From assembly GCA_016183805.1 (NCBI GenBank), contig JACPDX010000081.1, positions 1 through 60,006 of the forward strand: DNA of 60,006 nt, read 5' to 3'. The notes beneath the pieces were generated by a model, which searched no databases, was not told the DNA's origin, and saw only the letters and a program-made list of their open reading frames with translations. Each line of letters opens with the position of its first letter. The stretch's first letter is position 1. Made by a program: the position numbers and the translations under genes. The DNA comes from Bacteroidota bacterium. GTDB taxonomy: Bacteria; Bacteroidota; Bacteroidia; Flavobacteriales_E; Vicingaceae. Shown here piece by piece: positions 1 to 60,006 of this stretch.

Positions 1-261
1 AGGAGCAAAAGCCTCTTCACCAGCACCATATTTAATTACAGGAGTAATTACTGCAGATACTTTTTTGTTAAAATATTTAGTAGGAAAACTTCCTGATAAA
101 GCAATTGCAATAGTATCACCATGCATTTCAACCGGATTTGGAGTTAATGCAAAATTAACTTCATTTTGTCTTTTCACCATTTTAGCCAATGGATTACAAG
201 CAGAAAAAACAGTAGCCGTTGCAACTGCTATAGCTATTAATTTAGTGTTTTTGTTTTTCAT
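1..261 (-). CDS. Lipoprotein, N-terminal part (gene runs off the window start)
   Basis: This minus-strand frame starts at an ATG at 261 and stays open for 87 codons to base 1. The protein begins MKNKNTKLIAIAVATATVF and then has the lipobox SAC (Cys about residue 22), so it should be a lipid-anchored envelope protein. The text after the Cys (NPLAKMVKRQNEVNF, then TPNPVEMHGDTIAI and later ITPVIKYGAGEEAF) resembles the start of large Bacteroidota lipoproteins, but the rest lies outside the window and I cannot assign a function. The plus-strand open frame over the same bases is a shadow. No terminator or repeat is visible in the 105 bases between this start and folK. Confidence 0.7.
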   Translation of the reverse strand, partial: MKNKNTKLIAIAVATATVFSACNPLAKMVKRQNEVNFALTPNPVEMHGDTIAIALSGSFPTKYFNKKVSAVITPVIKYGAGEEAFAP

Positions 262-366
262 TTTTTATAGAATTTTTCTTAAAATCTAGTTTATTTTTTT
301 TGAACTGCAATGATAATCAATAGTTTTTACATATAAAAATTTTTGGAACTTTATTCTTATTTCATG

Positions 367-849
367 TTAAACTTTCTGAACATCAAGTACATCTATACAT
401 TTCTCCAACAAGGCTTTCAAACTTTTATTTAACAAAGGATGATTATAATCAGGTAAAATTTCAACTAAAGGTATCAATACAAACTTACGGTCTTGCAGGT
501 GCGGGTGTGGAACAATTAATTGTTCTTTATTTAAAATCAAATCGTTATAAAAAAGAATGTCGATATCAATAGTGCGTGCCTTCCATTTTTTACCTGTTCG
601 GATTCGCCCCCATTTCTTTTCTATCAACAATACTTTATGCAAACATTCTTCAACACTTAAATCGGTAGCCACTTCAATGACTTTATTTAAAAAATCGGGT
701 TGGTTGGTATTTCCCCATGCAGCCGTTTTATAGCTTGATGAAGATTTTAGTATTTCACCTATTTCATTCCTAATATCTTTTTCTACATGAAGAAACGTTG
801 TTGCAACATTTCCTTTGTTTCCACCTAAACTGAGTATTAATTTATTCAT
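367..849 (-). CDS. folK: 2-amino-4-hydroxy-6-hydroxymethyldihydropteridine pyrophosphokinase (HPPK)
   Basis: HPPK transfers pyrophosphate from ATP to 6-hydroxymethyl-dihydropterin in the cytoplasmic folate pathway. The 160-residue protein has the usual length. It shows the N-terminal LSLGGNKG segment, the pterin-site region AAWGNTNQPDFLNKV (about residues 44-58), the catalytic loop WGRIRTGKKWKARTIDIDILFY (about 80-101, with the paired Asp of the DIDI motif that bind Mg-ATP) and the conserved VPHPHLQDRKFVLIPL (about 113-128). No other folate gene is adjacent. It is transcribed divergently from sppA, with a repeat-bearing 222-base gap between them. Identification is secure. Confidence 0.95.
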   Translation of the reverse strand: MNKLILSLGGNKGNVATTFLHVEKDIRNEIGEILKSSSSYKTAAWGNTNQPDFLNKVIEVATDLSVEECLHKVLLIEKKWGRIRTGKKWKARTIDIDILFYNDLILNKEQLIVPHPHLQDRKFVLIPLVEILPDYNHPLLNKSLKALLEKCIDVLDVQKV

Positions 850-881
850 TTTAACCTATTAACTTCAAACTTTTTCTACTT

Positions 882-963
882 CACTCCCCCTAACCCCTCT
901 CAAGAGAGGAACTCCCTCCTCTTGGGAGGGTCGGGGTGGGACAAACTTCCGTCTTCGGACTCC
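882..963. repeat. Intergenic hairpin repeats between folK and sppA
   Basis: This spacer holds two repeat types seen again elsewhere in the window. The first is a C-rich/G-rich hairpin block (CCTCTC-AA-GAGAGG at 896-909, then CCCTCC...GGGAGGG at 914-930). The second is a copy of the CTTCCGTCTTCGGACT element at 946-961. Related copies lie near 12.6, 19.1-19.2, 31.1, 33.7, 36.4, 37.3 and 55.8 kb. Confidence 0.75.
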
Positions 964-1030
964 TAACGCCACTCATCATACCACTAATGCCTTTTATGTA
1001 TTTCTATCTTTATGTTATAATAAGTAAAAC

Positions 1031-1038
1031 TACTTTTG
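1031..1038 (+). promoter_or_regulatory. Candidate -7 element of the sppA promoter
   Basis: TACTTTTG matches the Bacteroidota -7 consensus TAnnTTTG and lies 33 bases before the sppA ATG. No clean TTTG -33 element is present at the expected distance; the sequence there is TTTATG-like. The call rests on the -7 match only. Confidence 0.35.
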
Positions 1039-1071
1039 TAAAAGTAAATACTTTAACTTAATATTATAATT

Positions 1072-2844
1072 ATGAAACAATTTTTTAAATTTATGTTTGC
1101 CAGTATGTTGGCAATGTTGGTAACGTTCTTTATTACCATGATTATTTTTGTCGCAATAATCGGAACCGTTATTTCATCTGCAACTTCTACATCAGAAAAA
1201 GTAGTTGATGTAAAAGACAATTCAGTACTGCATTTAAAGTTTGATTACCAAATTAAAGATAGAACGTCCAACAATCCTTTCGAAAATTTTGATTTTTCAA
1301 CATTCGAAACTCAAGACAATTTAGGTTTAGATAAAATCTTAACCAATATCGAAAAAGCAAAATCTGATGTTAGAATAAAAGGTATCTATTTAGATTTAAC
1401 TTCTTTAAATACCGGCATAGCAACTCTTGAGGAAATACATCACGCATTGAAAGATTTTAAAAAATCAGGAAAATGGATTATTAGTTATTCGGAAGTATAT
1501 ACTCAAAGCACTTATTATTTGGCTTCATTATCAGATAAAATTTATTTAAACCCGGCTGGTTTGGTTGAAATGAGAGGATTATCAACAGAATTGATGTTTT
1601 TTAAAAATGCCTTAGAAAAATTAGATGTAGAAATGCAAATTATCCGTCATGGTAAATTTAAAAGTGCCGTTGAGCCTTATATTTTAGAAAAAATGAGCGA
1701 CTCAAACCGAGAACAAATGAATTTAATTTTATCATCTGCTTGGGGTAGTATTTTAAACGATATTTCTGAAAGTAGAAAAATCTCTATTGAAGAATTAAAT
1801 GCCATTGCCGACGACATTAAAATTCAAACTGCTGCTGATGCCATTAAATATGGATTTGTAGATAAAGCTTTGTATAAAGATGAAGTGTTGGAAGAACTAA
1901 AAACAAGAACCGGAGCATCAAGTTACGACGATATCAACTACATTTCGTTAAGAAAATACGACAATGCGAAAGTTACTCCGAACAACAGTAAAAATGAGAT
2001 AGCCATCATTTATGCGAGTGGTGAAATAAATAGCGGTAAAAGCAGAGATGATGTAATGGGATCGGAAACCATTTCTCAAGCTATTAGAGAAGCCCGTTTA
2101 GATGATAAAGTAAAAGCAATTGTATTACGTGTTAATTCTCCCGGCGGAAGTGCATTAGCTTCAGATGTCATGTGGAGAGAAGTAGTTTTAGCTAAAAAAG
2201 TAAAACCGGTAGTGGTTTCTATGGGCGATGTTGCAGCATCGGGTGGTTATTACATTGCGTGTGCTGCCAATAAAATTGTAGCCGACGAAAAAACAATAAC
2301 AGGTTCTATCGGAGTTTTTGGTGTAGTGCCAAATGCACAAGGTTTTTTCAATAATAAATTGGGTATTACCTTTGATGTTGCCAAAACCAATAAACATGCG
2401 GATATCATGACCATGTTTAAACCACTTACAGCCGAAGAAAAAGACATTATTCAGATTGGTGTGGAGAAAATTTATGACGATTTTATCGGTAAAGTTGCCG
2501 AAGGCAGAGGAATGACCAAAGAACAAGTAGATAGTATCGGTCAAGGTAGAGTTTGGTTGGCTTTAGATGCAAAAAAAATTGGTTTGGTTGACGAAATTGG
2601 CGGGATTGATAAAGCCATTAGTATTGCAAAAGAATTAGCAAAAATTACTGATTACAAAACGGTTGATTTTCCAAAAATGAAAGACCCGTTTGAGCAATTA
2701 ATGTTAGAAATAACCGGAGAAGCTGAATCTAAAATTTTAAAAGCATACATGGGCGAAAACTATAAATATTACCAAAAAATTCAAACCATGACTACTCAGT
2801 CGGGTTATATGGCTCGTATGCCTTACGAAATAGATTTTCATTAG
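1072..2844 (+). CDS. sppA: Signal peptide peptidase SppA, 67-kDa type
   Basis: SppA is a membrane-anchored serine protease that degrades signal peptides released during export. The 590-residue length fits the long two-domain type. One N-terminal membrane segment spans about residues 8-34. The N-terminal domain carries GKFKSAVEPY (about 194-203), whose Lys197 matches the general-base Lys of E. coli SppA. The C-terminal domain carries GDVAASGGYYIA with nucleophile Ser390, followed by TGSIGVFG. Both halves of the Ser/Lys dyad are therefore present. The gene stands alone on the plus strand and is followed by a clear terminator. Confidence 0.95.
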   Translation: MKQFFKFMFASMLAMLVTFFITMIIFVAIIGTVISSATSTSEKVVDVKDNSVLHLKFDYQIKDRTSNNPFENFDFSTFETQDNLGLDKILTNIEKAKSDVRIKGIYLDLTSLNTGIATLEEIHHALKDFKKSGKWIISYSEVYTQSTYYLASLSDKIYLNPAGLVEMRGLSTELMFFKNALEKLDVEMQIIRHGKFKSAVEPYILEKMSDSNREQMNLILSSAWGSILNDISESRKISIEELNAIADDIKIQTAADAIKYGFVDKALYKDEVLEELKTRTGASSYDDINYISLRKYDNAKVTPNNSKNEIAIIYASGEINSGKSRDDVMGSETISQAIREARLDDKVKAIVLRVNSPGGSALASDVMWREVVLAKKVKPVVVSMGDVAASGGYYIACAANKIVADEKTITGSIGVFGVVPNAQGFFNNKLGITFDVAKTNKHADIMTMFKPLTAEEKDIIQIGVEKIYDDFIGKVAEGRGMTKEQVDSIGQGRVWLALDAKKIGLVDEIGGIDKAISIAKELAKITDYKTVDFPKMKDPFEQLMLEITGEAESKILKAYMGENYKYYQKIQTMTTQSGYMARMPYEIDFH

Positions 2845-2865
2845 TTTATTAATTATGGTTGTTTA

Positions 2866-2901
2866 AAAAAGGAGTAAGATTTTTCTTGCTCCTTTTTTTT
2901 G
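2866..2901 (+). terminator. Rho-independent terminator after sppA
   Basis: AAGGAGTAAGA and TCTTGCTCCTT form an 11-bp stem (one G-T pair) at 2869-2893, followed by a run of eight T. It starts about 25 bases after the sppA stop. Confidence 0.8.
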
Positions 2902-2928
2902 CTATTAAGAATAATGTAATTTAGCAAC

Positions 2929-3636
2929 ATGCAATTGTTTTATACTCCCAATATCAATTTAACCGCTTCTACTTTTATACTTGATGAAGCAGAATCAAAA
3001 CATGCCATAAAAGTATTACGACTCGACATCAATGATAAAGTGACGCTTATTAACGGAAAAGGAACTTTTTTTGAAGCTGAAATTACTCAAGCTCATGCTA
3101 AAAAATGTGAACTCCGCATTCTTTCCTCCACAACAGAAACTAATACAAAACCAAACATACACATTGCCATAGCCCCAACAAAAAACAATGACCGCTTGGA
3201 ATGGTTTGTTGAAAAAGCTACCGAAATTGGAATTACTGAAATCACTACTTTAATTTGTCAACGTTCCGAACGTAAAACTTTAAAAATAGACCGATTAGAA
3301 AAAACAGCCGTAGCTGCCATGAAACAATCGTTAAAAGCTACTTTGCCTAAAATTAACGGGCCTGTTTCGTTTAAAGATTTCATAAAAAATACACCCCAGC
3401 AAACCAACCTGTTTATAGCTCATTGTTTGGATAACAAAGAGAAACACTTGAGCCAGTTGTGTACTAAGAATGAATCCTCCATCATTTTAATTGGACCCGA
3501 AGGTGATTTTACGAAAGAAGAAATTGATTTGGCGATTAAAAACCATTTCAAACCCATATCTTTGGGCAAAAGCAGATTAAGAACCGAAACTGCCGGAGTT
3601 GTTGCTTGTCACACCATAAATTTAATCAATGAGTAA
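2929..3636 (+). CDS. rsmE: 16S rRNA (uracil-1498-N3)-methyltransferase RsmE
   Basis: RsmE methylates N3 of U1498 in 16S rRNA using SAM. The 235-residue protein shows the family layout: an N-terminal PUA-like part (DEAESKHAIKVLRL, about 19-32, and the LINGKGTFFEAEI segment) followed by the SPOUT methyltransferase fold. SPOUT motifs are KNNDRLEWFVEKATEIG (about 85-101), LIGPEGDFTKEEI (about 185-197) and SLGKSRLRTETAGVVA (about 211-226), which build the trefoil-knot SAM pocket. The last eight bases overlap the start of the DUF4159 gene, so the two are probably co-transcribed. Confidence 0.95.
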   Translation: MQLFYTPNINLTASTFILDEAESKHAIKVLRLDINDKVTLINGKGTFFEAEITQAHAKKCELRILSSTTETNTKPNIHIAIAPTKNNDRLEWFVEKATEIGITEITTLICQRSERKTLKIDRLEKTAVAAMKQSLKATLPKINGPVSFKDFIKNTPQQTNLFIAHCLDNKEKHLSQLCTKNESSIILIGPEGDFTKEEIDLAIKNHFKPISLGKSRLRTETAGVVACHTINLINE

Positions 3637-4327
3637 ATTATTAAATTATAAATCCATTTGTCATTTCGAGCAAAGTCGAGAAATCTTCTTAGCTATTTTT
3701 ATACTATTCTCAACTTTCAGTTTCGCTCAAAAATCGAGTTACCAAATAGCCTTATTAAAATACAATGGTGGTGGCGATTGGTATGCCAATTTAGAAACCT
3801 CGTTACCCAACTTAATAAAGTTTTGCAATCAAAATTTAAAAACCAACATTAACACCGAACAAGCCATTGTTGAAGTAGGTAGCCCTGAAATTTTCAATTA
3901 TCCTTATTTACACATTACCGGACACGGAAACATTATTTTTAACAGCGACGAAGCTAAAAACCTAAAAAACTATTTATTGGCAGGTGGATTTTTACACATT
4001 TCGGACAATTATGGAATGGACAAGTTTATTCGTCCACAAATGAAATTGGTTTTCCCCGAACTCGATTTTGTATTGTTGCCCAGTTCTCATCCAATTTATC
4101 ATCAGAAATATAATTTTAATGGGTTACCAAAAGTACACGAACACGACAATAAACCTGCTCAAGGTTTTGGGTTGATTTACGAAGGTAGGTTGGTTTGTTT
4201 TTACGATTTTGAATGTGATTTAGGTGACGGTTGGGAAGATGCCGAAGTTCATAACGATTCGGAAGAAAATAGAAAGAAAGCATTGCAAATGGGTGCTAAT
4301 ATTTTACAATATGCTTTTAGTGAGTAG
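3629..4327 (+). CDS. DUF4159 domain-containing secreted protein
   Basis: The mature part (from about residue 34, YQIALLKYNGGGDWYANLETS) matches the DUF4159 family of Bacteroidota, whose biochemical role is not known. Conserved-looking segments include HITGHGNIIF, GGFLHISDNYGMDKFIRPQM and the end DLGDGWEDAEVHNDSEENRKKALQMGANILQYAF. A signal peptide ends in FSFA-Q at about residue 33. The n-region of that signal (ICHFEQSREI, about 10-19) is the translation of a dispersed DNA repeat at 3658-3686, and there is no ATG after the repeat, so the repeat appears to be translated. The start overlaps rsmE by eight bases. Confidence 0.85.
   Translation: MSKLLNYKSICHFEQSREIFLAIFILFSTFSFAQKSSYQIALLKYNGGGDWYANLETSLPNLIKFCNQNLKTNINTEQAIVEVGSPEIFNYPYLHITGHGNIIFNSDEAKNLKNYLLAGGFLHISDNYGMDKFIRPQMKLVFPELDFVLLPSSHPIYHQKYNFNGLPKVHEHDNKPAQGFGLIYEGRLVCFYDFECDLGDGWEDAEVHNDSEENRKKALQMGANILQYAFSE
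3658..3686 (+). repeat. Dispersed TTTCGAG...TCGAGAAATC repeat inside a signal-peptide coding region
   Basis: The stretch GTCATTTCGAGCAAAGTCGA with the following GAAATCTT is a short repeat type often found between genes in Bacteroidota. Partial relatives here lie at 5546-5565, 19097-19118 and 38068-38110. In this place it codes for CHFEQSREI in the DUF4159 protein. Confidence 0.6.
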
Positions 4328-4393
4328 AATTAATACTACTAAACTTATTAATGGATAAAAAAGATGCAGTTTAAGCTCGCAATGACGAAGATA

Positions 4394-5566
4394 ATGAATC
4401 CCACAACTAAATTCATCCACACCCATAAAAACAAACCACTTACAGAAATTGCATTGCTTTTAGGCAAACACCCTGAATTGAATAAAAACTTTATCCTTAG
4501 TCAAATTAACGGTTTACAAAAAGCCAAAACTAAACTACCTACATTTTACGAAAACGAAAATATTATTTATCCTGTTGGATTATCAATGGAACAATGTTCG
4601 TCGGAACAAACTGCATTGTTTAAAAGCCAATTGGTTAAAGGAAAAACTGCTGTTGATTTAACTGGTGGTTTTGGTGTAGATGCTTATTTTTTTGCCAAAC
4701 AGTTTTTGGAAGTAACTTATGTAGAACAAAACGCCGAACTGTTTGAAATTGCACAACATAATTTTCAGGTTTTAAATGCTCCTATCCAATGTTATCAGTC
4801 CAGTTGTGAGGATTTTTTAGTAAAAAATACTCAAATCTTCGATTTAGCCTATATCGACCCGAGCAGACGAGACGAAACCAAACGGGTTTTTAAATTAACG
4901 GAATGTAGTCCAAATGTAATTGAACTGCTACCTCAACTCCTAAAAACAGCAAAACAAATCATCATTAAAACATCTCCGTTGTTAGACATTAAACAAACAC
5001 TTGCCGATTTACAATTGGTCAACAAGGTTTGGGTAGTTTCAGTAAATAATGATTGTAAAGAAGTGCTGTATTTGGTTGAAAATTCAACAACAATTAGTCC
5101 TGAAATTGTTGCCGCAAACCTTTCAAAAGACACCTCAACGTTTTTATTCAACTATGAAAGTGAGGTAAATACTTCTGTCGATTTTTCTGAGCCTCTCTCC
5201 TATTTATACGAACCCAATGCTTCCGTTTTAAAAGCTGGAGGATTTAAAAGTATCGCTCAATTCTTTCAACTTAAAAAACTTGCCGTAAATACCCATTTAT
5301 ATACTTCCGAAAAATTAGTAGTTAATTTTCCTGGTAGGTATTTTAAAATCAATCACACGTTGGAATACAACGAAAAAAAATTTAAAACCTTAGGCATAAA
5401 AAAAGCCAACATTACTGCCCGAAATTTCCCCGACAGCATTGAACAAATTAAAAAGAAATTGAAATTATCTGACGGTGGAAACGATTATATTTTTGCAACA
5501 AAAGATTTGAATGATAAACCTGTTTTAATTGCTACAAAAAAGGAAACTTCGACAGGCTCAATGTAA
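4394..5566 (+). CDS. SAM-dependent methyltransferase with THUMP-like domain
   Basis: This looks like a class I methyltransferase of the Bacteroidota THUMP-like family, probably acting on RNA; the target is unknown. SAM motif I is VDLTGGFGVDAYFFA and the catalytic-type motif is AYIDPSRRDETKRVF, followed by a C-terminal THUMP-like part that includes YFKINHTLEY and GIKKANITARNFP. The frame is open from an ATG at 4364, but the first ten codons (QFKLAMTK...) are the translation of the repeat AGCTCGCAATGACGA. I therefore choose the ATG at 4394, giving 390 residues. The last residues (KETSTGSM) are also repeat-derived. It follows the DUF4159 gene on the same strand. Confidence 0.85.
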   Translation: MNPTTKFIHTHKNKPLTEIALLLGKHPELNKNFILSQINGLQKAKTKLPTFYENENIIYPVGLSMEQCSSEQTALFKSQLVKGKTAVDLTGGFGVDAYFFAKQFLEVTYVEQNAELFEIAQHNFQVLNAPIQCYQSSCEDFLVKNTQIFDLAYIDPSRRDETKRVFKLTECSPNVIELLPQLLKTAKQIIIKTSPLLDIKQTLADLQLVNKVWVVSVNNDCKEVLYLVENSTTISPEIVAANLSKDTSTFLFNYESEVNTSVDFSEPLSYLYEPNASVLKAGGFKSIAQFFQLKKLAVNTHLYTSEKLVVNFPGRYFKINHTLEYNEKKFKTLGIKKANITARNFPDSIEQIKKKLKLSDGGNDYIFATKDLNDKPVLIATKKETSTGSM

Positions 5567-5686
5567 CAAGTCACTATCTTTTTTGTTGCCTTAGTTCGTG
5601 TCTCACAAACAAAAGAAAAGAAATATCGTTTGTGGGACACAAACGATGGCTAAAATGACAAAAGACGGACAATCGTCCGTCTCTAC
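5546..5686. repeat. Cluster of three short repeats between the methyltransferase and moxR
   Basis: The stretch starts with an ACTTCGACAGGCTCAATGTA repeat that covers the methyltransferase stop. It continues with two inverted copies of a TTTGTGTCCCACAAAC-type unit (5594-5610 and 5628-5645); the second contains the hairpin TCGTTTGTG-GGA-CACAAACGA (5626-5646). It ends with the perfect hairpin GACGGAC-AATC-GTCCGTC (5664-5681). Lying just downstream of both convergent genes, these hairpins could act as terminators, but no T run follows on either strand. Confidence 0.65.
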
Positions 5687-5688
5687 GA

Positions 5689-6669
5689 TTACAACAAACT
5701 TTCTATAATTTTTTCGATAGAAAAACCATCAGCCTCTGCTTTGTAATTACGAACAATACGATGACGTAAAATAGGTTCTGCAACGGCTTTTACATCTTCA
5801 ATATCCGGCGAATATTTACCATTAATGGCTGCATGGCATTTTGCTCCAATTACTAAATATTGTGATGCTCTCGGCCCTGCTCCCCAGCTTAAATAATCAT
5901 CAACCATGGCATTAGAAAACTCACCGCCTGCTCTTGTACTGGAAGCTAATTTTACTGCATATTCAATTACATTATCTGTTACAGGAATTTTACGAATCAA
6001 GTTTTGAAAGAAAACAATTTCTTCGGCACTCATGATTTTGTTTAGCTGAACATTAGAATCGGTAGTGGTACTTTTAACAATCGCCAATTCTTCCTGGTAT
6101 TTTGGATAATCTACCCAAATGTTAAACATAAATCTATCCAATTGAGCTTCAGGTAAAGGATAGGTTCCTTCCTGCTCTATAGGATTTTGAGTGGCTAAAA
6201 CAAAAAATGGGTGTTCTAATTTGTATTGATGCCCTGCTGCGGTTACTGTTTTTTCCTGCATGGCTTCAAGCAATGCCGATTGGGTTTTTGGTGGTGTACG
6301 GTTTATCTCATCAGCCAAAATAATATTGGCAAACAAAGGCCCTTTGATAAATTTAAAGTTTTTATGTTCATCTAAAATTTCCGAACCAATAATGTCAGAA
6401 GGCATTAAATCGGGTGTAAATTGAATACGGTTAAATTTTAATCCTAAGGTATCGGAAATAGTACTGATTAATAATGTTTTAGCCAATCCTGGAACACCTA
6501 CCAATAAACAATGCCCACGACTAAAAATAGAAATCAACACTTTTTTAATTACTTCGTCTTGTCCAACAATAACTTTCGATATTTCTTTAGTCAGTTCATT
6601 GTATTTTACAACAAATGCATCTAAAGCTTCTACGTCTGATTTATATTGATTTTCTGTCATATTTTCCAA
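5689..6669 (-). CDS. MoxR-family AAA+ ATPase
   Basis: MoxR ATPases are cytoplasmic chaperone-like AAA+ proteins that often work with von Willebrand A-domain partners. The 326-residue protein has Walker A GVPGLAKT (58-65), Walker B ILADEINR (117-124), sensor-1 region FVLATQNPIEQEGTYPLPEAQLDRF and a C-terminal lid ending in RHRIVRNYKAEADG. No DUF58, BatA or vWA gene lies next to it. Instead it follows the three SurA-like genes by six bases, suggesting co-transcription with them. The start at 6669 or the ATG three codons later (6660) are both possible. Confidence 0.92.
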   Translation of the reverse strand: MENMTENQYKSDVEALDAFVVKYNELTKEISKVIVGQDEVIKKVLISIFSRGHCLLVGVPGLAKTLLISTISDTLGLKFNRIQFTPDLMPSDIIGSEILDEHKNFKFIKGPLFANIILADEINRTPPKTQSALLEAMQEKTVTAAGHQYKLEHPFFVLATQNPIEQEGTYPLPEAQLDRFMFNIWVDYPKYQEELAIVKSTTTDSNVQLNKIMSAEEIVFFQNLIRKIPVTDNVIEYAVKLASSTRAGGEFSNAMVDDYLSWGAGPRASQYLVIGAKCHAAINGKYSPDIEDVKAVAEPILRHRIVRNYKAEADGFSIEKIIESLL

Positions 6670-6675
6670 TTAAAA

Positions 6676-8055
6676 TTATTGATTAATCCAATTATTTTCA
6701 AACCCACAACCCTTAAATTCATCCTCAATTTTGATATAAGTTGAGGATAGTTTTGAAGTAACCCACACATTAGTTGCTTCGTTGTGTTTGGTTGTCAAAG
6801 CCGCTTCTTGAATTTTAGCATAATCGGTTTCAAAACTTGCTTTGTGTGGTTCTGTTTTACTAATCAGTTTAATTATTCTATATCCTTTTTTTCCGTCAAA
6901 CGATTCGGCAGGAACAGGTTTAGAAATTTCTCCTGCTTTCATGTTTTCAACAATGTAATAAATTTGAGGGTCAACCTGATCAATTTCAAAAACGGATGTT
7001 CCAGTTTGTGGATTAACCATTACCCCATCGCTTTTTTTGGATTTATCATCATCAGAATATTTTAATGCCAATTGTCCAAAAGTGAGTGTATCTGTAGAAA
7101 TAAGCTTGTAAACACTATCAGCTAAAAGTTTTGCTTTTAAAATTTCACCTTCATCATCTTTAATTTTAATTAAGATGTGGCGACAATTCATTTTTTGACC
7201 TCTTCGTTCAATCAACTGAATAATGTGAAAACCAAATTGAGATTCGATAATTTCTGAAACCGTAGTAGTATTTTTAAGTTTAAAAGCTGTTGTAGAAAAT
7301 TCAGGAACTAAATCGGCTCTTCCCAAAAAGCCAAGTTCGCCACCTTTTTTTGCAGAGCCTTCATCTTCGGAATATAATACTGCTAAGGTAGAGAATTGTT
7401 CACCTTTTACAATCCGTTCACGGATGGTATTAATTCGATCCTTTGCAATTTCTTTTTCAGCTGCTCCCTGCTTAGCATTAATAAGTATTTGAGACACTTC
7501 AATTTCGGAGTTAATCATTGGAATACTATCCTCGGGTAAACTATTAAAAAACTCTTTTACTTCTTTTGGAGTAACTTTTATACCAGATGTAATGTTCGAT
7601 TGCATCATTTGACCAATCAACTGTTCTCGAACAATTTCCCTAAGTTCATCTTTTATTTCCTGTATCGGTTTTTTATAATACTGTTCCAGTTTTTTTTCGG
7701 AACCAATTTGAGAAATAAAATAGTTTAATCGTCTGTTCATTTCTCCATCCACTTGAGCATCGGTAACCGAAACACTATCAATTTCGGCATGATGAATTAA
7801 TAATTTTTGATAAAGTAGTTCTTCTATGATTTGGCATTTGGTATCGTTATCAATAATTATTCCTTGTGATTTTAACGAAACTATCTGATTTTCCAACTCC
7901 GATTTTAGAATGATTTTATCGCCAACAACAGCAATTATTCCATCTACCACAGTCCCTTCCTGAGCAATTAAACTAAGATTAACGGTTGTTAAAATTAAAA
8001 CTAACCAACATTTAATGATTCGTTTATATTTATGGTAAGCTAATGTCCCCATCAT
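6676..8055 (-). CDS. Periplasmic peptidyl-prolyl isomerase / SurA-like chaperone with two parvulin domains
   Basis: SurA-type proteins escort outer-membrane proteins through the periplasm. The protein has a signal peptide (KYKRIIKCWLVLILTTVNLSLIAQ), an N-terminal SurA core (VDGIIAVVGDKIILKSELENQI), and two parvulin domains beginning EVSQILINAKQ and NCRHILIKIKD; the first includes the GGELGFLGRADLVPEF signature. The frame is open from an ATG at 8100, which would overlap the upstream gene by 44 bases. ATG codons at 8055 and 8052 come directly after the upstream stop (8057-8059) and put the signal peptide at the usual distance, so I choose 8055 (459 residues). It is the third SurA-like gene of this operon, before moxR. 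Confidence 0.88.
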   Translation of the reverse strand: MMGTLAYHKYKRIIKCWLVLILTTVNLSLIAQEGTVVDGIIAVVGDKIILKSELENQIVSLKSQGIIIDNDTKCQIIEELLYQKLLIHHAEIDSVSVTDAQVDGEMNRRLNYFISQIGSEKKLEQYYKKPIQEIKDELREIVREQLIGQMMQSNITSGIKVTPKEVKEFFNSLPEDSIPMINSEIEVSQILINAKQGAAEKEIAKDRINTIRERIVKGEQFSTLAVLYSEDEGSAKKGGELGFLGRADLVPEFSTTAFKLKNTTTVSEIIESQFGFHIIQLIERRGQKMNCRHILIKIKDDEGEILKAKLLADSVYKLISTDTLTFGQLALKYSDDDKSKKSDGVMVNPQTGTSVFEIDQVDPQIYYIVENMKAGEISKPVPAESFDGKKGYRIIKLISKTEPHKASFETDYAKIQEAALTTKHNEATNVWVTSKLSSTYIKIEDEFKGCGFENNWINQ

Positions 8056-8056
8056 C

Positions 8057-8944
8057 TCAATTCTCTCGGTTGCCTTTATTTTGTTTGTCATATATTTCAA
8101 AATCTTTATTATTTAATGCTTGTTCGTATAAATCGTTTTTTACCTGATGTAATAATTTTAGTTTCCTTTTATTGATAATCATGCTTTTAATGTTATCCAT
8201 TTCGAAACTTAACGGAGAAATGTCTTGCTCTAATTTGTAATCAATAAAATAGATAAAATACATAGATAAGGAATCTTCCTCAACAATACTTTTATTGTGT
8301 TTTAAAAAGTTTCCCGTAAAATTAGATGAATTAGGGATTTCTTTTTTTATTTCGTTCAAAAGTATCCATTCATCATCATTAAAATGAAATTGTTCAGCAT
8401 ACTGATGAGCAAGTTCTTTTAATTTTTTAACTTCTACAGAATCTTTAGACGTATAAAGTTTTTGTATTTTTTTAAGGTTGGGTGCATTTTTAGGTACTTT
8501 TAAATAACGCACTTTTACAATGTCATTTTTTAATACAAAAATTTGAAAATTTTCTTGATAATAAGCAGCACTTTCATCAGCACTAACATTGGTATCTAAA
8601 ATTTCATTAATCAATTGGTTTTCATACGAATAAATTAATAAGGTATTTCGATATTCTTCTATTTGTTTATCAAAATCACGTTGGTCGTCTTTTAAATTCA
8701 ACTCTGCTTTTTCTAAAACCAACCGCTCTTTTATCCAATTTTGGATGTAATTATTGGCGATTAATAAACTATCTTCTTTTGAAGCACCTTTTGGAATAAT
8801 ATCGCATATTGCCGAGTTAAATAAAAAAACATCTTTTACGCGAGCAACAGCATCATCTTCTACTTCAACTTTATTAAAAAAATTACATGAAGTAAAAAAT
8901 CCAAAAAGAATTACTATAACTGAGTATTTAAAAATGTATTGCAT
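8057..8944 (-). CDS. SurA-like lipoprotein without a recognisable parvulin domain
   Basis: The 295-residue protein starts with a lipoprotein signal (IFKYSVIVILFGFFTSC, lipobox Cys about residue 20), so it should be membrane-anchored. The following part (ARVKDVFLFNSAICDIIPKG, SLLIANNYIQNWIKERLVLEKAE) resembles the N-terminal helical core of SurA/PpiD-type chaperones. I see no parvulin motif such as the HIL and GGxLG segments present in its neighbours. It is probably a holdase-type chaperone or an adaptor of the flanking isomerases; this is inferred from context. It starts three bases after the upstream isomerase gene and ends next to the following one. Confidence 0.75.
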   Translation of the reverse strand: MQYIFKYSVIVILFGFFTSCNFFNKVEVEDDAVARVKDVFLFNSAICDIIPKGASKEDSLLIANNYIQNWIKERLVLEKAELNLKDDQRDFDKQIEEYRNTLLIYSYENQLINEILDTNVSADESAAYYQENFQIFVLKNDIVKVRYLKVPKNAPNLKKIQKLYTSKDSVEVKKLKELAHQYAEQFHFNDDEWILLNEIKKEIPNSSNFTGNFLKHNKSIVEEDSLSMYFIYFIDYKLEQDISPLSFEMDNIKSMIINKRKLKLLHQVKNDLYEQALNNKDFEIYDKQNKGNREN

Positions 8945-8947
8945 GGA

Positions 8948-10930
8948 TTATTTCACCTGCTTAAGCACTTCTTTATCAACTTCTACTTTATATTTTGCTT
9001 TCAATTCGTTTACCCATTCTTTTTCCAAAAAGTTTTGATAATCAGAAGTAACCAAGCCTTTTACTTCGTTCAATTTTTTAGGTTCTGATTCAAAGATGTT
9101 TTTAACCATTACCAATTCAACACCTTTGGGAGATGTAATTTTATGTAGAACACCTTTTTTCCATTCTGTGGCATCTACCGAAGCATTTTCTCCTTTTTCA
9201 AATTTACCTTCATTGATGGTTAACGTAAGCTGGCTTTCTTTGTTAAACATTTTTAAAAGTTCGTCGTTAGTTATAGGTGTTTTAGTTTTTTTAGTAAGTA
9301 CTTTTTCTACATTAGCAGCAGTGGCTTCATCGCTACATTTGTAAATAGTAACTTCAGCTCTTCTATTCCATTTGTATTTATCCTGATTGGTTTTAAAGAA
9401 ATTTTCCAAACCAGCAGAATCAGTAATAGCTTTTGACCATACTTTTTCGTCTGTTAAATTAAACAACAAAATTCCGTCTCTGTATTCTTGGTACAACAGT
9501 TTATATTCCAAGTTGGTAATAGGTAAACGCTCTTCTTTAAACGCTAAGGCTTTTTCTTCCAACACATTTTTATACAATCTGTTTATTTCGCCGATAACAT
9601 TTATTTCGGTATTTGGTTTAACTTTTGGTTTATTTAACTCCAATAGTTTTGCAAAATCTTGTTGATTATATTCAAATTTTTGTCCATCATTTGCATAAAA
9701 ACCAAACATCAATTTTGTAAGTTTAGTAGCTTTTGCAGCAGTCCATTCGCCTTTTAAGTATTCGTCGGCAGTAACAATTTTGTAAAAATCATCCCTTCTG
9801 GCAATATCTTCTTTAAAATTATTTTCAGCTTTAATTTTAGCAATAACAGCTTCCTGTGTTTTGTTTGAACGTGAGTCTCTACTTACTTTCGATTTTATCG
9901 ATTGATATAAATTTTCGTAAGTATCTAAAGGTGTCAGTTCAATTCTTTTTATGATGTGCCAGCCATAATCAGATTTTACGGGTTTAGAAATATCACCATC
10001 ATTTTGCAAAGCATAAGCAGCTTCTTCAAATTCCGGAACCATTTTTCCTGTACCAAACGGGGGTAATTCTCCATTACGAGAAGCAGAACCTTTATCGTCA
10101 GAAAATTGTTGTGCCATCTCTCCAAATTGAGTGTTGTCAGCTAATATTTTAGCATAAATTTCATCTATTCTTTGTTTTTTGGTGGCTAATGCTGCATCAT
10201 CTAATTCTTTACTTGCTTGTATCATAATGTGAGCAACTTTAATAGTTCCTCTGGCAGTTCTTTTATCGTTTAACTTGATAACATGATATCCAAAACGGGT
10301 TCTAACGGGCATCGAAATTTCACCTACTTTTAGGTTATAAGTTGCCGATTCGAATGGATAAACCATGTGTAAAGCATTAAAATAACCTAAGTTTCCTTTG
10401 TTTGTTTTAGAAGATGGGTCGTCGGAAACCTCCATGGCAACAGTACCAAAATCTTCTCCTTTTAAAATTCTATCTCTAATTTTAAGGGCTTTATTGTAAG
10501 CCATTAAAGTGTCTTTAGCCAATGCGTTTTGGTCAACGTTAACTAAAATATGGCTTGCATTTACATCATATTTCATTCGTTCATAGGCTTCCTGAATCAA
10601 TGCTTCCGAAACTTCTCTATCGGTTAAATAAGGTTGAATCAATTGTTTACGATAGCCTTCTAACTCTTGCTTAAAAGCTGCGGACGTATCATAACCCAAC
10701 ACTTCGGCTTCGCGTACTTTTAATTTGAATTTGATGTATAAATCTAAATACTCGTTTACCGATTCTTCTGTTATTACCGTTTCTTTGGTGTTATTCTTTT
10801 TAAAAATAGCATCAAATTCTGATAACGAAACGGTTTTACCATCAATGGTAAGTAAAACTGGGTCGGTTTTTTGAGCTGATGTAACTAAAACTGAAGAGAG
10901 TATTAAAGTTATTAATCCTATTTTTTTCAT
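8948..10930 (-). CDS. Large periplasmic peptidyl-prolyl isomerase with two parvulin domains
   Basis: The 660-residue protein has a signal peptide (KKIGLITLILSSVLVTSAQ) and an N-terminal SurA-like segment. Its first parvulin domain is at about residues 122-222 (VNASHILVNVD, KGNLGYFNALHMVYPFE, GYHVIKLNDKR). A second domain lies at about 230-335 (VAHIMIQAS, NGELPPFGTGKMVPEFE, GWHIIKRIE). A long C-terminal region of unknown fold follows. It probably assists outer-membrane protein folding. It is first of three SurA-like genes in a row and lies 82 bases after guaB; the spacer contains only ACATTGTTACATTA-type short repeats. Confidence 0.9.
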   Translation of the reverse strand: MKKIGLITLILSSVLVTSAQKTDPVLLTIDGKTVSLSEFDAIFKKNNTKETVITEESVNEYLDLYIKFKLKVREAEVLGYDTSAAFKQELEGYRKQLIQPYLTDREVSEALIQEAYERMKYDVNASHILVNVDQNALAKDTLMAYNKALKIRDRILKGEDFGTVAMEVSDDPSSKTNKGNLGYFNALHMVYPFESATYNLKVGEISMPVRTRFGYHVIKLNDKRTARGTIKVAHIMIQASKELDDAALATKKQRIDEIYAKILADNTQFGEMAQQFSDDKGSASRNGELPPFGTGKMVPEFEEAAYALQNDGDISKPVKSDYGWHIIKRIELTPLDTYENLYQSIKSKVSRDSRSNKTQEAVIAKIKAENNFKEDIARRDDFYKIVTADEYLKGEWTAAKATKLTKLMFGFYANDGQKFEYNQQDFAKLLELNKPKVKPNTEINVIGEINRLYKNVLEEKALAFKEERLPITNLEYKLLYQEYRDGILLFNLTDEKVWSKAITDSAGLENFFKTNQDKYKWNRRAEVTIYKCSDEATAANVEKVLTKKTKTPITNDELLKMFNKESQLTLTINEGKFEKGENASVDATEWKKGVLHKITSPKGVELVMVKNIFESEPKKLNEVKGLVTSDYQNFLEKEWVNELKAKYKVEVDKEVLKQVK

Positions 10931-11012
10931 ACTTATTTTTTTATGATTTTGAGTTGGTAAATTTTTGAGTTAGTGAATTTACACATTGTTACATTATCAA
11001 ATTGTTACATTA

Positions 11013-12488
11013 TTAAGACCTTGTTGAATAATTTGGCGCTTCTCTGGTAATGGTAATATTATGAGGGTGACTTTCGTTTATGCCGGAATGCGTAATTCTG
11101 ATAAACTTCGCATCTTTTAAAGCTTCCATATTTTTTGCACCGCAATATCCCATTCCGGCTTTTAAACCTCCAACCATTTGATATATTACTTCACTTAAAT
11201 ATCCTTTGTAAGGTACTCGCCCGGAAATACCTTCCGGAACCAGTTTTTTAATATCATCTTCGGCATCTTGAAAATAACGGTCTTTTGAACCTTGTTGCAT
11301 GGCTTCAATAGAACCCATACCTCGATAAGCTTTAAATTTTCTTCCTTCATAAATAATAGTTTCGCCTGGTGATTCATCAACTCCCGCAAACAACGAACCT
11401 GCCATAATTGAATCTGCACCAGCCGAAAGGGCTTTTACAATGTCACCGGTAAAACGTATTCCACCATCAGCAATCATTGGAACACCCGTTCCTTTTAAAC
11501 CTTCGGCAACCATCATTACTGCTGATAATTGAGGAACTCCAACACCTGCAATAATTCGTGTGGTACATATCGAGCCGGGTCCAATACCAACTTTCACACC
11601 ATCAGCACCAGCTTCAACTAAAGCAATAGCCGCTTCTTTGGTAGCAATGTTACCAACCACTACTTGTAATGTTGGATATGCTGCTTTTACTTTTTTTAAC
11701 GTTTCTATTACTCCTTTTGAGTGACCATGAGCGGTATCAATAATAATGGCATCAACACCCGATTTATATAAAGCATCAACTCTGTCCATTACATCGCCTG
11801 TTACACCAACAGCGGCTGCAACCCTCAACCGACCAAACTCATCTTTACAAGCATTTGGTTTTAATTGAACTTTGGTAATGTCTTTATAGGTAATTAAACC
11901 TTTTAGTTGGTTGTTTTCATCAACAACCGGTAGCTTTTCAATTTTATATTCCTGAAGTATTTCTCTGGCTTTGTCTAAGTCTGTTCCAACTTTTGTGGTA
12001 ATGATGTTTTCTGAAGTCATTACTTCTGTTATTGGTCGTTTAAAATCTTTCTGAAACCTTAAATCCCGGTTGGTTACAATACCCACCAAACAATTGTTTT
12101 CATCAACAACCGGAATACCGCCAATTTTGTGTTCTTTCATTAAATTCAATGCATCACTCACTTTCGAATCAACACGCATGGTAACGGGATCTTGAATCAT
12201 ACCACTTTCCGAACGTTTTACTTTTCTTACTTTTTCGGCTTGTTGCTCTATGGTCATGTTTTTGTGCAATACCCCAATTCCACCTTCCTGAGCAATAGCA
12301 ATGGCTAATTTAGATTCAGTTACCGTATCCATAGCAGCAGAAACCACAGGGATGTTCAATTTTATCTTTTTTGTAAAGTATGAACTAACATCAACATCTC
12401 TTGGTAAAACTTCGGAGTATGCCGGAACCATTAAAATATCATCGTAGGTTAAACCTTCGCCTATTACTTTATTAGAAAAATCGAACAT
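11013..12488 (-). CDS. guaB: Inosine-5'-monophosphate dehydrogenase
   Basis: GuaB oxidises IMP to XMP with NAD+, the first committed step of GMP synthesis. The 491-residue protein has the full set of motifs. The N-terminal barrel start is [20 protein letters not shown], and two CBS domains (about 98-150 and 157-210) interrupt the barrel. The catalytic loop [10 protein letters not shown] (301-310) carries nucleophile Cys308. The IMP phosphate site is [10 protein letters not shown] and the flap contains [10 protein letters not shown]. The start at 12488 matches the usual family N-terminus. The gene is upstream of the SurA-like operon on the same strand. A TACTTTCG element (12513-12520, read on the minus strand) lies just before it. 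Confidence 0.97.
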
Positions 12489-12575
12489 AATATTTTTAAA
12501 ATGAAATTGTGGCGAAAGTACTAAAATTTGTTGATTTTGTGCTGTTAAAAATTGTTAAACAATCTTGAACTCGGA

Positions 12576-12722
12576 CCCCGATAGCTATCGGGGGAAGTCC
12601 GAAGTCGGAAGTTGGTTTTGAGCGTTGGATTTCCTCCCTTGAGGGAGGACTAAGGTGGGTAATCCTCGAGGAGAGATACAGAGAAGTGATCTGTTCAGAA
12701 AATCAGAAGACAGAAGATTTGA
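12576..12722. repeat. Repeat cluster between guaB and a small plus-strand gene
   Basis: The 281-base spacer contains the perfect palindrome CCCCGATAGCTATCGGGG (12576-12593). A GAAGTCCGAAGTCGGAAG element (12593-12610) follows directly. Next is a TCCTCCC-TTGA-GGGAGGA hairpin (12632-12649) and a degenerate AGAAGACAGAAGA copy (12706-12718). Each type recurs elsewhere in this window. Confidence 0.75.
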
Positions 12723-12769
12723 AGTTTAAAGTTTTGTAATTTTGAATTTATCATAAACTTCAAACTACT

Positions 12770-13009
12770 ATGACTTATCCTCAATATAGAAAATACAAGA
12801 ACAACCAATCGTATTTTAAAATTAGCTCTAAAAATGAGTTTGAGGAAATAAAGCGAGAAAGTAATACTTGGAAAATCTATGTTTTTGAAGCTAAAATTTT
12901 ACCCGACCGTAATTTTATTTATGACATGACTTTCGATTATCATAACCATTGGGAAAAGATTACCGCAAATGAATTTGAGGGGTTAAAATTGCAATCAAAA
13001 ACAACTTAA
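12770..13009 (+). CDS. Small conserved hypothetical protein (79 aa)
   Basis: The product starts MTYPQYRKYKNNQSYFKI and looks like a small cytoplasmic alpha/beta protein rich in aromatic residues (YHNHWEKITANEFE near the end). I recall similar short proteins in other Bacteroidota but know no function. A possible -7 element, TAATTTTG, is at 12737-12744. Its stop overlaps the stop of the convergent holA gene: the four bases TTAA at 13006-13009 contain both stop codons. Confidence 0.7.
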   Translation: MTYPQYRKYKNNQSYFKISSKNEFEEIKRESNTWKIYVFEAKILPDRNFIYDMTFDYHNHWEKITANEFEGLKLQSKTT

Positions 13010-14007
13010 TGCATAATTTTAAAAACCAACTCTTTCATTAACTCTCCACCACTCGCAGAAACGCTGTTTACTCCTTTCGATTTCAAATCATATTCGCGTA
13101 AATATTCAATTACTTTAACAGCTTTTTTTATCGGATAGTTTTTAGCTGCCAAGGTATATTCCGAAACAAAAAACGGGTTAATTTTTAATTGTGCGGCAAT
13201 GTTGTTTTTCGATTTGTCGGCGGTATAATGATACATTAATATGTTGGTAAAAAAACCATACAACAACGATATTACCATTACCAAAGGGTGTTCTTTTTCG
13301 TTTTTGGCAAAATAATTTACAATTTGGTTGGCTTTATAAACATCGAGTGTACCAACTGATTTAGTTAATTCAAAACTATTAAAATCCTTACTGATTCCAA
13401 CATTTTGCTCAACGTGTTCGGGAGTTATGGTTGTTCCGGAAGGCACATTTATAATTAGTTTCTCTATTTCATTTACTATTTTACTCAAATTAGTACCCAA
13501 AAAATTAGCCATTAAAAGACAAGCTTTTGGAGTTATCGAATAATCTTTAGCTTTTAAATAATTGGTAATCCAATCCGGAATTTTGTCGTCGTATAATTTT
13601 TTAGATTCTAAAACAACAGCTTCTTTTTTTATTTTTTTGGTAACCCCTTTTCTGCCATCTAAGGTTTTGTATTTGTAACAAAATACCAAAATAGTTGATG
13701 GTGTAGGTTGAACCAAATACTGTTCAAGTAAATCCAACTGTTTTTCAAGATGTTGGGCTTCTTTTACAATAACCACATTATGATTTGCCATCATGGGATA
13801 CCGTTTGGCTTCACTAACAATGGTAATCATGTCGGTATCTTTGCCGTACAAAATGGTTTGATTAAATTCTTTTTCATTAGCATCTAATACATTTTGCTCA
13901 ATGTAATCGGCAATTAAATCAATGTAATAAGCCTCTTCTCCACTTAAAAAATAAATGGGATGATACACCTTGTTTTTTAAATCATTGAGTATGGTTTGAT
14001 GAGCCAT
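13006..14007 (-). CDS. holA: DNA polymerase III subunit delta
   Basis: HolA opens the beta clamp within the clamp-loader complex. The 333-residue protein shows the AAA+-like layout without a P-loop: N-terminal YHPIYFLSGEEAYYIDLIADYIE, ILYGKDTDMITIVSEAKRYPMMANHNVVIVKEAQ, then KKLYDDKIPDWITNYLKAKDYSITPKACLLMANFLGTNLSKIVNEIEKL and the C-terminal collar helices. The start overlaps the last base of the upstream AMP nucleosidase gene (14007), indicating translational coupling. Confidence 0.93.
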   Translation of the reverse strand: MAHQTILNDLKNKVYHPIYFLSGEEAYYIDLIADYIEQNVLDANEKEFNQTILYGKDTDMITIVSEAKRYPMMANHNVVIVKEAQHLEKQLDLLEQYLVQPTPSTILVFCYKYKTLDGRKGVTKKIKKEAVVLESKKLYDDKIPDWITNYLKAKDYSITPKACLLMANFLGTNLSKIVNEIEKLIINVPSGTTITPEHVEQNVGISKDFNSFELTKSVGTLDVYKANQIVNYFAKNEKEHPLVMVISLLYGFFTNILMYHYTADKSKNNIAAQLKINPFFVSEYTLAAKNYPIKKAVKVIEYLREYDLKSKGVNSVSASGGELMKELVFKIMH

Positions 14008-14789
14008 TAATCTTCGTAATTGAATTTAAGGTGTTTAACACTTAGTCCGTGGTCTTTAATTTCTTTTAACGATTGAATACCAATTTCAATGTGTTTTCTA
14101 ACGTAATTAGTAGTAACTATTTGGTCGCTTTTTTCTGTTTTAACGCCATCAGGAATCATGGGTTGGTCGGATACTAAAAGCAAAGCTCCGGTAGGAATTT
14201 TATTGGCAAAACCGGTAGTAAAAAGTGTAGCTGTTTCCATATCTACAGCCATTGCCCTTATTTTTCTTAAATAGTTTTTAAAATCTTCATCATGTTCCCA
14301 AACCCTTCTGTTGGTAGTATAAACAGTACCTGTCCAATAATCCATAGAAAATTCACGAATGGTGGTAGAAACAGCTCTTTGCAAGGTAAATGCAGGTAAA
14401 GCTGGCACTTCTTTCGGAAAATAATCGTCAGATGTTCCTTCTCCTCTGATGGCAGCAATAGGTAAAATAAAATCACCTATTTGATTTTTCTTTTTCAATC
14501 CGCCACATTTTCCTAGAAACAAACAAGCTTTTGGAGCAATGGCACTCAACAAATCCATAATGGTTGCTGCATTAGCACTTCCCATGCTAAAATTAATAAT
14601 GGTAATTCCATCGGCAGTAGCATTGGGCATGGCTTTATCTTTACCTTTTATTTCAACCTTATTTATTTCTGCAAAAATTTCCAGGTAATTGTTAAAGTTG
14701 GTGAGTAAAATGTATTTGCCAAAATCTTCAATTGCCGTTCCTGTATATCTTGGAAGCCAATTTTGTACTATTTCTTCTTTGTGTGTCAT
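14007..14789 (-). CDS. amn: AMP nucleosidase
   Basis: AMP nucleosidase splits AMP into adenine and ribose-5-phosphate. The 260-residue protein is of the short type found in Bacteroidota and belongs to the nucleoside phosphorylase fold. Visible motifs are INFSMGSANAATIMDLL, the phosphate-loop-like LFLGKCGGLKKKNQIGDFILP, the purine-site MAVDMETATLFTTGF and LLLVSDQPMIPDGVK with the catalytic Asp. The enzyme could also be called a phosphorylase-family nucleosidase, but the overall text matches AMP nucleosidase well. It is the first gene of a pair with holA. Confidence 0.88.
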   Translation of the reverse strand: MTHKEEIVQNWLPRYTGTAIEDFGKYILLTNFNNYLEIFAEINKVEIKGKDKAMPNATADGITIINFSMGSANAATIMDLLSAIAPKACLFLGKCGGLKKKNQIGDFILPIAAIRGEGTSDDYFPKEVPALPAFTLQRAVSTTIREFSMDYWTGTVYTTNRRVWEHDEDFKNYLRKIRAMAVDMETATLFTTGFANKIPTGALLLVSDQPMIPDGVKTEKSDQIVTTNYVRKHIEIGIQSLKEIKDHGLSVKHLKFNYED

Positions 14790-14864
14790 GTTTTAAAATT
14801 ATGCGACTAAATTAGCCACTATTTTGATTTATTTGGAAATTTTTGGAATTAGAGATGGGAAATT

Positions 14865-14914
14865 CACACACTCACACATCTTCACATTTACACATTTACA
14901 CATCTTCACATTTA
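14865..14914. repeat. Short 24-bp tandem repeat upstream of the subtilase
   Basis: CACATCTTCACATTTA occurs at 14875-14890 and again at 14899-14914, a 24-base period of about 1.7 units, preceded by a CACACTCACACA stretch. An upstream frame runs through it (HTHTSSHLHIYTSSHL), but the signal peptide lies after it, so I regard it as non-coding. Confidence 0.6.
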
Positions 14915-14941
14915 TTCGTAACTTCGTTTAAAACATTTGTT

Positions 14942-17653
14942 ATGAAATTTAAGCACTTAATTTTAGCATTTTTGATTCCTTTTATTGGATTTGCACAACA
15001 AAACAACGAGTTTTTACCAAAAACCATTATTGTTAAAGTAAAAGAAAACTATCGTGCAATTTGTTCTCCAAATGAAATAAAAAATACTCTATTTGAAACA
15101 TATTCGGCAGTTATCGGTGTAACAAAAATTGAATTAATTTTTCCTCATCATCAACCTGAAACCCGTGATGGTTTTGTTGATTTATCGTTGATTTATCAAA
15201 TTACTTACTCGGCACAATTAAACGAACAAGAGGTTGCAAAAAAAATGAGTCGATTACCTATTTTGGCTTATGCCGAACCCTACATTATTCCTGAACTAGC
15301 TTATACACCCAACGACCCCATTATTTCTGACTCTATTAAAATCTGGCATTTAATTATGATTAATGCTTTTAGTGCGTGGGACATTACCAAAGGCGACACC
15401 ACTGTTGTTGTTGGTATTACCGATACCGGTTGGGACAATACACACCCTGACTTGGTAGGAAATGCTAAAAAAAATTACAACGACCCTATTAATGGTTTAG
15501 ATGATGATTTGGATGGTTACACCGATAATTTTATTGGCTGGGATTTAGGAAACAATGATAATGATGCCCAGTTAGAAGGTAGTAACCACGGCACACATGT
15601 TAGTGGCTTGGCTGCAGCAGCTACCGATAATGGAATTGGCGTTGCGAGTGTTGGTTTTAATACCAAGTTTATGCCTATAAAAATTTCTAATTCTGCAGGA
15701 ATTTTAACTCAAGCCTATCAAGGTGTGGTGTATGCTGCCGACCACGGTTGTTTTATCATCAATTGTTCATGGGGAAGTACCACGCCAGGCCAGTTTCAAA
15801 AAGATGTAATTGATTATGCCATCATCAACAAAGGTTGTTTGGTAGTGGGAGCTTGTGGAAATAATGGTAACGAAGTTTTGTTTTATCCGGCGGCTTACGA
15901 TGGCGTTTTAACGGTTGCCGCATCAGAAGAAAGTGATTTAAAGAAAAATAATTCCAATTACGGTTATTATGTAGATATTTCCGCTCCGGGCGAAAACATG
16001 TGGAGTACCGTAGGTGGAGGAAGTTATGGTAACAACGGTGGAACTTCTATGGCTGCTCCGGTGGTTTCCGGTGCTGCAGCCCTAGTAAAAGCCATGAATC
16101 CAACTTATACCAACCAACAAGTTGCAGCAGTGCTTCGAGCTACAGCTTTCGACATGAATCCACTCAACCCTACGTATTTTGATAAATTAGGTAATGGAAG
16201 ATTAGACGTTGCTAATGCATTAACTTCGACTTCTCCTCAATTTGTGGAGTTGGTAACTACTGATGTCAACGACCAAAACGATAATATTTATATCGAAGCT
16301 GATACGCTTAGAATTACAGGGACATTTACCAATTATTTATCAGCAATAAGTGGATTAACCGTTACCTTATCGTCAACATCGCCTTATGTAACTATTTTAG
16401 ATGCAACCACTTCTTTACCTAATTTGAATACCTTAGAAAGCTACACTCATGGAGCCGACCCATTTTTAGTTCAAGTATTAAACGGTGCTCCATTTAACGA
16501 ACCAGTATTATTTAAAGCAGAAATAACCAATGGTTCATACACGGTAAATGAGTATTTTAATGTGGTGCTTAATCCCGATTACATTAATGTTGAAGTTAAT
16601 CAGGTTAAAACCACCATTACCAGTAAAGGTAAAATAGGTTTTAACGATGTAAACAATTCCATTGGTTTAGGGTTTAGTTTTAATGGTGAGCAGTTGCTTT
16701 ATGAATCGGGGTTGATGGTTGGAACAAATGCAAATCAGGTTTCAGATTGTGTCAGGGGTGCAAGCAGTCAGGATTTGGATTTTCAATCCTTAGTAAATGT
16801 CAAGTATAATCCGCCTTATGTTTCAGCATTGGATTTGATAGGTAAAATGGATGATGCAACGTATGCTTTATCGTTGAATGTTAGTATTGAACAAACTTCT
16901 TATGCTTTTGCTTCAGCCCCAAACGATAAATTTGTAATTGTTCAATATTTATTAAAAAATGAGGGATTAGCCACTATAAACGACTTGTACTTAGGCTTAT
17001 TTGCCGATTGGGACATACAAAACTATGCATTAAATGCATCGGGTCTTGATGCCTCAAGAAAAATGGGGTTCGTTCGTTCATTAGAAGCCGATTCGTTGTA
17101 TGCTGCCATTAAATTATTAACCAGCGGAACTTTTGTCAATTACTCGCTTGATAATGTTTCGGGTGGTGCCGGAGGTGTGGATATTTCGAACGGATTTACT
17201 ACGGATGAGAAATACACCACTTTATCAACCAATAAAGCAAGTGCAGGATTACCATCAGGACAAGATGTGGCTCATGTGGTATCTTCGGGTAATTTTACTT
17301 TAAACACCGGAGATAGTGTAATTGTAGCGTTTGCCATTATTGCAGGAAATGGGCTTACCGACATACAAACCAGTGCCGATGCTGCTCAAAACATTTATGA
17401 TAACCCGATTGGTATAAATGAACTAGAAGAAACAAGTATTTTTAGTATTTACCCAAATCCAACAACAGGAAGGTTAAGCATTAAAACCAATGCTACTTTT
17501 AATCAAATTGTAATTAAAAATGTGTTGGGAGAGGTTTTACTGACCACAACCGCAACTCAACTTAATTTATCGAATTGGGCTGACGGCGTTTATTTTATTG
17601 AACTGCAAACAAAAGAGAATAATTACTTGAAGAAAATTGTTTTGAGTAAATAA
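14942..17653 (+). CDS. Subtilisin-like serine protease (S8) with T9SS type A sorting domain
   Basis: This is a secreted protease. The frame is open from 14843, but the first 33 codons cross a tandem repeat; the ATG at 14942 opens directly into a signal peptide (MKFKHLILAFLIPFIGFAQ), giving 903 residues. The S8 triad is complete: Asp161 in GITDTGWDNTHPDL, His216 in SNHGTHVSG and Ser369 in GGTSMAAP. A propeptide-like segment lies before the catalytic domain. The last 75 or so residues (FSIYPNPTTGRLSI to GVYFIELQTKENNYLKKIVLSK) are a type A T9SS sorting tail, so the protein is expected at the cell surface or outside. The gene stands alone. Confidence 0.93.
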   Translation: MKFKHLILAFLIPFIGFAQQNNEFLPKTIIVKVKENYRAICSPNEIKNTLFETYSAVIGVTKIELIFPHHQPETRDGFVDLSLIYQITYSAQLNEQEVAKKMSRLPILAYAEPYIIPELAYTPNDPIISDSIKIWHLIMINAFSAWDITKGDTTVVVGITDTGWDNTHPDLVGNAKKNYNDPINGLDDDLDGYTDNFIGWDLGNNDNDAQLEGSNHGTHVSGLAAAATDNGIGVASVGFNTKFMPIKISNSAGILTQAYQGVVYAADHGCFIINCSWGSTTPGQFQKDVIDYAIINKGCLVVGACGNNGNEVLFYPAAYDGVLTVAASEESDLKKNNSNYGYYVDISAPGENMWSTVGGGSYGNNGGTSMAAPVVSGAAALVKAMNPTYTNQQVAAVLRATAFDMNPLNPTYFDKLGNGRLDVANALTSTSPQFVELVTTDVNDQNDNIYIEADTLRITGTFTNYLSAISGLTVTLSSTSPYVTILDATTSLPNLNTLESYTHGADPFLVQVLNGAPFNEPVLFKAEITNGSYTVNEYFNVVLNPDYINVEVNQVKTTITSKGKIGFNDVNNSIGLGFSFNGEQLLYESGLMVGTNANQVSDCVRGASSQDLDFQSLVNVKYNPPYVSALDLIGKMDDATYALSLNVSIEQTSYAFASAPNDKFVIVQYLLKNEGLATINDLYLGLFADWDIQNYALNASGLDASRKMGFVRSLEADSLYAAIKLLTSGTFVNYSLDNVSGGAGGVDISNGFTTDEKYTTLSTNKASAGLPSGQDVAHVVSSGNFTLNTGDSVIVAFAIIAGNGLTDIQTSADAAQNIYDNPIGINELEETSIFSIYPNPTTGRLSIKTNATFNQIVIKNVLGEVLLTTTATQLNLSNWADGVYFIELQTKENNYLKKIVLSK

Positions 17654-17661
17654 AATCTCCT

Positions 17662-17967
17662 TTAATTATTTCTATGCTTATTGATGGTTGATTCGGTTGA
17701 TTGTTCAGGTTCTTTTTTCCACGATTCGCAAACAACTTCCAGGTTACACAGGTTGCCGTTCCGGCTAAGGTCATAGGCAGCTTCTTTGGCTTGTTCTTCC
17801 AGTCTGGTGTTTTCGCTCCCACAGCCTTCAAAAGTTTGTAGTACTTCGCCTGTCGTTCTATTAATAACTTCGCATTTTTTACACTGGTTGGGCATTACTG
17901 CACCGTTAAACATACTTGCACATGATGTTAACACGAGCCCCAAACAAACGGTAACAATATATTTCAT
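17662..17967 (-). CDS. Small cysteine-rich lipoprotein of unknown function
   Basis: The 101-residue product has a clear lipoprotein signal (MKYIVTVCLGLVLTSCASM, lipobox LTSC). The mature part contains paired cysteines (QCKKCEVINRTTGEV, EGCGSENTRLEEQAKEAAYDLS, NLCNLEVVCESW) that could form disulfides or bind metal. The C-terminal tail is charged. I do not recognise the family. It is convergent with the subtilase, with only eight bases between the stops and no terminator. Confidence 0.65.
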   Translation of the reverse strand: MKYIVTVCLGLVLTSCASMFNGAVMPNQCKKCEVINRTTGEVLQTFEGCGSENTRLEEQAKEAAYDLSRNGNLCNLEVVCESWKKEPEQSTESTINKHRNN

Positions 17968-18059
17968 AGGTTAAAAATAAAAAAATAAAAATAGTAAAAA
18001 TGATTGGTTTTTTTATGTTTACCATTCCAAGCTTTATAAGACATTTAGTGGTCCTGAAA

Positions 18060-18225
18060 ATAAATGAGATTGCGGATAAAATTTCGTTCCTCAATTTTTC
18101 CGCGATGACGGTAGCTCTAGCCGTTCGTCATTCATGCGAAGGCAGAAATCTTGTTTTTGTAATTATAAGTACGTAGTCACCAACGCTATTGCCTTTGCTT
18201 CAGACTACGCACAGGTAGAGGGGAA
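18060..18225. repeat. Degenerate intergenic repeats
   Basis: The gap between two small genes has the phrase CGTCATTCATGCGAAGGCAG (18127-18146), a common intergenic repeat type in Bacteroidota. It also has an imperfect inverted pair, CGTAGTC at 18172 and GACTACG at 18202. No convincing gene is present; a 62-codon frame across it (17906-18094) has no coding character. Confidence 0.4.
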
Positions 18226-18231
18226 TTTATA

Positions 18232-18480
18232 TCAATAGATTTGTTTCAAATAGTATCCTCTCTCTTCGAATTTAGTTTTAAAGAAATCTTGAATTTTCAA
18301 AAATGTGGTTTCTTCACATTTTACTATAACCTTATTAATTTCAGAATTATTAGCTTCAACAAATTGATGTTCAATAATAGTTTTTTTGTTAAGGAATTTG
18401 AATTCACTTATTACAGTCCATAAATGATTTGCTTTATCTTTATCATTTGATTCAAAAATATAATTATTTAAATTTAACAT
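18232..18480 (-). CDS. Hypothetical protein (82 aa)
   Basis: The product (MLNLNNYIFESNDKDKANHLW..., ending KTKFEERGYYLKQIY) is short, lysine- and glutamate-rich and has no signal peptide or known motif. I do not recognise it. Its composition is plausible for a small soluble alpha/beta protein. It lies in a gene-poor region, so it may be a recently acquired or fast-evolving gene. Confidence 0.45.
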   Translation of the reverse strand: MLNLNNYIFESNDKDKANHLWTVISEFKFLNKKTIIEHQFVEANNSEINKVIVKCEETTFLKIQDFFKTKFEERGYYLKQIY

Positions 18481-18677
18481 CTGTTTTGTTGTTTTCTTAC
18501 AAAAGTACTTAGTCTTTCAATAAAATAAAAATCTGGTTTTCAACAATTTGTAGAGTTCTGATAGGGTATGGTGAAAAAAATCGAAAAAGATAAACTTTTC
18601 TAGATTTTTAATCTCTGAGTGATTGTTAATAACTATAGTATATTTATTATTAAATTCTTCTACAAGATTAATGGGTC

Positions 18678-18980
18678 TTAAAATAAATTATAATCAAGAT
18701 AATCATTTTTCCTTAACAAAATAAAGAGAAGTGTTATAATATGAATTAGAAATACTCCTATACCATAAAAAAGATACTGGTGTCCCAAATAAATATAAAC
18801 TAGACTAAATACTAAGGTGGTTATGTAAAGAGCTAAAAACATCAAACTAATAAATACTTCTTTCCGTTTAATAATTTTCTTTATCAAAATAATTAAAGCT
18901 AATACTTCCAAAAGAATATATCCAAGAAGCATTGCAATGGTAAGTATAAAAATAAATAAATCCCAAACAGAATTAATCAT
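18678..18980 (-). CDS. Small membrane protein (100 aa), unknown function
   Basis: Three hydrophobic segments are visible (about residues 8-33, 42-66 and 69-89), separated by a basic loop KKIIKRKE, so this should be an inner-membrane protein with three passes. No family motif is recognisable. It stands alone in the gene-poor stretch before icmF. The region upstream (18981-19096) is AT-rich with no visible features. Confidence 0.5.
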   Translation of the reverse strand: MINSVWDLFIFILTIAMLLGYILLEVLALIILIKKIIKRKEVFISLMFLALYITTLVFSLVYIYLGHQYLFYGIGVFLIHIITLLFILLRKNDYLDYNLF

Positions 18981-19096
18981 AATCTATATATTAAGATATT
19001 TTATCTAACTACTGTGAGTTTTAACTTGTGGTAAATATTATAATAACAAATCTAACAAATAAAAGACTAAAGCTTTAAGTTTAAGAGTAAAAGATA

Positions 19097-19280
19097 CTTC
19101 GACAAGCTTAGCATGACAGAACACCCCTCTTAATCTCCCCTCAAGGGGAGAAAATTCCTTCCCTTCGGGAAGGTTAGGATGGGCTTTTATTCCCCTCCTT
19201 TGGAGGGGTTAGGGGAGGAAAATAGATCCCGATATAAAATCGGGATAAGCGATTCGCACAATTCCGAAACATCGGAATTG
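19097..19280. repeat. Five-hairpin repeat block downstream of icmF
   Basis: The 309-base gap 18981-19289 has no gene. It contains a CTTCGACAAGCTTAGCATGA repeat copy (19098-19117) followed by five short perfect hairpins: TCTCCCC/GGGGAGA (19134-19151), CCTTCCC/GGGAAGG (19157-19173), CCCCTCC/GGAGGGG (19192-19208), ATCCCGAT/ATCGGGAT (19226-19246) and CAATTCCGA/TCGGAATTG (19259-19280). The last two are closest to the icmF stop and may help end its transcript or protect the mRNA 3' end. Confidence 0.75.
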
Positions 19281-19289
19281 GCTCTCTGC

Positions 19290-22200
19290 TTACATATTCC
19301 TCCTATACTGTCCACCCACCATAAACAATGAGTTGGTTATTTGCCCTAAGCTACAGTATTTGCTGGCTTCCATCAATTGCGCAAAAATGTTTTGGTTGTT
19401 AATCGCTGCTTTTTGTACTTTGTTCAACTCTTCGGCAACACGAGCTTCGTTGCCTTTGTGCAACTGCTCCAGCATACTTATCTGGTATTGTTTTTCTTCC
19501 TCTGTTGCACGTATTACTTCTTTGGGTAATACTGTTGGCGAGCCTTTACTGCTCAAGAACGTGTTTACACCAATTATCGGGAATTCGCCATTGTGTTTTA
19601 AGGTTTCGTAATACAAACTTTCTTCCTGTATTTTGCTGCGTTGGTACATGGTTTCCATGGCTCCCAACACGCCACCACGCTCTGTAATTCGGTCAAATTC
19701 TGTTAAAACCGCTTCTTCCACCAAGTCAGTTAGCTCTTCGATAATAAAAGCACCTTGTATCGGGTTTTCGTTTTTGGCCAAGCCTAATTCTCGGTTTATA
19801 ATCAATTGTATGGCCATTGCTCTACGAACGCTTTCTTCGGTAGGCGTGGTAATGGCTTCGTCGTAAGCATTGGTGTGTAACGAGTTACAGTTGTCGTAAA
19901 TGGCATACAAGGCTTGCAACGTGGTTCTGATGTCGTTAAAATCAATTTCCTGTGCATGCAAACTTCGTCCACTGGTTTGAATGTGGTATTTCAACATCTG
20001 TGCTCTCGGGTTGGCACCGTATTTTTTCGCCAAGGCTTTCGCCCAAATTCGTCGGGCTACTCTTCCAATCACTGCATATTCAGGATCAACCCCGTTGCTA
20101 AAGAAAAACGAAAGGTTTGGTCCAAAAGCATTGATGTCCATGCCTCGGCTCAAATAATATTCCACGTAAGTAAAACCGTTGCTTAACGTTAATGCCAATT
20201 GGGTAATGGGGTTTGCACCGGCTTCGGCAATGTGGTAGCCCGAAATAGAAACCGAATAGAAGTTACGCACTTCTTTTTCGATAAAATATTCCTGCACATC
20301 GCCCATTAAACGCAAGGCAAATTCGGTAGAGAAAATACACGTGTTTTGTGCCTGATCTTCTTTTAATATATCGGCCTGAACGGTTCCTCTAACCGTAGCA
20401 AGGGTTTCCGCTTTTATTTTGTTATACACATCGGCAGGCAACACCTGGTCGCCGGTTACGCCTAACAGGTACAAACCTAAACCATTGTTTCCTTGTGGTA
20501 ATTCGCCTTGGTAGGCTGGTCGTTTAACGCCTTTTGCTTTATAAATGGCGGCTATTTTTGCATCCACTTCTTTTTCTAATCCGTTGGCTTTAATGTATTT
20601 CTCGCAATTCTGGTCGGTAGCAGCATTCATAAAAAAGGCTAGCATCATTGGCGCAGGACCGTTGATTGTCATACTTACCGAAGTCATGTGGTGCGATAAA
20701 TCAAAACCGGAATAGAGTTTCTTTAAATCGTCTAAACAACAGATGGAAACCCCTGAGTTCCCAATTTTACCATAAATATCCGGACGTAAATCAGGGTTGT
20801 TTCCGTAAAGCGTTACCGAATCGAAAGCAGTAGACAACCGTTTGGCAGGCATTCCTAAACTTACATAATGGAAACGCTTGTTGGTTCGTTCCGGTCCACC
20901 TTCACCGGCAAACATACGTGTCGGGTCTTCGCCTTCACGTTTAAACGGAAATAGACCAGCTGTGTAAGGGAATTCTCCGGGTACGTTTTCCTGCAAGCTC
21001 CAACGTAACACATCGCCCCAGCCTTTGTATTTTGGTAAGGCTACTTTAGGTATTTGCAGGTGCGATAAACTTTCCGATTGTGTTTCAATGGACAGTTCCT
21101 TGTCGCGCACTTTAAACTTGTACACGGGATTTTTGTATTTCTGAACTTTTTCTTCCCAAGTCTCAATAATAAGCATATTTTTTGGGTCAAAGTCTAATTT
21201 AATTTTATCGAAAGTAGCTTTTAAAACCTTTTTTACATCGGCTTCGTTGTTGCCCAAAGTTTGGATGGTTTTATCGATGGCAAACAATTGGTCGGCCAAT
21301 TCTACTTGTTCATTTACCCATTTATCATACGCTCTGTTGTTCTCAGAAATTTCAGATAAATAACGCGTTCTGCTCGAAGGAATGACAAATATCTTTTCAG
21401 ACATTTCTTCGGTAATTTCAAAAGCGGAGGCTAATTCTACACCGGTTTTATCAGCGATTTTGTCAACGATAACTTTGTAGAGCGTGTTCATGCCCGGGTC
21501 GTTAAACTGCGAAGCGATGGTTCCGTAAACCGGAATTTTCTCTTCGGGTGCATCAAACATGTTGTGGTTTCTGCGGTATTGTTTTTTTACATCACGCAAG
21601 GCATCTAACGAACCTCGTTTATCAAATTTGTTGATGGCAACCACATCAGCAAAATCAAGCATGTCAATTTTTTCTAATTGAGTAGCTGCGCCAAATTCGG
21701 GAGTCATTACATACAAAGCAACATCAGAGTAATCGCAAATCTCGGTATCCGATTGTCCGATACCCGAAGTCTCTAAAATGATTAAATCGTATTGAGCAGC
21801 TTTTAAAACGCTTACCGCTTCTTCAACATTTTTGCTCAATGCCAAATTGCTTTGTCGGGTCGCCAACGAACGCATGTAAACCCGATCATTTTTAATGGCG
21901 TTCATTCTAATTCTGTCGCCCAACAATGCACCACCGGTTTTTCGTTTTGATGGATCTACCGAAATGATGGCAATGGTTTTAGTCGGGAAATCGATTAAAA
22001 ATCGACGCACCAATTCATCTACCAACGATGATTTTCCTGCACCACCGGTTCCGGTAATTCCTAATACGGGAGCACCTTTGGCGTTGTGCAAAGAGTTAGG
22101 GAAAACAGTATCAAATTCGCTCGGTCTGTTTTCTGCTAATGAGATTAATCGAGCAATGGTGGTTACATCTTTATCGTTTAACGATTGATTCACATTTTTT

Positions 22201-22664
22201 CCCTTTGGAAGTTGTAATGACGGAGTAGCGGTATCCGCTTTTTCAATCATGTCGTTGATCATTCCTTGTAAGCCCATTTCTCTACCATCGTCCGGGTGAT
22301 ACAAACGGGTGATTCCGTAGGCTTGTAATTCTGCAATTTCTTCCGGTAAAATGGTTCCGCCACCGCCACCAAAAATCTTGATGTGCTCGCAACCTTTTTC
22401 TTTTAGTAAATCATACATGTACTTGAAATACTCCACGTGTCCACCTTGGTAAGAGGTCATGGCAATCGCATTGGCATCTTCTTCAACAGCACAGTTTACC
22501 ACTTCTTCCACACTTCTGTCGTGACCCAAATGAATCACTTCAACACCGGTTGCCTGAATAATTCTACGCATCACGTTAATTGCAGCATCGTGTCCGTCGA
22601 ACAAACTTGCAGCAGTAACAATTCTTACTTTATTTTTAGGGATGTATTTTTCTATTTGTTCCAT
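19290..22664 (-). CDS. icmF: Fused B12-dependent acyl-CoA mutase IcmF (isobutyryl-CoA mutase with built-in G-protein chaperone)
   Basis: IcmF interconverts isobutyryl-CoA and n-butyryl-CoA with adenosylcobalamin and carries its own MeaI/MeaB-type GTPase. The 1124-residue protein has the fused order. A B12-binding domain comes first ([13 protein letters not shown], His25 as lower ligand). The GTPase follows, with P-loop GTGGAGKS (205-212), [22 protein letters not shown] and NKFDKRGS. The mutase barrel comes last, from about residue 545 ([66 protein letters not shown]). The [19 protein letters not shown] text is of IcmF rather than methylmalonyl-CoA mutase type. A cobalamin adenosyltransferase lies 1.4 kb away on the opposite strand. 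Confidence 0.93.
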
Positions 22665-22690
22665 GTATTATTGAATTAACCAATGCGTTG

Positions 22691-22721
22691 CGAAATTACA
22701 TAAAATGGCTTGTTTTTCCAA
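22691..22721 (-). promoter_or_regulatory. Candidate icmF promoter
   Basis: Read on the minus strand, TTG (22721-22719) and TAATTTCG (22698-22691) are 20 bases apart and resemble the -33 and -7 elements, with one mismatch in the -7 box. A small perfect inverted repeat, ACTGCTA-TTA-TAGCAGT (22738-22754), lies upstream and could be an operator. No cobalamin riboswitch is apparent. Confidence 0.35.
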
Positions 22722-22775
22722 AATGATAATGGAATATACTGCTATTATAGCAGTTGTGTATTTTAGTTTAATTCC

Positions 22776-22828
22776 CAATAAAAAAATGTCAATTTAATCC
22801 ATCAGTTGACGAATTAAATTGACATTTT
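22776..22828 (-). terminator. Terminator after prfB
   Basis: AAAATGTCAATTTAAT (22783-22798) and ATTAAATTGACATTTT (22813-22828) form a perfect 16-bp stem with a 14-base loop. Read on the minus strand the stem ends in and is followed by a T-rich run (complement of AATAAAAAAA). It lies about 40 bases past the prfB stop and separates prfB from icmF. Confidence 0.75.
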
Positions 22829-22870
22829 CCCTCCAAATACCCACAGATTAAAAACAATCAATCAAAAAAC

Positions 22871-23957
22871 TCAAACCTTACTATATTCCATCAAATAAGC
22901 TTTCAGAAAACCATCTAAATCGCCATCTAAAACTCTATCAGGATCGTTTACAGTAAAACCTGTTCTGTGGTCTTTTACTCTTCTGTCGTCTAATACATAG
23001 CTTCTTATTTGCGAACCCCATTCAATTTTTTTCTTATCGGCTTCAATTTCAGAACGAGCCTCTATTTTTTTACGCATTTCAATTTCGTAAAGTTGAGATT
23101 TAAGCAATTGCATGGCTTTTTCTCTATTCTTTAATTGAGAACGTGTTTCGGAATTGGTAACCATAATTCCGGTAGGAAGATGCCGTAGAATTACTTTTGT
23201 TTCTACTTTGTTTACGTTTTGACCACCAGCACCACCAGAACGTGCAAAATCCCAAGTAATATCGGCAGGATTGATGTTAATTTCAATGCTATCATCAACC
23301 AATGGATAAACATAAACCGATGAAAAGGATGTCATTCGTTTTCCTTGCGAGTTATAGGGACTTACACGAACCAAACGGTGTACGCCATTTTCGCCTTTCA
23401 GGTAACCAAATGCAAATTCGCCTTCAATTTCCATGGTAACGGTTTTTATTCCTGCTACGTCGCCATCCTGAAAATCGAGTATTTTTATTTTGTATTTGTT
23501 TTTTTCTGCCCACATGGTGTACATGCGGTAGAGCATCGACGACCAATCGCAACTTTCAGTACCACCGGCACCTGCAGTAATTTGTAACACAGCACTTAAG
23601 GTATCTTCCTCTTCGCTAAGCATGTTTTTAAATTCCAACTCATCAAGGTTAGTCAACGTGGTTTTGTAATGGTTTTCAACATCTTCTTCGGTAGCATCTC
23701 CTTCTTTATAGAAGTCGTAAATTACCTGCATGTCATCTACCAAAGCTGCAATTTTCTTAAACCCATCGGTCCAAATTTTAATGTTGCTTACTACTTTAAG
23801 TTGCTTTTCGGCTTCTTTCGGATTATCCCAAAAATTAGGGTCTAGTGTTTTTTGTTGCTCTTCTTCAAGAGCAATTAGTCGGGCATCAACGTCAAAGATA
23901 CCCCCTTAACGCTTCCAGGCGGTCTGCTAATTCTTTTACTTGTTCTTGTGTAATCAT
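22871..23957 (-). CDS. prfB: Peptide chain release factor 2 with programmed +1 frameshift
   Basis: RF2 releases finished proteins at UGA and UAA. The gene is in two frames. An ATG at 23957 opens 21 codons ending AGGGGGTATCTT, followed by an in-frame TGA (23894-23892) and C. Slipping +1 (CTT-T-GAC) joins this to the frame running from 23893 to 22871, for about 361 residues in total. The AGGGGG internal Shine-Dalgarno, the CTT slip codon and TGA-C are the classic RF2 autoregulatory site. The joined protein has [11 protein letters not shown] (GGQ 244-246) for peptidyl-tRNA hydrolysis and SPY (199-201) where E. coli has the stop-codon reading SPF. A 290-codon frame from 23743 is only the downstream part. 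Confidence 0.95.
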
Positions 23958-23961
23958 GTGG

Positions 23962-23969
23962 CAAAATTA
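23962..23969 (-). promoter_or_regulatory. Candidate -7 element before prfB
   Basis: On the minus strand the sequence reads TAATTTTG, a full match to TAnnTTTG, ending five bases before the prfB ATG. That would give a very short or absent leader. No -33 element is visible at 19 bases, so the call is weak. Confidence 0.3.
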
Positions 23970-24038
23970 CAATTTCAAGTGATAATCTTTACGATTAAAT
24001 GAATATTTTTGAATAGATTTATAATAAATTGATATAAA

Positions 24039-24587
24039 ATGAAAATATACACCAAAACCGGAGACAAAGGCTTAACCTCTTTGTTTGGAGGGAAAAGAGT
24101 TCCAAAACATCATTTACGAATTGAAGCTTATGGTACCGTTGATGAATTGAATTCGTACATAGGTTTAATCCGCGACCAAAAAATAGATGGTGATACGTTT
24201 AACATATTGATTGAAATTCAGGATAGATTATTTACTTTGGGTTCGATGTTGGCAACAGAACCAGGTAATGAAAAGGTAAAAGTACCTCAATTGTTTGAAA
24301 ATGATATTGTTTTATTGGAAAATGAAATCGATAAAATGAACGAAAAATTACCTGAAATGCGTTCATTTGTTTTACCCGGTGGACATCAAACAGTTTCATT
24401 TTGCCACCTGGCTCGTTGTGTGTGTCGTAGAGCAGAACGATTAGCTGTACATTTGGCTGAAATTGAAACTGTGCAAGAAATCGTAATAAAATATTTAAAC
24501 AGATTATCGGATTACTTATTTGTTTTATCTCGAAAACTTACACAAGACAATAATGCGAAAGAAATCCCTTGGAAAGCCCGAATGTAG
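24039..24587 (+). CDS. Cob(I)alamin adenosyltransferase, PduO type
   Basis: This enzyme moves the adenosyl group of ATP to cob(I)alamin, making adenosylcobalamin. The 182-residue protein carries the family text: N-terminal KIYTKTGDKGLTSLFGGKRV (ATP-binding region), EAYGTVDELNSYIGL (about 30-44), FVLPGGHQTVSFCHLARCVCRRAERL (about 110-135) with the ATP-contacting arginines, and YLNRLSDYLFVLSRKL. Its likely client in this window is IcmF. It is divergent from prfB. Confidence 0.94.
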   Translation: MKIYTKTGDKGLTSLFGGKRVPKHHLRIEAYGTVDELNSYIGLIRDQKIDGDTFNILIEIQDRLFTLGSMLATEPGNEKVKVPQLFENDIVLLENEIDKMNEKLPEMRSFVLPGGHQTVSFCHLARCVCRRAERLAVHLAEIETVQEIVIKYLNRLSDYLFVLSRKLTQDNNAKEIPWKARM

Positions 24588-24637
24588 GGCAATTTTAAAA
24601 ATAAATAGAGTTATTAACAATTGTGAATATTTTAGTG

Positions 24638-24667
24638 TTGTAAGTGTGAACAAAAAATCTATTTTTG
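24638..24667 (+). promoter_or_regulatory. Promoter of the DUF2795 gene
   Basis: TTG (24638-24640), 19 bases and TATTTTTG (24660-24667) match the Bacteroidota -33/-7 consensus and spacing. The predicted leader is about 70 bases. Confidence 0.55.
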
Positions 24668-24741
24668 CGTAATTCTTAAACAGACCTAAAAGTGGGTTGA
24701 ATTAAGTGTAAAAAGTAATCATTTTTTTAATAAATTAAATT

Positions 24742-24963
24742 ATGTATTGGACGTTAGAACTTGCCTCTCACTTAGAAGACGCACCTTGGCCTGCAACAAA
24801 AGATGAGCTAATAGATTTTGCTATAAGAACTGGATCACCATTAGAAGTTGTTGAAAATTTACAAGAATTGGAAGACGAAGGAGAAACTTTTGATAGTATT
24901 GAAGAAATTTGGCCAGATTATCCGAGTAAAGAAGATTTCTTCTTTAATGAGGATGAATATTGA
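24742..24963 (+). CDS. DUF2795 domain-containing protein
   Basis: The 73-residue product (MYWTLELASHLEDAPWPATKDELIDFAIRTG) matches the small DUF2795 family, whose members share the L...L..A.WPATK.ELI.yA...G pattern; the biochemical role is unknown. The C-terminal half is very acidic (EDEGETFDSIEEIWPDYPSKEDFFFNEDEY). It is a single-gene unit with its own promoter and a strong terminator, suggesting high and independent expression. Confidence 0.88.
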   Translation: MYWTLELASHLEDAPWPATKDELIDFAIRTGSPLEVVENLQELEDEGETFDSIEEIWPDYPSKEDFFFNEDEY

Positions 24964-24984
24964 AAAAAATATTTTTTTAACAAG

Positions 24985-25012
24985 AAAGCCCTGCAATTGC
25001 AGGGCTTTTTTA
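24985..25012 (+). terminator. Rho-independent terminator after the DUF2795 gene
   Basis: AAAGCCCTGCAATTGCAGGG with following CTTTTTT: a self-complementary AAAGCCCTGCA/TGCAGGGCTTT stem followed by a T run, 22 bases past the stop. Confidence 0.9.
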
Positions 25013-25059
25013 TTATAAAACCAGTCATCTTTTTATAGAATAATGATTTACAACTATAT

Positions 25060-25106
25060 AGACCTAACAGGTTTTCTACCTGTATCAACTAAAACCTGTT
25101 AGGTCT
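25060..25106. repeat. 16-bp perfect inverted repeat (AGACCTAACAGGTTTT)
   Basis: AGACCTAACAGGTTTT (25060-25075) and AAAACCTGTTAGGTCT (25091-25106) are exact reverse complements with a 15-base loop. The repeat lies just downstream of the PAP2-like gene (minus) and of the DUF2795 terminator. It may be a dispersed intergenic element or a transcript end for the minus-strand operon; no T run follows. Confidence 0.7.
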
Positions 25107-25110
25107 TAGG

Positions 25111-25728
25111 TTATAAATAAATAGAGAAAACCTGACAAATCATTCCCATTAAAAAGCCAATAATAAGTTGACTGGGATTGTGAGCATTTAAAACCAAACG
25201 AGAAGAGGCAACAAGTCCGGCTATAAAAATACTTAATGTAATATACGATAAAAGATTGACATTAAGCAAGAAAGAACTTGCAATTAAAGCTCCTGTTAAA
25301 CCTCCAATTCCTATCATGTGAGCACTGATTTTCCATTTTAGGTTAACAATAAAAGCAAGAATTACGGATACCAATGCTCCAATCATAAAATTAAATATGA
25401 TGGGTGGAATAGGTGCTTTTATCATCATGTAAATGGTAAAAAAATAAAAAACGACTGTAAAACCATAAGGTAAAACTCTTTCCTTGGTAGTTTCCATTTC
25501 TATGGTTTTAATATAGCCTCTGTTTTGTAAAAAAAGGGTAAATAATGTTGGTATAACAAAAGTGCTTAACCCAACTAAAATGATCACTGCTTTTTTTAAT
25601 TCATAAGGTATAGCAAAATTTACATAGGAGTTGGAGTTGAAAATAATTAACATCCCCAATGTTGGAATAATAAGTGGGTGAAAAACATAAGAGAAAAATT
25701 TCGCAGCAGTTTTTAATTGTTCGTCCAT
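25111..25728 (-). CDS. PAP2-like integral membrane protein
   Basis: The 205-residue protein has six or seven hydrophobic helices. Parts of the PAP2 acid phosphatase signature are seen: KWKISAHMIGIGGLTGALIA, where ISAH sits at the usual PSGH position, and SSRLVLNAHNPSQLIIGFLMG, corresponding to the SRxxxxxHxxxD motif but with Gln in place of the final acidic residue. A lipid-linked phosphatase role is possible, but the motifs are degenerate. The ATG lies one base after the rpoN stop, so it is co-transcribed with rpoN. Confidence 0.7.
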   Translation of the reverse strand: MDEQLKTAAKFFSYVFHPLIIPTLGMLIIFNSNSYVNFAIPYELKKAVIILVGLSTFVIPTLFTLFLQNRGYIKTIEMETTKERVLPYGFTVVFYFFTIYMMIKAPIPPIIFNFMIGALVSVILAFIVNLKWKISAHMIGIGGLTGALIASSFLLNVNLLSYITLSIFIAGLVASSRLVLNAHNPSQLIIGFLMGMICQVFSIYL

Positions 25729-25729
25729 T

Positions 25730-27196
25730 TTACAATTCTTTTCGCATTCTTGCCACAGGAATATTTAATTGTTCACGATATTTTGCAACTGTTCGTCGGG
25801 CAATGTTATATCCTTTGTTGTTCAATAATTTAGAAAGCTTTTCGTCGGTTAACGGTCTTTTTTTATTTTCGTCTTCAATCGCATCTTGCAAAATCTTTTT
25901 TACTTCTCGGCTCGATACTTCTTCGCCACTATCGGTACTTAACGATTCGGAGAAAAATGTTTTGAGTAAAAAAGTACCGTAGGGGGTTTGTACATATTTG
26001 CTGTTTACCACTCTCGAAACGGTTGAAATATCCATGTTAATTTCTTCAGCAATATCTTTTAAAATCATTGGTGTAATAGTAGTTTCATCCCCTTCTAAAA
26101 AATATTTTTTTTGATGATGGATAATGGCTTCCATCGTAATCATTAAGGTGTCTTGTCGTTGCTTAATAGCATCAATAAACCATTTAGCAGAATCTAACTT
26201 TTGTTTTACAAACATTAAAGCATCTTTTTGAGATTTGCTTGGTTTTTCTTTCGATTCTCGATAACCTTGCATCATGTCTGAATATTCTCTACTAATTTTA
26301 AGTTCAGGTGCATTTCTGCTGTTTAACTGAACATCAATAACACCGTCGTAAACAGTTAAAATAAAATCAGGAATAATGTGTTGAACTACTTTTATCGATT
26401 CGCTCAACGAGTTTCCCGGCTTTGGATTTAATTTTAAAATTTCATCAATAACTTCTTTTAAATCTTCTTCAGAAATATTCAGCTTTTCAACAATTTTATC
26501 GTAATGTTTCTTAGTAAACTCATCAAAATACTTTTCTAAAATTTCTTTTGCATTCAGTAAAATTAACGAATGCCCTTTTTTTCGTTTGATTTGAAGTAAC
26601 AAACACTCTTGTAAAGTTTCTGCACCAACCCCTGGTGGGTCGAATTGCTGAATAATTTTTAAAATACTTTTTAAATGTGGTAAGTCGGTAATAATGTTTT
26701 GGGTAAAGGCTAAATCATCAACAATAGAGTTTAAATCTCTGCGTAAATAACCTGAATCATCTAAACTACCAATTAAATGATGAGCGATTTCGAAATCTTC
26801 TTCATCAAAATCAAAAAGTGTGAGTTGAGCCTCTAACAATTCATGAAAAGTTGCCCCACCGCTTAATGGAATTTGACGATCCTCGTCGTCAGCACTATGG
26901 TTGTTGGTATTTAATCGGTACGAAGGAGTTTCGTCATCGCTAATATAGTCGTCAAAATTAAATTCTTTCTCAGCTTCTGTGGGTTCTTCTCTGTCATAGT
27001 CATCATCTTGGTCGTATGAGAATTCCTCCTCCAATTCATCTTCATTACCTTCTTCCAAAGCAGGATTACTTTCCATTTCTTCTTTTATGCGTTGTTCCAA
27101 AGCAATAGTTGGCAATTGCAACAATTTCATTAACTGAATTTGTTGTGGCGATAATTTCTGTTGTAATTTAAAGCTTAATGATTGTTTTAACGACAT
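25730..27196 (-). CDS. rpoN: RNA polymerase sigma-54 factor
   Basis: Sigma-54 directs RNA polymerase to -24/-12 promoters and needs AAA+ activators. The 488-residue protein has region I (LKQSLSFKLQQKLSPQQIQLMKLLQLPTIALEQRIKEEMESNPALEEG), an acidic region II (about 50-95), the core-binding region and the C-terminal helix-turn-helix. The RpoN box ARRTVAKYRE is at 466-475. No sigma-54 activator gene is in the window. It has its own upstream promoter. Confidence 0.96.
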   Translation of the reverse strand: MSLKQSLSFKLQQKLSPQQIQLMKLLQLPTIALEQRIKEEMESNPALEEGNEDELEEEFSYDQDDDYDREEPTEAEKEFNFDDYISDDETPSYRLNTNNHSADDEDRQIPLSGGATFHELLEAQLTLFDFDEEDFEIAHHLIGSLDDSGYLRRDLNSIVDDLAFTQNIITDLPHLKSILKIIQQFDPPGVGAETLQECLLLQIKRKKGHSLILLNAKEILEKYFDEFTKKHYDKIVEKLNISEEDLKEVIDEILKLNPKPGNSLSESIKVVQHIIPDFILTVYDGVIDVQLNSRNAPELKISREYSDMMQGYRESKEKPSKSQKDALMFVKQKLDSAKWFIDAIKQRQDTLMITMEAIIHHQKKYFLEGDETTITPMILKDIAEEINMDISTVSRVVNSKYVQTPYGTFLLKTFFSESLSTDSGEEVSSREVKKILQDAIEDENKKRPLTDEKLSKLLNNKGYNIARRTVAKYREQLNIPVARMRKEL

Positions 27197-27218
27197 GATT
27201 TACTTTTTTATTCTCAAT

Positions 27219-27248
27219 CAAAATTAACAATACTAGATTTAAAGTCAA
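27219..27248 (-). promoter_or_regulatory. Promoter of rpoN
   Basis: Read on the minus strand: TTG (27248-27246), 19 bases, TAATTTTG (27226-27219). Both elements and the spacing match the Bacteroidota vegetative consensus; the start codon is 23 bases further on. Confidence 0.55.
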
Positions 27249-27436
27249 GGTAATTTTTTAAAATGTTTTCCTCATTAATAAACAAATGATATTATTTTTA
27301 TTGAGAACTAAAGAACAATCGTTTTTTGTTAAAAAAATATTCCGTTTATACTTTTTATTTGCCATTTATAAAAACAACCATGAGAATTGTTCTTTTTTAT
27401 TTACATTAGCAGAACTAAACTATTAAAAATGGAAAT

Positions 27437-28732
27437 ATGAAAAAATTATCTATTGCTTTAGGAACTGTTTTTGTGTTAATTTTTAATTTCACATTTGCTC
27501 AAACACTCGAAAAATGTGGAACGATGCACAATCACAGAAAATTGCTTGAAAACAATCCAAGTTTATCGTCGAGTAGATTACAAGTTGAGCAAATTGCAGA
27601 AGATTGGTTAGCCAATCATCCAAACTATAAAAAAACGGTGGCAACTATACCTGTTGTTTTTCACGTAGTTTATAACCCTTCTATACCTGCTCAAAATGTG
27701 CCTGATTCAATTATTTATTCGCAATTACAAGTGATAAATGATGATTATAGAAGAACAAATGCTGATGCAATAAATACTCGTCCGGAGTTTGATTCGTTGG
27801 CTACCGATTTAGAAATAGAATTTTGTTTAGCAAACGTTGACCCAAATGGTAATTTTACTACCGGAATTAACAGAGTTACCACCACCGCCAATGATTTTTC
27901 TTTTTCACCATTCGACAATAAAGTAAAAAGTGATACAACAGGTGGTGTTAATCCTTGGCCGGCATCTGATTATTTGAATATTTGGGTGTGCGATATGTAT
28001 TATAATGGTTCGCCATTGGTTTTAGGTTATGCTCAATTTCCGGGAGAAGATCCTGCCACCGATGGTGTTGTTTTAACTTATCAACATACGGGTTACCGAC
28101 CATGGGATGCTGCTGCCAATCCTGCTAATTTAGGAAGAACCGCTAGTCATGAGGTTGGACATTATTTTGGTTTACGACACATTTGGGGTGATGGTGATTG
28201 CGATTCGACCGATTATGTTACAGATACTCCTAATGCTGCGGCTGCATCACAACAAATTTGTACATTAACTAACAATACCTGTGATGATGCTGTTGCCGAA
28301 CCATACTGGAATGGATATGACCCACCTGATATGTTAGAAAACTATATGGATTACTCTACAGATGCTTGTATGAACATGTTTACCAAAGGGCAAAAAGATA
28401 GGATGTGGTCGTTTTTAAATACTGACAGAGTTTCGTTATTATCTTCAAACAAATGTAGTGGCACATCAATTGGGGAGTTTTTACCATCTTCATCATTAAT
28501 CATGTATCCAAACCCTGCATCTAATAGTGTAACATTGGAATGGCCTGGAGAATTTAAATTTGAACGTTTAGAAGTGGTTGATTTGGTTGGAAAAGTTATT
28601 GTTTCAAAAAATATATCTTTTGTTTATGCAAAGTACGTTGTAAATACTTCCGATTTGAAAGATGGAATTTATTTTATCCGATTGGTTGACAGAAAAAAAT
28701 CGACAACAAAAAAGATAATTATTTCAAAATAA
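27437..28732 (+). CDS. M43 (pappalysin-like) zinc metalloprotease with T9SS type A sorting domain
   Basis: This 431-residue secreted protease starts with a signal peptide (KKLSIALGTVFVLIFNFTFAQ). The zinc-binding motif HEVGHYFGLRH (238-248) is the extended HExxHxxGxxH of metzincins, followed by the Met-turn region ENYMDYSTDACMNMFTKGQ. Paired cysteines around the active site fit the M43B group. The last 75 residues (LIMYPNPASNSVTLEW to DGIYFIRLVDRKKSTTKKIIISK) are a T9SS type A sorting tail. It is a single-gene unit ended by a strong terminator. Confidence 0.95.
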   Translation: MKKLSIALGTVFVLIFNFTFAQTLEKCGTMHNHRKLLENNPSLSSSRLQVEQIAEDWLANHPNYKKTVATIPVVFHVVYNPSIPAQNVPDSIIYSQLQVINDDYRRTNADAINTRPEFDSLATDLEIEFCLANVDPNGNFTTGINRVTTTANDFSFSPFDNKVKSDTTGGVNPWPASDYLNIWVCDMYYNGSPLVLGYAQFPGEDPATDGVVLTYQHTGYRPWDAAANPANLGRTASHEVGHYFGLRHIWGDGDCDSTDYVTDTPNAAAASQQICTLTNNTCDDAVAEPYWNGYDPPDMLENYMDYSTDACMNMFTKGQKDRMWSFLNTDRVSLLSSNKCSGTSIGEFLPSSSLIMYPNPASNSVTLEWPGEFKFERLEVVDLVGKVIVSKNISFVYAKYVVNTSDLKDGIYFIRLVDRKKSTTKKIIISK

Positions 28733-28754
28733 TTTTTATACCTACTCTATTCTC

Positions 28755-28800
28755 AAACAAAGAAGAGGCTGTAAATTATTACAGCCTCTTCTTTGTTTTT
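28755..28800. terminator. Bidirectional terminator
   Basis: AAACAAAGAAGAGGCTGTAA (28755-28774) and TTACAGCCTCTTCTTTGTTT (28779-28798) form a perfect 20-bp stem with a four-base loop and a T run on the plus side. It lies between the convergent metalloprotease and DUF1569 genes and touches the DUF1569 stop. Confidence 0.92.
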
Positions 28801-29251
28801 ATACCCCAAATTGATTCAAATGGTGGTTAAGATGCTTATAGAACATGTTATTCCATTCTTTTGAAGTTAATACTCCAAATGAGTGTGATTCTTTGCCTTC
28901 AAAATGATTTTCGCCAAGTTCTTGAGTTTTCTTAATAAAATCAATGAGTCTATTTTTCTCTATATTGAAATCTTTAGTGCTAGCAATAATAAAAGCTGGA
29001 GCTGTTTTACTGCTATTTTTATAAGGCTTTTCGTTAACTACTACATTTTTAACCAACAACTTTAAAATAAATTTCATAAAAGTGTTGGGTTTAGGATGTT
29101 TGTTTTCATAAATCATTTCGTAGGTTACATTGCAATGAGCCAACATTTGTGCAACATCCATTTTACCCCAAACTGCTTTTGATGAAGATGTAAGTTTGTT
29201 AATTCTTTCTATTATTTCTGCTGTGTTGATTTGATTAAATATATTTTTCAT
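28799..29251 (-). CDS. DUF1569 (DinB-like) protein
   Basis: The 150-residue product matches DUF1569, a DinB-related four-helix family: AVWGKMDVAQMLAHCNVTYEM (about 47-67) and the end NMFYKHLNHHLNQFGV. Conserved histidines in these segments may bind a metal, as in DinB-like thiol-dependent enzymes; the exact reaction is unknown. It follows the ABC exporter gene by five bases and is the last gene of a minus-strand series. Confidence 0.82.
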   Translation of the reverse strand: MKNIFNQINTAEIIERINKLTSSSKAVWGKMDVAQMLAHCNVTYEMIYENKHPKPNTFMKFILKLLVKNVVVNEKPYKNSSKTAPAFIIASTKDFNIEKNRLIDFIKKTQELGENHFEGKESHSFGVLTSKEWNNMFYKHLNHHLNQFGV

Positions 29252-29256
29252 ACTTG

Positions 29257-31044
29257 TTATACCGCAGCCAATTGAATGGTACTTAAATTTTTATAAATTC
29301 CGTTGTCTTTTTTCAACAATTCAGCGTGTGTGCCTACTTCTTTTATTTTACCATTATCCAATACAATAATTGAATCTGCATTTTTTATGGTCGATAACCG
29401 GTGGGCTATTACGATAGAAGTTCTACCTTTCATTAAACGCTCTAAAGCTTCTTGTACCAATCGTTCGCTTTCCGAATCTAACGCACTGGTTGCCTCGTCT
29501 AAAACCAATATGGATGGGTTTCTTAAAATAGCACGGGCAATGGCAACACGTTGTTTTTGTCCGCCACTCAACTGAATTCCCCTGTCTCCCACAAGTGTTT
29601 CAAACTTATCCGGAAAACTTTCAATAAAGTCAAGAGCATTGGCTTGTTTTGCAGCTTCAAATATTTCCTCTTCGGTAGCACCCGGTTTTCCGTATTCTAT
29701 ATTTTCTTTAATAGTGCCTCCAAAAAGCATCACCTCTTGTGGTACCATTGCCATTTGACTTCTTATTTCTGATAAATGATACTCATTCAGGTTTTTACCA
29801 TCAATAGTCACATCTCCTTCGGTTGGTTGATAAAACCCAAAAATTAACGCCGCAATAGTTGATTTTCCTGCACCTGAAGGACCAACAAATGCTAATAATT
29901 TTCCTTTTTCAACATTAAACGAAATATTTTTTATTACATTAATATCACGTCGTGATGGGTAGGAGAAACTCACATTGTTAAATGATAAATTGCCTTCGAT
30001 TTTAATGTTATTGGGTTTGGTTAAAGAAATTTCTTCTGTTTTTTCTTCTAAAATATCCATTAAACTTTCGGTAGCTCCAATTGATTTTTGTAATTGAGAA
30101 AATAAATCGGCTGTTCCACCAAACGAAACACCCAAAAATGCAGCGTACAAAGCAAATTGCAACAATTCGCCAATGGTAATTCCTTTGGTTGGATCAGCCT
30201 CATTCAATTGAACCATGTGCAAACCGTACCAAATGATTGCCATTAATGCAGAACCCGCAACAAACATGATTAAACCAATAAACATACCTCTCCATTTCGC
30301 ACGTTTTATTGAGGTGTCAACAGATTGGTCGATACTATTTTTGTAACGAATAATTTCGAAAAATTCGTTGGCATACGCTTTAACATTGGCAATACCGTGT
30401 AAAGTTTCATCCACTACTTTGTTAGAGTCTGTGATGTCGTCCTGAGCAATTACCGACAGTTTTTTAATAAATCTACCAAAAAATATCCCAATTAATGCAA
30501 TAACGGGAATAACTGCGATAATAAAAACGGTTAATCGACTCGAAATGTAAAACAAGAAAAACAAACCAACAGGTATGGTAATAGCTTGACGAATAAGTTC
30601 AGCAATGGTAATGGTAAAGGTTTCTTGCAACAACGAAATATCAGCACTAATTCTACTACTTAACTCCCCTACCCTTTTTTGTGAGAAAAAACTCATCGGC
30701 GATGATATCAAATGCTCATAAGTTTTGTTTTTGAGTAATGCCAACGATTTGTGGGCGACAATTCCAAATAAATAAATTCGTAAAAAGGCAGATAATCCGA
30801 TTACAAAAAATAAACCTATAATAATTTGTATAAAATAAATTACTTCCTTGTCAGATGAACTTTTTACGGCATCCATTAAATTACCCAAAATTTTAGGAAA
30901 AGCCAACATGGCTACTGTTGAAAGTAGCAATACAAATAATCCGAAAATAAAAGGGACTTTAAAGGGTTTAATAAATTGAAAAACTCTCAACGCTTTTTTT
31001 GTTGCTTCTTTCGAGAATGGGTTGTGTCGTTTTTTACGTACCAT
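29257..31044 (-). CDS. ABC exporter, fused membrane and ATPase domains (MsbA-like)
   Basis: This is a half-size exporter of 595 residues that should work as a dimer in the inner membrane. Six membrane helices occupy about residues 30-330. The nucleotide-binding domain has Walker A GPSGAGKST, Q-loop MVPQEVMLFGGTIKENI, signature LSGGQKQRVAIARAIL, Walker B ILVLDEATSALDSE and H-loop VIAHRLST. Sequence alone does not tell the substrate; lipid or drug export are the usual roles of this type. It lies downstream of the oxygenase gene on the same strand, separated by a repeat-bearing 67-base gap. Confidence 0.92.
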   Translation of the reverse strand: MVRKKRHNPFSKEATKKALRVFQFIKPFKVPFIFGLFVLLLSTVAMLAFPKILGNLMDAVKSSSDKEVIYFIQIIIGLFFVIGLSAFLRIYLFGIVAHKSLALLKNKTYEHLISSPMSFFSQKRVGELSSRISADISLLQETFTITIAELIRQAITIPVGLFFLFYISSRLTVFIIAVIPVIALIGIFFGRFIKKLSVIAQDDITDSNKVVDETLHGIANVKAYANEFFEIIRYKNSIDQSVDTSIKRAKWRGMFIGLIMFVAGSALMAIIWYGLHMVQLNEADPTKGITIGELLQFALYAAFLGVSFGGTADLFSQLQKSIGATESLMDILEEKTEEISLTKPNNIKIEGNLSFNNVSFSYPSRRDINVIKNISFNVEKGKLLAFVGPSGAGKSTIAALIFGFYQPTEGDVTIDGKNLNEYHLSEIRSQMAMVPQEVMLFGGTIKENIEYGKPGATEEEIFEAAKQANALDFIESFPDKFETLVGDRGIQLSGGQKQRVAIARAILRNPSILVLDEATSALDSESERLVQEALERLMKGRTSIVIAHRLSTIKNADSIIVLDNGKIKEVGTHAELLKKDNGIYKNLSTIQLAAV

Positions 31045-31092
31045 GTTTTTGAGTTTCTGGTTTCTGGTTACTTGTTATTAGTTTATGGTTAC

Positions 31093-31110
31093 CTCGGTCT
31101 TCGGTCTTCT
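31093..31110. repeat. CTTCGGTCTTC repeat copy between the ABC exporter and oxygenase genes
   Basis: CTCGGTCTTCGGTCTTCT belongs to the same GAAGACCGAAGACCG family as the element inside the BamA-like gene. It touches the 3' end of the oxygenase gene (stop at 31112). Confidence 0.6.
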
Positions 31111-31111
31111 C

Positions 31112-31933
31112 CTAAAACTTCTTTTTGTTTTTATCTTGAAAATCCAGCGAAGTTATGCCTAGTTTTTTTAACAGTCGTTTAATGTTTAATTTTAATGGTT
31201 CTTTAATTGATGTGGCAATTTTTTTACCCAAAGCATCATCCGGTCGGGCAATAAAGTGTGAGTCAACGTATTTAAAACTTTTATCGGTAACAGTAGAGTA
31301 ATAAGTGTAAAACGATTTACGGGTTTCACCTTCCGGCACAGTTATTTTTCCGTATCCATGAGGAGAGGTTTCATCAGTTAAAAAAATTACGGCACGGTTA
31401 AAATCACAAGGAACAGTAGTTACGCACTTGGTCATCTCTTTATTCCACAATTCTAAATCGCCACCATATTCCGGTTTCCAATCTTTATTAAGGTAAATCA
31501 AAAGATTTAATCTACGCCATAAATTTTCCATCGGATTGAAGTTCGAATCAATATGAATATCAACATAGCTTCCATTAGCACCCTGATGAACTCCTGCACC
31601 AAGAGCATCGTTTGTAGTTACCAAATCGTTTAGCCCAGTAATGATTTCTACAATTTTAATGAAATCAGGGTCGGCTAATATGTTTTTAACAATTAAAAAA
31701 TCGGGGTGAAACCGTTCAAAATGATAGTCTTCTTTTTTATTCTCGTTAATACTTTTACGTTTCACATTCAACAAATCCATTTTTGGAAAATTCTCATAAA
31801 GCGAAGTGGCAAATTTTTCATCTAAAAAATCAGGAAGAACAACATGTTTACATGGGATTCCATGCTCATATTGTCGCTTTAATTCAAGAATTTTATCTTC
31901 GTTAAAATAGATTGGGTTTATGATGGTAGTCAT
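31112..31933 (-). CDS. 2-oxoglutarate/Fe(II)-dependent oxygenase (prolyl-4-hydroxylase-like)
   Basis: The protein probably hydroxylates a protein or small-molecule side chain using Fe(II), O2 and 2-oxoglutarate. The iron-binding facial triad is visible: HIDS (His127, Asp129) and SPHGYG (His192). Arg205 in ETRKSFYTYYS is the likely 2-oxoglutarate ligand. The frame is open from 32038 but those 35 extra codons would overlap the preceding gene; the ATG at 31933 gives MTTIINPIYFNEDK, a sensible start, and 273 residues. The substrate is unknown. It follows the BamA-like gene by 43 bases. Confidence 0.85.
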   Translation of the reverse strand: MTTIINPIYFNEDKILELKRQYEHGIPCKHVVLPDFLDEKFATSLYENFPKMDLLNVKRKSINENKKEDYHFERFHPDFLIVKNILADPDFIKIVEIITGLNDLVTTNDALGAGVHQGANGSYVDIHIDSNFNPMENLWRRLNLLIYLNKDWKPEYGGDLELWNKEMTKCVTTVPCDFNRAVIFLTDETSPHGYGKITVPEGETRKSFYTYYSTVTDKSFKYVDSHFIARPDDALGKKIATSIKEPLKLNIKRLLKKLGITSLDFQDKNKKKF

Positions 31934-31976
31934 ATAATTTCCTAAAATTAATGTGCAAAAGTACGGAATAATTACA

Positions 31977-33839
31977 TTAAAAATAGTTAATAAACCCAAA
32001 GTGAATTTTTGCTGAACGAAACAATATAGGGTTGTCAAATTGTTTACCTAAGGCATAACCAATAGAAAAAATGCCGGCTTTGGTATCAAAACTCATTCCG
32101 GCACCAAAACCAAAGGGTCTGTCAGAAACATATCCTTTCACATTGTCTTTTTCGTAATAAGCACCATCAACAAATAAATAAAGAAAGGAGTTCTGTTCCA
32201 ATATAAAGCGATATTCTAGAGTTCCTATATTATAAAACGTGGTATAAATCGACTCTTCGTCAAAACCTCGCAAAGTAAACAAACCGCCTATTCGAATCAA
32301 TTCATTGTCGAACAAATTTTCGTTTATCGTAAACCCGTTTTTAACACTTAATTTTAAAACACTACGCTTTGCTAAAGGAACATAAAAATCTATAATAGCA
32401 TTGCCGTTATATAAACTCGAATTTAATTTTATACCATCATAAAGCGATTCTTTTATTGCACTATTTTTTTTGATATCTTTTTTACCGACAGCCCCCTCGG
32501 CAATAATGTTAAAACCTTTTCTGGGATTAAGGTTATAATCTAATTTTGCATAATGAATACCAATTCCATAAAGTTGTGATGAAACGTCGGCAAAATCGGG
32601 TAAAACAGTAAGTGAACCAAACCCTTTATTAGAGAGCAATGAAGAATTTTTGTTCTGATAAAACACACTAAAATAATTATTTCCTTTTAAAATGTATCGG
32701 ATACCAATTTTATTAAAAACATCAATAAAAGTGGTGTCCTTTTTATACAGTTTAAAATTATAATCTAAACCAAATGGTGTATTTAATAAAAAAGGATAGG
32801 AAAAACCGGTTGTTAAATCTTGCGTTTTTTCTTGAATGGAACGCCAGTTAAAATATATTTCTTCTCCTTTTTTAAACGAATTGAGTAGATTCAGTTTTAC
32901 ATCTCCGGTCAGCCTTAATTTTCCTGTTTCATTGTTAGGTTGAATCCCTAAAATACCATTAAACCTGCTGGCTAATTTTTTCTTCAAATCCAACACAATT
33001 TTAGCTTCCGACTCATTAAAAATAACTTTAAAAGGTTGCTTTTCTTCTACAAACGGGAGTTCTTTTATTCTAATGGTAATGTTTTTTACCAAGGCCTCGT
33101 TATAACTATCGCCATCTTTTATCCGAATGTAATTTTGGAGATATTGTTTCGATATGGTTGCATTTCCATAAATTAGTACACTATCAATTTTATAACGGTA
33201 ATTTTTATTTAAAATAAGATTTCCGCTAAATGTGTTAGCCTCAATTTTAACACTATCAAATTTTAAGGAAGCAAAAGGAAACCCATTGTTTTCGTAATGA
33301 TTAATGATTCTGTAAATGAAACTGTTCAGTTGATTTTTATTGAAAGGTTTGTTGTTAAACACCTTATCTCTAAAACCGATTTTACTCAATACCTCTTCGT
33401 CAATATTTACAGGGTTCAAGTAACTCCATTGGTAACTTTCGCCAAGATGAATGTATGCTTTATAATAGGTGGTATCAACAACAATACTGTCAATACTTGC
33501 CAATAAATATGCTTTACTGTTGAGTTCGGTAATGGTTTTATTTAGTTCGAAACTTAAAGAATTAACCTCAAAATACTTGTTGTGAGTAATAATTTTAGAG
33601 GGTTTAATGGTGGTATCGTTAAATAAAATAGTCAACTCTATTTTTTGGGAAAAACTGTTGGTTATTCCAAAACATAAGGCAATAATACTGCAAATGAGAT
33701 AATTTGTTGTATAGTTAAATAAAAGGTTGGAAGACCGAAGACCGAAATCAGAAGCACTTCGGTCTTCGGTCTTCGGACTTCCGACAAAAAAATAATTCCA
33801 CAATTTATCCTCTTTTTTATTATAAACGTTATTTTTCAA
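31977..33839 (-). CDS. BamA/TamA-like outer-membrane protein (POTRA plus barrel)
   Basis: The 620-residue protein has periplasmic POTRA-like parts (YRIINHYENNGFPFASLKFDSVKIE; DSVLIYGNATISKQYLQNYIRIKDGDSYNEALVKNI) and a C-terminal beta-barrel with the Omp85-type segments LIRIGGLFTLRGFDEESIYT and a final FGAGMSFDTKAGIFSIGYALGKQFDNP. It should assist insertion or secretion of other outer-membrane or surface proteins. A signal sequence (LICSIIALCFGITNSFSQ) starts only at about residue 48; the residues before it include GSPKTEDRSASDFGLRSSN, the translation of a 17-bp inverted DNA repeat. No ATG exists between the repeat and the signal, so the start at 33839, four bases after ung, is retained. Confidence 0.85.
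   Translation of the reverse strand: MKNNVYNKKEDKLWNYFFVGSPKTEDRSASDFGLRSSNLLFNYTTNYLICSIIALCFGITNSFSQKIELTILFNDTTIKPSKIITHNKYFEVNSLSFELNKTITELNSKAYLLASIDSIVVDTTYYKAYIHLGESYQWSYLNPVNIDEEVLSKIGFRDKVFNNKPFNKNQLNSFIYRIINHYENNGFPFASLKFDSVKIEANTFSGNLILNKNYRYKIDSVLIYGNATISKQYLQNYIRIKDGDSYNEALVKNITIRIKELPFVEEKQPFKVIFNESEAKIVLDLKKKLASRFNGILGIQPNNETGKLRLTGDVKLNLLNSFKKGEEIYFNWRSIQEKTQDLTTGFSYPFLLNTPFGLDYNFKLYKKDTTFIDVFNKIGIRYILKGNNYFSVFYQNKNSSLLSNKGFGSLTVLPDFADVSSQLYGIGIHYAKLDYNLNPRKGFNIIAEGAVGKKDIKKNSAIKESLYDGIKLNSSLYNGNAIIDFYVPLAKRSVLKLSVKNGFTINENLFDNELIRIGGLFTLRGFDEESIYTTFYNIGTLEYRFILEQNSFLYLFVDGAYYEKDNVKGYVSDRPFGFGAGMSFDTKAGIFSIGYALGKQFDNPILFRSAKIHFGFINYF
33727..33785. repeat. 17-bp inverted repeat of the GAAGACCG family inside coding sequence
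   Basis: GAAGACCGAAGACCGAA (33730-33746) and TTCGGTCTTCGGTCTTC (33758-33774) are exact reverse complements with an 11-base loop, followed by a further GGACTTCCGAC copy. The element is read through by the BamA-like gene. Confidence 0.85.
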
Positions 33840-33842
33840 GTA

Positions 33843-34526
33843 TTAGTCTATTTTCCAATTAATGGGCGGTTTTCCCATTTTTACAAGCAATTCGTTGGTT
33901 TTACTAAAATGTTTGTTTCCAAACCAATGCCCCTTATTTGCACTTAAAGGTGATGGGTGTCCACAAGTTAAAATATGATGTTTGTTATTATCAATCATCA
34001 ATCCTTTTTTTTTAGCAAAACCTCCCCAAAGTAAAAAAATAATCCCTTCTTTTTCTCTCGATAATTTTTCGATAACTGCATCAGTAAATTTTTGCCATCC
34101 AATATTTTGGTGCGAATTTGCTTCGCCCTCACGAACAGTTAACGTAGCATTAAGCAACAAAACACCTTGTTCTGCCCAAGCGGTTAAATTCCCACTTTTT
34201 GGATAAGAATACCCTAAATCGGTATTAATTTCCTTAAAAATGTTTTCTAAAGACGGTGGATGCTTAACTCCGTCCAACACTGAAAAGCAAAGTCCATGGG
34301 CTTGACCACGTCCATGATAAGGGTCTTGCCCAATAATAACTACTTTTACTTGATTAAAAGGAGTAAGATTAAACGCATTAAAAATAGCTGCACCATTTGG
34401 ATAAATCGTAAAAGTTGATTTTTCCTGAGTCAATATTTTTTTAATATTCCTAAAATAATCCGCTTCAAATTCAGTTTTGATTATTGTTTTCCAGCTACTC
34501 TCAATTTTGGGGTTTATAGTTTCCAT
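33843..34526 (-). CDS. ung: Uracil-DNA glycosylase, family 1
   Basis: Ung removes uracil from DNA as the first step of base-excision repair. The 227-residue protein has the water-activating motif GQDPYHGRGQAHGLCFSV (Asp68), LLLNATLTVREGEANSH, the LLWGGFAKKKG segment and the minor-groove loop HPSPLSANKGHWFGNKHF with its catalytic His. The length is normal. It is followed after three bases by the BamA-like gene. Confidence 0.97.
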   Translation of the reverse strand: METINPKIESSWKTIIKTEFEADYFRNIKKILTQEKSTFTIYPNGAAIFNAFNLTPFNQVKVVIIGQDPYHGRGQAHGLCFSVLDGVKHPPSLENIFKEINTDLGYSYPKSGNLTAWAEQGVLLLNATLTVREGEANSHQNIGWQKFTDAVIEKLSREKEGIIFLLWGGFAKKKGLMIDNNKHHILTCGHPSPLSANKGHWFGNKHFSKTNELLVKMGKPPINWKID

Positions 34527-34645
34527 TTAATAATTAACTTTTTAAGTTCTTTAGTTAAGAATATAAAATTTCCATTTAAAATTGAATAAAACAACCTTTA
34601 AAATCAATACTTTCAAAAATTTCATGTTTTTCTGTGAAACTTAAA

Positions 34646-34677
34646 TTGCATTTTGAGAATTAATATTATTACTTTTG
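34646..34677 (+). promoter_or_regulatory. Candidate promoter of the small lipoprotein/ytxJ pair
   Basis: TTG (34646-34648), 21 bases and TACTTTTG (34670-34677). The -7 box is a full match; the spacing is two bases longer than usual. Confidence 0.4.
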
Positions 34678-34704
34678 TAAAAAGCTAACGAATATATAGA
34701 TACG

Positions 34705-34833
34705 ATGACTAAAAAAGTTTTAATTGCCTCAGCCACTCTTTTTTTAATTGCAATTGTTTACTCTTCTTGTAAATCACATGAAACTTGTCCTGCATACGGA
34801 AAAGCCAATTCGACAAAAAACATCCCTGCATAA
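34705..34833 (+). CDS. 42-residue lipoprotein upstream of ytxJ
   Basis: A short frame begins ATG ACT AAA AAA and codes for MTKKVLIASATLFLIAIVYS followed by SCKSHETCPAYGKAN and six more residues. It has a lipobox (YSSC, Cys22) and a CPAYG motif that I associate with other tiny Bacteroidota lipoproteins. The mature peptide would be only 21 residues. It has its own -7 element and ends four bases before ytxJ, so both are probably translated from one mRNA. The function is unknown. It is shorter than common gene-length cut-offs. Confidence 0.7.
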   Translation: MTKKVLIASATLFLIAIVYSSCKSHETCPAYGKANSTKNIPA

Positions 34834-34837
34834 TTTA

Positions 34838-35182
34838 ATGAATTGGTTACCTATAGAATCTCTGGCAGACCTCAAGAAAGCTATCGAGAATTCTAATAAG
34901 GATAAAACCAAAGCCGTATTGATTTTCAAACATAGTGTTCGTTGTTCTATAAGTTCTACCGCTAAGTTCCGTTTACAATCTTTTTGGGAAAATGACGATA
35001 ATTTCCCTGCCTATTATCTGGATTTAATAAAGTATAGAGAAATATCCAATCAGGTTGCCATTGACTTCAATGTTCGTCACGAATCACCTCAGGTTCTTGT
35101 TATTAAAAATGGAAAATGTATTTTTAATGCTTCGCATTTGAGCATCTCTGTAAAAGACATTTTAGCTTCCGTTAAAAATTAA
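34838..35182 (+). CDS. ytxJ: Bacillithiol-system redox protein YtxJ
   Basis: YtxJ is a monothiol bacilliredoxin-like thioredoxin-fold protein thought to remove bacillithiol from modified proteins. The product is 114 residues, with the active-site region FKHSVRCSISS (Cys36) and the cis-Pro segment RHESPQVLVIKNGKC. A longer frame from 34748 would run out of frame through the small lipoprotein gene; the ATG at 34838 gives the normal MNWLPIESLADLKKA start. The final 11 bases overlap the convergent OsmC gene. Confidence 0.88.
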   Translation: MNWLPIESLADLKKAIENSNKDKTKAVLIFKHSVRCSISSTAKFRLQSFWENDDNFPAYYLDLIKYREISNQVAIDFNVRHESPQVLVIKNGKCIFNASHLSISVKDILASVKN

Positions 35183-35576
35183 ACGTGATTGTTTGTTTAA
35201 TGTCAGGGTTTAAGCTTAATGCTACCGGACAAGTTTTTGCAGCATTCATTAATATGGTTTTTTCTTTTTCAGAATAATGGTGGTTGGTAAAGTTTATAAC
35301 CACAACAATTTCAGAGATTTTACGGGGATTAGCACTCATAATTTTAGTTACATCGGCATTAATATCACCCAACTTTATATTGCTGGTATTAGCCTGAATT
35401 CCCATAATACTTACCATACAACTTGCCAATGCGGTAGCTACTAAATCGGTTGGCGAAAATGCTTCTCCCCTACCATGGTTATCAGTTGGAGCATCAGTTA
35501 TTATTCGTTCTTTACTTTTTAAATGTATTGCTTCTGTTCTTAAACTTCCTAAATATTTTACAGTAGATGTTGACAT
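35172..35576 (-). CDS. OsmC/Ohr family protein
   Basis: OsmC proteins reduce organic hydroperoxides through two cysteines. The 134-residue protein has LVATALASCMVSIMG (first Cys about residue 53) and AAKTCPVALSLNPDIK (second Cys about 117), both in the family positions. The N-terminal part is TVKYLGSLRTEAIHLKSKERIITDAPTDNHGRGEAFSPTDL. It lies tail to tail with ytxJ, another thiol-redox gene, which suits a role in oxidative stress. Confidence 0.9.
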   Translation of the reverse strand: MSTSTVKYLGSLRTEAIHLKSKERIITDAPTDNHGRGEAFSPTDLVATALASCMVSIMGIQANTSNIKLGDINADVTKIMSANPRKISEIVVVINFTNHHYSEKEKTILMNAAKTCPVALSLNPDIKQTITFNF

Positions 35577-35662
35577 TTTTTTGAATTTATGAGGTTAGGA
35601 GTTTAGTGGTTTAGTTTATAATTCATATTGTTAGATTTTCCAAATTTCAACATTAAAATTAC

Positions 35663-35670
35663 TAACTTTG
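35663..35670 (+). promoter_or_regulatory. Candidate -7 element before the barrel-like gene
   Basis: TAACTTTG is a full match to TAnnTTTG, eight bases before the ATG at 35678; TTG at 35638-35640 is 22 bases upstream. The leader would be nearly absent. Confidence 0.35.
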
Positions 35671-35677
35671 TTTTTCT

Positions 35678-36421
35678 ATGAAAAAAATTATCTTCATTTT
35701 ACAACTTGTTGTGCTACCCTATTTTATGTTGGCACAAGAAACTGTTTTTGAAGAATCCAGAACCATTTATAAAAGAGATAAAGTTTTTGGCGGACATTTA
35801 CACACTTCGGGTTGGGGATTAAATTATCGTTATTCCGTTTATACTTCAGGATTTAGTAAACGTAGTTATGAGGTTGAGTTTACCACCATTAAACATGCTA
35901 AGGAAATAAAAACGTTTAGTTCAATTCTTGATAATTCCAATGGCTATTTTTATGGTAAAATGAATTATTTATTGGCAACTCGATTTTCTATCGGAAACCA
36001 CAAAACGTTTATCAGCAAACAAAGTGTAAGGGGTGTTGAAATTGCTTATTTTATCCACTATGGTGTTACAACGGCTTATGCAAAACCTGTTTACCTTGAG
36101 GTGATAACCAAAAACGAGGATAATTTTCCGATAACAGAAATTCAACGTTACGACCCTGACAGGCATGATAGAGGTGATATTGTTGGAAAAGCATCCTTTT
36201 TTACAGGTTTTCTTAAGGGAAGATTTTACCCGGGAGCATTTTTAAAAGCAGGTTTAAATTTCGAATCATCGCGACAAGCCAACAGAATTAATGCTATAGA
36301 AGTAGGAGCAACGTTAGATGCATTTCTACAAAATGTGCCAATTATGGCAGATACACCTAATCAACAATTTTTTTTAAATTTATTTGTTGCTCTTAACTTT
36401 GGAGGCAAAAAAACGGAGTAA
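35678..36421 (+). CDS. Predicted outer-membrane beta-barrel-like protein
   Basis: The 247-residue protein has a signal peptide ([19 protein letters not shown]) followed by alternating amphipathic strands ([64 protein letters not shown]) and ends in an aromatic-rich strand [18 protein letters not shown] read it as a small outer-membrane barrel or surface protein; the family is not one I can name. Its stop is one base before the lipA ATG, so the two genes are likely co-transcribed. Confidence 0.75.
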
Positions 36422-36422
36422 A

Positions 36423-37310
36423 ATGGAAGATAGAAGTCAGGAGTTAGAAGTCCGAAGTCCGAAGACAGAAGAAAGAGTTCGGAAACCGGATTGGTTAAGG
36501 GTTAAATTGCCTATTGGCGAGGAATACAAAAAAGTCAGAGAACTTGTTTCTACACATAAGTTACACACCATTTGCGAAAGCGGAAATTGCCCGAATATGG
36601 GAGAGTGTTGGGGTGCAGGTACTGCAACATTTATGATTTTGGGCAATATTTGTACTCGTTCGTGCGGTTTTTGCAACGTAAAAACAGGCAAACCTTTAGC
36701 AGTAGATTTACAAGAGCCCGAAAGAGTAGCTAACTCCATAAAATTAATGAAGATTAAACATGGAGTAATTACATCTGTGGACAGAGATGATTTAAAAGAT
36801 GGAGGTTCTATCATTTGGGCTGAAACCATTAACAAAATAAGAGAAGTTAGCCCCGGAACAACTCTTGAAACACTAATTCCTGATTTTAAGGGCGAGTGGG
36901 ACAATCTACAACGTATTATTGATGTTGCACCCGAAATTGTATCACACAACTTGGAAACCGTTCGGCGTTTAACCAAACAAGTTCGTATTCAGGCAAAATA
37001 CGACAGAAGCTTAGAAGTATTAAAACGCCTTAAAGATGGTGGAATGAAAGTGAAATCGGGCATTATGCTGGGTTTAGGTGAAACGGAAGAAGAAGTGATA
37101 GAAACTTTACAAGATTTACAACATGTTGGTTGCGAAATTGTTACTATTGGTCAATATTTACAACCCTCGCCAAAACATTTACCTGTGGTAGAATTTGTTC
37201 ATCCAACTCAATTTGCAAAATACAAACAAATCGGTTTAGAATTGGGCATTGGTTACGTTGAAAGTGGTCCATTGGTTCGTTCATCATATCATGCCGAAAA
37301 ACATATTTAG
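36423..37310 (+). CDS. lipA: Lipoyl synthase
   Basis: LipA inserts two sulfurs into octanoyl groups on E2 and GcvH proteins by radical-SAM chemistry. Both iron-sulfur motifs are complete: [12 protein letters not shown] (Cys51, 56, 62; auxiliary cluster) and CTRSCGFC (Cys77, 81, 84; radical-SAM cluster). The conserved C-terminal [12 protein letters not shown] carries the serine ligand. The ATG at 36423 gives 295 residues. The first 20 or so ([19 protein letters not shown]) are translated from a GAAGTCCGAAGTCC repeat, and the conserved protein starts at [11 protein letters not shown] possible client, a lipoyl E2 subunit, is encoded 1.7 kb downstream. Confidence 0.95.
36431..36483 (+). repeat. 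GAAGTCCGAAGTCC repeat at the 5' end of lipA
   Basis: Four degenerate units (TAGAAGTCAGGAG, TTAGAAGTCC, GAAGTCC, GAAGACAGAAG) follow one another inside the lipA N-terminal codons. They belong to the same family as 12593-12610, 37314-37335 and 55771-55826. Confidence 0.75.
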
Positions 37311-38049
37311 TAGTTGGAAGTCCGAAGTCGGAAGAAATCTTAAACCTCAAATTTTGCCTAAACCCTACCAACATATCTTTTTTGATTTAGATAGAACGCT
37401 TTGGCATTTTGAAGAAAATTCTAAAAAAGTATTATTAGATATTTTTAATGATTTCGAACTAAGTAAACACATCGAATTTGAAGATGATTTTATTCAGCAA
37501 TACTATATTTTCAACGACTTGTTGTGGGAAAGGTATCGGGAAAATAAAATTGAAAAAGATGAATTAAGAAGTGAACGGTTTAACCTCACCTTAAAACATT
37601 TTAAAGTGATAAACAGCAAATTAGCCGATGAAATTGGCAACTATTATGTTGAACATTCTCCACTTCAAACCATTTTATTGCCTTACACCATTGAAGTGTT
37701 AACCTATTTAAGTACAAAATACAAGTTGCACATTATTACCAATGGTTTTGAAGAAATACAACACATTAAGTTGAGAACCTGTAAAATCGACCATTTTTTT
37801 AATCAACTCATTTTCTCCGAAAAAGTAGGCGTAAAAAAACCGCATCCTTTAATTTTTAAAAAAGCAATAAAAAATGCCGGTGCAACCATAAAAAACTCCA
37901 TCATGATTGGCGATGATTATTATGCCGATATTTATGGTGCTCAGCGTGTAAAAATGGACAGTATTTATTTTAATTTTCGTCAAATAGAACACAATTATCC
38001 TGTTGAAAAGGAAATTAGCTGTTTGAGTGAGTTGATGGAATTGCTTTAG
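37291..38049 (+). CDS. HAD-family noncanonical pyrimidine nucleotidase, YjjG type
   Basis: YjjG-type enzymes dephosphorylate nucleotides, including abnormal pyrimidines. HAD motif I is [15 protein letters not shown], motif II is in [16 protein letters not shown], motif III Lys is in [12 protein letters not shown] and motif IV is [14 protein letters not shown]. The frame is open from 37249, inside lipA. I choose the ATG at 37291, which overlaps lipA by 20 bases; the codons between it and the conserved [12 protein letters not shown] include SWKSEVGRN, the translation of a repeat. A TTG at 37354 directly before PKPYQ is an alternative start. Confidence 0.88.
37314..37335 (+). repeat. GGAAGTCCGAAGTCGGAAG repeat just after the lipA stop
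   Basis: A single clean unit lies four bases past the lipA stop and within the 5' codons of the HAD gene. Confidence 0.7.
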
Positions 38050-38242
38050 GCAAGGTTCTAAAAAAACTGTTATTTCGAGTTGCGGAGTTTTTGCATAACA
38101 TACCGAGAAGAACAGCTTTAATCCTAAATACTATAATTCTCGATATACCAATATTCCTCAGTCAAGTGACAGGTTTCATATTGCCTACGAATGAGCTCTT
38201 TTTTTATTAATGATTCTTCTAAATGTACAACAGTTTAAAAAA

Positions 38243-38881
38243 TCACTGTCGTATTTCAACATCAGAATTTACCAACACTTTTCTGTTTTCCCATTTACCT
38301 TTTAGTTCTTCAGCAGGTATGATGTTGTTTTGTTCGTCTAAAAAATTACCATTAGCATCGGTTTTCATTATTTTACACTTGCCCTCTTTTACCCATTTTA
38401 TTACTTCTTGTTTAGGGTCGGTTTTTGGATTTAGTTTACCAATGGCTATGCCTATTTCGTTATTAAACAAATCCATTTCCGAGCTTATTTTGTCAGGTAA
38501 TACATCCTCTTCTAATTTTTGTTTTTTAAACTGTCGGTAGTTTCCTTTTTCGTGTACTTTGCCTAATCGTTTGGCTTTTCTCCAATGTATTTCTTGTGCT
38601 AAACGAGCCATCCAGTAAGTATGTCTAAAAGCATCGAGTTGGTCGCCATTACCTTGCCCGTTCAATAATTGGTGCTGTTTCACTTCAGCAGTTACCGTTC
38701 GTGCTTCTAACGAAAGTTGTAATGCTTTTTTTGCCACAAACGGATGAAAAACAACCCATCTTTTTTCGGGGCAACTCAATGTCGCAAATCGTTTACATAA
38801 CGATTCTTGTCCAAGCATATTGCCATACAACAACACAGAGAAGAGGATAATAAAATTTGTTTTTTTTGTAAACATACTCAA
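38243..38881 (-). CDS. Secreted DUF6973-like protein
   Basis: The 212-residue protein has a signal peptide (TKKTNFIILFSVLLYGNMLGQ). The mature part contains GNGDQLDAFRHTYWMARLAQEIHWRKA and EMDLFNNEIGIAIG, which fit the D-A-F-R-H...W and MDL.NN.vG pattern of the DUF6973 family; the biochemical function is unknown, although the His/Asp/Asn residues could form a catalytic or metal site. Starts at 38881 and two codons on (38875) are both possible. The 193-base gap to the HAD gene holds a TTTCGAG-type degenerate repeat (38068-38110) and no gene. Confidence 0.75.
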   Translation of the reverse strand: MSMFTKKTNFIILFSVLLYGNMLGQESLCKRFATLSCPEKRWVVFHPFVAKKALQLSLEARTVTAEVKQHQLLNGQGNGDQLDAFRHTYWMARLAQEIHWRKAKRLGKVHEKGNYRQFKKQKLEEDVLPDKISSEMDLFNNEIGIAIGKLNPKTDPKQEVIKWVKEGKCKIMKTDANGNFLDEQNNIIPAEELKGKWENRKVLVNSDVEIRQ

Positions 38882-38927
38882 TGGTCGGAATCGTTACATT
38901 TTAAACGAAAATACACCTGTTTATTTG

Positions 38928-38957
38928 TTGAAAAATAGATTTTTTACCCTATTTTTG
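38928..38957 (+). promoter_or_regulatory. Promoter of the E2 acyltransferase gene
   Basis: TTG (38928-38930), 19 bases and TATTTTTG (38950-38957), matching the Bacteroidota consensus. The same pair of boxes with the same spacing precedes the DUF2795 gene. Confidence 0.55.
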
Positions 38958-38994
38958 TAACTTTCATAAAAGTACGACATTTTAATATAAAATT

Positions 38995-40326
38995 ATGGCT
39001 CAAGTAGAATTAGTTATGCCTAAAATGGGCGAAAGTGTTGCCGAAGCAACCATTACCAGTTGGTTAAAAGAAGTTGGAGACATTATTGAAGCTGATGAAG
39101 CAGTAGTTGAAATTGCTACCGACAAAGTAGATTCTGAAGTGCCATCAACTGCTCAAGGTAAATTAATTAAAAAATTATTTAATGTGGGCGATGTAGTTCA
39201 GGTGGGTCAAGCCATAGCAATTATTGGTGCTGAAGGCGATGTTACCGAAAGCACACCTAAACAAACTGAAACTATTGTTGCTGCTACTCCTGTTGCAGAA
39301 ACTACCGTAAATATTGCTACTCCGGTAGTTGTTGGTAATAGCGATGAAAAAATTAGTAAAACTTCACCATCCGGTAAATTTTTATCTCCGTTGGTAAGAA
39401 GTATTGCCGAGAAAGAAGGTATTTCTTCTGCCGAATTAGATACTATAAACGGAACAGGAAACGACGGTAGAGTTACCAAATCGGATATTATCAATTATCT
39501 TCCAAACAGAGGCTCTCAAACGACCATAACAAAACCATCTGTTAAAGAAACTCCGACAATTGTAGAAGAAAAATCAATTACTGCTCACATCAAAAAACAA
39601 GTTGTTCCATTAATGCCGGGCGATGAAATTATGGAGATGGACAGGATGCGTAAAATCATTGCTGAACACATGGTGATGTCGAAACATACTTCTCCACACG
39701 TTACTTCGTATGTTGAGGCCGATGTAACCAACATTGTAAACTGGAGAAACAAAGTAAAAGATTCGTTTAAAAACCGTGAAAATGAAGCTATTACTTTCAC
39801 TCCTATTTTTATCGAAGCTATTGTTAAAGCCATTAAAGATTTTCCAATGGTAAATATTTCTGTTGATGGTGATAAAATCATTAAAAGAAAAAATATCAAT
39901 ATGGGTATGGCTACTGCACTACCTTCCGGAAACTTAATAGTTCCTGTAATTAAAAATGCCGACCAATTAAACTTAGTTGGTTTAACAAAAGCAGTGAACG
40001 ACTTAGCAAACAGAGCAAGAAATAATAAATTAAACCCCGATGATATTTCTGGAGGAACATATACTGTTACCAATGTCGGTTCATTTGGTAACGTAATGGG
40101 AACACCAATTATCAATCAACCACAAGTGGCAATTATGGCTGTTGGAGCCATCAGAAAAATGCCTGCAGTAATTGAAACACCCGATGGAGATGCTATTGCA
40201 ATTCGCCATAAAATGTTTTTATCTCATGCCTACGATCACCGAGTTGTTGATGGTGCACTGGGTGGTATGTTTGTTCGTAGAGTTGCTGATTATCTTGAAA
40301 ATTTTGACGTTAATCGTGAATTTTAA
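38995..40326 (+). CDS. Dihydrolipoamide acyltransferase (E2) of a 2-oxo acid dehydrogenase complex
   Basis: E2 moves acyl groups from the E1 subunit to CoA. The 443-residue protein has one lipoyl domain (EIATDKVDSEVPS, lipoyl Lys44), a linker, a peripheral-subunit-binding domain (SPLVRSIAEKEGISSAELDTINGTGNDGRVTKSDI, about 125-160) and the catalytic domain ending in the active site HAYDHRVVDGALGG (His415, Asp419). The text resembles the branched-chain (BCKDH) type E2 of Bacteroidota, but sequence alone does not settle between this and other 2-oxo acid complexes. No E1 or E3 gene is adjacent. LipA, which would complete its cofactor, is 1.7 kb upstream. Confidence 0.92.
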   Translation: MAQVELVMPKMGESVAEATITSWLKEVGDIIEADEAVVEIATDKVDSEVPSTAQGKLIKKLFNVGDVVQVGQAIAIIGAEGDVTESTPKQTETIVAATPVAETTVNIATPVVVGNSDEKISKTSPSGKFLSPLVRSIAEKEGISSAELDTINGTGNDGRVTKSDIINYLPNRGSQTTITKPSVKETPTIVEEKSITAHIKKQVVPLMPGDEIMEMDRMRKIIAEHMVMSKHTSPHVTSYVEADVTNIVNWRNKVKDSFKNRENEAITFTPIFIEAIVKAIKDFPMVNISVDGDKIIKRKNINMGMATALPSGNLIVPVIKNADQLNLVGLTKAVNDLANRARNNKLNPDDISGGTYTVTNVGSFGNVMGTPIINQPQVAIMAVGAIRKMPAVIETPDGDAIAIRHKMFLSHAYDHRVVDGALGGMFVRRVADYLENFDVNREF

Positions 40327-40357
40327 CTAATTAGTAGAAAGATTATTACAACTAAAA

Positions 40358-40388
40358 TTTGCCAAGTGCCTTAAATAAAATATATTTG
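40358..40388 (+). promoter_or_regulatory. Promoter of the PorE-like gene cluster
   Basis: TTTG (40358-40361), 19 bases and TATATTTG (40381-40388): both boxes are perfect and the spacing ideal. This is the best promoter match in the window. The ATG is at 40412. Confidence 0.62.
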
Positions 40389-40411
40389 TAAAGTACAATT
40401 AAAAAAAATTG

Positions 40412-42790
40412 ATGAAAAATTTTGCCCTAATACTTGCACTAAGCTTTGTTTATTCGGTTTCAACTGCTCAAGAATCTTTTAATCAAAAATTTCTTGAAGC
40501 AAATACCTTAATGGAAGAGTCCATGTTTAACATTGCATTACCTATTTGGTTAGATTTAGTGTCTCAACAACCTGATAACTCCAATATCAATTATAAAATT
40601 GGTGTTTGTTACATCCATTCAGGAAATGAGAAAAAAAAGGCTTTGGAGTATCTTAAAAAAGCCATTGAAAAAACCAGTTCTAACTACGATCCATTTAATA
40701 CTTCTGAAGATAAAGCTCCTAATGAAGCTCATTTTTACTTAGCTCGTGCTTATCATTTAAATTATGAATTGGATTTAGCCATGACTCATTACAATACATT
40801 AAAAGAGAAAATCACAAAAAAACACTATTTATTTAATGAGTTAGAACATTTTACAAAACAATGTACTTATGCTAAAGAAGCGGTAGCAAAACCCGTAAAT
40901 ATTGACGTTCAAAACTTAGGAAAATCCATCAATACGATTTATCCTGAGTATAGTCCGGTTTTATCTCTTGATGAGTCAACTATTTATTTTACTTCACGCA
41001 GATTAAGAAATGATAGTTCAAATTACTTCATCAAAGATATTAATGATGGCCAATATTACGAAGATATTTATGTGTCGAATAATTATGATGGTTCATGGAC
41101 TGAACCAGAATTACTAAACATAAACACAGAAGGTCATGAAGCTACCATCAATATTTCTGTAGATGGTCAAATGCTGTTTATCTATAAAGATGATAACGGA
41201 AACGGAAATTTATATTTTAGTACATTAAATGATAATGAATGGTCAACCCCAAAACTTTTAGGTTCTGATATAAATTCTGAGGCTCAAGAATCGCATGTTT
41301 CAGTATCTCCAGACGGAACCTTACTTTATTTTGTAAGTGACAGAAAAGGTGGGATTGGCGGTCAAGATATTTATTTCTGTAACAAATTACCAAATGGCGA
41401 ATGGGCAAAAGCTCAAAACATTGGTAATGTAATAAATACACCTTATAATGAAGATGGTGTATTTATACATCCTGATGGAAAAACCATGTACTTCAGTTCT
41501 CACGGGCATTCAAGTATTGGTGGTTATGATGTATTTTACAGCATAAAAAATGAGGAAACAGGAACATGGTCAACCCCTGTAAACTTGGGTTATCCTGTAA
41601 ATTCTACTGATGATGATGTATTTTTTGTAACATCTGCTGATGGTAAAAGAGGCTATTATTCGTCATTTCAGGAAAAAGGTCTAGGTGAAAAAGACATTTA
41701 TCAAATATCTATGACGGATGCTGAAGAAAAACCATTGACTCTTTTAACCGGTATTTTACGAGTTATTGGTGAGCCAGAAACTCCTGCAGACGCTCAAATT
41801 GTTGTCACAAATAATTTAGATGGTAGTTTAATAGGGATTTATAAACCAAGAAAAAAAGACGGGAAATTTAGTATTATTTTAGAACCTAATATTGATTATC
41901 ATATTGTTTATTCGGCATTAGGATTTAAACATGAAGAAGATTTATTTATACCTGAAGTTTCCTCATTTAAAGAAATCAACAGGGGAATTGATTTACAAGA
42001 CATTATTTTTGGTAATCAACAAGATATGATTGGATATTTAAAAGGATTTGTAGAGTATAAAAAACTAATGGCAGCAGGTACAAAAATCAGTTTATTGGAT
42101 GAACATGATAAAGTATTGGAAAGTACTAAAACCGACAAAGACGGTCAATTTACCTTTAACAAACTTAAACCTGACGAATATTATTTAATTCGTTTTGATG
42201 ACGTTAATGCCGATTTTATTGATGATGCTAAGGTGTATCTTTTAAACGATAAAGGTGAAAAAGTAATGTTGGCAGTTAAAAAATCAAAAAATAGAAGATT
42301 ATTTAAAGCTCTTCCAATGGAAGAAATGAATAAACTAAAACTACTTGAAGAAAAGGATACTGAGGTTTTTGTTGGTACTGTAGAAACAGAAGTAAAAGAT
42401 AATACAACAACTACAAAAGTATTAGCGAATTATCAAGAATTTTTCAATTACAATGTTAAGACTGTTAATACCACTAACCAAAATTACATTAACATGTTAA
42501 ATAAAATTGTAGAAACTGTTAATAAAGGGGCAAAAGTCGTTATTGAAATTGAAGCAAGTGCTTCTAATGTTCCAACAAAAACTTATAAATCAAACAATGA
42601 TTTAGCTAAATTTAGAGGTGAAGAGGCTAAACAGGCTGTTATTAATTCACTGAAAGAAAAAGGTATTGGAACCGATAAATATTCATTTAAAAAGGCTAAA
42701 AATTTAGTTCAGGGACCAAAATACAAAGATGATTTTGAAAATAAAGAAACTTACGAAAAGTACCAGTACATTATTATAAATGTTAAATAA
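40412..42790 (+). CDS. PorE-like protein: TPR, PD40 propeller, carboxypeptidase-regulatory-like domain (paralogue 1)
   Basis: The 792-residue protein has a signal peptide (ALILALSFVYSVSTAQ), TPR-like helices (about 20-160), and a PD40 beta-propeller with repeated blades such as YSPVLSLDESTIYFTSRR, HVSVSPDGTLLYFVSDRKGGIGGQDIYF and GVFIHPDGKTMYFSSHGHSSIGGYDVFY. Next are two small Ig-like/CarboxypepD-reg segments (VEYKKLMAAGTKISLL...TKDGQFTFNKLKPDEYY) and a C-terminal region that only loosely resembles OmpA (VVIEIEASASNVPTKTYKSNNDLAKFRGEEAKQ). This order is that of PorE, the T9SS peptidoglycan-binding component, but three paralogues exist here and I cannot say which one, if any, is PorE. A TTG at 40409 is an alternative start. 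Confidence 0.88.
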   Translation: MKNFALILALSFVYSVSTAQESFNQKFLEANTLMEESMFNIALPIWLDLVSQQPDNSNINYKIGVCYIHSGNEKKKALEYLKKAIEKTSSNYDPFNTSEDKAPNEAHFYLARAYHLNYELDLAMTHYNTLKEKITKKHYLFNELEHFTKQCTYAKEAVAKPVNIDVQNLGKSINTIYPEYSPVLSLDESTIYFTSRRLRNDSSNYFIKDINDGQYYEDIYVSNNYDGSWTEPELLNINTEGHEATINISVDGQMLFIYKDDNGNGNLYFSTLNDNEWSTPKLLGSDINSEAQESHVSVSPDGTLLYFVSDRKGGIGGQDIYFCNKLPNGEWAKAQNIGNVINTPYNEDGVFIHPDGKTMYFSSHGHSSIGGYDVFYSIKNEETGTWSTPVNLGYPVNSTDDDVFFVTSADGKRGYYSSFQEKGLGEKDIYQISMTDAEEKPLTLLTGILRVIGEPETPADAQIVVTNNLDGSLIGIYKPRKKDGKFSIILEPNIDYHIVYSALGFKHEEDLFIPEVSSFKEINRGIDLQDIIFGNQQDMIGYLKGFVEYKKLMAAGTKISLLDEHDKVLESTKTDKDGQFTFNKLKPDEYYLIRFDDVNADFIDDAKVYLLNDKGEKVMLAVKKSKNRRLFKALPMEEMNKLKLLEEKDTEVFVGTVETEVKDNTTTTKVLANYQEFFNYNVKTVNTTNQNYINMLNKIVETVNKGAKVVIEIEASASNVPTKTYKSNNDLAKFRGEEAKQAVINSLKEKGIGTDKYSFKKAKNLVQGPKYKDDFENKETYEKYQYIIINVK

Positions 42791-42816
42791 TTTTAACACT
42801 TTATTCTTGAATATAA

Positions 42817-43371
42817 ATGAAATACACATATAAGTTATCAAAAAGTCTTTTAACAAAGACTTTTTGTGTTTTAGCCGGAATACTTTTTGTTTTTAACTTA
42901 AATGCACAAAATTTAAACAAAAAGAAAACACTTCGCCAAGCTAGAAAAGCATTGTACAATGAAAAGTATGTCGATGCACAAAATTTATTTCAACAGTTGG
43001 TAAATGTAGAGCCGACAAACGATATTTATAATTTTGAAGCAGGATTAAGTTATTTTCTTTCAACATATCAGCAAACTAAGTCTATCCCATATTTTGAGGC
43101 AGCACTTTCTAATTCTAAACAAGACACCATTGTTGAGCTTCTTTATTATTTAGGAAAAGCATACCAACTGAATAGTGAATTTGAAAAATCAAACAAAGCA
43201 TTTAAAAAGTTTGAGAACTTCATTGATTACGGTTCAAAATTTGGACGAATTCTACAATCAGATATTAATCAGGAATTGGTTTGTAATACTACCGGTATAA
43301 ACTATCAGCAAGAAAAAGGCAACAAATTTTTTTTTGAAAAAGACAATATTTACATCGAGAAGAAAATATAA
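42817..43371 (+). pseudogene. PorE-like paralogue 2, 5' part (signal peptide and TPR), frameshifted
   Basis: This 184-codon frame encodes a signal peptide (TFCVLAGILFVFNLNAQ) and the TPR region (ALYNEKYVDAQNLFQQLVNVEPTNDIYNFEAGLSY, VELLYYLGKAYQLNSEFEKSNKAFKKF). It then crosses nine consecutive T (43327-43335) and stops after 12 further codons. Removing one T fuses it in frame to the following 588-codon frame, giving one protein of about 755 residues with the same layout as paralogue 1. The cause may be a real mutation, transcriptional slippage on the T9 tract or a sequencing error. It begins 26 bases after paralogue 1. Confidence 0.8.
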
Positions 43372-45100
43372 AGAAAATAAGCTTGATGTAATAGATTTAT
43401 TACCTTATGAAGATATTTATGCTGCAAAAAAAACAGAAAATGGCTGGATTTTATTAACCGATAAAACCGAATTGAAAAATTATTTACCGGAAAATGTAAA
43501 CACAAAAAAACACGATGCAAGTATTACCTACACTGCTGATGGAAAAACGATATTTACCTATAAAAAAGATGCTATTTGGCAATCCGATTATGTAAATGAG
43601 ACATGGAGTCCGTTGAAAAAACTAAACGAAAATATAAATGTTAACAAATTCAATGTGCCAAGTGTTACCATTTCATCAGATGGAAACACCCTGTTTTTTG
43701 TAGCTACAAAAAAAGATGGTATGGGTGGAAAAGACATTTATAAATCTGTTAAAAAACCTAGTGGGGAATGGGAAATCCCAACTGTTCTTTCTGCAAATAT
43801 TAATTCCAAAGAGGATGAAGATGCTCCTTTTTTAACTCAAGATGGAAAAACATTATACTTTAGCTCAAAAGGACGTAACACAATGGGAGGGTATGATATT
43901 TACAAATCTGAATTAATAAACAATGAATGGAATGTTGCCCAAAATATTGGAATCCCATTTAATTCTCCATCTGATGATATCTTTTTTATAGTTAACCATA
44001 CAAGTGAGAACGGATTTTTCTCTTCCAACCGGATTGGCGGATATGGCGATTTTGACTTATTTAGCTTCTCTACTCAATGTAAAAATCTTGAAAATATTGA
44101 AATTAGAGGTATAGTTTATGACAATACCAATAAAAAACCTTTATCAGCCAAGTTAACATTAACTAATATAAATACAAACACTGTAGAAAGTTCAACCTCT
44201 TCGGTAATCACTAACGGTAAATTTTTATTGGTAGCTAAACCAGAAAATAGTTATAAATTAACCATAGAAGCTGAAGGATTTAATACCCAAACCATTTCTT
44301 TTTCTACACCAAAACAATGTGAGTATTTCCAATCATTTTCAGAAATCAGCTTAGAACAAGTTGTCGCTGACAGTAAAAATTATCAAGTTGCAACTGTTCG
44401 AAATTCATTCTTTAACTCCAAAGAATTATCAGACATAACTCCTGCAAATAAAGAAGCTATCCAACGTGAAGTTCCTTTTGTTAAAATCGAAACAGACGAA
44501 AATTATGATATTGACCTGAAATTAATTTCTTATTCAAGGAACTTAAACCCAGCAACTACTCCTAATTTCTCTATTATTTCAGATACCATTCCTGTTGAAT
44601 TATTGGCTTCTACAGTCAATACTAATACAGAAGTTGAAACAGAAACTTCTCAAACAATTCCTCAGTTTGAATCGGTTTATTTTGATTTTGATAATTCATC
44701 GTTAACTAAAGAGGCTAAAAAAGAATTAGATAAACTTGCTAAATTCTTACAGTCTGCAGATGGAAAAACAATGGTTTTAAATATTACAGGTCATGCTGAT
44801 GGAAAAAGAGACTTGGAATTAAATAAAAAGATTTTTGCTAAAAGAAAAATACCTTTTACCATTGAAGCTGCTGAGCAAAGAAGTAAAGAATACAACAAAC
44901 AACTCTCGAAAAACAGAGCTGAAAAAACTTCAATATATTTAAAAAATAAAGGGGTTAAATCAACCCAACTTACTGTTGATTACGTTGGTGAAGATCAACC
45001 TGAACTTCCAAACAAAAATATTGATGGTAGCAATAATTTAGATAACCAAAAACAAAACAGAAGAGTAACTTTAAAATTAAGTAAACAATCTGTTCTGTAA
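43334..45100 (+). pseudogene. PorE-like paralogue 2, 3' part (PD40 propeller and OmpA domain)
   Basis: This part starts within the T9 tract at a TTG that is only a formal start. It carries PD40 blades (TIFTSRRKYKENK, SVTISSDGNTLFFVATKKDGMGGKDIYK, FLTQDGKTLYFSSKGRNTMGGYDIYK), a carboxypeptidase-regulatory-like domain (IRGIVYDNTNKKPLSAKLTLTN) and a full C-terminal OmpA-like peptidoglycan-binding domain (FESVYFDFDNSSLTKEAKKELDKLAKFL, ITGHADGKRD, KNRAEKTSIYLKNKG, NRRVTLKL). It has no signal peptide of its own, so it makes sense only joined to the preceding frame. Its OmpA domain is the only clear one in the cluster. Confidence 0.8.
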
Positions 45101-45140
45101 AACAGAAAAAAAATTATCTTTAGGGTTTGGTATCGAATTT

Positions 45141-46325
45141 GTGTGGTCTTCGAAAAAACTAATTTTGACAGGAATTAAACAATATATCATTTTAGGCTTT
45201 GCGTTAATATACGTTGGAATTGGTTTTGCCCAAAAAGCGGATCCTGCTGATGCGGAAGAACATTTTAAATTTCAAAATTATACTGATGCATTAATTGTGT
45301 ATAAGAAGCTTATCGAAAAAGACCCGAAAAATGCCGATTATCCATACAAAGCCGGCTATTGTATTTTGCATACCGATAGAGATAAAAGTGAAGCTGTTAA
45401 ATTTTTAGAAACTGCCTCAGAAAGAAAATCAGACCCTGATGTTGATTTTTATTTGGCTAAAGTTTATCATTATACATTAAAATTAAACGAAGCTTTAGAA
45501 ACTTATGAAAAATATAAAAAATCCGGACTAGGCACAAAACAAGCTGAGGTAGCAAGAGAAATAGAAATGGTTAAAAATGCTATGTTATTTGTAAAATCTC
45601 CTGTTGATATTACCTTTGAAAACGCTGGAGATAAGGTTAATACTCAATACCCAGATTATTACCCAATAGTTACTCCTGATGAATCCTATTTATTTTTTAC
45701 TTCCAGAAGAAAAGGAGTTGTTGGTGGCACCAGAGAATTTGATGGTTATTATTCTTCTGATGTATTTTTTACTATATTTGATAGTGGCGAATTTATTCCT
45801 GCTAAAGGAGCCGGAATAATGGTAAACTCAGCTTTCGATGAACAAGCAGTTGGTTTGTCGTATAATGCCGATCGATTATTTGTTTATATGGATAATATTA
45901 AAGAGTTTGGTGATATCTATGAATCGAAAATGACCGCCGGTAAATTTAAAAAGATTGTAAAACTAAGTGAAGCTATCAACTCTAAAGGATTCGAAAGTTC
46001 TGCAACCATTTCAGCCGACGAAAACACGTTGTTTTTTGCAAGCAGGCGAGAAGGCGGGTTCGGAGAAAAAGATATTTACATGACCAAAAAACTACCAACA
46101 GGTGAATGGGCAGAACCACAAAATTTAGGCAATGTAATTAATACACCTTATGATGAAGATTTCCCTAATTTATTTTACGACGGAAAAACGCTTTATTTCT
46201 CCTCAAAGGGACACAATAGTATGGGAGGATTTGATTATTTTAAATCCACATGGAATGAGGCTGACAACAGTTGGTCTAAACCTGTAAAGTTACTTTTAAT
46301 GAAACAGATTTACGTCAAACGGTAA
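45141..46325 (+). pseudogene. PorE-like paralogue 3, 5' part (TPR and PD40), broken by a deletion
   Basis: The frame begins with GTG and encodes a signal peptide (KQYIILGFALIYVGIGFAQ), TPR helices (AEEHFKFQNYTDALIVYKKLIEKDPKNADYPYKAGYCIL) and PD40 blades (PIVTPDESYLFFTSRRKG, ATISADENTLFFASRREGGFGEKDIYM, LFYDGKTLYFSSKGHNSMGGFDYFK). It ends abruptly after SWSKPVKL with an out-of-frame tail. The coding sense resumes in another frame at VTFNETD, but about 40 or more residues expected between these points in this family (the last propeller blade) are missing. No ATG start is available. It may be a decayed gene or an assembly error. Confidence 0.75.
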
Positions 46326-46588
46326 TAAAATCAAAAGTAATCACACAAGGTTCAACAGAAGCTATCAAAGATGCCCTTATTAATGTAATTGATGTGAGTA
46401 CACAAGAAGAAATTGGAAATTACACTCCTAATCCAAAAAGTGGTGCTTTTGCTATTATTTTAAAACCCGGAAAATATCAAATTTTGATTGATGCTCCGGG
46501 GTTTGCACCAAAAACTGAAGATATAACCATACTTGGTAAAAGTGATTTTATTCCTTTTAAAGAGCAGGATTTTATTGTTATACCTTAA
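46292..46588 (+). pseudogene. PorE-like paralogue 3, 3' remnant (carboxypeptidase-regulatory-like domain)
   Basis: In the frame two bases off from the 5' part, the text reads VTFNETDLRQTVIKSKVITQ, then DALINVIDVSTQEEIGNYTPNPKSGAFAIILKPGKYQILIDAPGF and ends FIVIP. This is the typical final domain of PD40 proteins of this type, which often end here without OmpA. It has no start of its own; an ATT-to-ATG-type internal start at 46394 is only formal. Together with the 5' part it shows a gene that has lost a segment around 46290. Confidence 0.75.
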
Positions 46589-46612
46589 ATTCTTTAATAC
46601 ATCTTTTTAATT

Positions 46613-47380
46613 ATGAAGTTAAAATTAGGTAAACCTATTGCATTTTTCGATTTAGAAACTACCGGAGTAGATGTTGCGACCGATCGAATTGTAGAAATAT
46701 CAATCGTTAAAATTATGCCCAATGGTGATAAAGAAATTAAAACTAAACGGATTAATCCTACCATCCCGATTCCTGCAGCATCTTCGGCAGTTCACGGCAT
46801 TACTGATGCTGATGTTGCTGATGCACCAACTTTTGCAGCAGTTGCCAAAGAATTTTCAAAGTTTATTGAAGGTTGCGATTTAGGAGGTTTTAACTCTAAC
46901 AAATTTGATATTCCCTTGTTAGCAGAAGAATTTTTAAGAGCAGATGTTGATTTTGATGTGTCAAAAAGAAGCTTAGTTGATGTACAAAACATTTTTCACA
47001 AACTGGAACAACGAACACTTTCTGCTGCTTATCAATTTTATTGTAACAAAAATTTAGATAACGCTCATAGTGCCGAAGCAGATACTGTTGCAACTTACGA
47101 AATTTTGGAAGCCCAACTGGAAAAATACCCCGAGCTGGAAAACAACATTAAGTTTTTGGGTGAATTCTCTCAACGAACCAACAATGCTGATTTAATGGGT
47201 AGAATTGTATTTGATGAAAACGGAATTGAAGTATTTAACTTTGGAAAACACAAAGGAAAATCAGTTGAACAGATATTTGAAATTGAACCCGGTTATTACA
47301 GTTGGATGATGAATGGAGATTTTCCTTTGTACACCAAAAAAGTTCTGACTAACATTAAACTTAGAGGATTAAAAAAATGA
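46613..47380 (+). CDS. DnaQ-like 3'-5' exonuclease (DEDDh) with C-terminal DUF3820-like domain
   Basis: The protein should remove nucleotides from DNA or RNA 3' ends. Exonuclease motifs are complete: ExoI FFDLETTGVD (Asp13, Glu15), ExoII GGFNSNKFDIPLL and ExoIII DNAHSAEADTVATYEIL with the catalytic His. After about residue 200 a small domain follows (EVFNFGKHKGKSVEQIFEIEPGYYSWMMNGDFPLYTKKVL) of the type also found at the end of other putative exonucleases. It is not the polymerase III epsilon subunit proper. It overlaps the next gene by four bases (ATGA), so the two are translationally coupled. Confidence 0.9.
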   Translation: MKLKLGKPIAFFDLETTGVDVATDRIVEISIVKIMPNGDKEIKTKRINPTIPIPAASSAVHGITDADVADAPTFAAVAKEFSKFIEGCDLGGFNSNKFDIPLLAEEFLRADVDFDVSKRSLVDVQNIFHKLEQRTLSAAYQFYCNKNLDNAHSAEADTVATYEILEAQLEKYPELENNIKFLGEFSQRTNNADLMGRIVFDENGIEVFNFGKHKGKSVEQIFEIEPGYYSWMMNGDFPLYTKKVLTNIKLRGLKK

Positions 47381-47988
47381 AAATAATCTGTATTGGTCGT
47401 AACTATATTGACCACGCTAAAGAGCTTAATAACCCTATACCCAAAGAACCTGTATTTTTTCTAAAACCTGATACCGCATTATTGCAAAACAGAGTCCCGT
47501 TTATTTACCCCGGTTTTACCAAAGATTTACACCACGAAGTTGAAATTGTGGTAAAAATCAACAAAATAGGAAAACATATTGAAGAACGATTTGCTCATAA
47601 ATACTACAACGAAATTTCGGTTGGAGTTGATTTTACTGCTCGAGATGTTCAACAACTTTGTAAAGAGAAAGGTTTACCTTGGGAAAAAGCTAAAGCCTTT
47701 GATGGCTCTGCACCTACCGGGAAATTTATTCCTATTAGCGAATTTCAAGATATCAATAAATTAGAGTTTAGTATTCAAATTAATGGTGAAACCCGACAAA
47801 AAGGAAATACTCAAGACATGATTTTTAATATCAATCAAATTATTGCATACGTTTCGCAATTTGTAACCCTTAAAATTGGTGATTATATTTTTACAGGGAC
47901 TCCTGCTGGAGTAAGTTCAGTTAAAATTGATGATAAAATTGACTGCTTTATTGAGGATAAAAAGCTGTTGAGTTTTAATGTGAAATAA
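47377..47988 (+). CDS. Fumarylacetoacetate hydrolase (FAH) family protein
   Basis: FAH-fold enzymes cleave or decarboxylate C-C bonds of small oxo-acids with a divalent metal; oxaloacetate decarboxylase or acylpyruvase activity is typical of this short type. The 203-residue protein has GRNYIDHAKELNNPIPKEPVFFLKP, the metal-binding HHEVEIVVKINK (Glu and Glu/His ligands), VGVDFTARDVQQLCKEKGLPWEKAKAFDGSAPTGKFI and TGTPAGV. The exact substrate cannot be read from sequence. The start overlaps the exonuclease by four bases and the stop touches that of the convergent TPR gene. Confidence 0.92.
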   Translation: MKIICIGRNYIDHAKELNNPIPKEPVFFLKPDTALLQNRVPFIYPGFTKDLHHEVEIVVKINKIGKHIEERFAHKYYNEISVGVDFTARDVQQLCKEKGLPWEKAKAFDGSAPTGKFIPISEFQDINKLEFSIQINGETRQKGNTQDMIFNINQIIAYVSQFVTLKIGDYIFTGTPAGVSSVKIDDKIDCFIEDKKLLSFNVK

Positions 47989-49566
47989 TTACAACTCTTT
48001 CAATCGCTTTATGTTACGTTCTATATAAGTTTTAGGGGTTAATAATGCATCTTGAATTCGTTTAGCGTACCTTATACTATCAAGCACTTCTTTGTGTTTT
48101 TCTTCAATGATTTGTTTTTGATTTTCAACCAGATGTTTTTGTTCTTCTATAACTATATTTTGTCGTTGAGTAACTTTAAACCGATTATACATAAACCCAG
48201 CAAAAATTATTACCAATACTAGCCCACTATACAATGTAATCCGAAAAGTGTGTTCTTGTTTTAACTGTGCATTTTGCAAATCAATTTTAGCTTGAATTAC
48301 TTTTTTTTCTTCAGCATTTTTAATACTGTCGGCAACAGCTTGTTTTTCGTAACTATATTTTAATTGGCTTCTTATACTTTCTTTTTTGGTATTTTCGTTA
48401 GTAATACTGTCTTTCATTTGCACAAACAATTCATGCATTTTTAAAGCCATCGCATAATTTCCTTTAAGTTTATATAATTCATATAATAGACTTGAGGCAT
48501 CTCTTATCGGGTCTGTATAACCTCCATCTTGAGCAATTTTTAACGATTTTTTTCCAAAAATTTCTGCTTGTGAAAAATTCTTTTTCTTTAAACTAATATT
48601 TCCCATATTGACATAGGAAACCGCCATCGAACTGAAATTTTTAAGTTCAACATTTAAGTCTAATCCTTTTTTAAAAAACTTTTCCGAAAGTTCATAATCA
48701 CTATATTGCCAATAAATTAGCCCTATGTTATTATAACAATTGGCTATGCCATGTCTTTCGCCAATTTGTTGTAATGTTTCTATTGCTTTATCGTAATAAT
48801 CGAGTGCTAATTCTTTTTGTTCTCTTATTCTATAAATGTCAGCTAAATTAATATAGGCATAACCAATACCCTGTTTATCATTCACTTCGAGCTTTAATTT
48901 TAACGATTCTTTCAAAAATCTCTCTGCCTGATCAATTTCATTATTCTGCACATAAATAAGTCCAAGGTTATTTAATGCCAAAGCAATTCCTTTTTTATTT
49001 TTAATTTTTTCGTTTAAGTTCAATGACAATTGGTAATATTCAATAGCTTTAGCTATGTTCCCTTGGTAACGGTAAACATATCCAATATTGTTATAAGTAG
49101 TAGCTAAACCATCTTCATCTCCAATCTCTTTAAACAATTTTAAACACTGTTCGTAGACTTTAATGGCTTTATCACTTTTACCTTGTAAATCATAAAAATA
49201 AGCCTGATTGCTTAATGAAGAAGTATATAATTTATGAAGAAAAAAATCTTCCGATTTGGTAAACTTTTTAGAAGACTGAAGTAATTTTTCTGTTTTGGCA
49301 ACCAAAATTCCATTGTATTTTGGCCATACATTATCATCCCAACATTCTTCAACAATACTAGAAATCGCTTTTAGTTTAATTGTATCCAAATTAGATTTAT
49401 GATAGATATTAAGAAGAGAATCAATTAATAATCTATCTCTATCAGATAATTCCCCAACCTCTAGAGAATCCAATAAATAAAAAGTTTTATTGCCAAAAGT
49501 TTGTGCCTTTAAACAATTGAAAACTATCAAAAAAACTATCAATAAGATGTAACCTATTTTATTCAT
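47989..49566 (-). CDS. TPR membrane protein ending in a YAKRIQ linker without an output domain
   Basis: The 525-residue protein has a signal peptide (KIGYILLIVFLIVFNCLKAQ), about seven tetratricopeptide repeats (for example YNNIGYVYRYQGNIAKAIEYYQLSL and YNNIGLIYWQYSDYELSEKFFKKGL), a membrane helix (ITLYSGLVLVIIFAGFMYNRF, about 440-460) and a cytoplasmic coiled coil. It ends KEVLDSIRYAKRIQDALLTPKTYIERNIKRLKEL. In many Bacteroidota proteins the SIxYAKRIQxALL segment leads into a SpoIIE-type phosphatase domain, which is absent here. It may sense through its TPRs and pass signals to a partner. It abuts the convergent FAH gene with no gap. Confidence 0.82.
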   Translation of the reverse strand: MNKIGYILLIVFLIVFNCLKAQTFGNKTFYLLDSLEVGELSDRDRLLIDSLLNIYHKSNLDTIKLKAISSIVEECWDDNVWPKYNGILVAKTEKLLQSSKKFTKSEDFFLHKLYTSSLSNQAYFYDLQGKSDKAIKVYEQCLKLFKEIGDEDGLATTYNNIGYVYRYQGNIAKAIEYYQLSLNLNEKIKNKKGIALALNNLGLIYVQNNEIDQAERFLKESLKLKLEVNDKQGIGYAYINLADIYRIREQKELALDYYDKAIETLQQIGERHGIANCYNNIGLIYWQYSDYELSEKFFKKGLDLNVELKNFSSMAVSYVNMGNISLKKKNFSQAEIFGKKSLKIAQDGGYTDPIRDASSLLYELYKLKGNYAMALKMHELFVQMKDSITNENTKKESIRSQLKYSYEKQAVADSIKNAEEKKVIQAKIDLQNAQLKQEHTFRITLYSGLVLVIIFAGFMYNRFKVTQRQNIVIEEQKHLVENQKQIIEEKHKEVLDSIRYAKRIQDALLTPKTYIERNIKRLKEL

Positions 49567-49760
49567 TTGGGTTCTTTTAAAGTAGTGCTAATGTAGTTAT
49601 ATTTATTGTGGTTTTAAAAGAAAAATAATCATGTTTACAAACAATAAGCCTGTCAACTTTTCATAACAAACTTAATTATTACTGTCATTTTTTCCGTTTT
49701 GTTTATACTTTTTAACGTTGGATAAAAATTTGACAAAATAAAACAAAAAACTAAATTGTT

Positions 49761-52364
49761 ATGAATTTTAATAACTATACCATTAAATCGCAAGAAGCAA
49801 TTCAACAAGCACAACAAATTGCATTGTCTTCAACTCATCAAAGTATTGAAACCGGGCATATTCTAAAAGGTATTTTGGAAGTGGACGAAAATGTAACTCC
49901 TTTTATTCTAAAAAAATTAGGAGTAAACATCAATATCTTCAAACAAGCTTTAGATAAGATTGTTGAAAGCTACCCAAAAGTTTCGGGTGGTAACCAATAT
50001 CTTTCTCAAAACGCCAACAATGCTTTAAACAAAGCTAACTCCTATTTAAAAGAATTTGGTGATGAATATGTAACCATAGAACATTTAATTTTAGGATTAT
50101 TAGCGGGTAATGATACTATTGCTCAATTGTTAAAAGATAATGGGGTTAAAGAAAAAGAGTTAAAAGCAGCTATTCAAGAATTAAGAAAAGGGGAAAAAGT
50201 TACTTCTCAAAGCCAAGAAGAACAATACAATTCGTTAAAAAAATACGCTAAAAATCTCAACGAATTAGCTAAACAAAACAAGCTCGACCCAGTTATTGGT
50301 CGTGATGAAGAAATTCGTCGAGTTCTACAAATATTATCTCGTAGAACCAAAAACAATCCCATTTTAATTGGTGAACCTGGTGTCGGTAAAACAGCCATTG
50401 CCGAAGGCTTGGCACACCGTATTATTCAAGGCGACGTACCCGAGAACTTAAAAGACAAACAAATTTTCTCGTTAGACATGGGAGCTTTAATTGCCGGAGC
50501 AAAATACAAAGGCGAATTTGAAGAACGTTTAAAATCGGTAGTAAAAGAAGTGATTAGTGCCGAAGGAAATATTGTATTGTTTATTGATGAAATTCATACG
50601 CTTGTTGGTGCTGGTGGTGGAGAAGGTGCTATGGATGCCGCCAACATTTTAAAACCTGCTTTGGCAAGAGGTGAACTAAAAGCCATTGGAGCAACTACTT
50701 TAAACGAATATCAAAAATATTTTGAAAAAGACAAAGCTTTAGAACGTCGTTTTCAAAAAGTAATGGTAGATGAACCTTCTACCGAAGATGCGATTTCAAT
50801 TTTGAGAGGTATTAAAGAAAAGTACGAATCGCACCACAAAGTGCAAATTAAAGATTCTGCAATTATTGCAGCCGTAGAACTTTCGCAACGTTATATAACC
50901 GACCGTTTTTTACCCGACAAAGCCATTGACTTAATTGATGAGGCAGCTTCAAAATTAAGAATGGAAATTAATTCAAAGCCTGAAGTTTTAGACGAAATTG
51001 AACGTAAAATAATGCAACTCGAAATTGAACGGGAAGCCATAAAACGTGAAAAAGACGACAAAAAACTCGACCTCATCAAAAATGAACTCGCTAATTTAAA
51101 TGAAGAAAAAAACAATTTAACCGCCAAATGGCAAGCCGAAAAAGATGTGGTAGATGGCATACAAAAAACCAAAGATTTAATTGAATCGCTTAAATACGAA
51201 GCCGATCAAGCCGAACGAAACAGCGACTTTGGTAAGGTAGCTGAAATCCGTTACGGAAAAATTAAAGAAGCTGAGGACAAATTGACCAGCTTCAAAACCC
51301 AATTGACCGAACTTCAGTCAAACTCCAAAATGATTAAGGAAGAAGTTACTCCCGAAGAAATTGCCGAAGTAGTTTCGAAATGGACAGGAATTCCGGTAAC
51401 CAAAATGTTGGAAAGCGAACGCATGAAATTGTTGAAATTGGAAGACGAATTGCATAAAAGAGTTGTTGGTCAGGAAGAAGCAATAACCGCTGTTGCTGAT
51501 GCAATTCGACGAAGTCGTGCTGGTTTGCAAGACGAAAAACGCCCCATCGGTTCATTCATCTTTTTAGGAACAACAGGTGTTGGTAAAACTGAACTCGCCA
51601 AAGCGTTGAGCGAATACTTGTTTAATGATGATAATGCCATGACCAGAATTGACATGAGTGAATATCAGGAAAAACATTCGGTTTCCCGTTTAATTGGTGC
51701 TCCTCCTGGATATGTTGGTTATGATGAAGGAGGACAATTAACTGAGGCTGTTCGTAGAAAACCTTATTCTGTGGTTTTACTTGATGAAATAGAAAAAGCT
51801 CACCCTGATGTGTTTAACATTTTGTTACAAGTTTTGGATGATGGAAGGCTGACCGACAACAAAGGTAGAATGGTGAATTTTAAAAACACTATTATTATTA
51901 TGACCTCCAATATTGGCTCTCAATTGATTCAAGAAAATTTTGAAACGTTAGGCAAAAAAAATAGAGAAAGCGTGATTGAAAAAACCAAAGTAGAATTGTT
52001 TGGTTTATTAAAACAAACCATCCGCCCTGAGTTTTTAAATAGAATTGACGAAACCATTATGTTTGTACCTTTAACCGAACACGATATTATTGAAATTGTA
52101 AGATTGCAACTGAAAGGCTTGGCAAAATTGTTACAAAAAAATAACATTCATCTTGATTTTACTGATGAAGCAGTTGAACACATTTCAAAAATGGGTTACG
52201 ACCCACAATTTGGTGCTCGACCTGTAAAACGTGTGTTGCAAAAAAATGTATTGAACGAGTTGTCAAAACAATTGTTGGAAGGAAAAGTAAAACCTGACTC
52301 AGCAATAATTTTAGACCAATTTGAAGGGCAGTTTGTGTTTAGGAATAAAAAAATTAGTTACTAA
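49761..52364 (+). CDS. clpB: ATP-dependent disaggregase ClpB
   Basis: ClpB is a hexameric AAA+ chaperone that pulls proteins out of aggregates with DnaK. The 867-residue protein has the N-terminal Clp repeat domain (about 1-145), the first AAA+ module with Walker A GEPGVGKT (204-211) and Walker B LFIDEIHTLVGAGG, the middle coiled-coil domain (about 400-530) and the second module with GTTGVGKT (603-610) and LLDEIEKAHPDVFNILLQVLDDGRLTD. It has no IGF loop for ClpP binding that I can see, as expected for ClpB. I see no CIRCE element in the upstream gap; the promoter is not clear. Confidence 0.97.
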   Translation: MNFNNYTIKSQEAIQQAQQIALSSTHQSIETGHILKGILEVDENVTPFILKKLGVNINIFKQALDKIVESYPKVSGGNQYLSQNANNALNKANSYLKEFGDEYVTIEHLILGLLAGNDTIAQLLKDNGVKEKELKAAIQELRKGEKVTSQSQEEQYNSLKKYAKNLNELAKQNKLDPVIGRDEEIRRVLQILSRRTKNNPILIGEPGVGKTAIAEGLAHRIIQGDVPENLKDKQIFSLDMGALIAGAKYKGEFEERLKSVVKEVISAEGNIVLFIDEIHTLVGAGGGEGAMDAANILKPALARGELKAIGATTLNEYQKYFEKDKALERRFQKVMVDEPSTEDAISILRGIKEKYESHHKVQIKDSAIIAAVELSQRYITDRFLPDKAIDLIDEAASKLRMEINSKPEVLDEIERKIMQLEIEREAIKREKDDKKLDLIKNELANLNEEKNNLTAKWQAEKDVVDGIQKTKDLIESLKYEADQAERNSDFGKVAEIRYGKIKEAEDKLTSFKTQLTELQSNSKMIKEEVTPEEIAEVVSKWTGIPVTKMLESERMKLLKLEDELHKRVVGQEEAITAVADAIRRSRAGLQDEKRPIGSFIFLGTTGVGKTELAKALSEYLFNDDNAMTRIDMSEYQEKHSVSRLIGAPPGYVGYDEGGQLTEAVRRKPYSVVLLDEIEKAHPDVFNILLQVLDDGRLTDNKGRMVNFKNTIIIMTSNIGSQLIQENFETLGKKNRESVIEKTKVELFGLLKQTIRPEFLNRIDETIMFVPLTEHDIIEIVRLQLKGLAKLLQKNNIHLDFTDEAVEHISKMGYDPQFGARPVKRVLQKNVLNELSKQLLEGKVKPDSAIILDQFEGQFVFRNKKISY

Positions 52365-52373
52365 ATATACTAT

Positions 52374-52404
52374 AAAAACAAAGCTTTTTTTAAGCTTTGT
52401 TTTT
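52374..52404 (+). terminator. Terminator after clpB
   Basis: AAAAACAAAGCTT (52374-52386) and AAGCTTTGTTTTT (52392-52404) form a 13-bp stem with a five-T loop, ten bases past the clpB stop. It can also serve the convergent small gene ending at 52410. Confidence 0.85.
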
Positions 52405-52409
52405 AGGCA

Positions 52410-52778
52410 CTACTTTAAGGTGTTGATAGGGCAGTCATAACAAGCTAAATCGTGATGTTCATTTGAATTTTTAATTGATTGATTACCGTATATGTTACAG
52501 TGATTATTCATGTTTACGAATTGCTCTTGATAGTGATTACATTTCTGTTTTACACCATAAGTTTGAACAGCCTTTTTTTGAATAGGATTTAATGGCTCAA
52601 TTTTTCTGAACAACTTTACTAATTTTTCATTTTGCAGGAGTAATTTTTCGGTAAGATGTTGTATTTCAACACCATTTAAATCCTCATGTTTTAATTTATC
52701 AGACATGTCAGAACGAATAATAAATGCTATTAATTCATCTATTTCTTCTTTGTTTAACCAAAAAATAAATGGTGTCAT
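52410..52778 (-). CDS. Four-cysteine protein of unknown function, copy A
   Basis: The 122-residue product has an acidic helical N-terminal half (MTPFIFWLNKEEIDELIAFI, TEKLLLQNEKLVKLFRKIEPLNPIQKKA) and a C-terminal half with four cysteines: Cys80 (KQKCNHYQEQF), Cys94 (NHCNIYG), Cys113 and Cys116 (LACYDCP), plus several histidines. The spacing C-x13-C-x18-C-x2-C suggests zinc or iron-sulfur binding. It is a tandem paralogue of the next gene and I do not recognise the family. No signal peptide, so it should be cytoplasmic. Confidence 0.8.
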   Translation of the reverse strand: MTPFIFWLNKEEIDELIAFIIRSDMSDKLKHEDLNGVEIQHLTEKLLLQNEKLVKLFRKIEPLNPIQKKAVQTYGVKQKCNHYQEQFVNMNNHCNIYGNQSIKNSNEHHDLACYDCPINTLK

Positions 52779-52960
52779 AAATAAAATGAGTTAATTTAAA
52801 AAATAAAAAAAATTGAATTTAGAATAACCTTATCTGATAAAGATACATTTAAGATACTTTCACTCGACACAATGTACTGTTTTTCTTTTAAACGGTCGTT
52901 TTTGAGGTAGTTTTGTGCAAAAAAGAAGTTTATAAACTCAAATAGGATTGGTATTATTTA

Positions 52961-53332
52961 CTATTCTAATACTATTCTAACCGGACAATCGGTACATGCC
53001 AAATTATTATGTTCATTTGAGTTTTTAATAGATGGATGACCAAAAATATTACAATGTGCCATCATTTCTTCAAACTGCTCTTGATAATGATTACATTTCT
53101 GTTTTACGCCATAGGTTTGTGCAGCCTTTTTTTGAATAGGATTTAATGGCTCGATTTTTCTGAACAATTGTATTAACTTAGCATTCTGAACCAATAATTT
53201 TTCGGTTAATTCTTTTAACTCACCTGAGTCAATCACTTCGTTTGTTAGTTTATCAGATGAATCGGCACGAATTATATGAGTAATTAACTCATCAATTTCT
53301 TCTTTTTTTAGCCAAATTACAAAAGGAGTCAT
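52961..53332 (-). CDS. Four-cysteine protein of unknown function, copy B
   Basis: The 123-residue product aligns without gaps to copy A over almost its full length. Residues 56-87 are nearly identical (LFRKIEPLNPIQKKA, QTYGVKQKCNHYQEQF), and the four cysteines (80, 94, 113, 116) are at the same positions. The two genes lie in the same direction with a 182-base gap of AT-rich DNA that holds no gene, so each may have its own promoter. Both are divergent from the XRE regulator at 53488, which could control copy B. Function unknown. Confidence 0.8.
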   Translation of the reverse strand: MTPFVIWLKKEEIDELITHIIRADSSDKLTNEVIDSGELKELTEKLLVQNAKLIQLFRKIEPLNPIQKKAAQTYGVKQKCNHYQEQFEEMMAHCNIFGHPSIKNSNEHNNLACTDCPVRIVLE

Positions 53333-53437
53333 GATTTTATAATTAAATTAGTACCAAAATATTGTACAAGATATATGAATTCTACGAATAATTGTTTCAT
53401 TTTTTGCAATTTTTTTTCACTAAATTATGTGTTTTGT

Positions 53438-53471
53438 GTATTAATACTCAATAGTATTAAGTATTAATACT
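53438..53471. promoter_or_regulatory. Palindromic operator-like sites before the XRE regulator
   Basis: GTATTAATAC occurs at 53438-53447 and again at 53461-53470; the second is inside the perfect palindrome AGTATTAATACT (53460-53471). Between them TTAATACT-CAAT-AGTATTAA (53441-53460) is another perfect palindrome. The block ends 16 bases before the regulator's ATG and lies between two divergent genes, which suits autoregulation by the regulator. Confidence 0.6.
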
Positions 53472-53487
53472 TAAATATTAAAAAATA

Positions 53488-53850
53488 ATGGATAATAAAG
53501 TTTTACTTAAAAAAATTAAAAACACTCGTTTGGTTAAAGAACTAAGCCAAGAAGATATGGCTAAGAGGTTACACATCTCTATACCAACTTATTCGAGATT
53601 TGAAAGAGGTGTAACCAAAACAAATGTTAATTTACTTAAAAGTGTATCAAAAATTCTAGAACTAGATTTTTTTAATTCTTTAGAAAACGATAGTTTTAAT
53701 ATGATAAATGAAGATTCTACAGCTTATGAAACCAAAGCGGAAATCATTCAAAAACAATTGAAAACATTGATCAAATTATTTGAGAAACAACAAGAGATAA
53801 ATACCTTAATATTATCGAAATTGAAAGATTTAAAAGAAGGTAAGACATAA
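53488..53850 (+). CDS. XRE-family helix-turn-helix regulator with coiled-coil tail
   Basis: The 120-residue protein has an N-terminal HTH of the XRE/Cro type (IKNTRLVKELSQEDMAKRLHISIPTYSRFERGVTKTNVNLLKSVSKILEL, about 10-60) and a C-terminal coiled coil (KAEIIQKQLKTLIKLFEKQQEINTLILSKLKDL) likely to mediate dimerisation. It probably binds the palindromes just upstream and may also control the divergent four-cysteine gene. No phage or toxin gene is adjacent. It is convergent with the MBL gene, with one base between stops. Confidence 0.88.
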   Translation: MDNKVLLKKIKNTRLVKELSQEDMAKRLHISIPTYSRFERGVTKTNVNLLKSVSKILELDFFNSLENDSFNMINEDSTAYETKAEIIQKQLKTLIKLFEKQQEINTLILSKLKDLKEGKT

Positions 53851-53851
53851 A

Positions 53852-54613
53852 TTAAACCATTATTTCTAAACCGTCATAAGCCAACTCAATAAAATCAGGT
53901 AATTCTTTTTGAACAACATCGTGTTTTCCCATTAAATGGCTGATGTGGGTTAAATAAGCCTTTTTAGGCTTTAGTTTAATTAAAATTTCGATGGCTTCGG
54001 CTAGATTAAAATGCGAAATATGTGATTCTTTTCTTAATGCGTTGATTACGATAACCTCCGAACCTTTAATTTTTTCTAACTCCTTCTCCTCTATTTTATT
54101 TGCATCGGTAATGTAGGTGAAATTTCCTATTCGATAAGCCTTAACTGGCATTTTATAATGTAACACATTGATGGGTAAAAAAGGAATTCCTGCAACATTA
54201 AAAACCTCATCAGTTACGGTGTGTAATTTTAATTCAGGCACTCCTGGATATTTGAATTCATCAAAAGCATAATAAAACTCTCGTTTTAAGGCATTTTGCA
54301 ATGAAATGGTTCCATAAATATCCATAGCCATTTCTTGCTTAAAATTATAGGCACGAACATCGTCTAATCCTGCAATGTGGTCTTTGTGCTCGTGTGTAAA
54401 AACAACAGCATCTAACTGTTGTACATTTGCTCGAAGCATTTGTTGCCTAAAATCTGGTCCCGAATCTATAACAATAGTTTTTCCTAAGTGTTCAATTAAA
54501 ACGGAAACTCGTAATCGTTTATCTTTTTCATTTTCTGATAAACACACCTCACAATTGCAAGCAATAACGGGTATTCCTTGCGATGTTCCTGTGCCTAAAA
54601 ATGTTATTTTCAT
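53852..54613 (-). CDS. Metallo-beta-lactamase fold hydrolase (PhnP-like)
   Basis: The 253-residue protein begins KITFLGTGTSQGIPVIACNCEVC, typical of the PhnP/RNase Z-like branch. The metal-binding motif is THEHKDHIAGLDDVR (His74, His76, Asp78, His79), followed by later ligands in TYITDANKIEEKE and KKAYLTHISHLMG. Members hydrolyse phosphodiesters such as cyclic phosphates; the exact substrate here is unknown. The start overlaps the desulfurase stop by one base, so the two are coupled. Confidence 0.9.
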   Translation of the reverse strand: MKITFLGTGTSQGIPVIACNCEVCLSENEKDKRLRVSVLIEHLGKTIVIDSGPDFRQQMLRANVQQLDAVVFTHEHKDHIAGLDDVRAYNFKQEMAMDIYGTISLQNALKREFYYAFDEFKYPGVPELKLHTVTDEVFNVAGIPFLPINVLHYKMPVKAYRIGNFTYITDANKIEEKELEKIKGSEVIVINALRKESHISHFNLAEAIEILIKLKPKKAYLTHISHLMGKHDVVQKELPDFIELAYDGLEIMV

Positions 54614-55755
54614 TACTTTTGTTTAAACCAATTTTTTATTAGGTCAATCGTAAAATCAATTTCTTCTTTAGTAGTGTATTTACTAAATGAAAAACGTATA
54701 GCAGGTTTTGTTTTATCCGAATTAATTGCATCTAACACATGTGAGCCTACACTACTTCCAGATGCACAAGCACTGCCACCCGAAACACAAACTCCTTCAA
54801 TATCAAAATTAAACAACAACATTTCGTCCATTTCACTGTTTGGGAAATTTACATTCAACACTGTATATAGACTGTCTCCTTTTGGATTTCCATTAAAGGT
54901 TATTCCCTTAATTTTTTGCTCCAAATTTTCAATCATATATGTTTTTAACCCTCTAATATATTGCTGATGTTCATTTAAATTTACGTAAGCAATCTCCATT
55001 GCTTTAGCCAATCCCGCAATACCATAAATATTTTCGGTTCCTGCACGCATGTTTCGTTCTTGTCCGCCACCGGTAATAATTGGTTTTAATTGAACATTTT
55101 GATTAACAAACAAAAAACCAACTCCTTTTGGTCCGTGAAATTTATGAGCCGAACACGTTAAAAAATCAATATTTAAAGTTCTAACATTAAACTCATAATG
55201 ACCCATAGTTTGTACGGTATCGGAATGAAATAAAGCATCGTATTTTTTACAAAGTTCAACGACTTTTTTTAAAGGTAAAATATTTCCAATTTCATTGTTG
55301 CCATGCATTAACGATACAAGTGTTTTTTTATCTTGATGGACTAACAAAAGTTCTTCTAAGTTTTTTAAATCAACCGAACCATACTCATCGAGTTTAACCA
55401 AACTTAATTGAATACTTTTTTGGTGTTCAATGGCTTCTGCTGTTTCTAAAACAGCATGATGTTCGATGGGAGAAGTAATGATATGGATTACTCCTAAATC
55501 TTTTACGGCACTTCGTAAAACCATATTATTTGCCTCTGTGCCTCCGGCAGTAAAAAATATTTCGGCAGGGGCAGCATGAATATATGAAGCCACTTTTTTC
55601 CGGGCTTCTTCAATCACTACACGGGCTTGTCGCCCGACAGCATGAACCGATGACGGGTTGCCATAGGTGTTTTTCATTGCCTTAGTCATTACATCAATTA
55701 CTTCGGGATCTAAGGGTGTTGTTGCTGCGTTATCGAGGTATATTTTTTTGTTCAA
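54613..55755 (-). CDS. Cysteine desulfurase (NifS/IscS type)
   Basis: This PLP enzyme takes sulfur from cysteine and passes it on for iron-sulfur cluster or thio-nucleotide synthesis. The 380-residue protein has YLDNAATTPLDPEV at the N-terminus, the PLP lysine in SAHKFHGPKGVGF (Lys205) and the sulfur-accepting cysteine in SGGSACASGSSVGSHVL (Cys330), in the long-loop group I layout. No isc or suf genes are adjacent. It lies between glmM and the MBL gene on the minus strand; the spacer to glmM is filled by a repeat. Confidence 0.93.
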   Translation of the reverse strand: MNKKIYLDNAATTPLDPEVIDVMTKAMKNTYGNPSSVHAVGRQARVVIEEARKKVASYIHAAPAEIFFTAGGTEANNMVLRSAVKDLGVIHIITSPIEHHAVLETAEAIEHQKSIQLSLVKLDEYGSVDLKNLEELLLVHQDKKTLVSLMHGNNEIGNILPLKKVVELCKKYDALFHSDTVQTMGHYEFNVRTLNIDFLTCSAHKFHGPKGVGFLFVNQNVQLKPIITGGGQERNMRAGTENIYGIAGLAKAMEIAYVNLNEHQQYIRGLKTYMIENLEQKIKGITFNGNPKGDSLYTVLNVNFPNSEMDEMLLFNFDIEGVCVSGGSACASGSSVGSHVLDAINSDKTKPAIRFSFSKYTTKEEIDFTIDLIKNWFKQK

Positions 55756-55770
55756 GGTTTGAAGTTTTAT

Positions 55771-55835
55771 GTCGGAAGTCGGAAGTCCGAAGCCAGAAGT
55801 AACTTCCGTCTTCGATCTTCAAGCTTTGGTCTTCT
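55771..55835. repeat. GGAAGTCGGAAGTCCGAAG repeat between glmM and the cysteine desulfurase
   Basis: Several units in one orientation (GTCGGAAGTCGGAAGTCCGA, 55771-55790) face units in the other (CTTCCGTCTTCGATCTTC, 55803-55820). The element fills the spacer and reaches the glmM stop codon. Confidence 0.75.
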
Positions 55836-57219
55836 AAATCATTTCTTTAATATCATTAATAATTTTATTTGCTAAAGCATCAGCATTTTCAGTTGAAGTA
55901 CTTTCTGCATAAATTCGAATGATGGGTTCTGTGTTCGATTTTCGTAAATGTACCCACTCAGTGGAAAAATCAATTTTAACGCCATCAATATTGTTAATGT
56001 TTTCGTTTTTATATTTTTCTTCCATCTTTTTCAAAATCTCATCTACATTGATTTTTGGGGTTAATTCGATTTTATTTTTCGAAATAAAATAACTTGGATA
56101 AGAAACTCGCAAATCAGAACAACGCTTATTTGATTTTGCCAAATGAGTTAAGAACAACGCAATGCCCACTAAAGCGTCTCTACCGTAATGCAATTCAGGA
56201 TAAATAATTCCACCATTACCTTCACCTCCAATAATGGCATTTTGTGATTTCATCATTTCCACCACATTTACCTCCCCTACTGCCGATGCAAAATATTGAT
56301 TACCATTTCGTTCTGTAACATCTCGCAATGCTCGTGTTGAAGATAAATTAGAAACTGTATTTCCCGGGGTATTTTTAATTACATAGTCCGAAATAGCAAC
56401 TAATGTGTACTCTTCGCCAAACATTTCCCCGTTTTCACAAACAATCGCCAACCTGTCCACATCGGGGTCAACTACAAAACCAACATCAGCTTTTTGTAGT
56501 TTTATTTGTTTCGATATTTCAGTTAAATTTTCGGGTAAAGGTTCTGGATTATGAGGAAAAATACCATTAGGTTCACAATATAATTCAAGAACATTAGTAA
56601 CTCCTAAAGCTTTTAGTAATGCCGGAATAAAAATTCCACCCGTTGAATTTACGCAATCAATAGCAACTTTAAAATTTTTCCTTTTTATCAAATTCACATC
56701 AACCAAAGGCAATTTCAATACTGCATCAATGTGTTTTTGTAAATAAGTATTGTCTTTTTTATAAGCACCTAAATCATCAACATCTGCATAAGTAAAAGAA
56801 CTATTTTCTGCCCATGTTAAAACCTTCTCGCCATCTGCACCGGAAATAAATTCTCCTTTTTCGTTCAATAATTTTAAAGCATTCCATTGTTTAGGGTTGT
56901 GGCTTGCGGTAAGAATTATTCCTCCTTGAGCTTCTTCTAAAGGGACTGCGATTTCGACTGTTGGTGTGGTTGAAAGATCTAAATCTATCACATCAATTCC
57001 TAATCCCTGTAGTGTGCCCACGACTATATGCTGAACCATTTCACCTGAAATACGGGCATCTCGTCCGATAACTATTTTACACTTTTGGTGCTCATTTCGC
57101 ATTTTAATCCAAGAGCCAAATGCCGAAACAAATTTAACAATATCGAGAGGTGTTAATCCATCATTTGGTATACCTCCAATGGTTCCTCTAATCCCTGAAA
57201 TTGATTTAATTAAAGTCAC
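55834..57219 (-). CDS. glmM: Phosphoglucosamine mutase
   Basis: GlmM converts glucosamine-6-phosphate to glucosamine-1-phosphate for peptidoglycan and lipopolysaccharide precursors. The 461-residue protein has IKSISGIRGTIGG, the phosphoserine loop ILTASHNPKQWNALKLLNEKGEF (Ser106), the Mg loop VDPDVDRLAIVCENGE, the sugar loop IGGEGNGGIIYPELHYGRDALVG and the phosphate site RKSNTEPIIRIYAES. It could also be annotated phosphomannomutase/phosphoglucomutase, but the GEGNGG form and overall text fit the Bacteroidota GlmM. It is the first gene of a minus-strand series. Confidence 0.9.
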   Translation of the reverse strand: MTLIKSISGIRGTIGGIPNDGLTPLDIVKFVSAFGSWIKMRNEHQKCKIVIGRDARISGEMVQHIVVGTLQGLGIDVIDLDLSTTPTVEIAVPLEEAQGGIILTASHNPKQWNALKLLNEKGEFISGADGEKVLTWAENSSFTYADVDDLGAYKKDNTYLQKHIDAVLKLPLVDVNLIKRKNFKVAIDCVNSTGGIFIPALLKALGVTNVLELYCEPNGIFPHNPEPLPENLTEISKQIKLQKADVGFVVDPDVDRLAIVCENGEMFGEEYTLVAISDYVIKNTPGNTVSNLSSTRALRDVTERNGNQYFASAVGEVNVVEMMKSQNAIIGGEGNGGIIYPELHYGRDALVGIALFLTHLAKSNKRCSDLRVSYPSYFISKNKIELTPKINVDEILKKMEEKYKNENINNIDGVKIDFSTEWVHLRKSNTEPIIRIYAESTSTENADALANKIINDIKEMI

Positions 57220-57318
57220 TTTATAAATTTTAAAATTGAAGTGTAAAGTTAGGTTAAAAAATTAGCCCTAAAAACTATCGAACTAGAAAATAATTGAATG
57301 GCTGAGAAACTATCTATT

Positions 57319-57358
57319 AAAAAAAAAGCTACTTAAAAAATTTAAGTAGCTCTTTTTT
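57319..57358. terminator. Bidirectional terminator after the M16 operon
   Basis: AGCTACTTAAA (57327-57337) and TTTAAGTAGCT (57341-57351) form a stem flanked by A9 on one side and T6 on the other, so it can work on both strands. It lies 19 bases past the stop of the M16 gene. Confidence 0.85.
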
Positions 57359-57376
57359 AATCGGTTTAGGCATAAT

Positions 57377-59485
57377 TTATTGAAAAATATCATCGCCTAA
57401 TTTGGTGTTTACCTCAACCGAAGTAACTTGCATATCTAATTGTTGCGGTCCAAAACTTTGAACAATTTTATGAGCAAATTTAATTCCGTTTACCTCTTTA
57501 TAATCTGAGTATAAACCAACCACGGTATACTCTCCGCCCATTTGTTCGTTAGTTTTTACCGACATGGTTTTCATTTGTAGACCGGAAGCAACATCATACC
57601 AAACTGTTTCTTTTTCACCTGAGGGAGAAATTTTTTCCATTTTATAAGCTTCTTTTCCATCTAAAGGTTCAATTCCAAGCAAAGTATGTTTAAAACCTAA
57701 AGCATCCATTTTAAGTTCACTAAACATTTCGGAACTTGCTTTTAAATCAGCCAAGTCTTCTCCTTCAACAGTTTTGTTTCCTTGCATTCCACTTATTTTA
57801 CCAACTACACCATCAAAAGTTTGTTTTTGTACCACCATGGTTCCCATAGCCATTACCATTGCAAACTTGTTTGGTGCTTTTTGATAGCGAGTTACACCAA
57901 TGCTTTGTCCTTGAATAGAAGCATTCATTTTAACAGTAATGTCTTTGATTTTGCTTAATTTTTTATCTAAAACTTTACCTTTTGCTATACCATATTTTGC
58001 AGTTATGGCTTGGTCTAAAACAGTTTGTGCGGTAACACCCTCAGGTACTTGTTTTAAAGCTTCTACATAATCATTGCCATAATAATCATAAAAAGCCACT
58101 TTTCCATCGGTACTAAAAGAAGCTAATTTTTCGGCTACAGTTTTATCACCAACCACTAAAATATGAGCGTTTTCCGGTTTGATGTATTTTTCAGCAACAG
58201 CTTTAACATCATCTACGGTTACTTCGCTTAATTTTTTAAGGTAAGTTGCATAATAATCGGCAGGTAATTTATATTTTTCGGTATTTATGGCAAATTTAGC
58301 AATGGTTTGAGGGTCTTGAAGTGTATAGGCGAAAGTTCCTGTCATGAAATTTTTAATATCCTGAAGTTCTTGTTCGGTAACTTTTTCATTAACAATTCGT
58401 TTCATCTCCACCATAAATTGAATGATTGCACTATCGGTAACTTCGTTTCTTACTTTGGCACTTGCTTTAAAATTACCTACCAAATCATCCGGGTTTAACG
58501 ATGAATATGCACCATAGGTATAGCCATGCCCCTCTCTTAAATTCATAAACAAACGGGCCGTTGAACCACCTCCAAGTATTGAATTTAAAATTTTAGCTTT
58601 AATTACGTCAGGATTGTTTTGTTTTAAACTAATAGGGTAAGTAATGTTGATTAGCGACTGGGTAGAGCCTTCTTTATGCACAAAAGCAACTTTAGTGTTT
58701 TCCGGTGCAGTTGGTGTTTTATATTTATTTACAGGCACTTCGGCTTTTTCCCATTTTGCAAAATATTTTTCAATTAATGGTTTAGCTTCGGCTAAGGTAA
58801 TATCGCCAACTACTGCCAAATAGGCTACATTTGGTTTAAAATAGGTTTTATAATAGTCATTGCATTTTTCTAAAGTAACGTTCTCAACCGTTTTTTCGGT
58901 AGAAATTTCTCCATAAGGATGATTTTTACCGTACAACAATACAGCACCAACATTTGACGCGATGGCATCCGGATTATCTTTTGCTGATTGTAATCCAGAA
59001 ATGGTTTGTTTTTTAATTTTATCTAATTCTTCCTGACTAAATTTTGCATTTAATAAAACATCAGACATGATGTCTAATAATTTTTCCTGATGTTTTTTTA
59101 GTGAAGAAGCAAAAATTCCTTCTGAAGAAGTATTAATAGTTGCCCCAATAAAATCGATTTGTTCATTGATTTGGTCTTTTGTTCTGTTAGTAGTTGCTGT
59201 TCCCAGTAATTCACCTGTGGCAGCTTTAAAACCAACCATGTTTTCTTCTAATACCGGATCAACATCTAACGAAAGTGAATAAGATACTTTTGGTAATTTA
59301 TGGTTTTCTACCACAAATACTTTTAATCCATTCTCTAACGTAAACGATTGGATATTTCCCAACTTAATTTCAGGAGCAGCTCCAGCCTTTGGGCGTATGC
59401 TTCTATCTAGTTTTGCTTTGGTTTGAGCAAATGTTGCACCACTAATGATAATGGTTGCAACTGCTATTGATATAATTTTTTTCAT
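57377..59485 (-). CDS. M16 peptidase family protein, non-catalytic subunit
   Basis: The protein has a signal peptide (KKIISIAVATIIISGATFAQ) and two M16 domains. The place where the zinc motif HxxEH is expected reads VGFKAATGELLGTAT, with no HxxEH, so this is the inactive partner. The R/Y pair of the second domain is present in LFMNLREGHGYTYGAYSSL. A C-terminal extension of about 200 residues follows (IQGQSIGVTRYQKAPNKFAMVM... to the end), which looks like an added lipoprotein-carrier-like domain. The frame is open from 59518; the ATG at 59485 starts the signal peptide directly (702 residues). It follows the catalytic partner by 33 bases. Confidence 0.9.
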   Translation of the reverse strand: MKKIISIAVATIIISGATFAQTKAKLDRSIRPKAGAAPEIKLGNIQSFTLENGLKVFVVENHKLPKVSYSLSLDVDPVLEENMVGFKAATGELLGTATTNRTKDQINEQIDFIGATINTSSEGIFASSLKKHQEKLLDIMSDVLLNAKFSQEELDKIKKQTISGLQSAKDNPDAIASNVGAVLLYGKNHPYGEISTEKTVENVTLEKCNDYYKTYFKPNVAYLAVVGDITLAEAKPLIEKYFAKWEKAEVPVNKYKTPTAPENTKVAFVHKEGSTQSLINITYPISLKQNNPDVIKAKILNSILGGGSTARLFMNLREGHGYTYGAYSSLNPDDLVGNFKASAKVRNEVTDSAIIQFMVEMKRIVNEKVTEQELQDIKNFMTGTFAYTLQDPQTIAKFAINTEKYKLPADYYATYLKKLSEVTVDDVKAVAEKYIKPENAHILVVGDKTVAEKLASFSTDGKVAFYDYYGNDYVEALKQVPEGVTAQTVLDQAITAKYGIAKGKVLDKKLSKIKDITVKMNASIQGQSIGVTRYQKAPNKFAMVMAMGTMVVQKQTFDGVVGKISGMQGNKTVEGEDLADLKASSEMFSELKMDALGFKHTLLGIEPLDGKEAYKMEKISPSGEKETVWYDVASGLQMKTMSVKTNEQMGGEYTVVGLYSDYKEVNGIKFAHKIVQSFGPQQLDMQVTSVEVNTKLGDDIFQ

Positions 59486-59518
59486 TTCTATATAGTTATT
59501 CAATACGTTAATTTTCAA

Positions 59519-60006
59519 TTAATTACTTTTTTGTTCTGATTTAGGCAGATAGTGCAACACTACTCTGTTATCTTTTCTAAAATATTCGTTAGCTACCCTT
59601 TTAATATCTTCACGAGTAACTTTCATGTATCTGCTAATTTCTGTGTTGATAAGATTTGCATCGCCATAATAAACAAAATAATTGGCTAAATTTTCAGCAA
59701 TTCCTTCCACCTTTGAATTTCCGGAAACCATATCACTTTCTATTTGATTTTTTAGTTTTTGAAATTCATCTTCGCTAATTAATTCTGTTTGAACTTTTTC
59801 AACTTCTTTATTGATAGATTCTTCCAAAGCATCGATAGCCACTCCCATATTAGTAACACCAAACATTAAAGCCATTCCTGGATCTTCGGTTGGAAAAGGA
59901 AATGCACCTACAAAAATTGCTTTTTGTTGCTCGTCAACTATGCTTTTTTGCAATCTAGAGCTTTTACCTTGCGATAAAATTTGAGCCAACATACTTACTG
60001 CATAAG
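59519..60006 (-). CDS. M16 zinc peptidase, C-terminal part (gene runs off the window end)
   Basis: The frame is open to the window edge (reading YAVSMLAQILSQGKSSRLQKSIVDEQQ) so the 5' part, including the expected HxxEH motif, is beyond base 60006. What remains is the second M16 domain: ILSQGKSSRLQKSIVDEQ (subunit-interface and R/Y region), ISEDEFQKLKNQIESDMVSGNSKVEGIAENLANYF and the end VTREDIKRVANEYFRKDNRVVLHYLP. With the next gene it forms the usual two-subunit periplasmic M16 peptidase of Bacteroidota, probably degrading peptides. Confidence 0.88.
   Translation of the reverse strand, partial: YAVSMLAQILSQGKSSRLQKSIVDEQQKAIFVGAFPFPTEDPGMALMFGVTNMGVAIDALEESINKEVEKVQTELISEDEFQKLKNQIESDMVSGNSKVEGIAENLANYFVYYGDANLINTEISRYMKVTREDIKRVANEYFRKDNRVVLHYLPKSEQKSN

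Follow-up and report, generated by a model that had tools for sequence, protein, structure and literature searches.

A divergent XRE-type regulator and an apparently narrow family of small proteins with an optional cysteine tail: a possible repressor-partner switch

The stretch of DNA analysed here (the window, 60,006 nucleotides) carries two tandem genes, both under purifying selection, that belong to a family of small proteins referred to as MTPF. Genes of this family co-occur with a gene for an XRE-type regulator, from which they diverge across an intergenic region with a conserved inverted repeat, and the cysteines that first drew attention to the pair lie in a tail that more than half of the relatives lack. 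Of several possible explanations, we favour, at a rough probability of 0.4, a switch in which the XRE protein is a repressor and the MTPF protein a small partner acting back on it, in a logic like that of SinR/SinI, with an optional metal- or redox-responsive tail. The features are as follows; the names of the neighbouring genes are readings of their sequences and not search results.

49761-52364, plus strand: ClpB (name read from the sequence)
52410-52778, minus strand: copy B, tandem paralogue of copy A, 122 aa (open reading frame, 71% identity, cysteine positions)
52961-53332, minus strand: copy A, MTPF family gene, 123 aa (open reading frame, relatives, dN/dS, cysteine positions)
53333-53487: intergenic region shared by copy A and the XRE gene, 155 bp, with putative operators
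53395-53409: inverted repeat TTTCATTTTTTGCAA, TTTCA-N5-TGCAA (pattern TTnCA-N5-TGnAA)
53395-53419, minus strand: TGAAA-N5-TTGCA-N5-TGAAA, the repeat plus the next half site
53435-53450: imperfect second copy of the AT palindrome, read from the sequence
53458-53473: AT-rich palindrome TAAGTATTAATACTTA, 16 bp (pattern TAnGTAwwwwTACnTA)
53488-53850, plus strand: divergent XRE-type regulator, 120 aa (HTH domain and long C-terminal helix; HTH_3 E 3.7e-9)
53852-54613, minus strand: metallo-beta-lactamase-fold hydrolase, MBL (name read from the sequence)

The tandem genes and the architecture of their family

The initial annotation had described two paralogues that keep the spacing C-x13-C-x18-C-x2-C and had taken this as a sign of constraint. 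Both open reading frames are present, and cysteines 80, 94, 113 and 116 are in register in copies A and B with precisely that spacing. The two proteins are 71% identical, and as dN between their genes is 0.18 while dS is saturated at 2.2 (Nei-Gojobori), they are real coding genes under purifying selection, so that the suspected constraint is borne out. Their dN to the nearest relative, in genome G034, is 0.24-0.26.

Copy A consists of the N-domain of the MTPF family and a four-cysteine tail. In an alignment of 16 rows, the part common to the relatives is the N-terminal domain of about 65 residues, which opens with MTPF..WL, continues with a helix and then with L..QN..L…K.I, and which is kept least well in the two copies of genome G060. 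The remark that the N- and C-termini of the pair differ is correct for copies A and B; across the relatives it fails, since there the first ~65 residues make up the conserved core.

Judged from this alignment, the cysteines represent an optional tail and not the core of the family. The tail (C-x11/12-HC-x16-19-C-x2-C, with one invariant His) is present in 7 of 15 members. Homologues without the cysteines, the result that the annotation itself had named as speaking against its proposal, account for the other 8 and occur in 7 of the 13 genomes with the family (all six genomes of genus label g4, and G060 with both of its copies), so that four cysteines can no longer be regarded as defining the family. 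Nor is the exact spacing a family constraint, as C-x12/13-C and C-x16/18/19-C both occur among the relatives, followed by the C-x2-C pair. What survives is the conservation of the cysteines where a tail exists: C, H, C, L, C and C are invariant in all seven rows, one His thus included. The tail would probably hold zinc or react with oxidants.

Tailed members are known from g1, g11 and g13, and the tree places the two G060 copies, which have no tail, with the tailed member of G062 (98/93, on long branches that were flagged by the program). On these grounds the simplest reading would be that the tail has been lost at least twice. No remnant of a tail was found downstream of the four tail-less genes that were checked (G019, G032, G035 and the first G060 copy).

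Attempts to name the family agree with its earlier description as unknown. Neither window copy matched Pfam, NCBIfam, PHROGs or PADLOC above chance; for known cysteine-rich domains in particular, Pfam and PADLOC gave no match to the window copies, and NCBIfam and PHROGs chance-level ones alone. The 16 members produced scattered Pfam matches at E 0.009 or worse, the best of zinc type being zf-RING_15 (E 0.058, one member) and Zn_ribbon_TFIIB (E 0.11, two members), and none of the 8 members examined singly had a Pfam match near its cut-off. In sequence searches of the PDB, the best values were E 0.16 for the whole family and E 0.095 for the tail (profile search). The AlphaFold model of the MTPF protein is weak (pLDDT 68.6, pTM 0.35), and a fold search with it retrieved no solved fold (best E 3.9), which is what a model of this quality would lead one to expect.

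Neither of two candidate relatives was accepted. For the cysteine tail as a free-standing domain elsewhere, there are weak matches outside the order in 14 of 395 genomes (E 0.002-0.05); several contain stops, and none of the four loci that were read (L120, L121, L123 and L130) is convincing. The other candidate is an SPO1-type phage protein, where no search passes its cut-off and profile comparison gives a probability of 8.6%. The likeness consists of copy A against phrog_25217 (E 0.018, PHROGs), of tblastn matches at E 0.9-1 in 8 Bacillus phage records, and of Pfam SPO1_gp41 for the G062 member (E 0.0092, 16.6 bits against a cut-off of 27). In Bacillus phage SPO1L4 (L133, 1501-1668), the last 55 residues of a 190-aa protein weakly resemble residues 13-77 of copy A. 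We regard the link to this phage protein as an unproven lead.

Linkage to the XRE gene, distribution and chromosomal sites

The divergent gene beside the pair, already noted as an XRE regulator, encodes an XRE/Cro-C1-type HTH protein (PF01381, 36.9 bits against a curated cut-off of 23). Its structural model is good in the HTH domain and in the long C-terminal helix (residues 83-117), with pLDDT 93-95 at residues 91-110, and this helix is conserved among the relatives.

The MTPF family was found in 13 of the 46 genomes of the order, the window's own genome counted. By genus label these are 2 of 4 genomes in g1, 6 of 6 in g4, 2 of 2 in g11 and 3 of 14 in g13, where several genomes are 71-90% complete and some absences may be gaps; the other 12 genera of the order gave none. 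A search of 395 genomes of the class returned strong matches in 5, each of them one of the 13 and from the host's own family, and no convincing member outside that family. Weak whole-family matches in two further genomes of this set (E 0.001-0.004) both lie inside long frames and were discounted, and matches at E 0.01-0.06 were left out of the counts. In a GTDB-based collection, the family search yielded two loci, those of G034 and G001, and so no added members, while a single-protein query yielded none. There was no confirmed relative among 299 pattern matches in viral contigs, none in plasmids, and none in phages, where 8 places reached E 0.9-1. As far as it has been searched for by sequence, the family thus appears narrow and limited to one order.

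XRE relatives scoring 69.7-175.6 bits occur in exactly the 13 MTPF genomes of the 46, and no other XRE match in these 46 genomes exceeds 60.5 bits. As 12 of the 13 XRE proteins were part of the search profile, their high scores follow by construction, and the informative part of this search is that the other 33 genomes have no comparable XRE protein. The linkage itself was not built in: the loci were fetched by MTPF, and those of G060 and G062 were first found with the MTPF profile. The XRE gene is adjacent and divergent to the MTPF gene in 12 of the 13 genomes; in the thirteenth (G025) both genes lie at contig ends. By eye, none of 16 lower-scoring XRE loci of the order (L058-L074 without L065; frames of at least 45 aa considered, overlapping ones dropped) has an MTPF-like neighbour.

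Several of these loci have peculiarities of their own. The XRE frame of G001 (L023, 252-524) follows the family only up to about residue 64, beyond which it reads like a shifted frame; it lies close to a contig end, and its MTPF partner is also split. Two other XRE genes are divergent to short peptide genes, three in one case (L066, 435-1258, G010) and one in the other (L069, 1039-1266, G020); the peptides have 75-78 aa and a GG motif some 30 residues in, like precursors of bacteriocin type.

The pair occupies several chromosomal sites. It lies between ClpB and MBL in the window (G000), G034 and G062, and between purB and MBL in five of the g4 genomes. In g11 its neighbour is a thymidine-kinase-like gene, and G001 and G060 have it at yet other places; the MTPF piece of G001 is next to a metalloprotease gene that has its look-alike at 27437-28732 of the window. 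MBL is found in 43 of the 46 genomes, and in the 19 of 30 MBL loci that were read there is one, in G024, where MBL and ClpB stand end to end with nothing between them. G024 has the same genus label as G034 and G062, such that the filled and the unfilled state of this site both occur within g13.

In G034, both genes of the pair are by identity closer to a different genus than to their own, unlike MBL. Compared with G000 (g1) and with G062 (g13), respectively, the proteins of G034 (g13) are 61% and 36% identical for MTPF, 66% and 50% for XRE, and 75% and 78% for MBL. The MTPF tree groups G000 with G034 at 94/95, with an open fork, and the XRE tree does not resolve the position of these two. Given the several sites, the slot that may be filled or empty and the cross-genus nearness shared by both genes, the MTPF-XRE pair seems, on sequence comparison, to behave as one accessory unit.

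Two further observations concern these sites. Between the two tail-less MTPF copies of G060 (L037, 1749-2331) lies a degraded piece that by eye resembles the start of MBL; the intact MBL gene of G060 is on a different contig (L097), and perhaps the module was duplicated or relocated together with part of an old neighbour. In G028 (L091, 1117-1491) the ClpB/MBL slot is filled by an unrelated frame of 124 aa, and small genes may come and go there.

The shared intergenic region

Palindromic, operator-like sites had been suspected beside the pair. The AT-rich palindrome TAAGTATTAATACTTA is real, and the inverted repeat TTTCATTTTTTGCAA, which the annotation does not name, is the better conserved of the two. 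Of 12 intergenic regions, 10 match its pattern TTnCA-N5-TGnAA exactly and 2 (L013, L014) with one mismatch, and the distance from the end of an exact site to the MTPF start is 41-79 bp. Shuffled regions would contain ~0.00-0.02 exact sites each, a figure that overstates the evidence since the very regions that were counted had supplied the patterns, which were picked out by eye, and the 12 regions represent few clades. Outside this set are the 161 bp before the G025 gene, a stretch cut by the contig end, and the regions before copy B and before the second G060 copy; the latter two lack an exact site, and before copy B there is no TTnCA site.

The repeat is commonly extended. A second copy with at most one mismatch lies 20 bp away in 6 of 12 regions (L008, L009, L010, L014, L035 and L037), and the longer pattern TGAAA-N5-TTRCA-N5-TGAAA is exact in 8 of 12, on the opposite strand in G001 (L023). 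The host's own genome of 3.47 Mb has one exact place for the longer pattern, the site at 53395-53419. Allowing one mismatch adds 6 places, while a reversed control gives 5, so that only the exact site stands out. The shorter pattern is not rare, with 4 exact occurrences in the 60-kb window. In L008, L009 and L010, a fourth half site (TTGCG, TTACA, TTGCA) follows TGAAA/TTACA/TGAAA at an exact 10-bp step.

The AT palindrome was considered as a universal operator and demoted, being exact in just 6 of 12 regions (the window, L006, L008, L009, L011 and L015), with one mismatch in 2 (L010, L014) and two to four in 4 (L013, L035, L037, L023). By genome, it is exact in the window, G034, G019, G029, G035 and G032, and weak or absent in G013, G062, G060 and G001. 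At up to one mismatch, 0.56 matches are expected by chance per window, and TAAGTATTAATACTTA in the window alone is therefore not remarkable. The own genome has 18 places with up to two mismatches, against 8 for a reversed control.

A possible switch and the alternatives to it

In the switch that we favour, the XRE protein would repress the divergent promoters of its own gene and of the MTPF gene or genes. It would do so by binding TTnCA-N5-TGnAA and, in part of the lineages, also the AT palindrome near its own start. The N-terminal helical domain of MTPF would be the constant output, and its binding to the long helix at the C-terminus of XRE would tune or relieve repression. In some lineages, including that of the window, the Cys/His tail would make the partner sensitive to metal or redox state, and others would use a partner without it. 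The genes and the selection on them, their co-occurrence and divergent arrangement, the conserved repeat between them and the optional tail are observed, whereas repression, the identity of the protein that binds the repeat, contact between MTPF and XRE, and metal binding are what we infer. Two points lower confidence in this reading: the search profile already contained 12 of the 13 XRE proteins, and the trees poorly resolve the cross-genus grouping.

SinR/SinI of Bacillus subtilis appears closest in logic. In that system (PMC3163267), an XRE repressor is paired with a small antagonist, and the SinI surface for SinR binding is conserved between both proteins. The present module resembles it in the short XRE repressor whose C-terminal region is helical, in the small, largely helical partner candidate, in the inverted-repeat DNA site and in the adjacency of the two genes (12 of 13 genomes; G025 is cut by contig ends). 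It differs in that the MTPF gene is divergently oriented, that its product may carry a cysteine tail and that the partnership is predicted. A common helical interaction segment is also missing by profile comparison: hhalign found no segment shared by MTPF and XRE (probability 0.2 on one column). As this defining helix was not found, we would compare the module with SinR/SinI and do not file it as a member. That MTPF is a small helical antirepressor unrelated in sequence to XRE, with a detachable Cys/His sensor such that sensing and non-sensing forms of the switch exist, we consider rather doubtful.

In a Foldseek search with the XRE model, the phage Phi106 repressor with AimX (PDB 9sf2) came first (E 0.036) and SinR with SinI fifth (E 0.056). 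All 475 matches have E-values above 0.001, and in the ranking SinR is accompanied by controller proteins, Cro and EDF1; with E-values this weak and ordinary XRE folds alongside, the list says little beyond "XRE fold". The Phi106 repressor with AimX is likewise an XRE repressor with a partner, yet the match has a TM of 0.44 over 75 columns at 9.8 A rmsd, and it belongs to a phage system, while the phage search returned no confirmed MTPF relative. C.Esp1396I and other restriction-modification controller proteins share the HTH fold by the same matches. Controller proteins of this kind have tandem inverted-repeat operators, a further likeness to the module; the XRE protein differs from C.Esp1396I in its longer C-terminal helix and its linked MTPF gene, and no restriction-modification gene is among the neighbours read.

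A plain regulator-effector pair ranks close behind the repressor-partner switch. The XRE protein would then control MTPF, which would act elsewhere, for example in metal handling or stress, with no contact to its regulator. In favour of this alternative, divergent regulators with a single target are common. The invariance of Cys and His in the seven tailed rows would suit an effector as well, and so would the duplication of the MTPF gene in the window, with both copies under selection, and in G060. Against this, 8 of 15 members have no tail while the N-domain, the XRE gene and the intergenic repeat stay together, and not one of the 46 genomes has the MTPF family without the XRE relative. We regard the effector as a tenable, if tentative, alternative.

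It is improbable that the module is a domesticated remnant of an immunity switch from a phage or mobile element. The XRE protein does resemble phage repressors, by profile (phrog_3, E 1.2e-9) and by fold, and one site is both filled and unfilled within g13, but phages, plasmids and viral contigs hold no confirmed relative of MTPF, and the sub-threshold likeness of its N-domain to the end of an SPO1-type phage protein has the low probability given above. Nor do we give much credence to a pair of toxin (MTPF) and antitoxin (XRE), which patchy presence, the joint occurrence of both genes at different sites and sub-threshold matches of the XRE protein to MqsA, HipB and PezA antitoxin models might suggest, as the genes are divergent and not co-directional, MTPF matches toxin families at chance level only (for example GhoS, E 0.026, in 1 of 16 members), and two tandem toxin copies per antitoxin would be odd.

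Returning to the repressor-partner switch, the novelty is modest and lies in a narrow family that none of the libraries searched could name, in its optional, sensor-like tail and in its well-defined promoter. The general reach is modest too, the family being narrow as far as searched. Within it, two genes, a common promoter of 155 bp, a predicted operator and a natural set of tailed and tail-less variants make up a small test case that bears on how a repressor may gain a partner and how a sensory tail may come and go.
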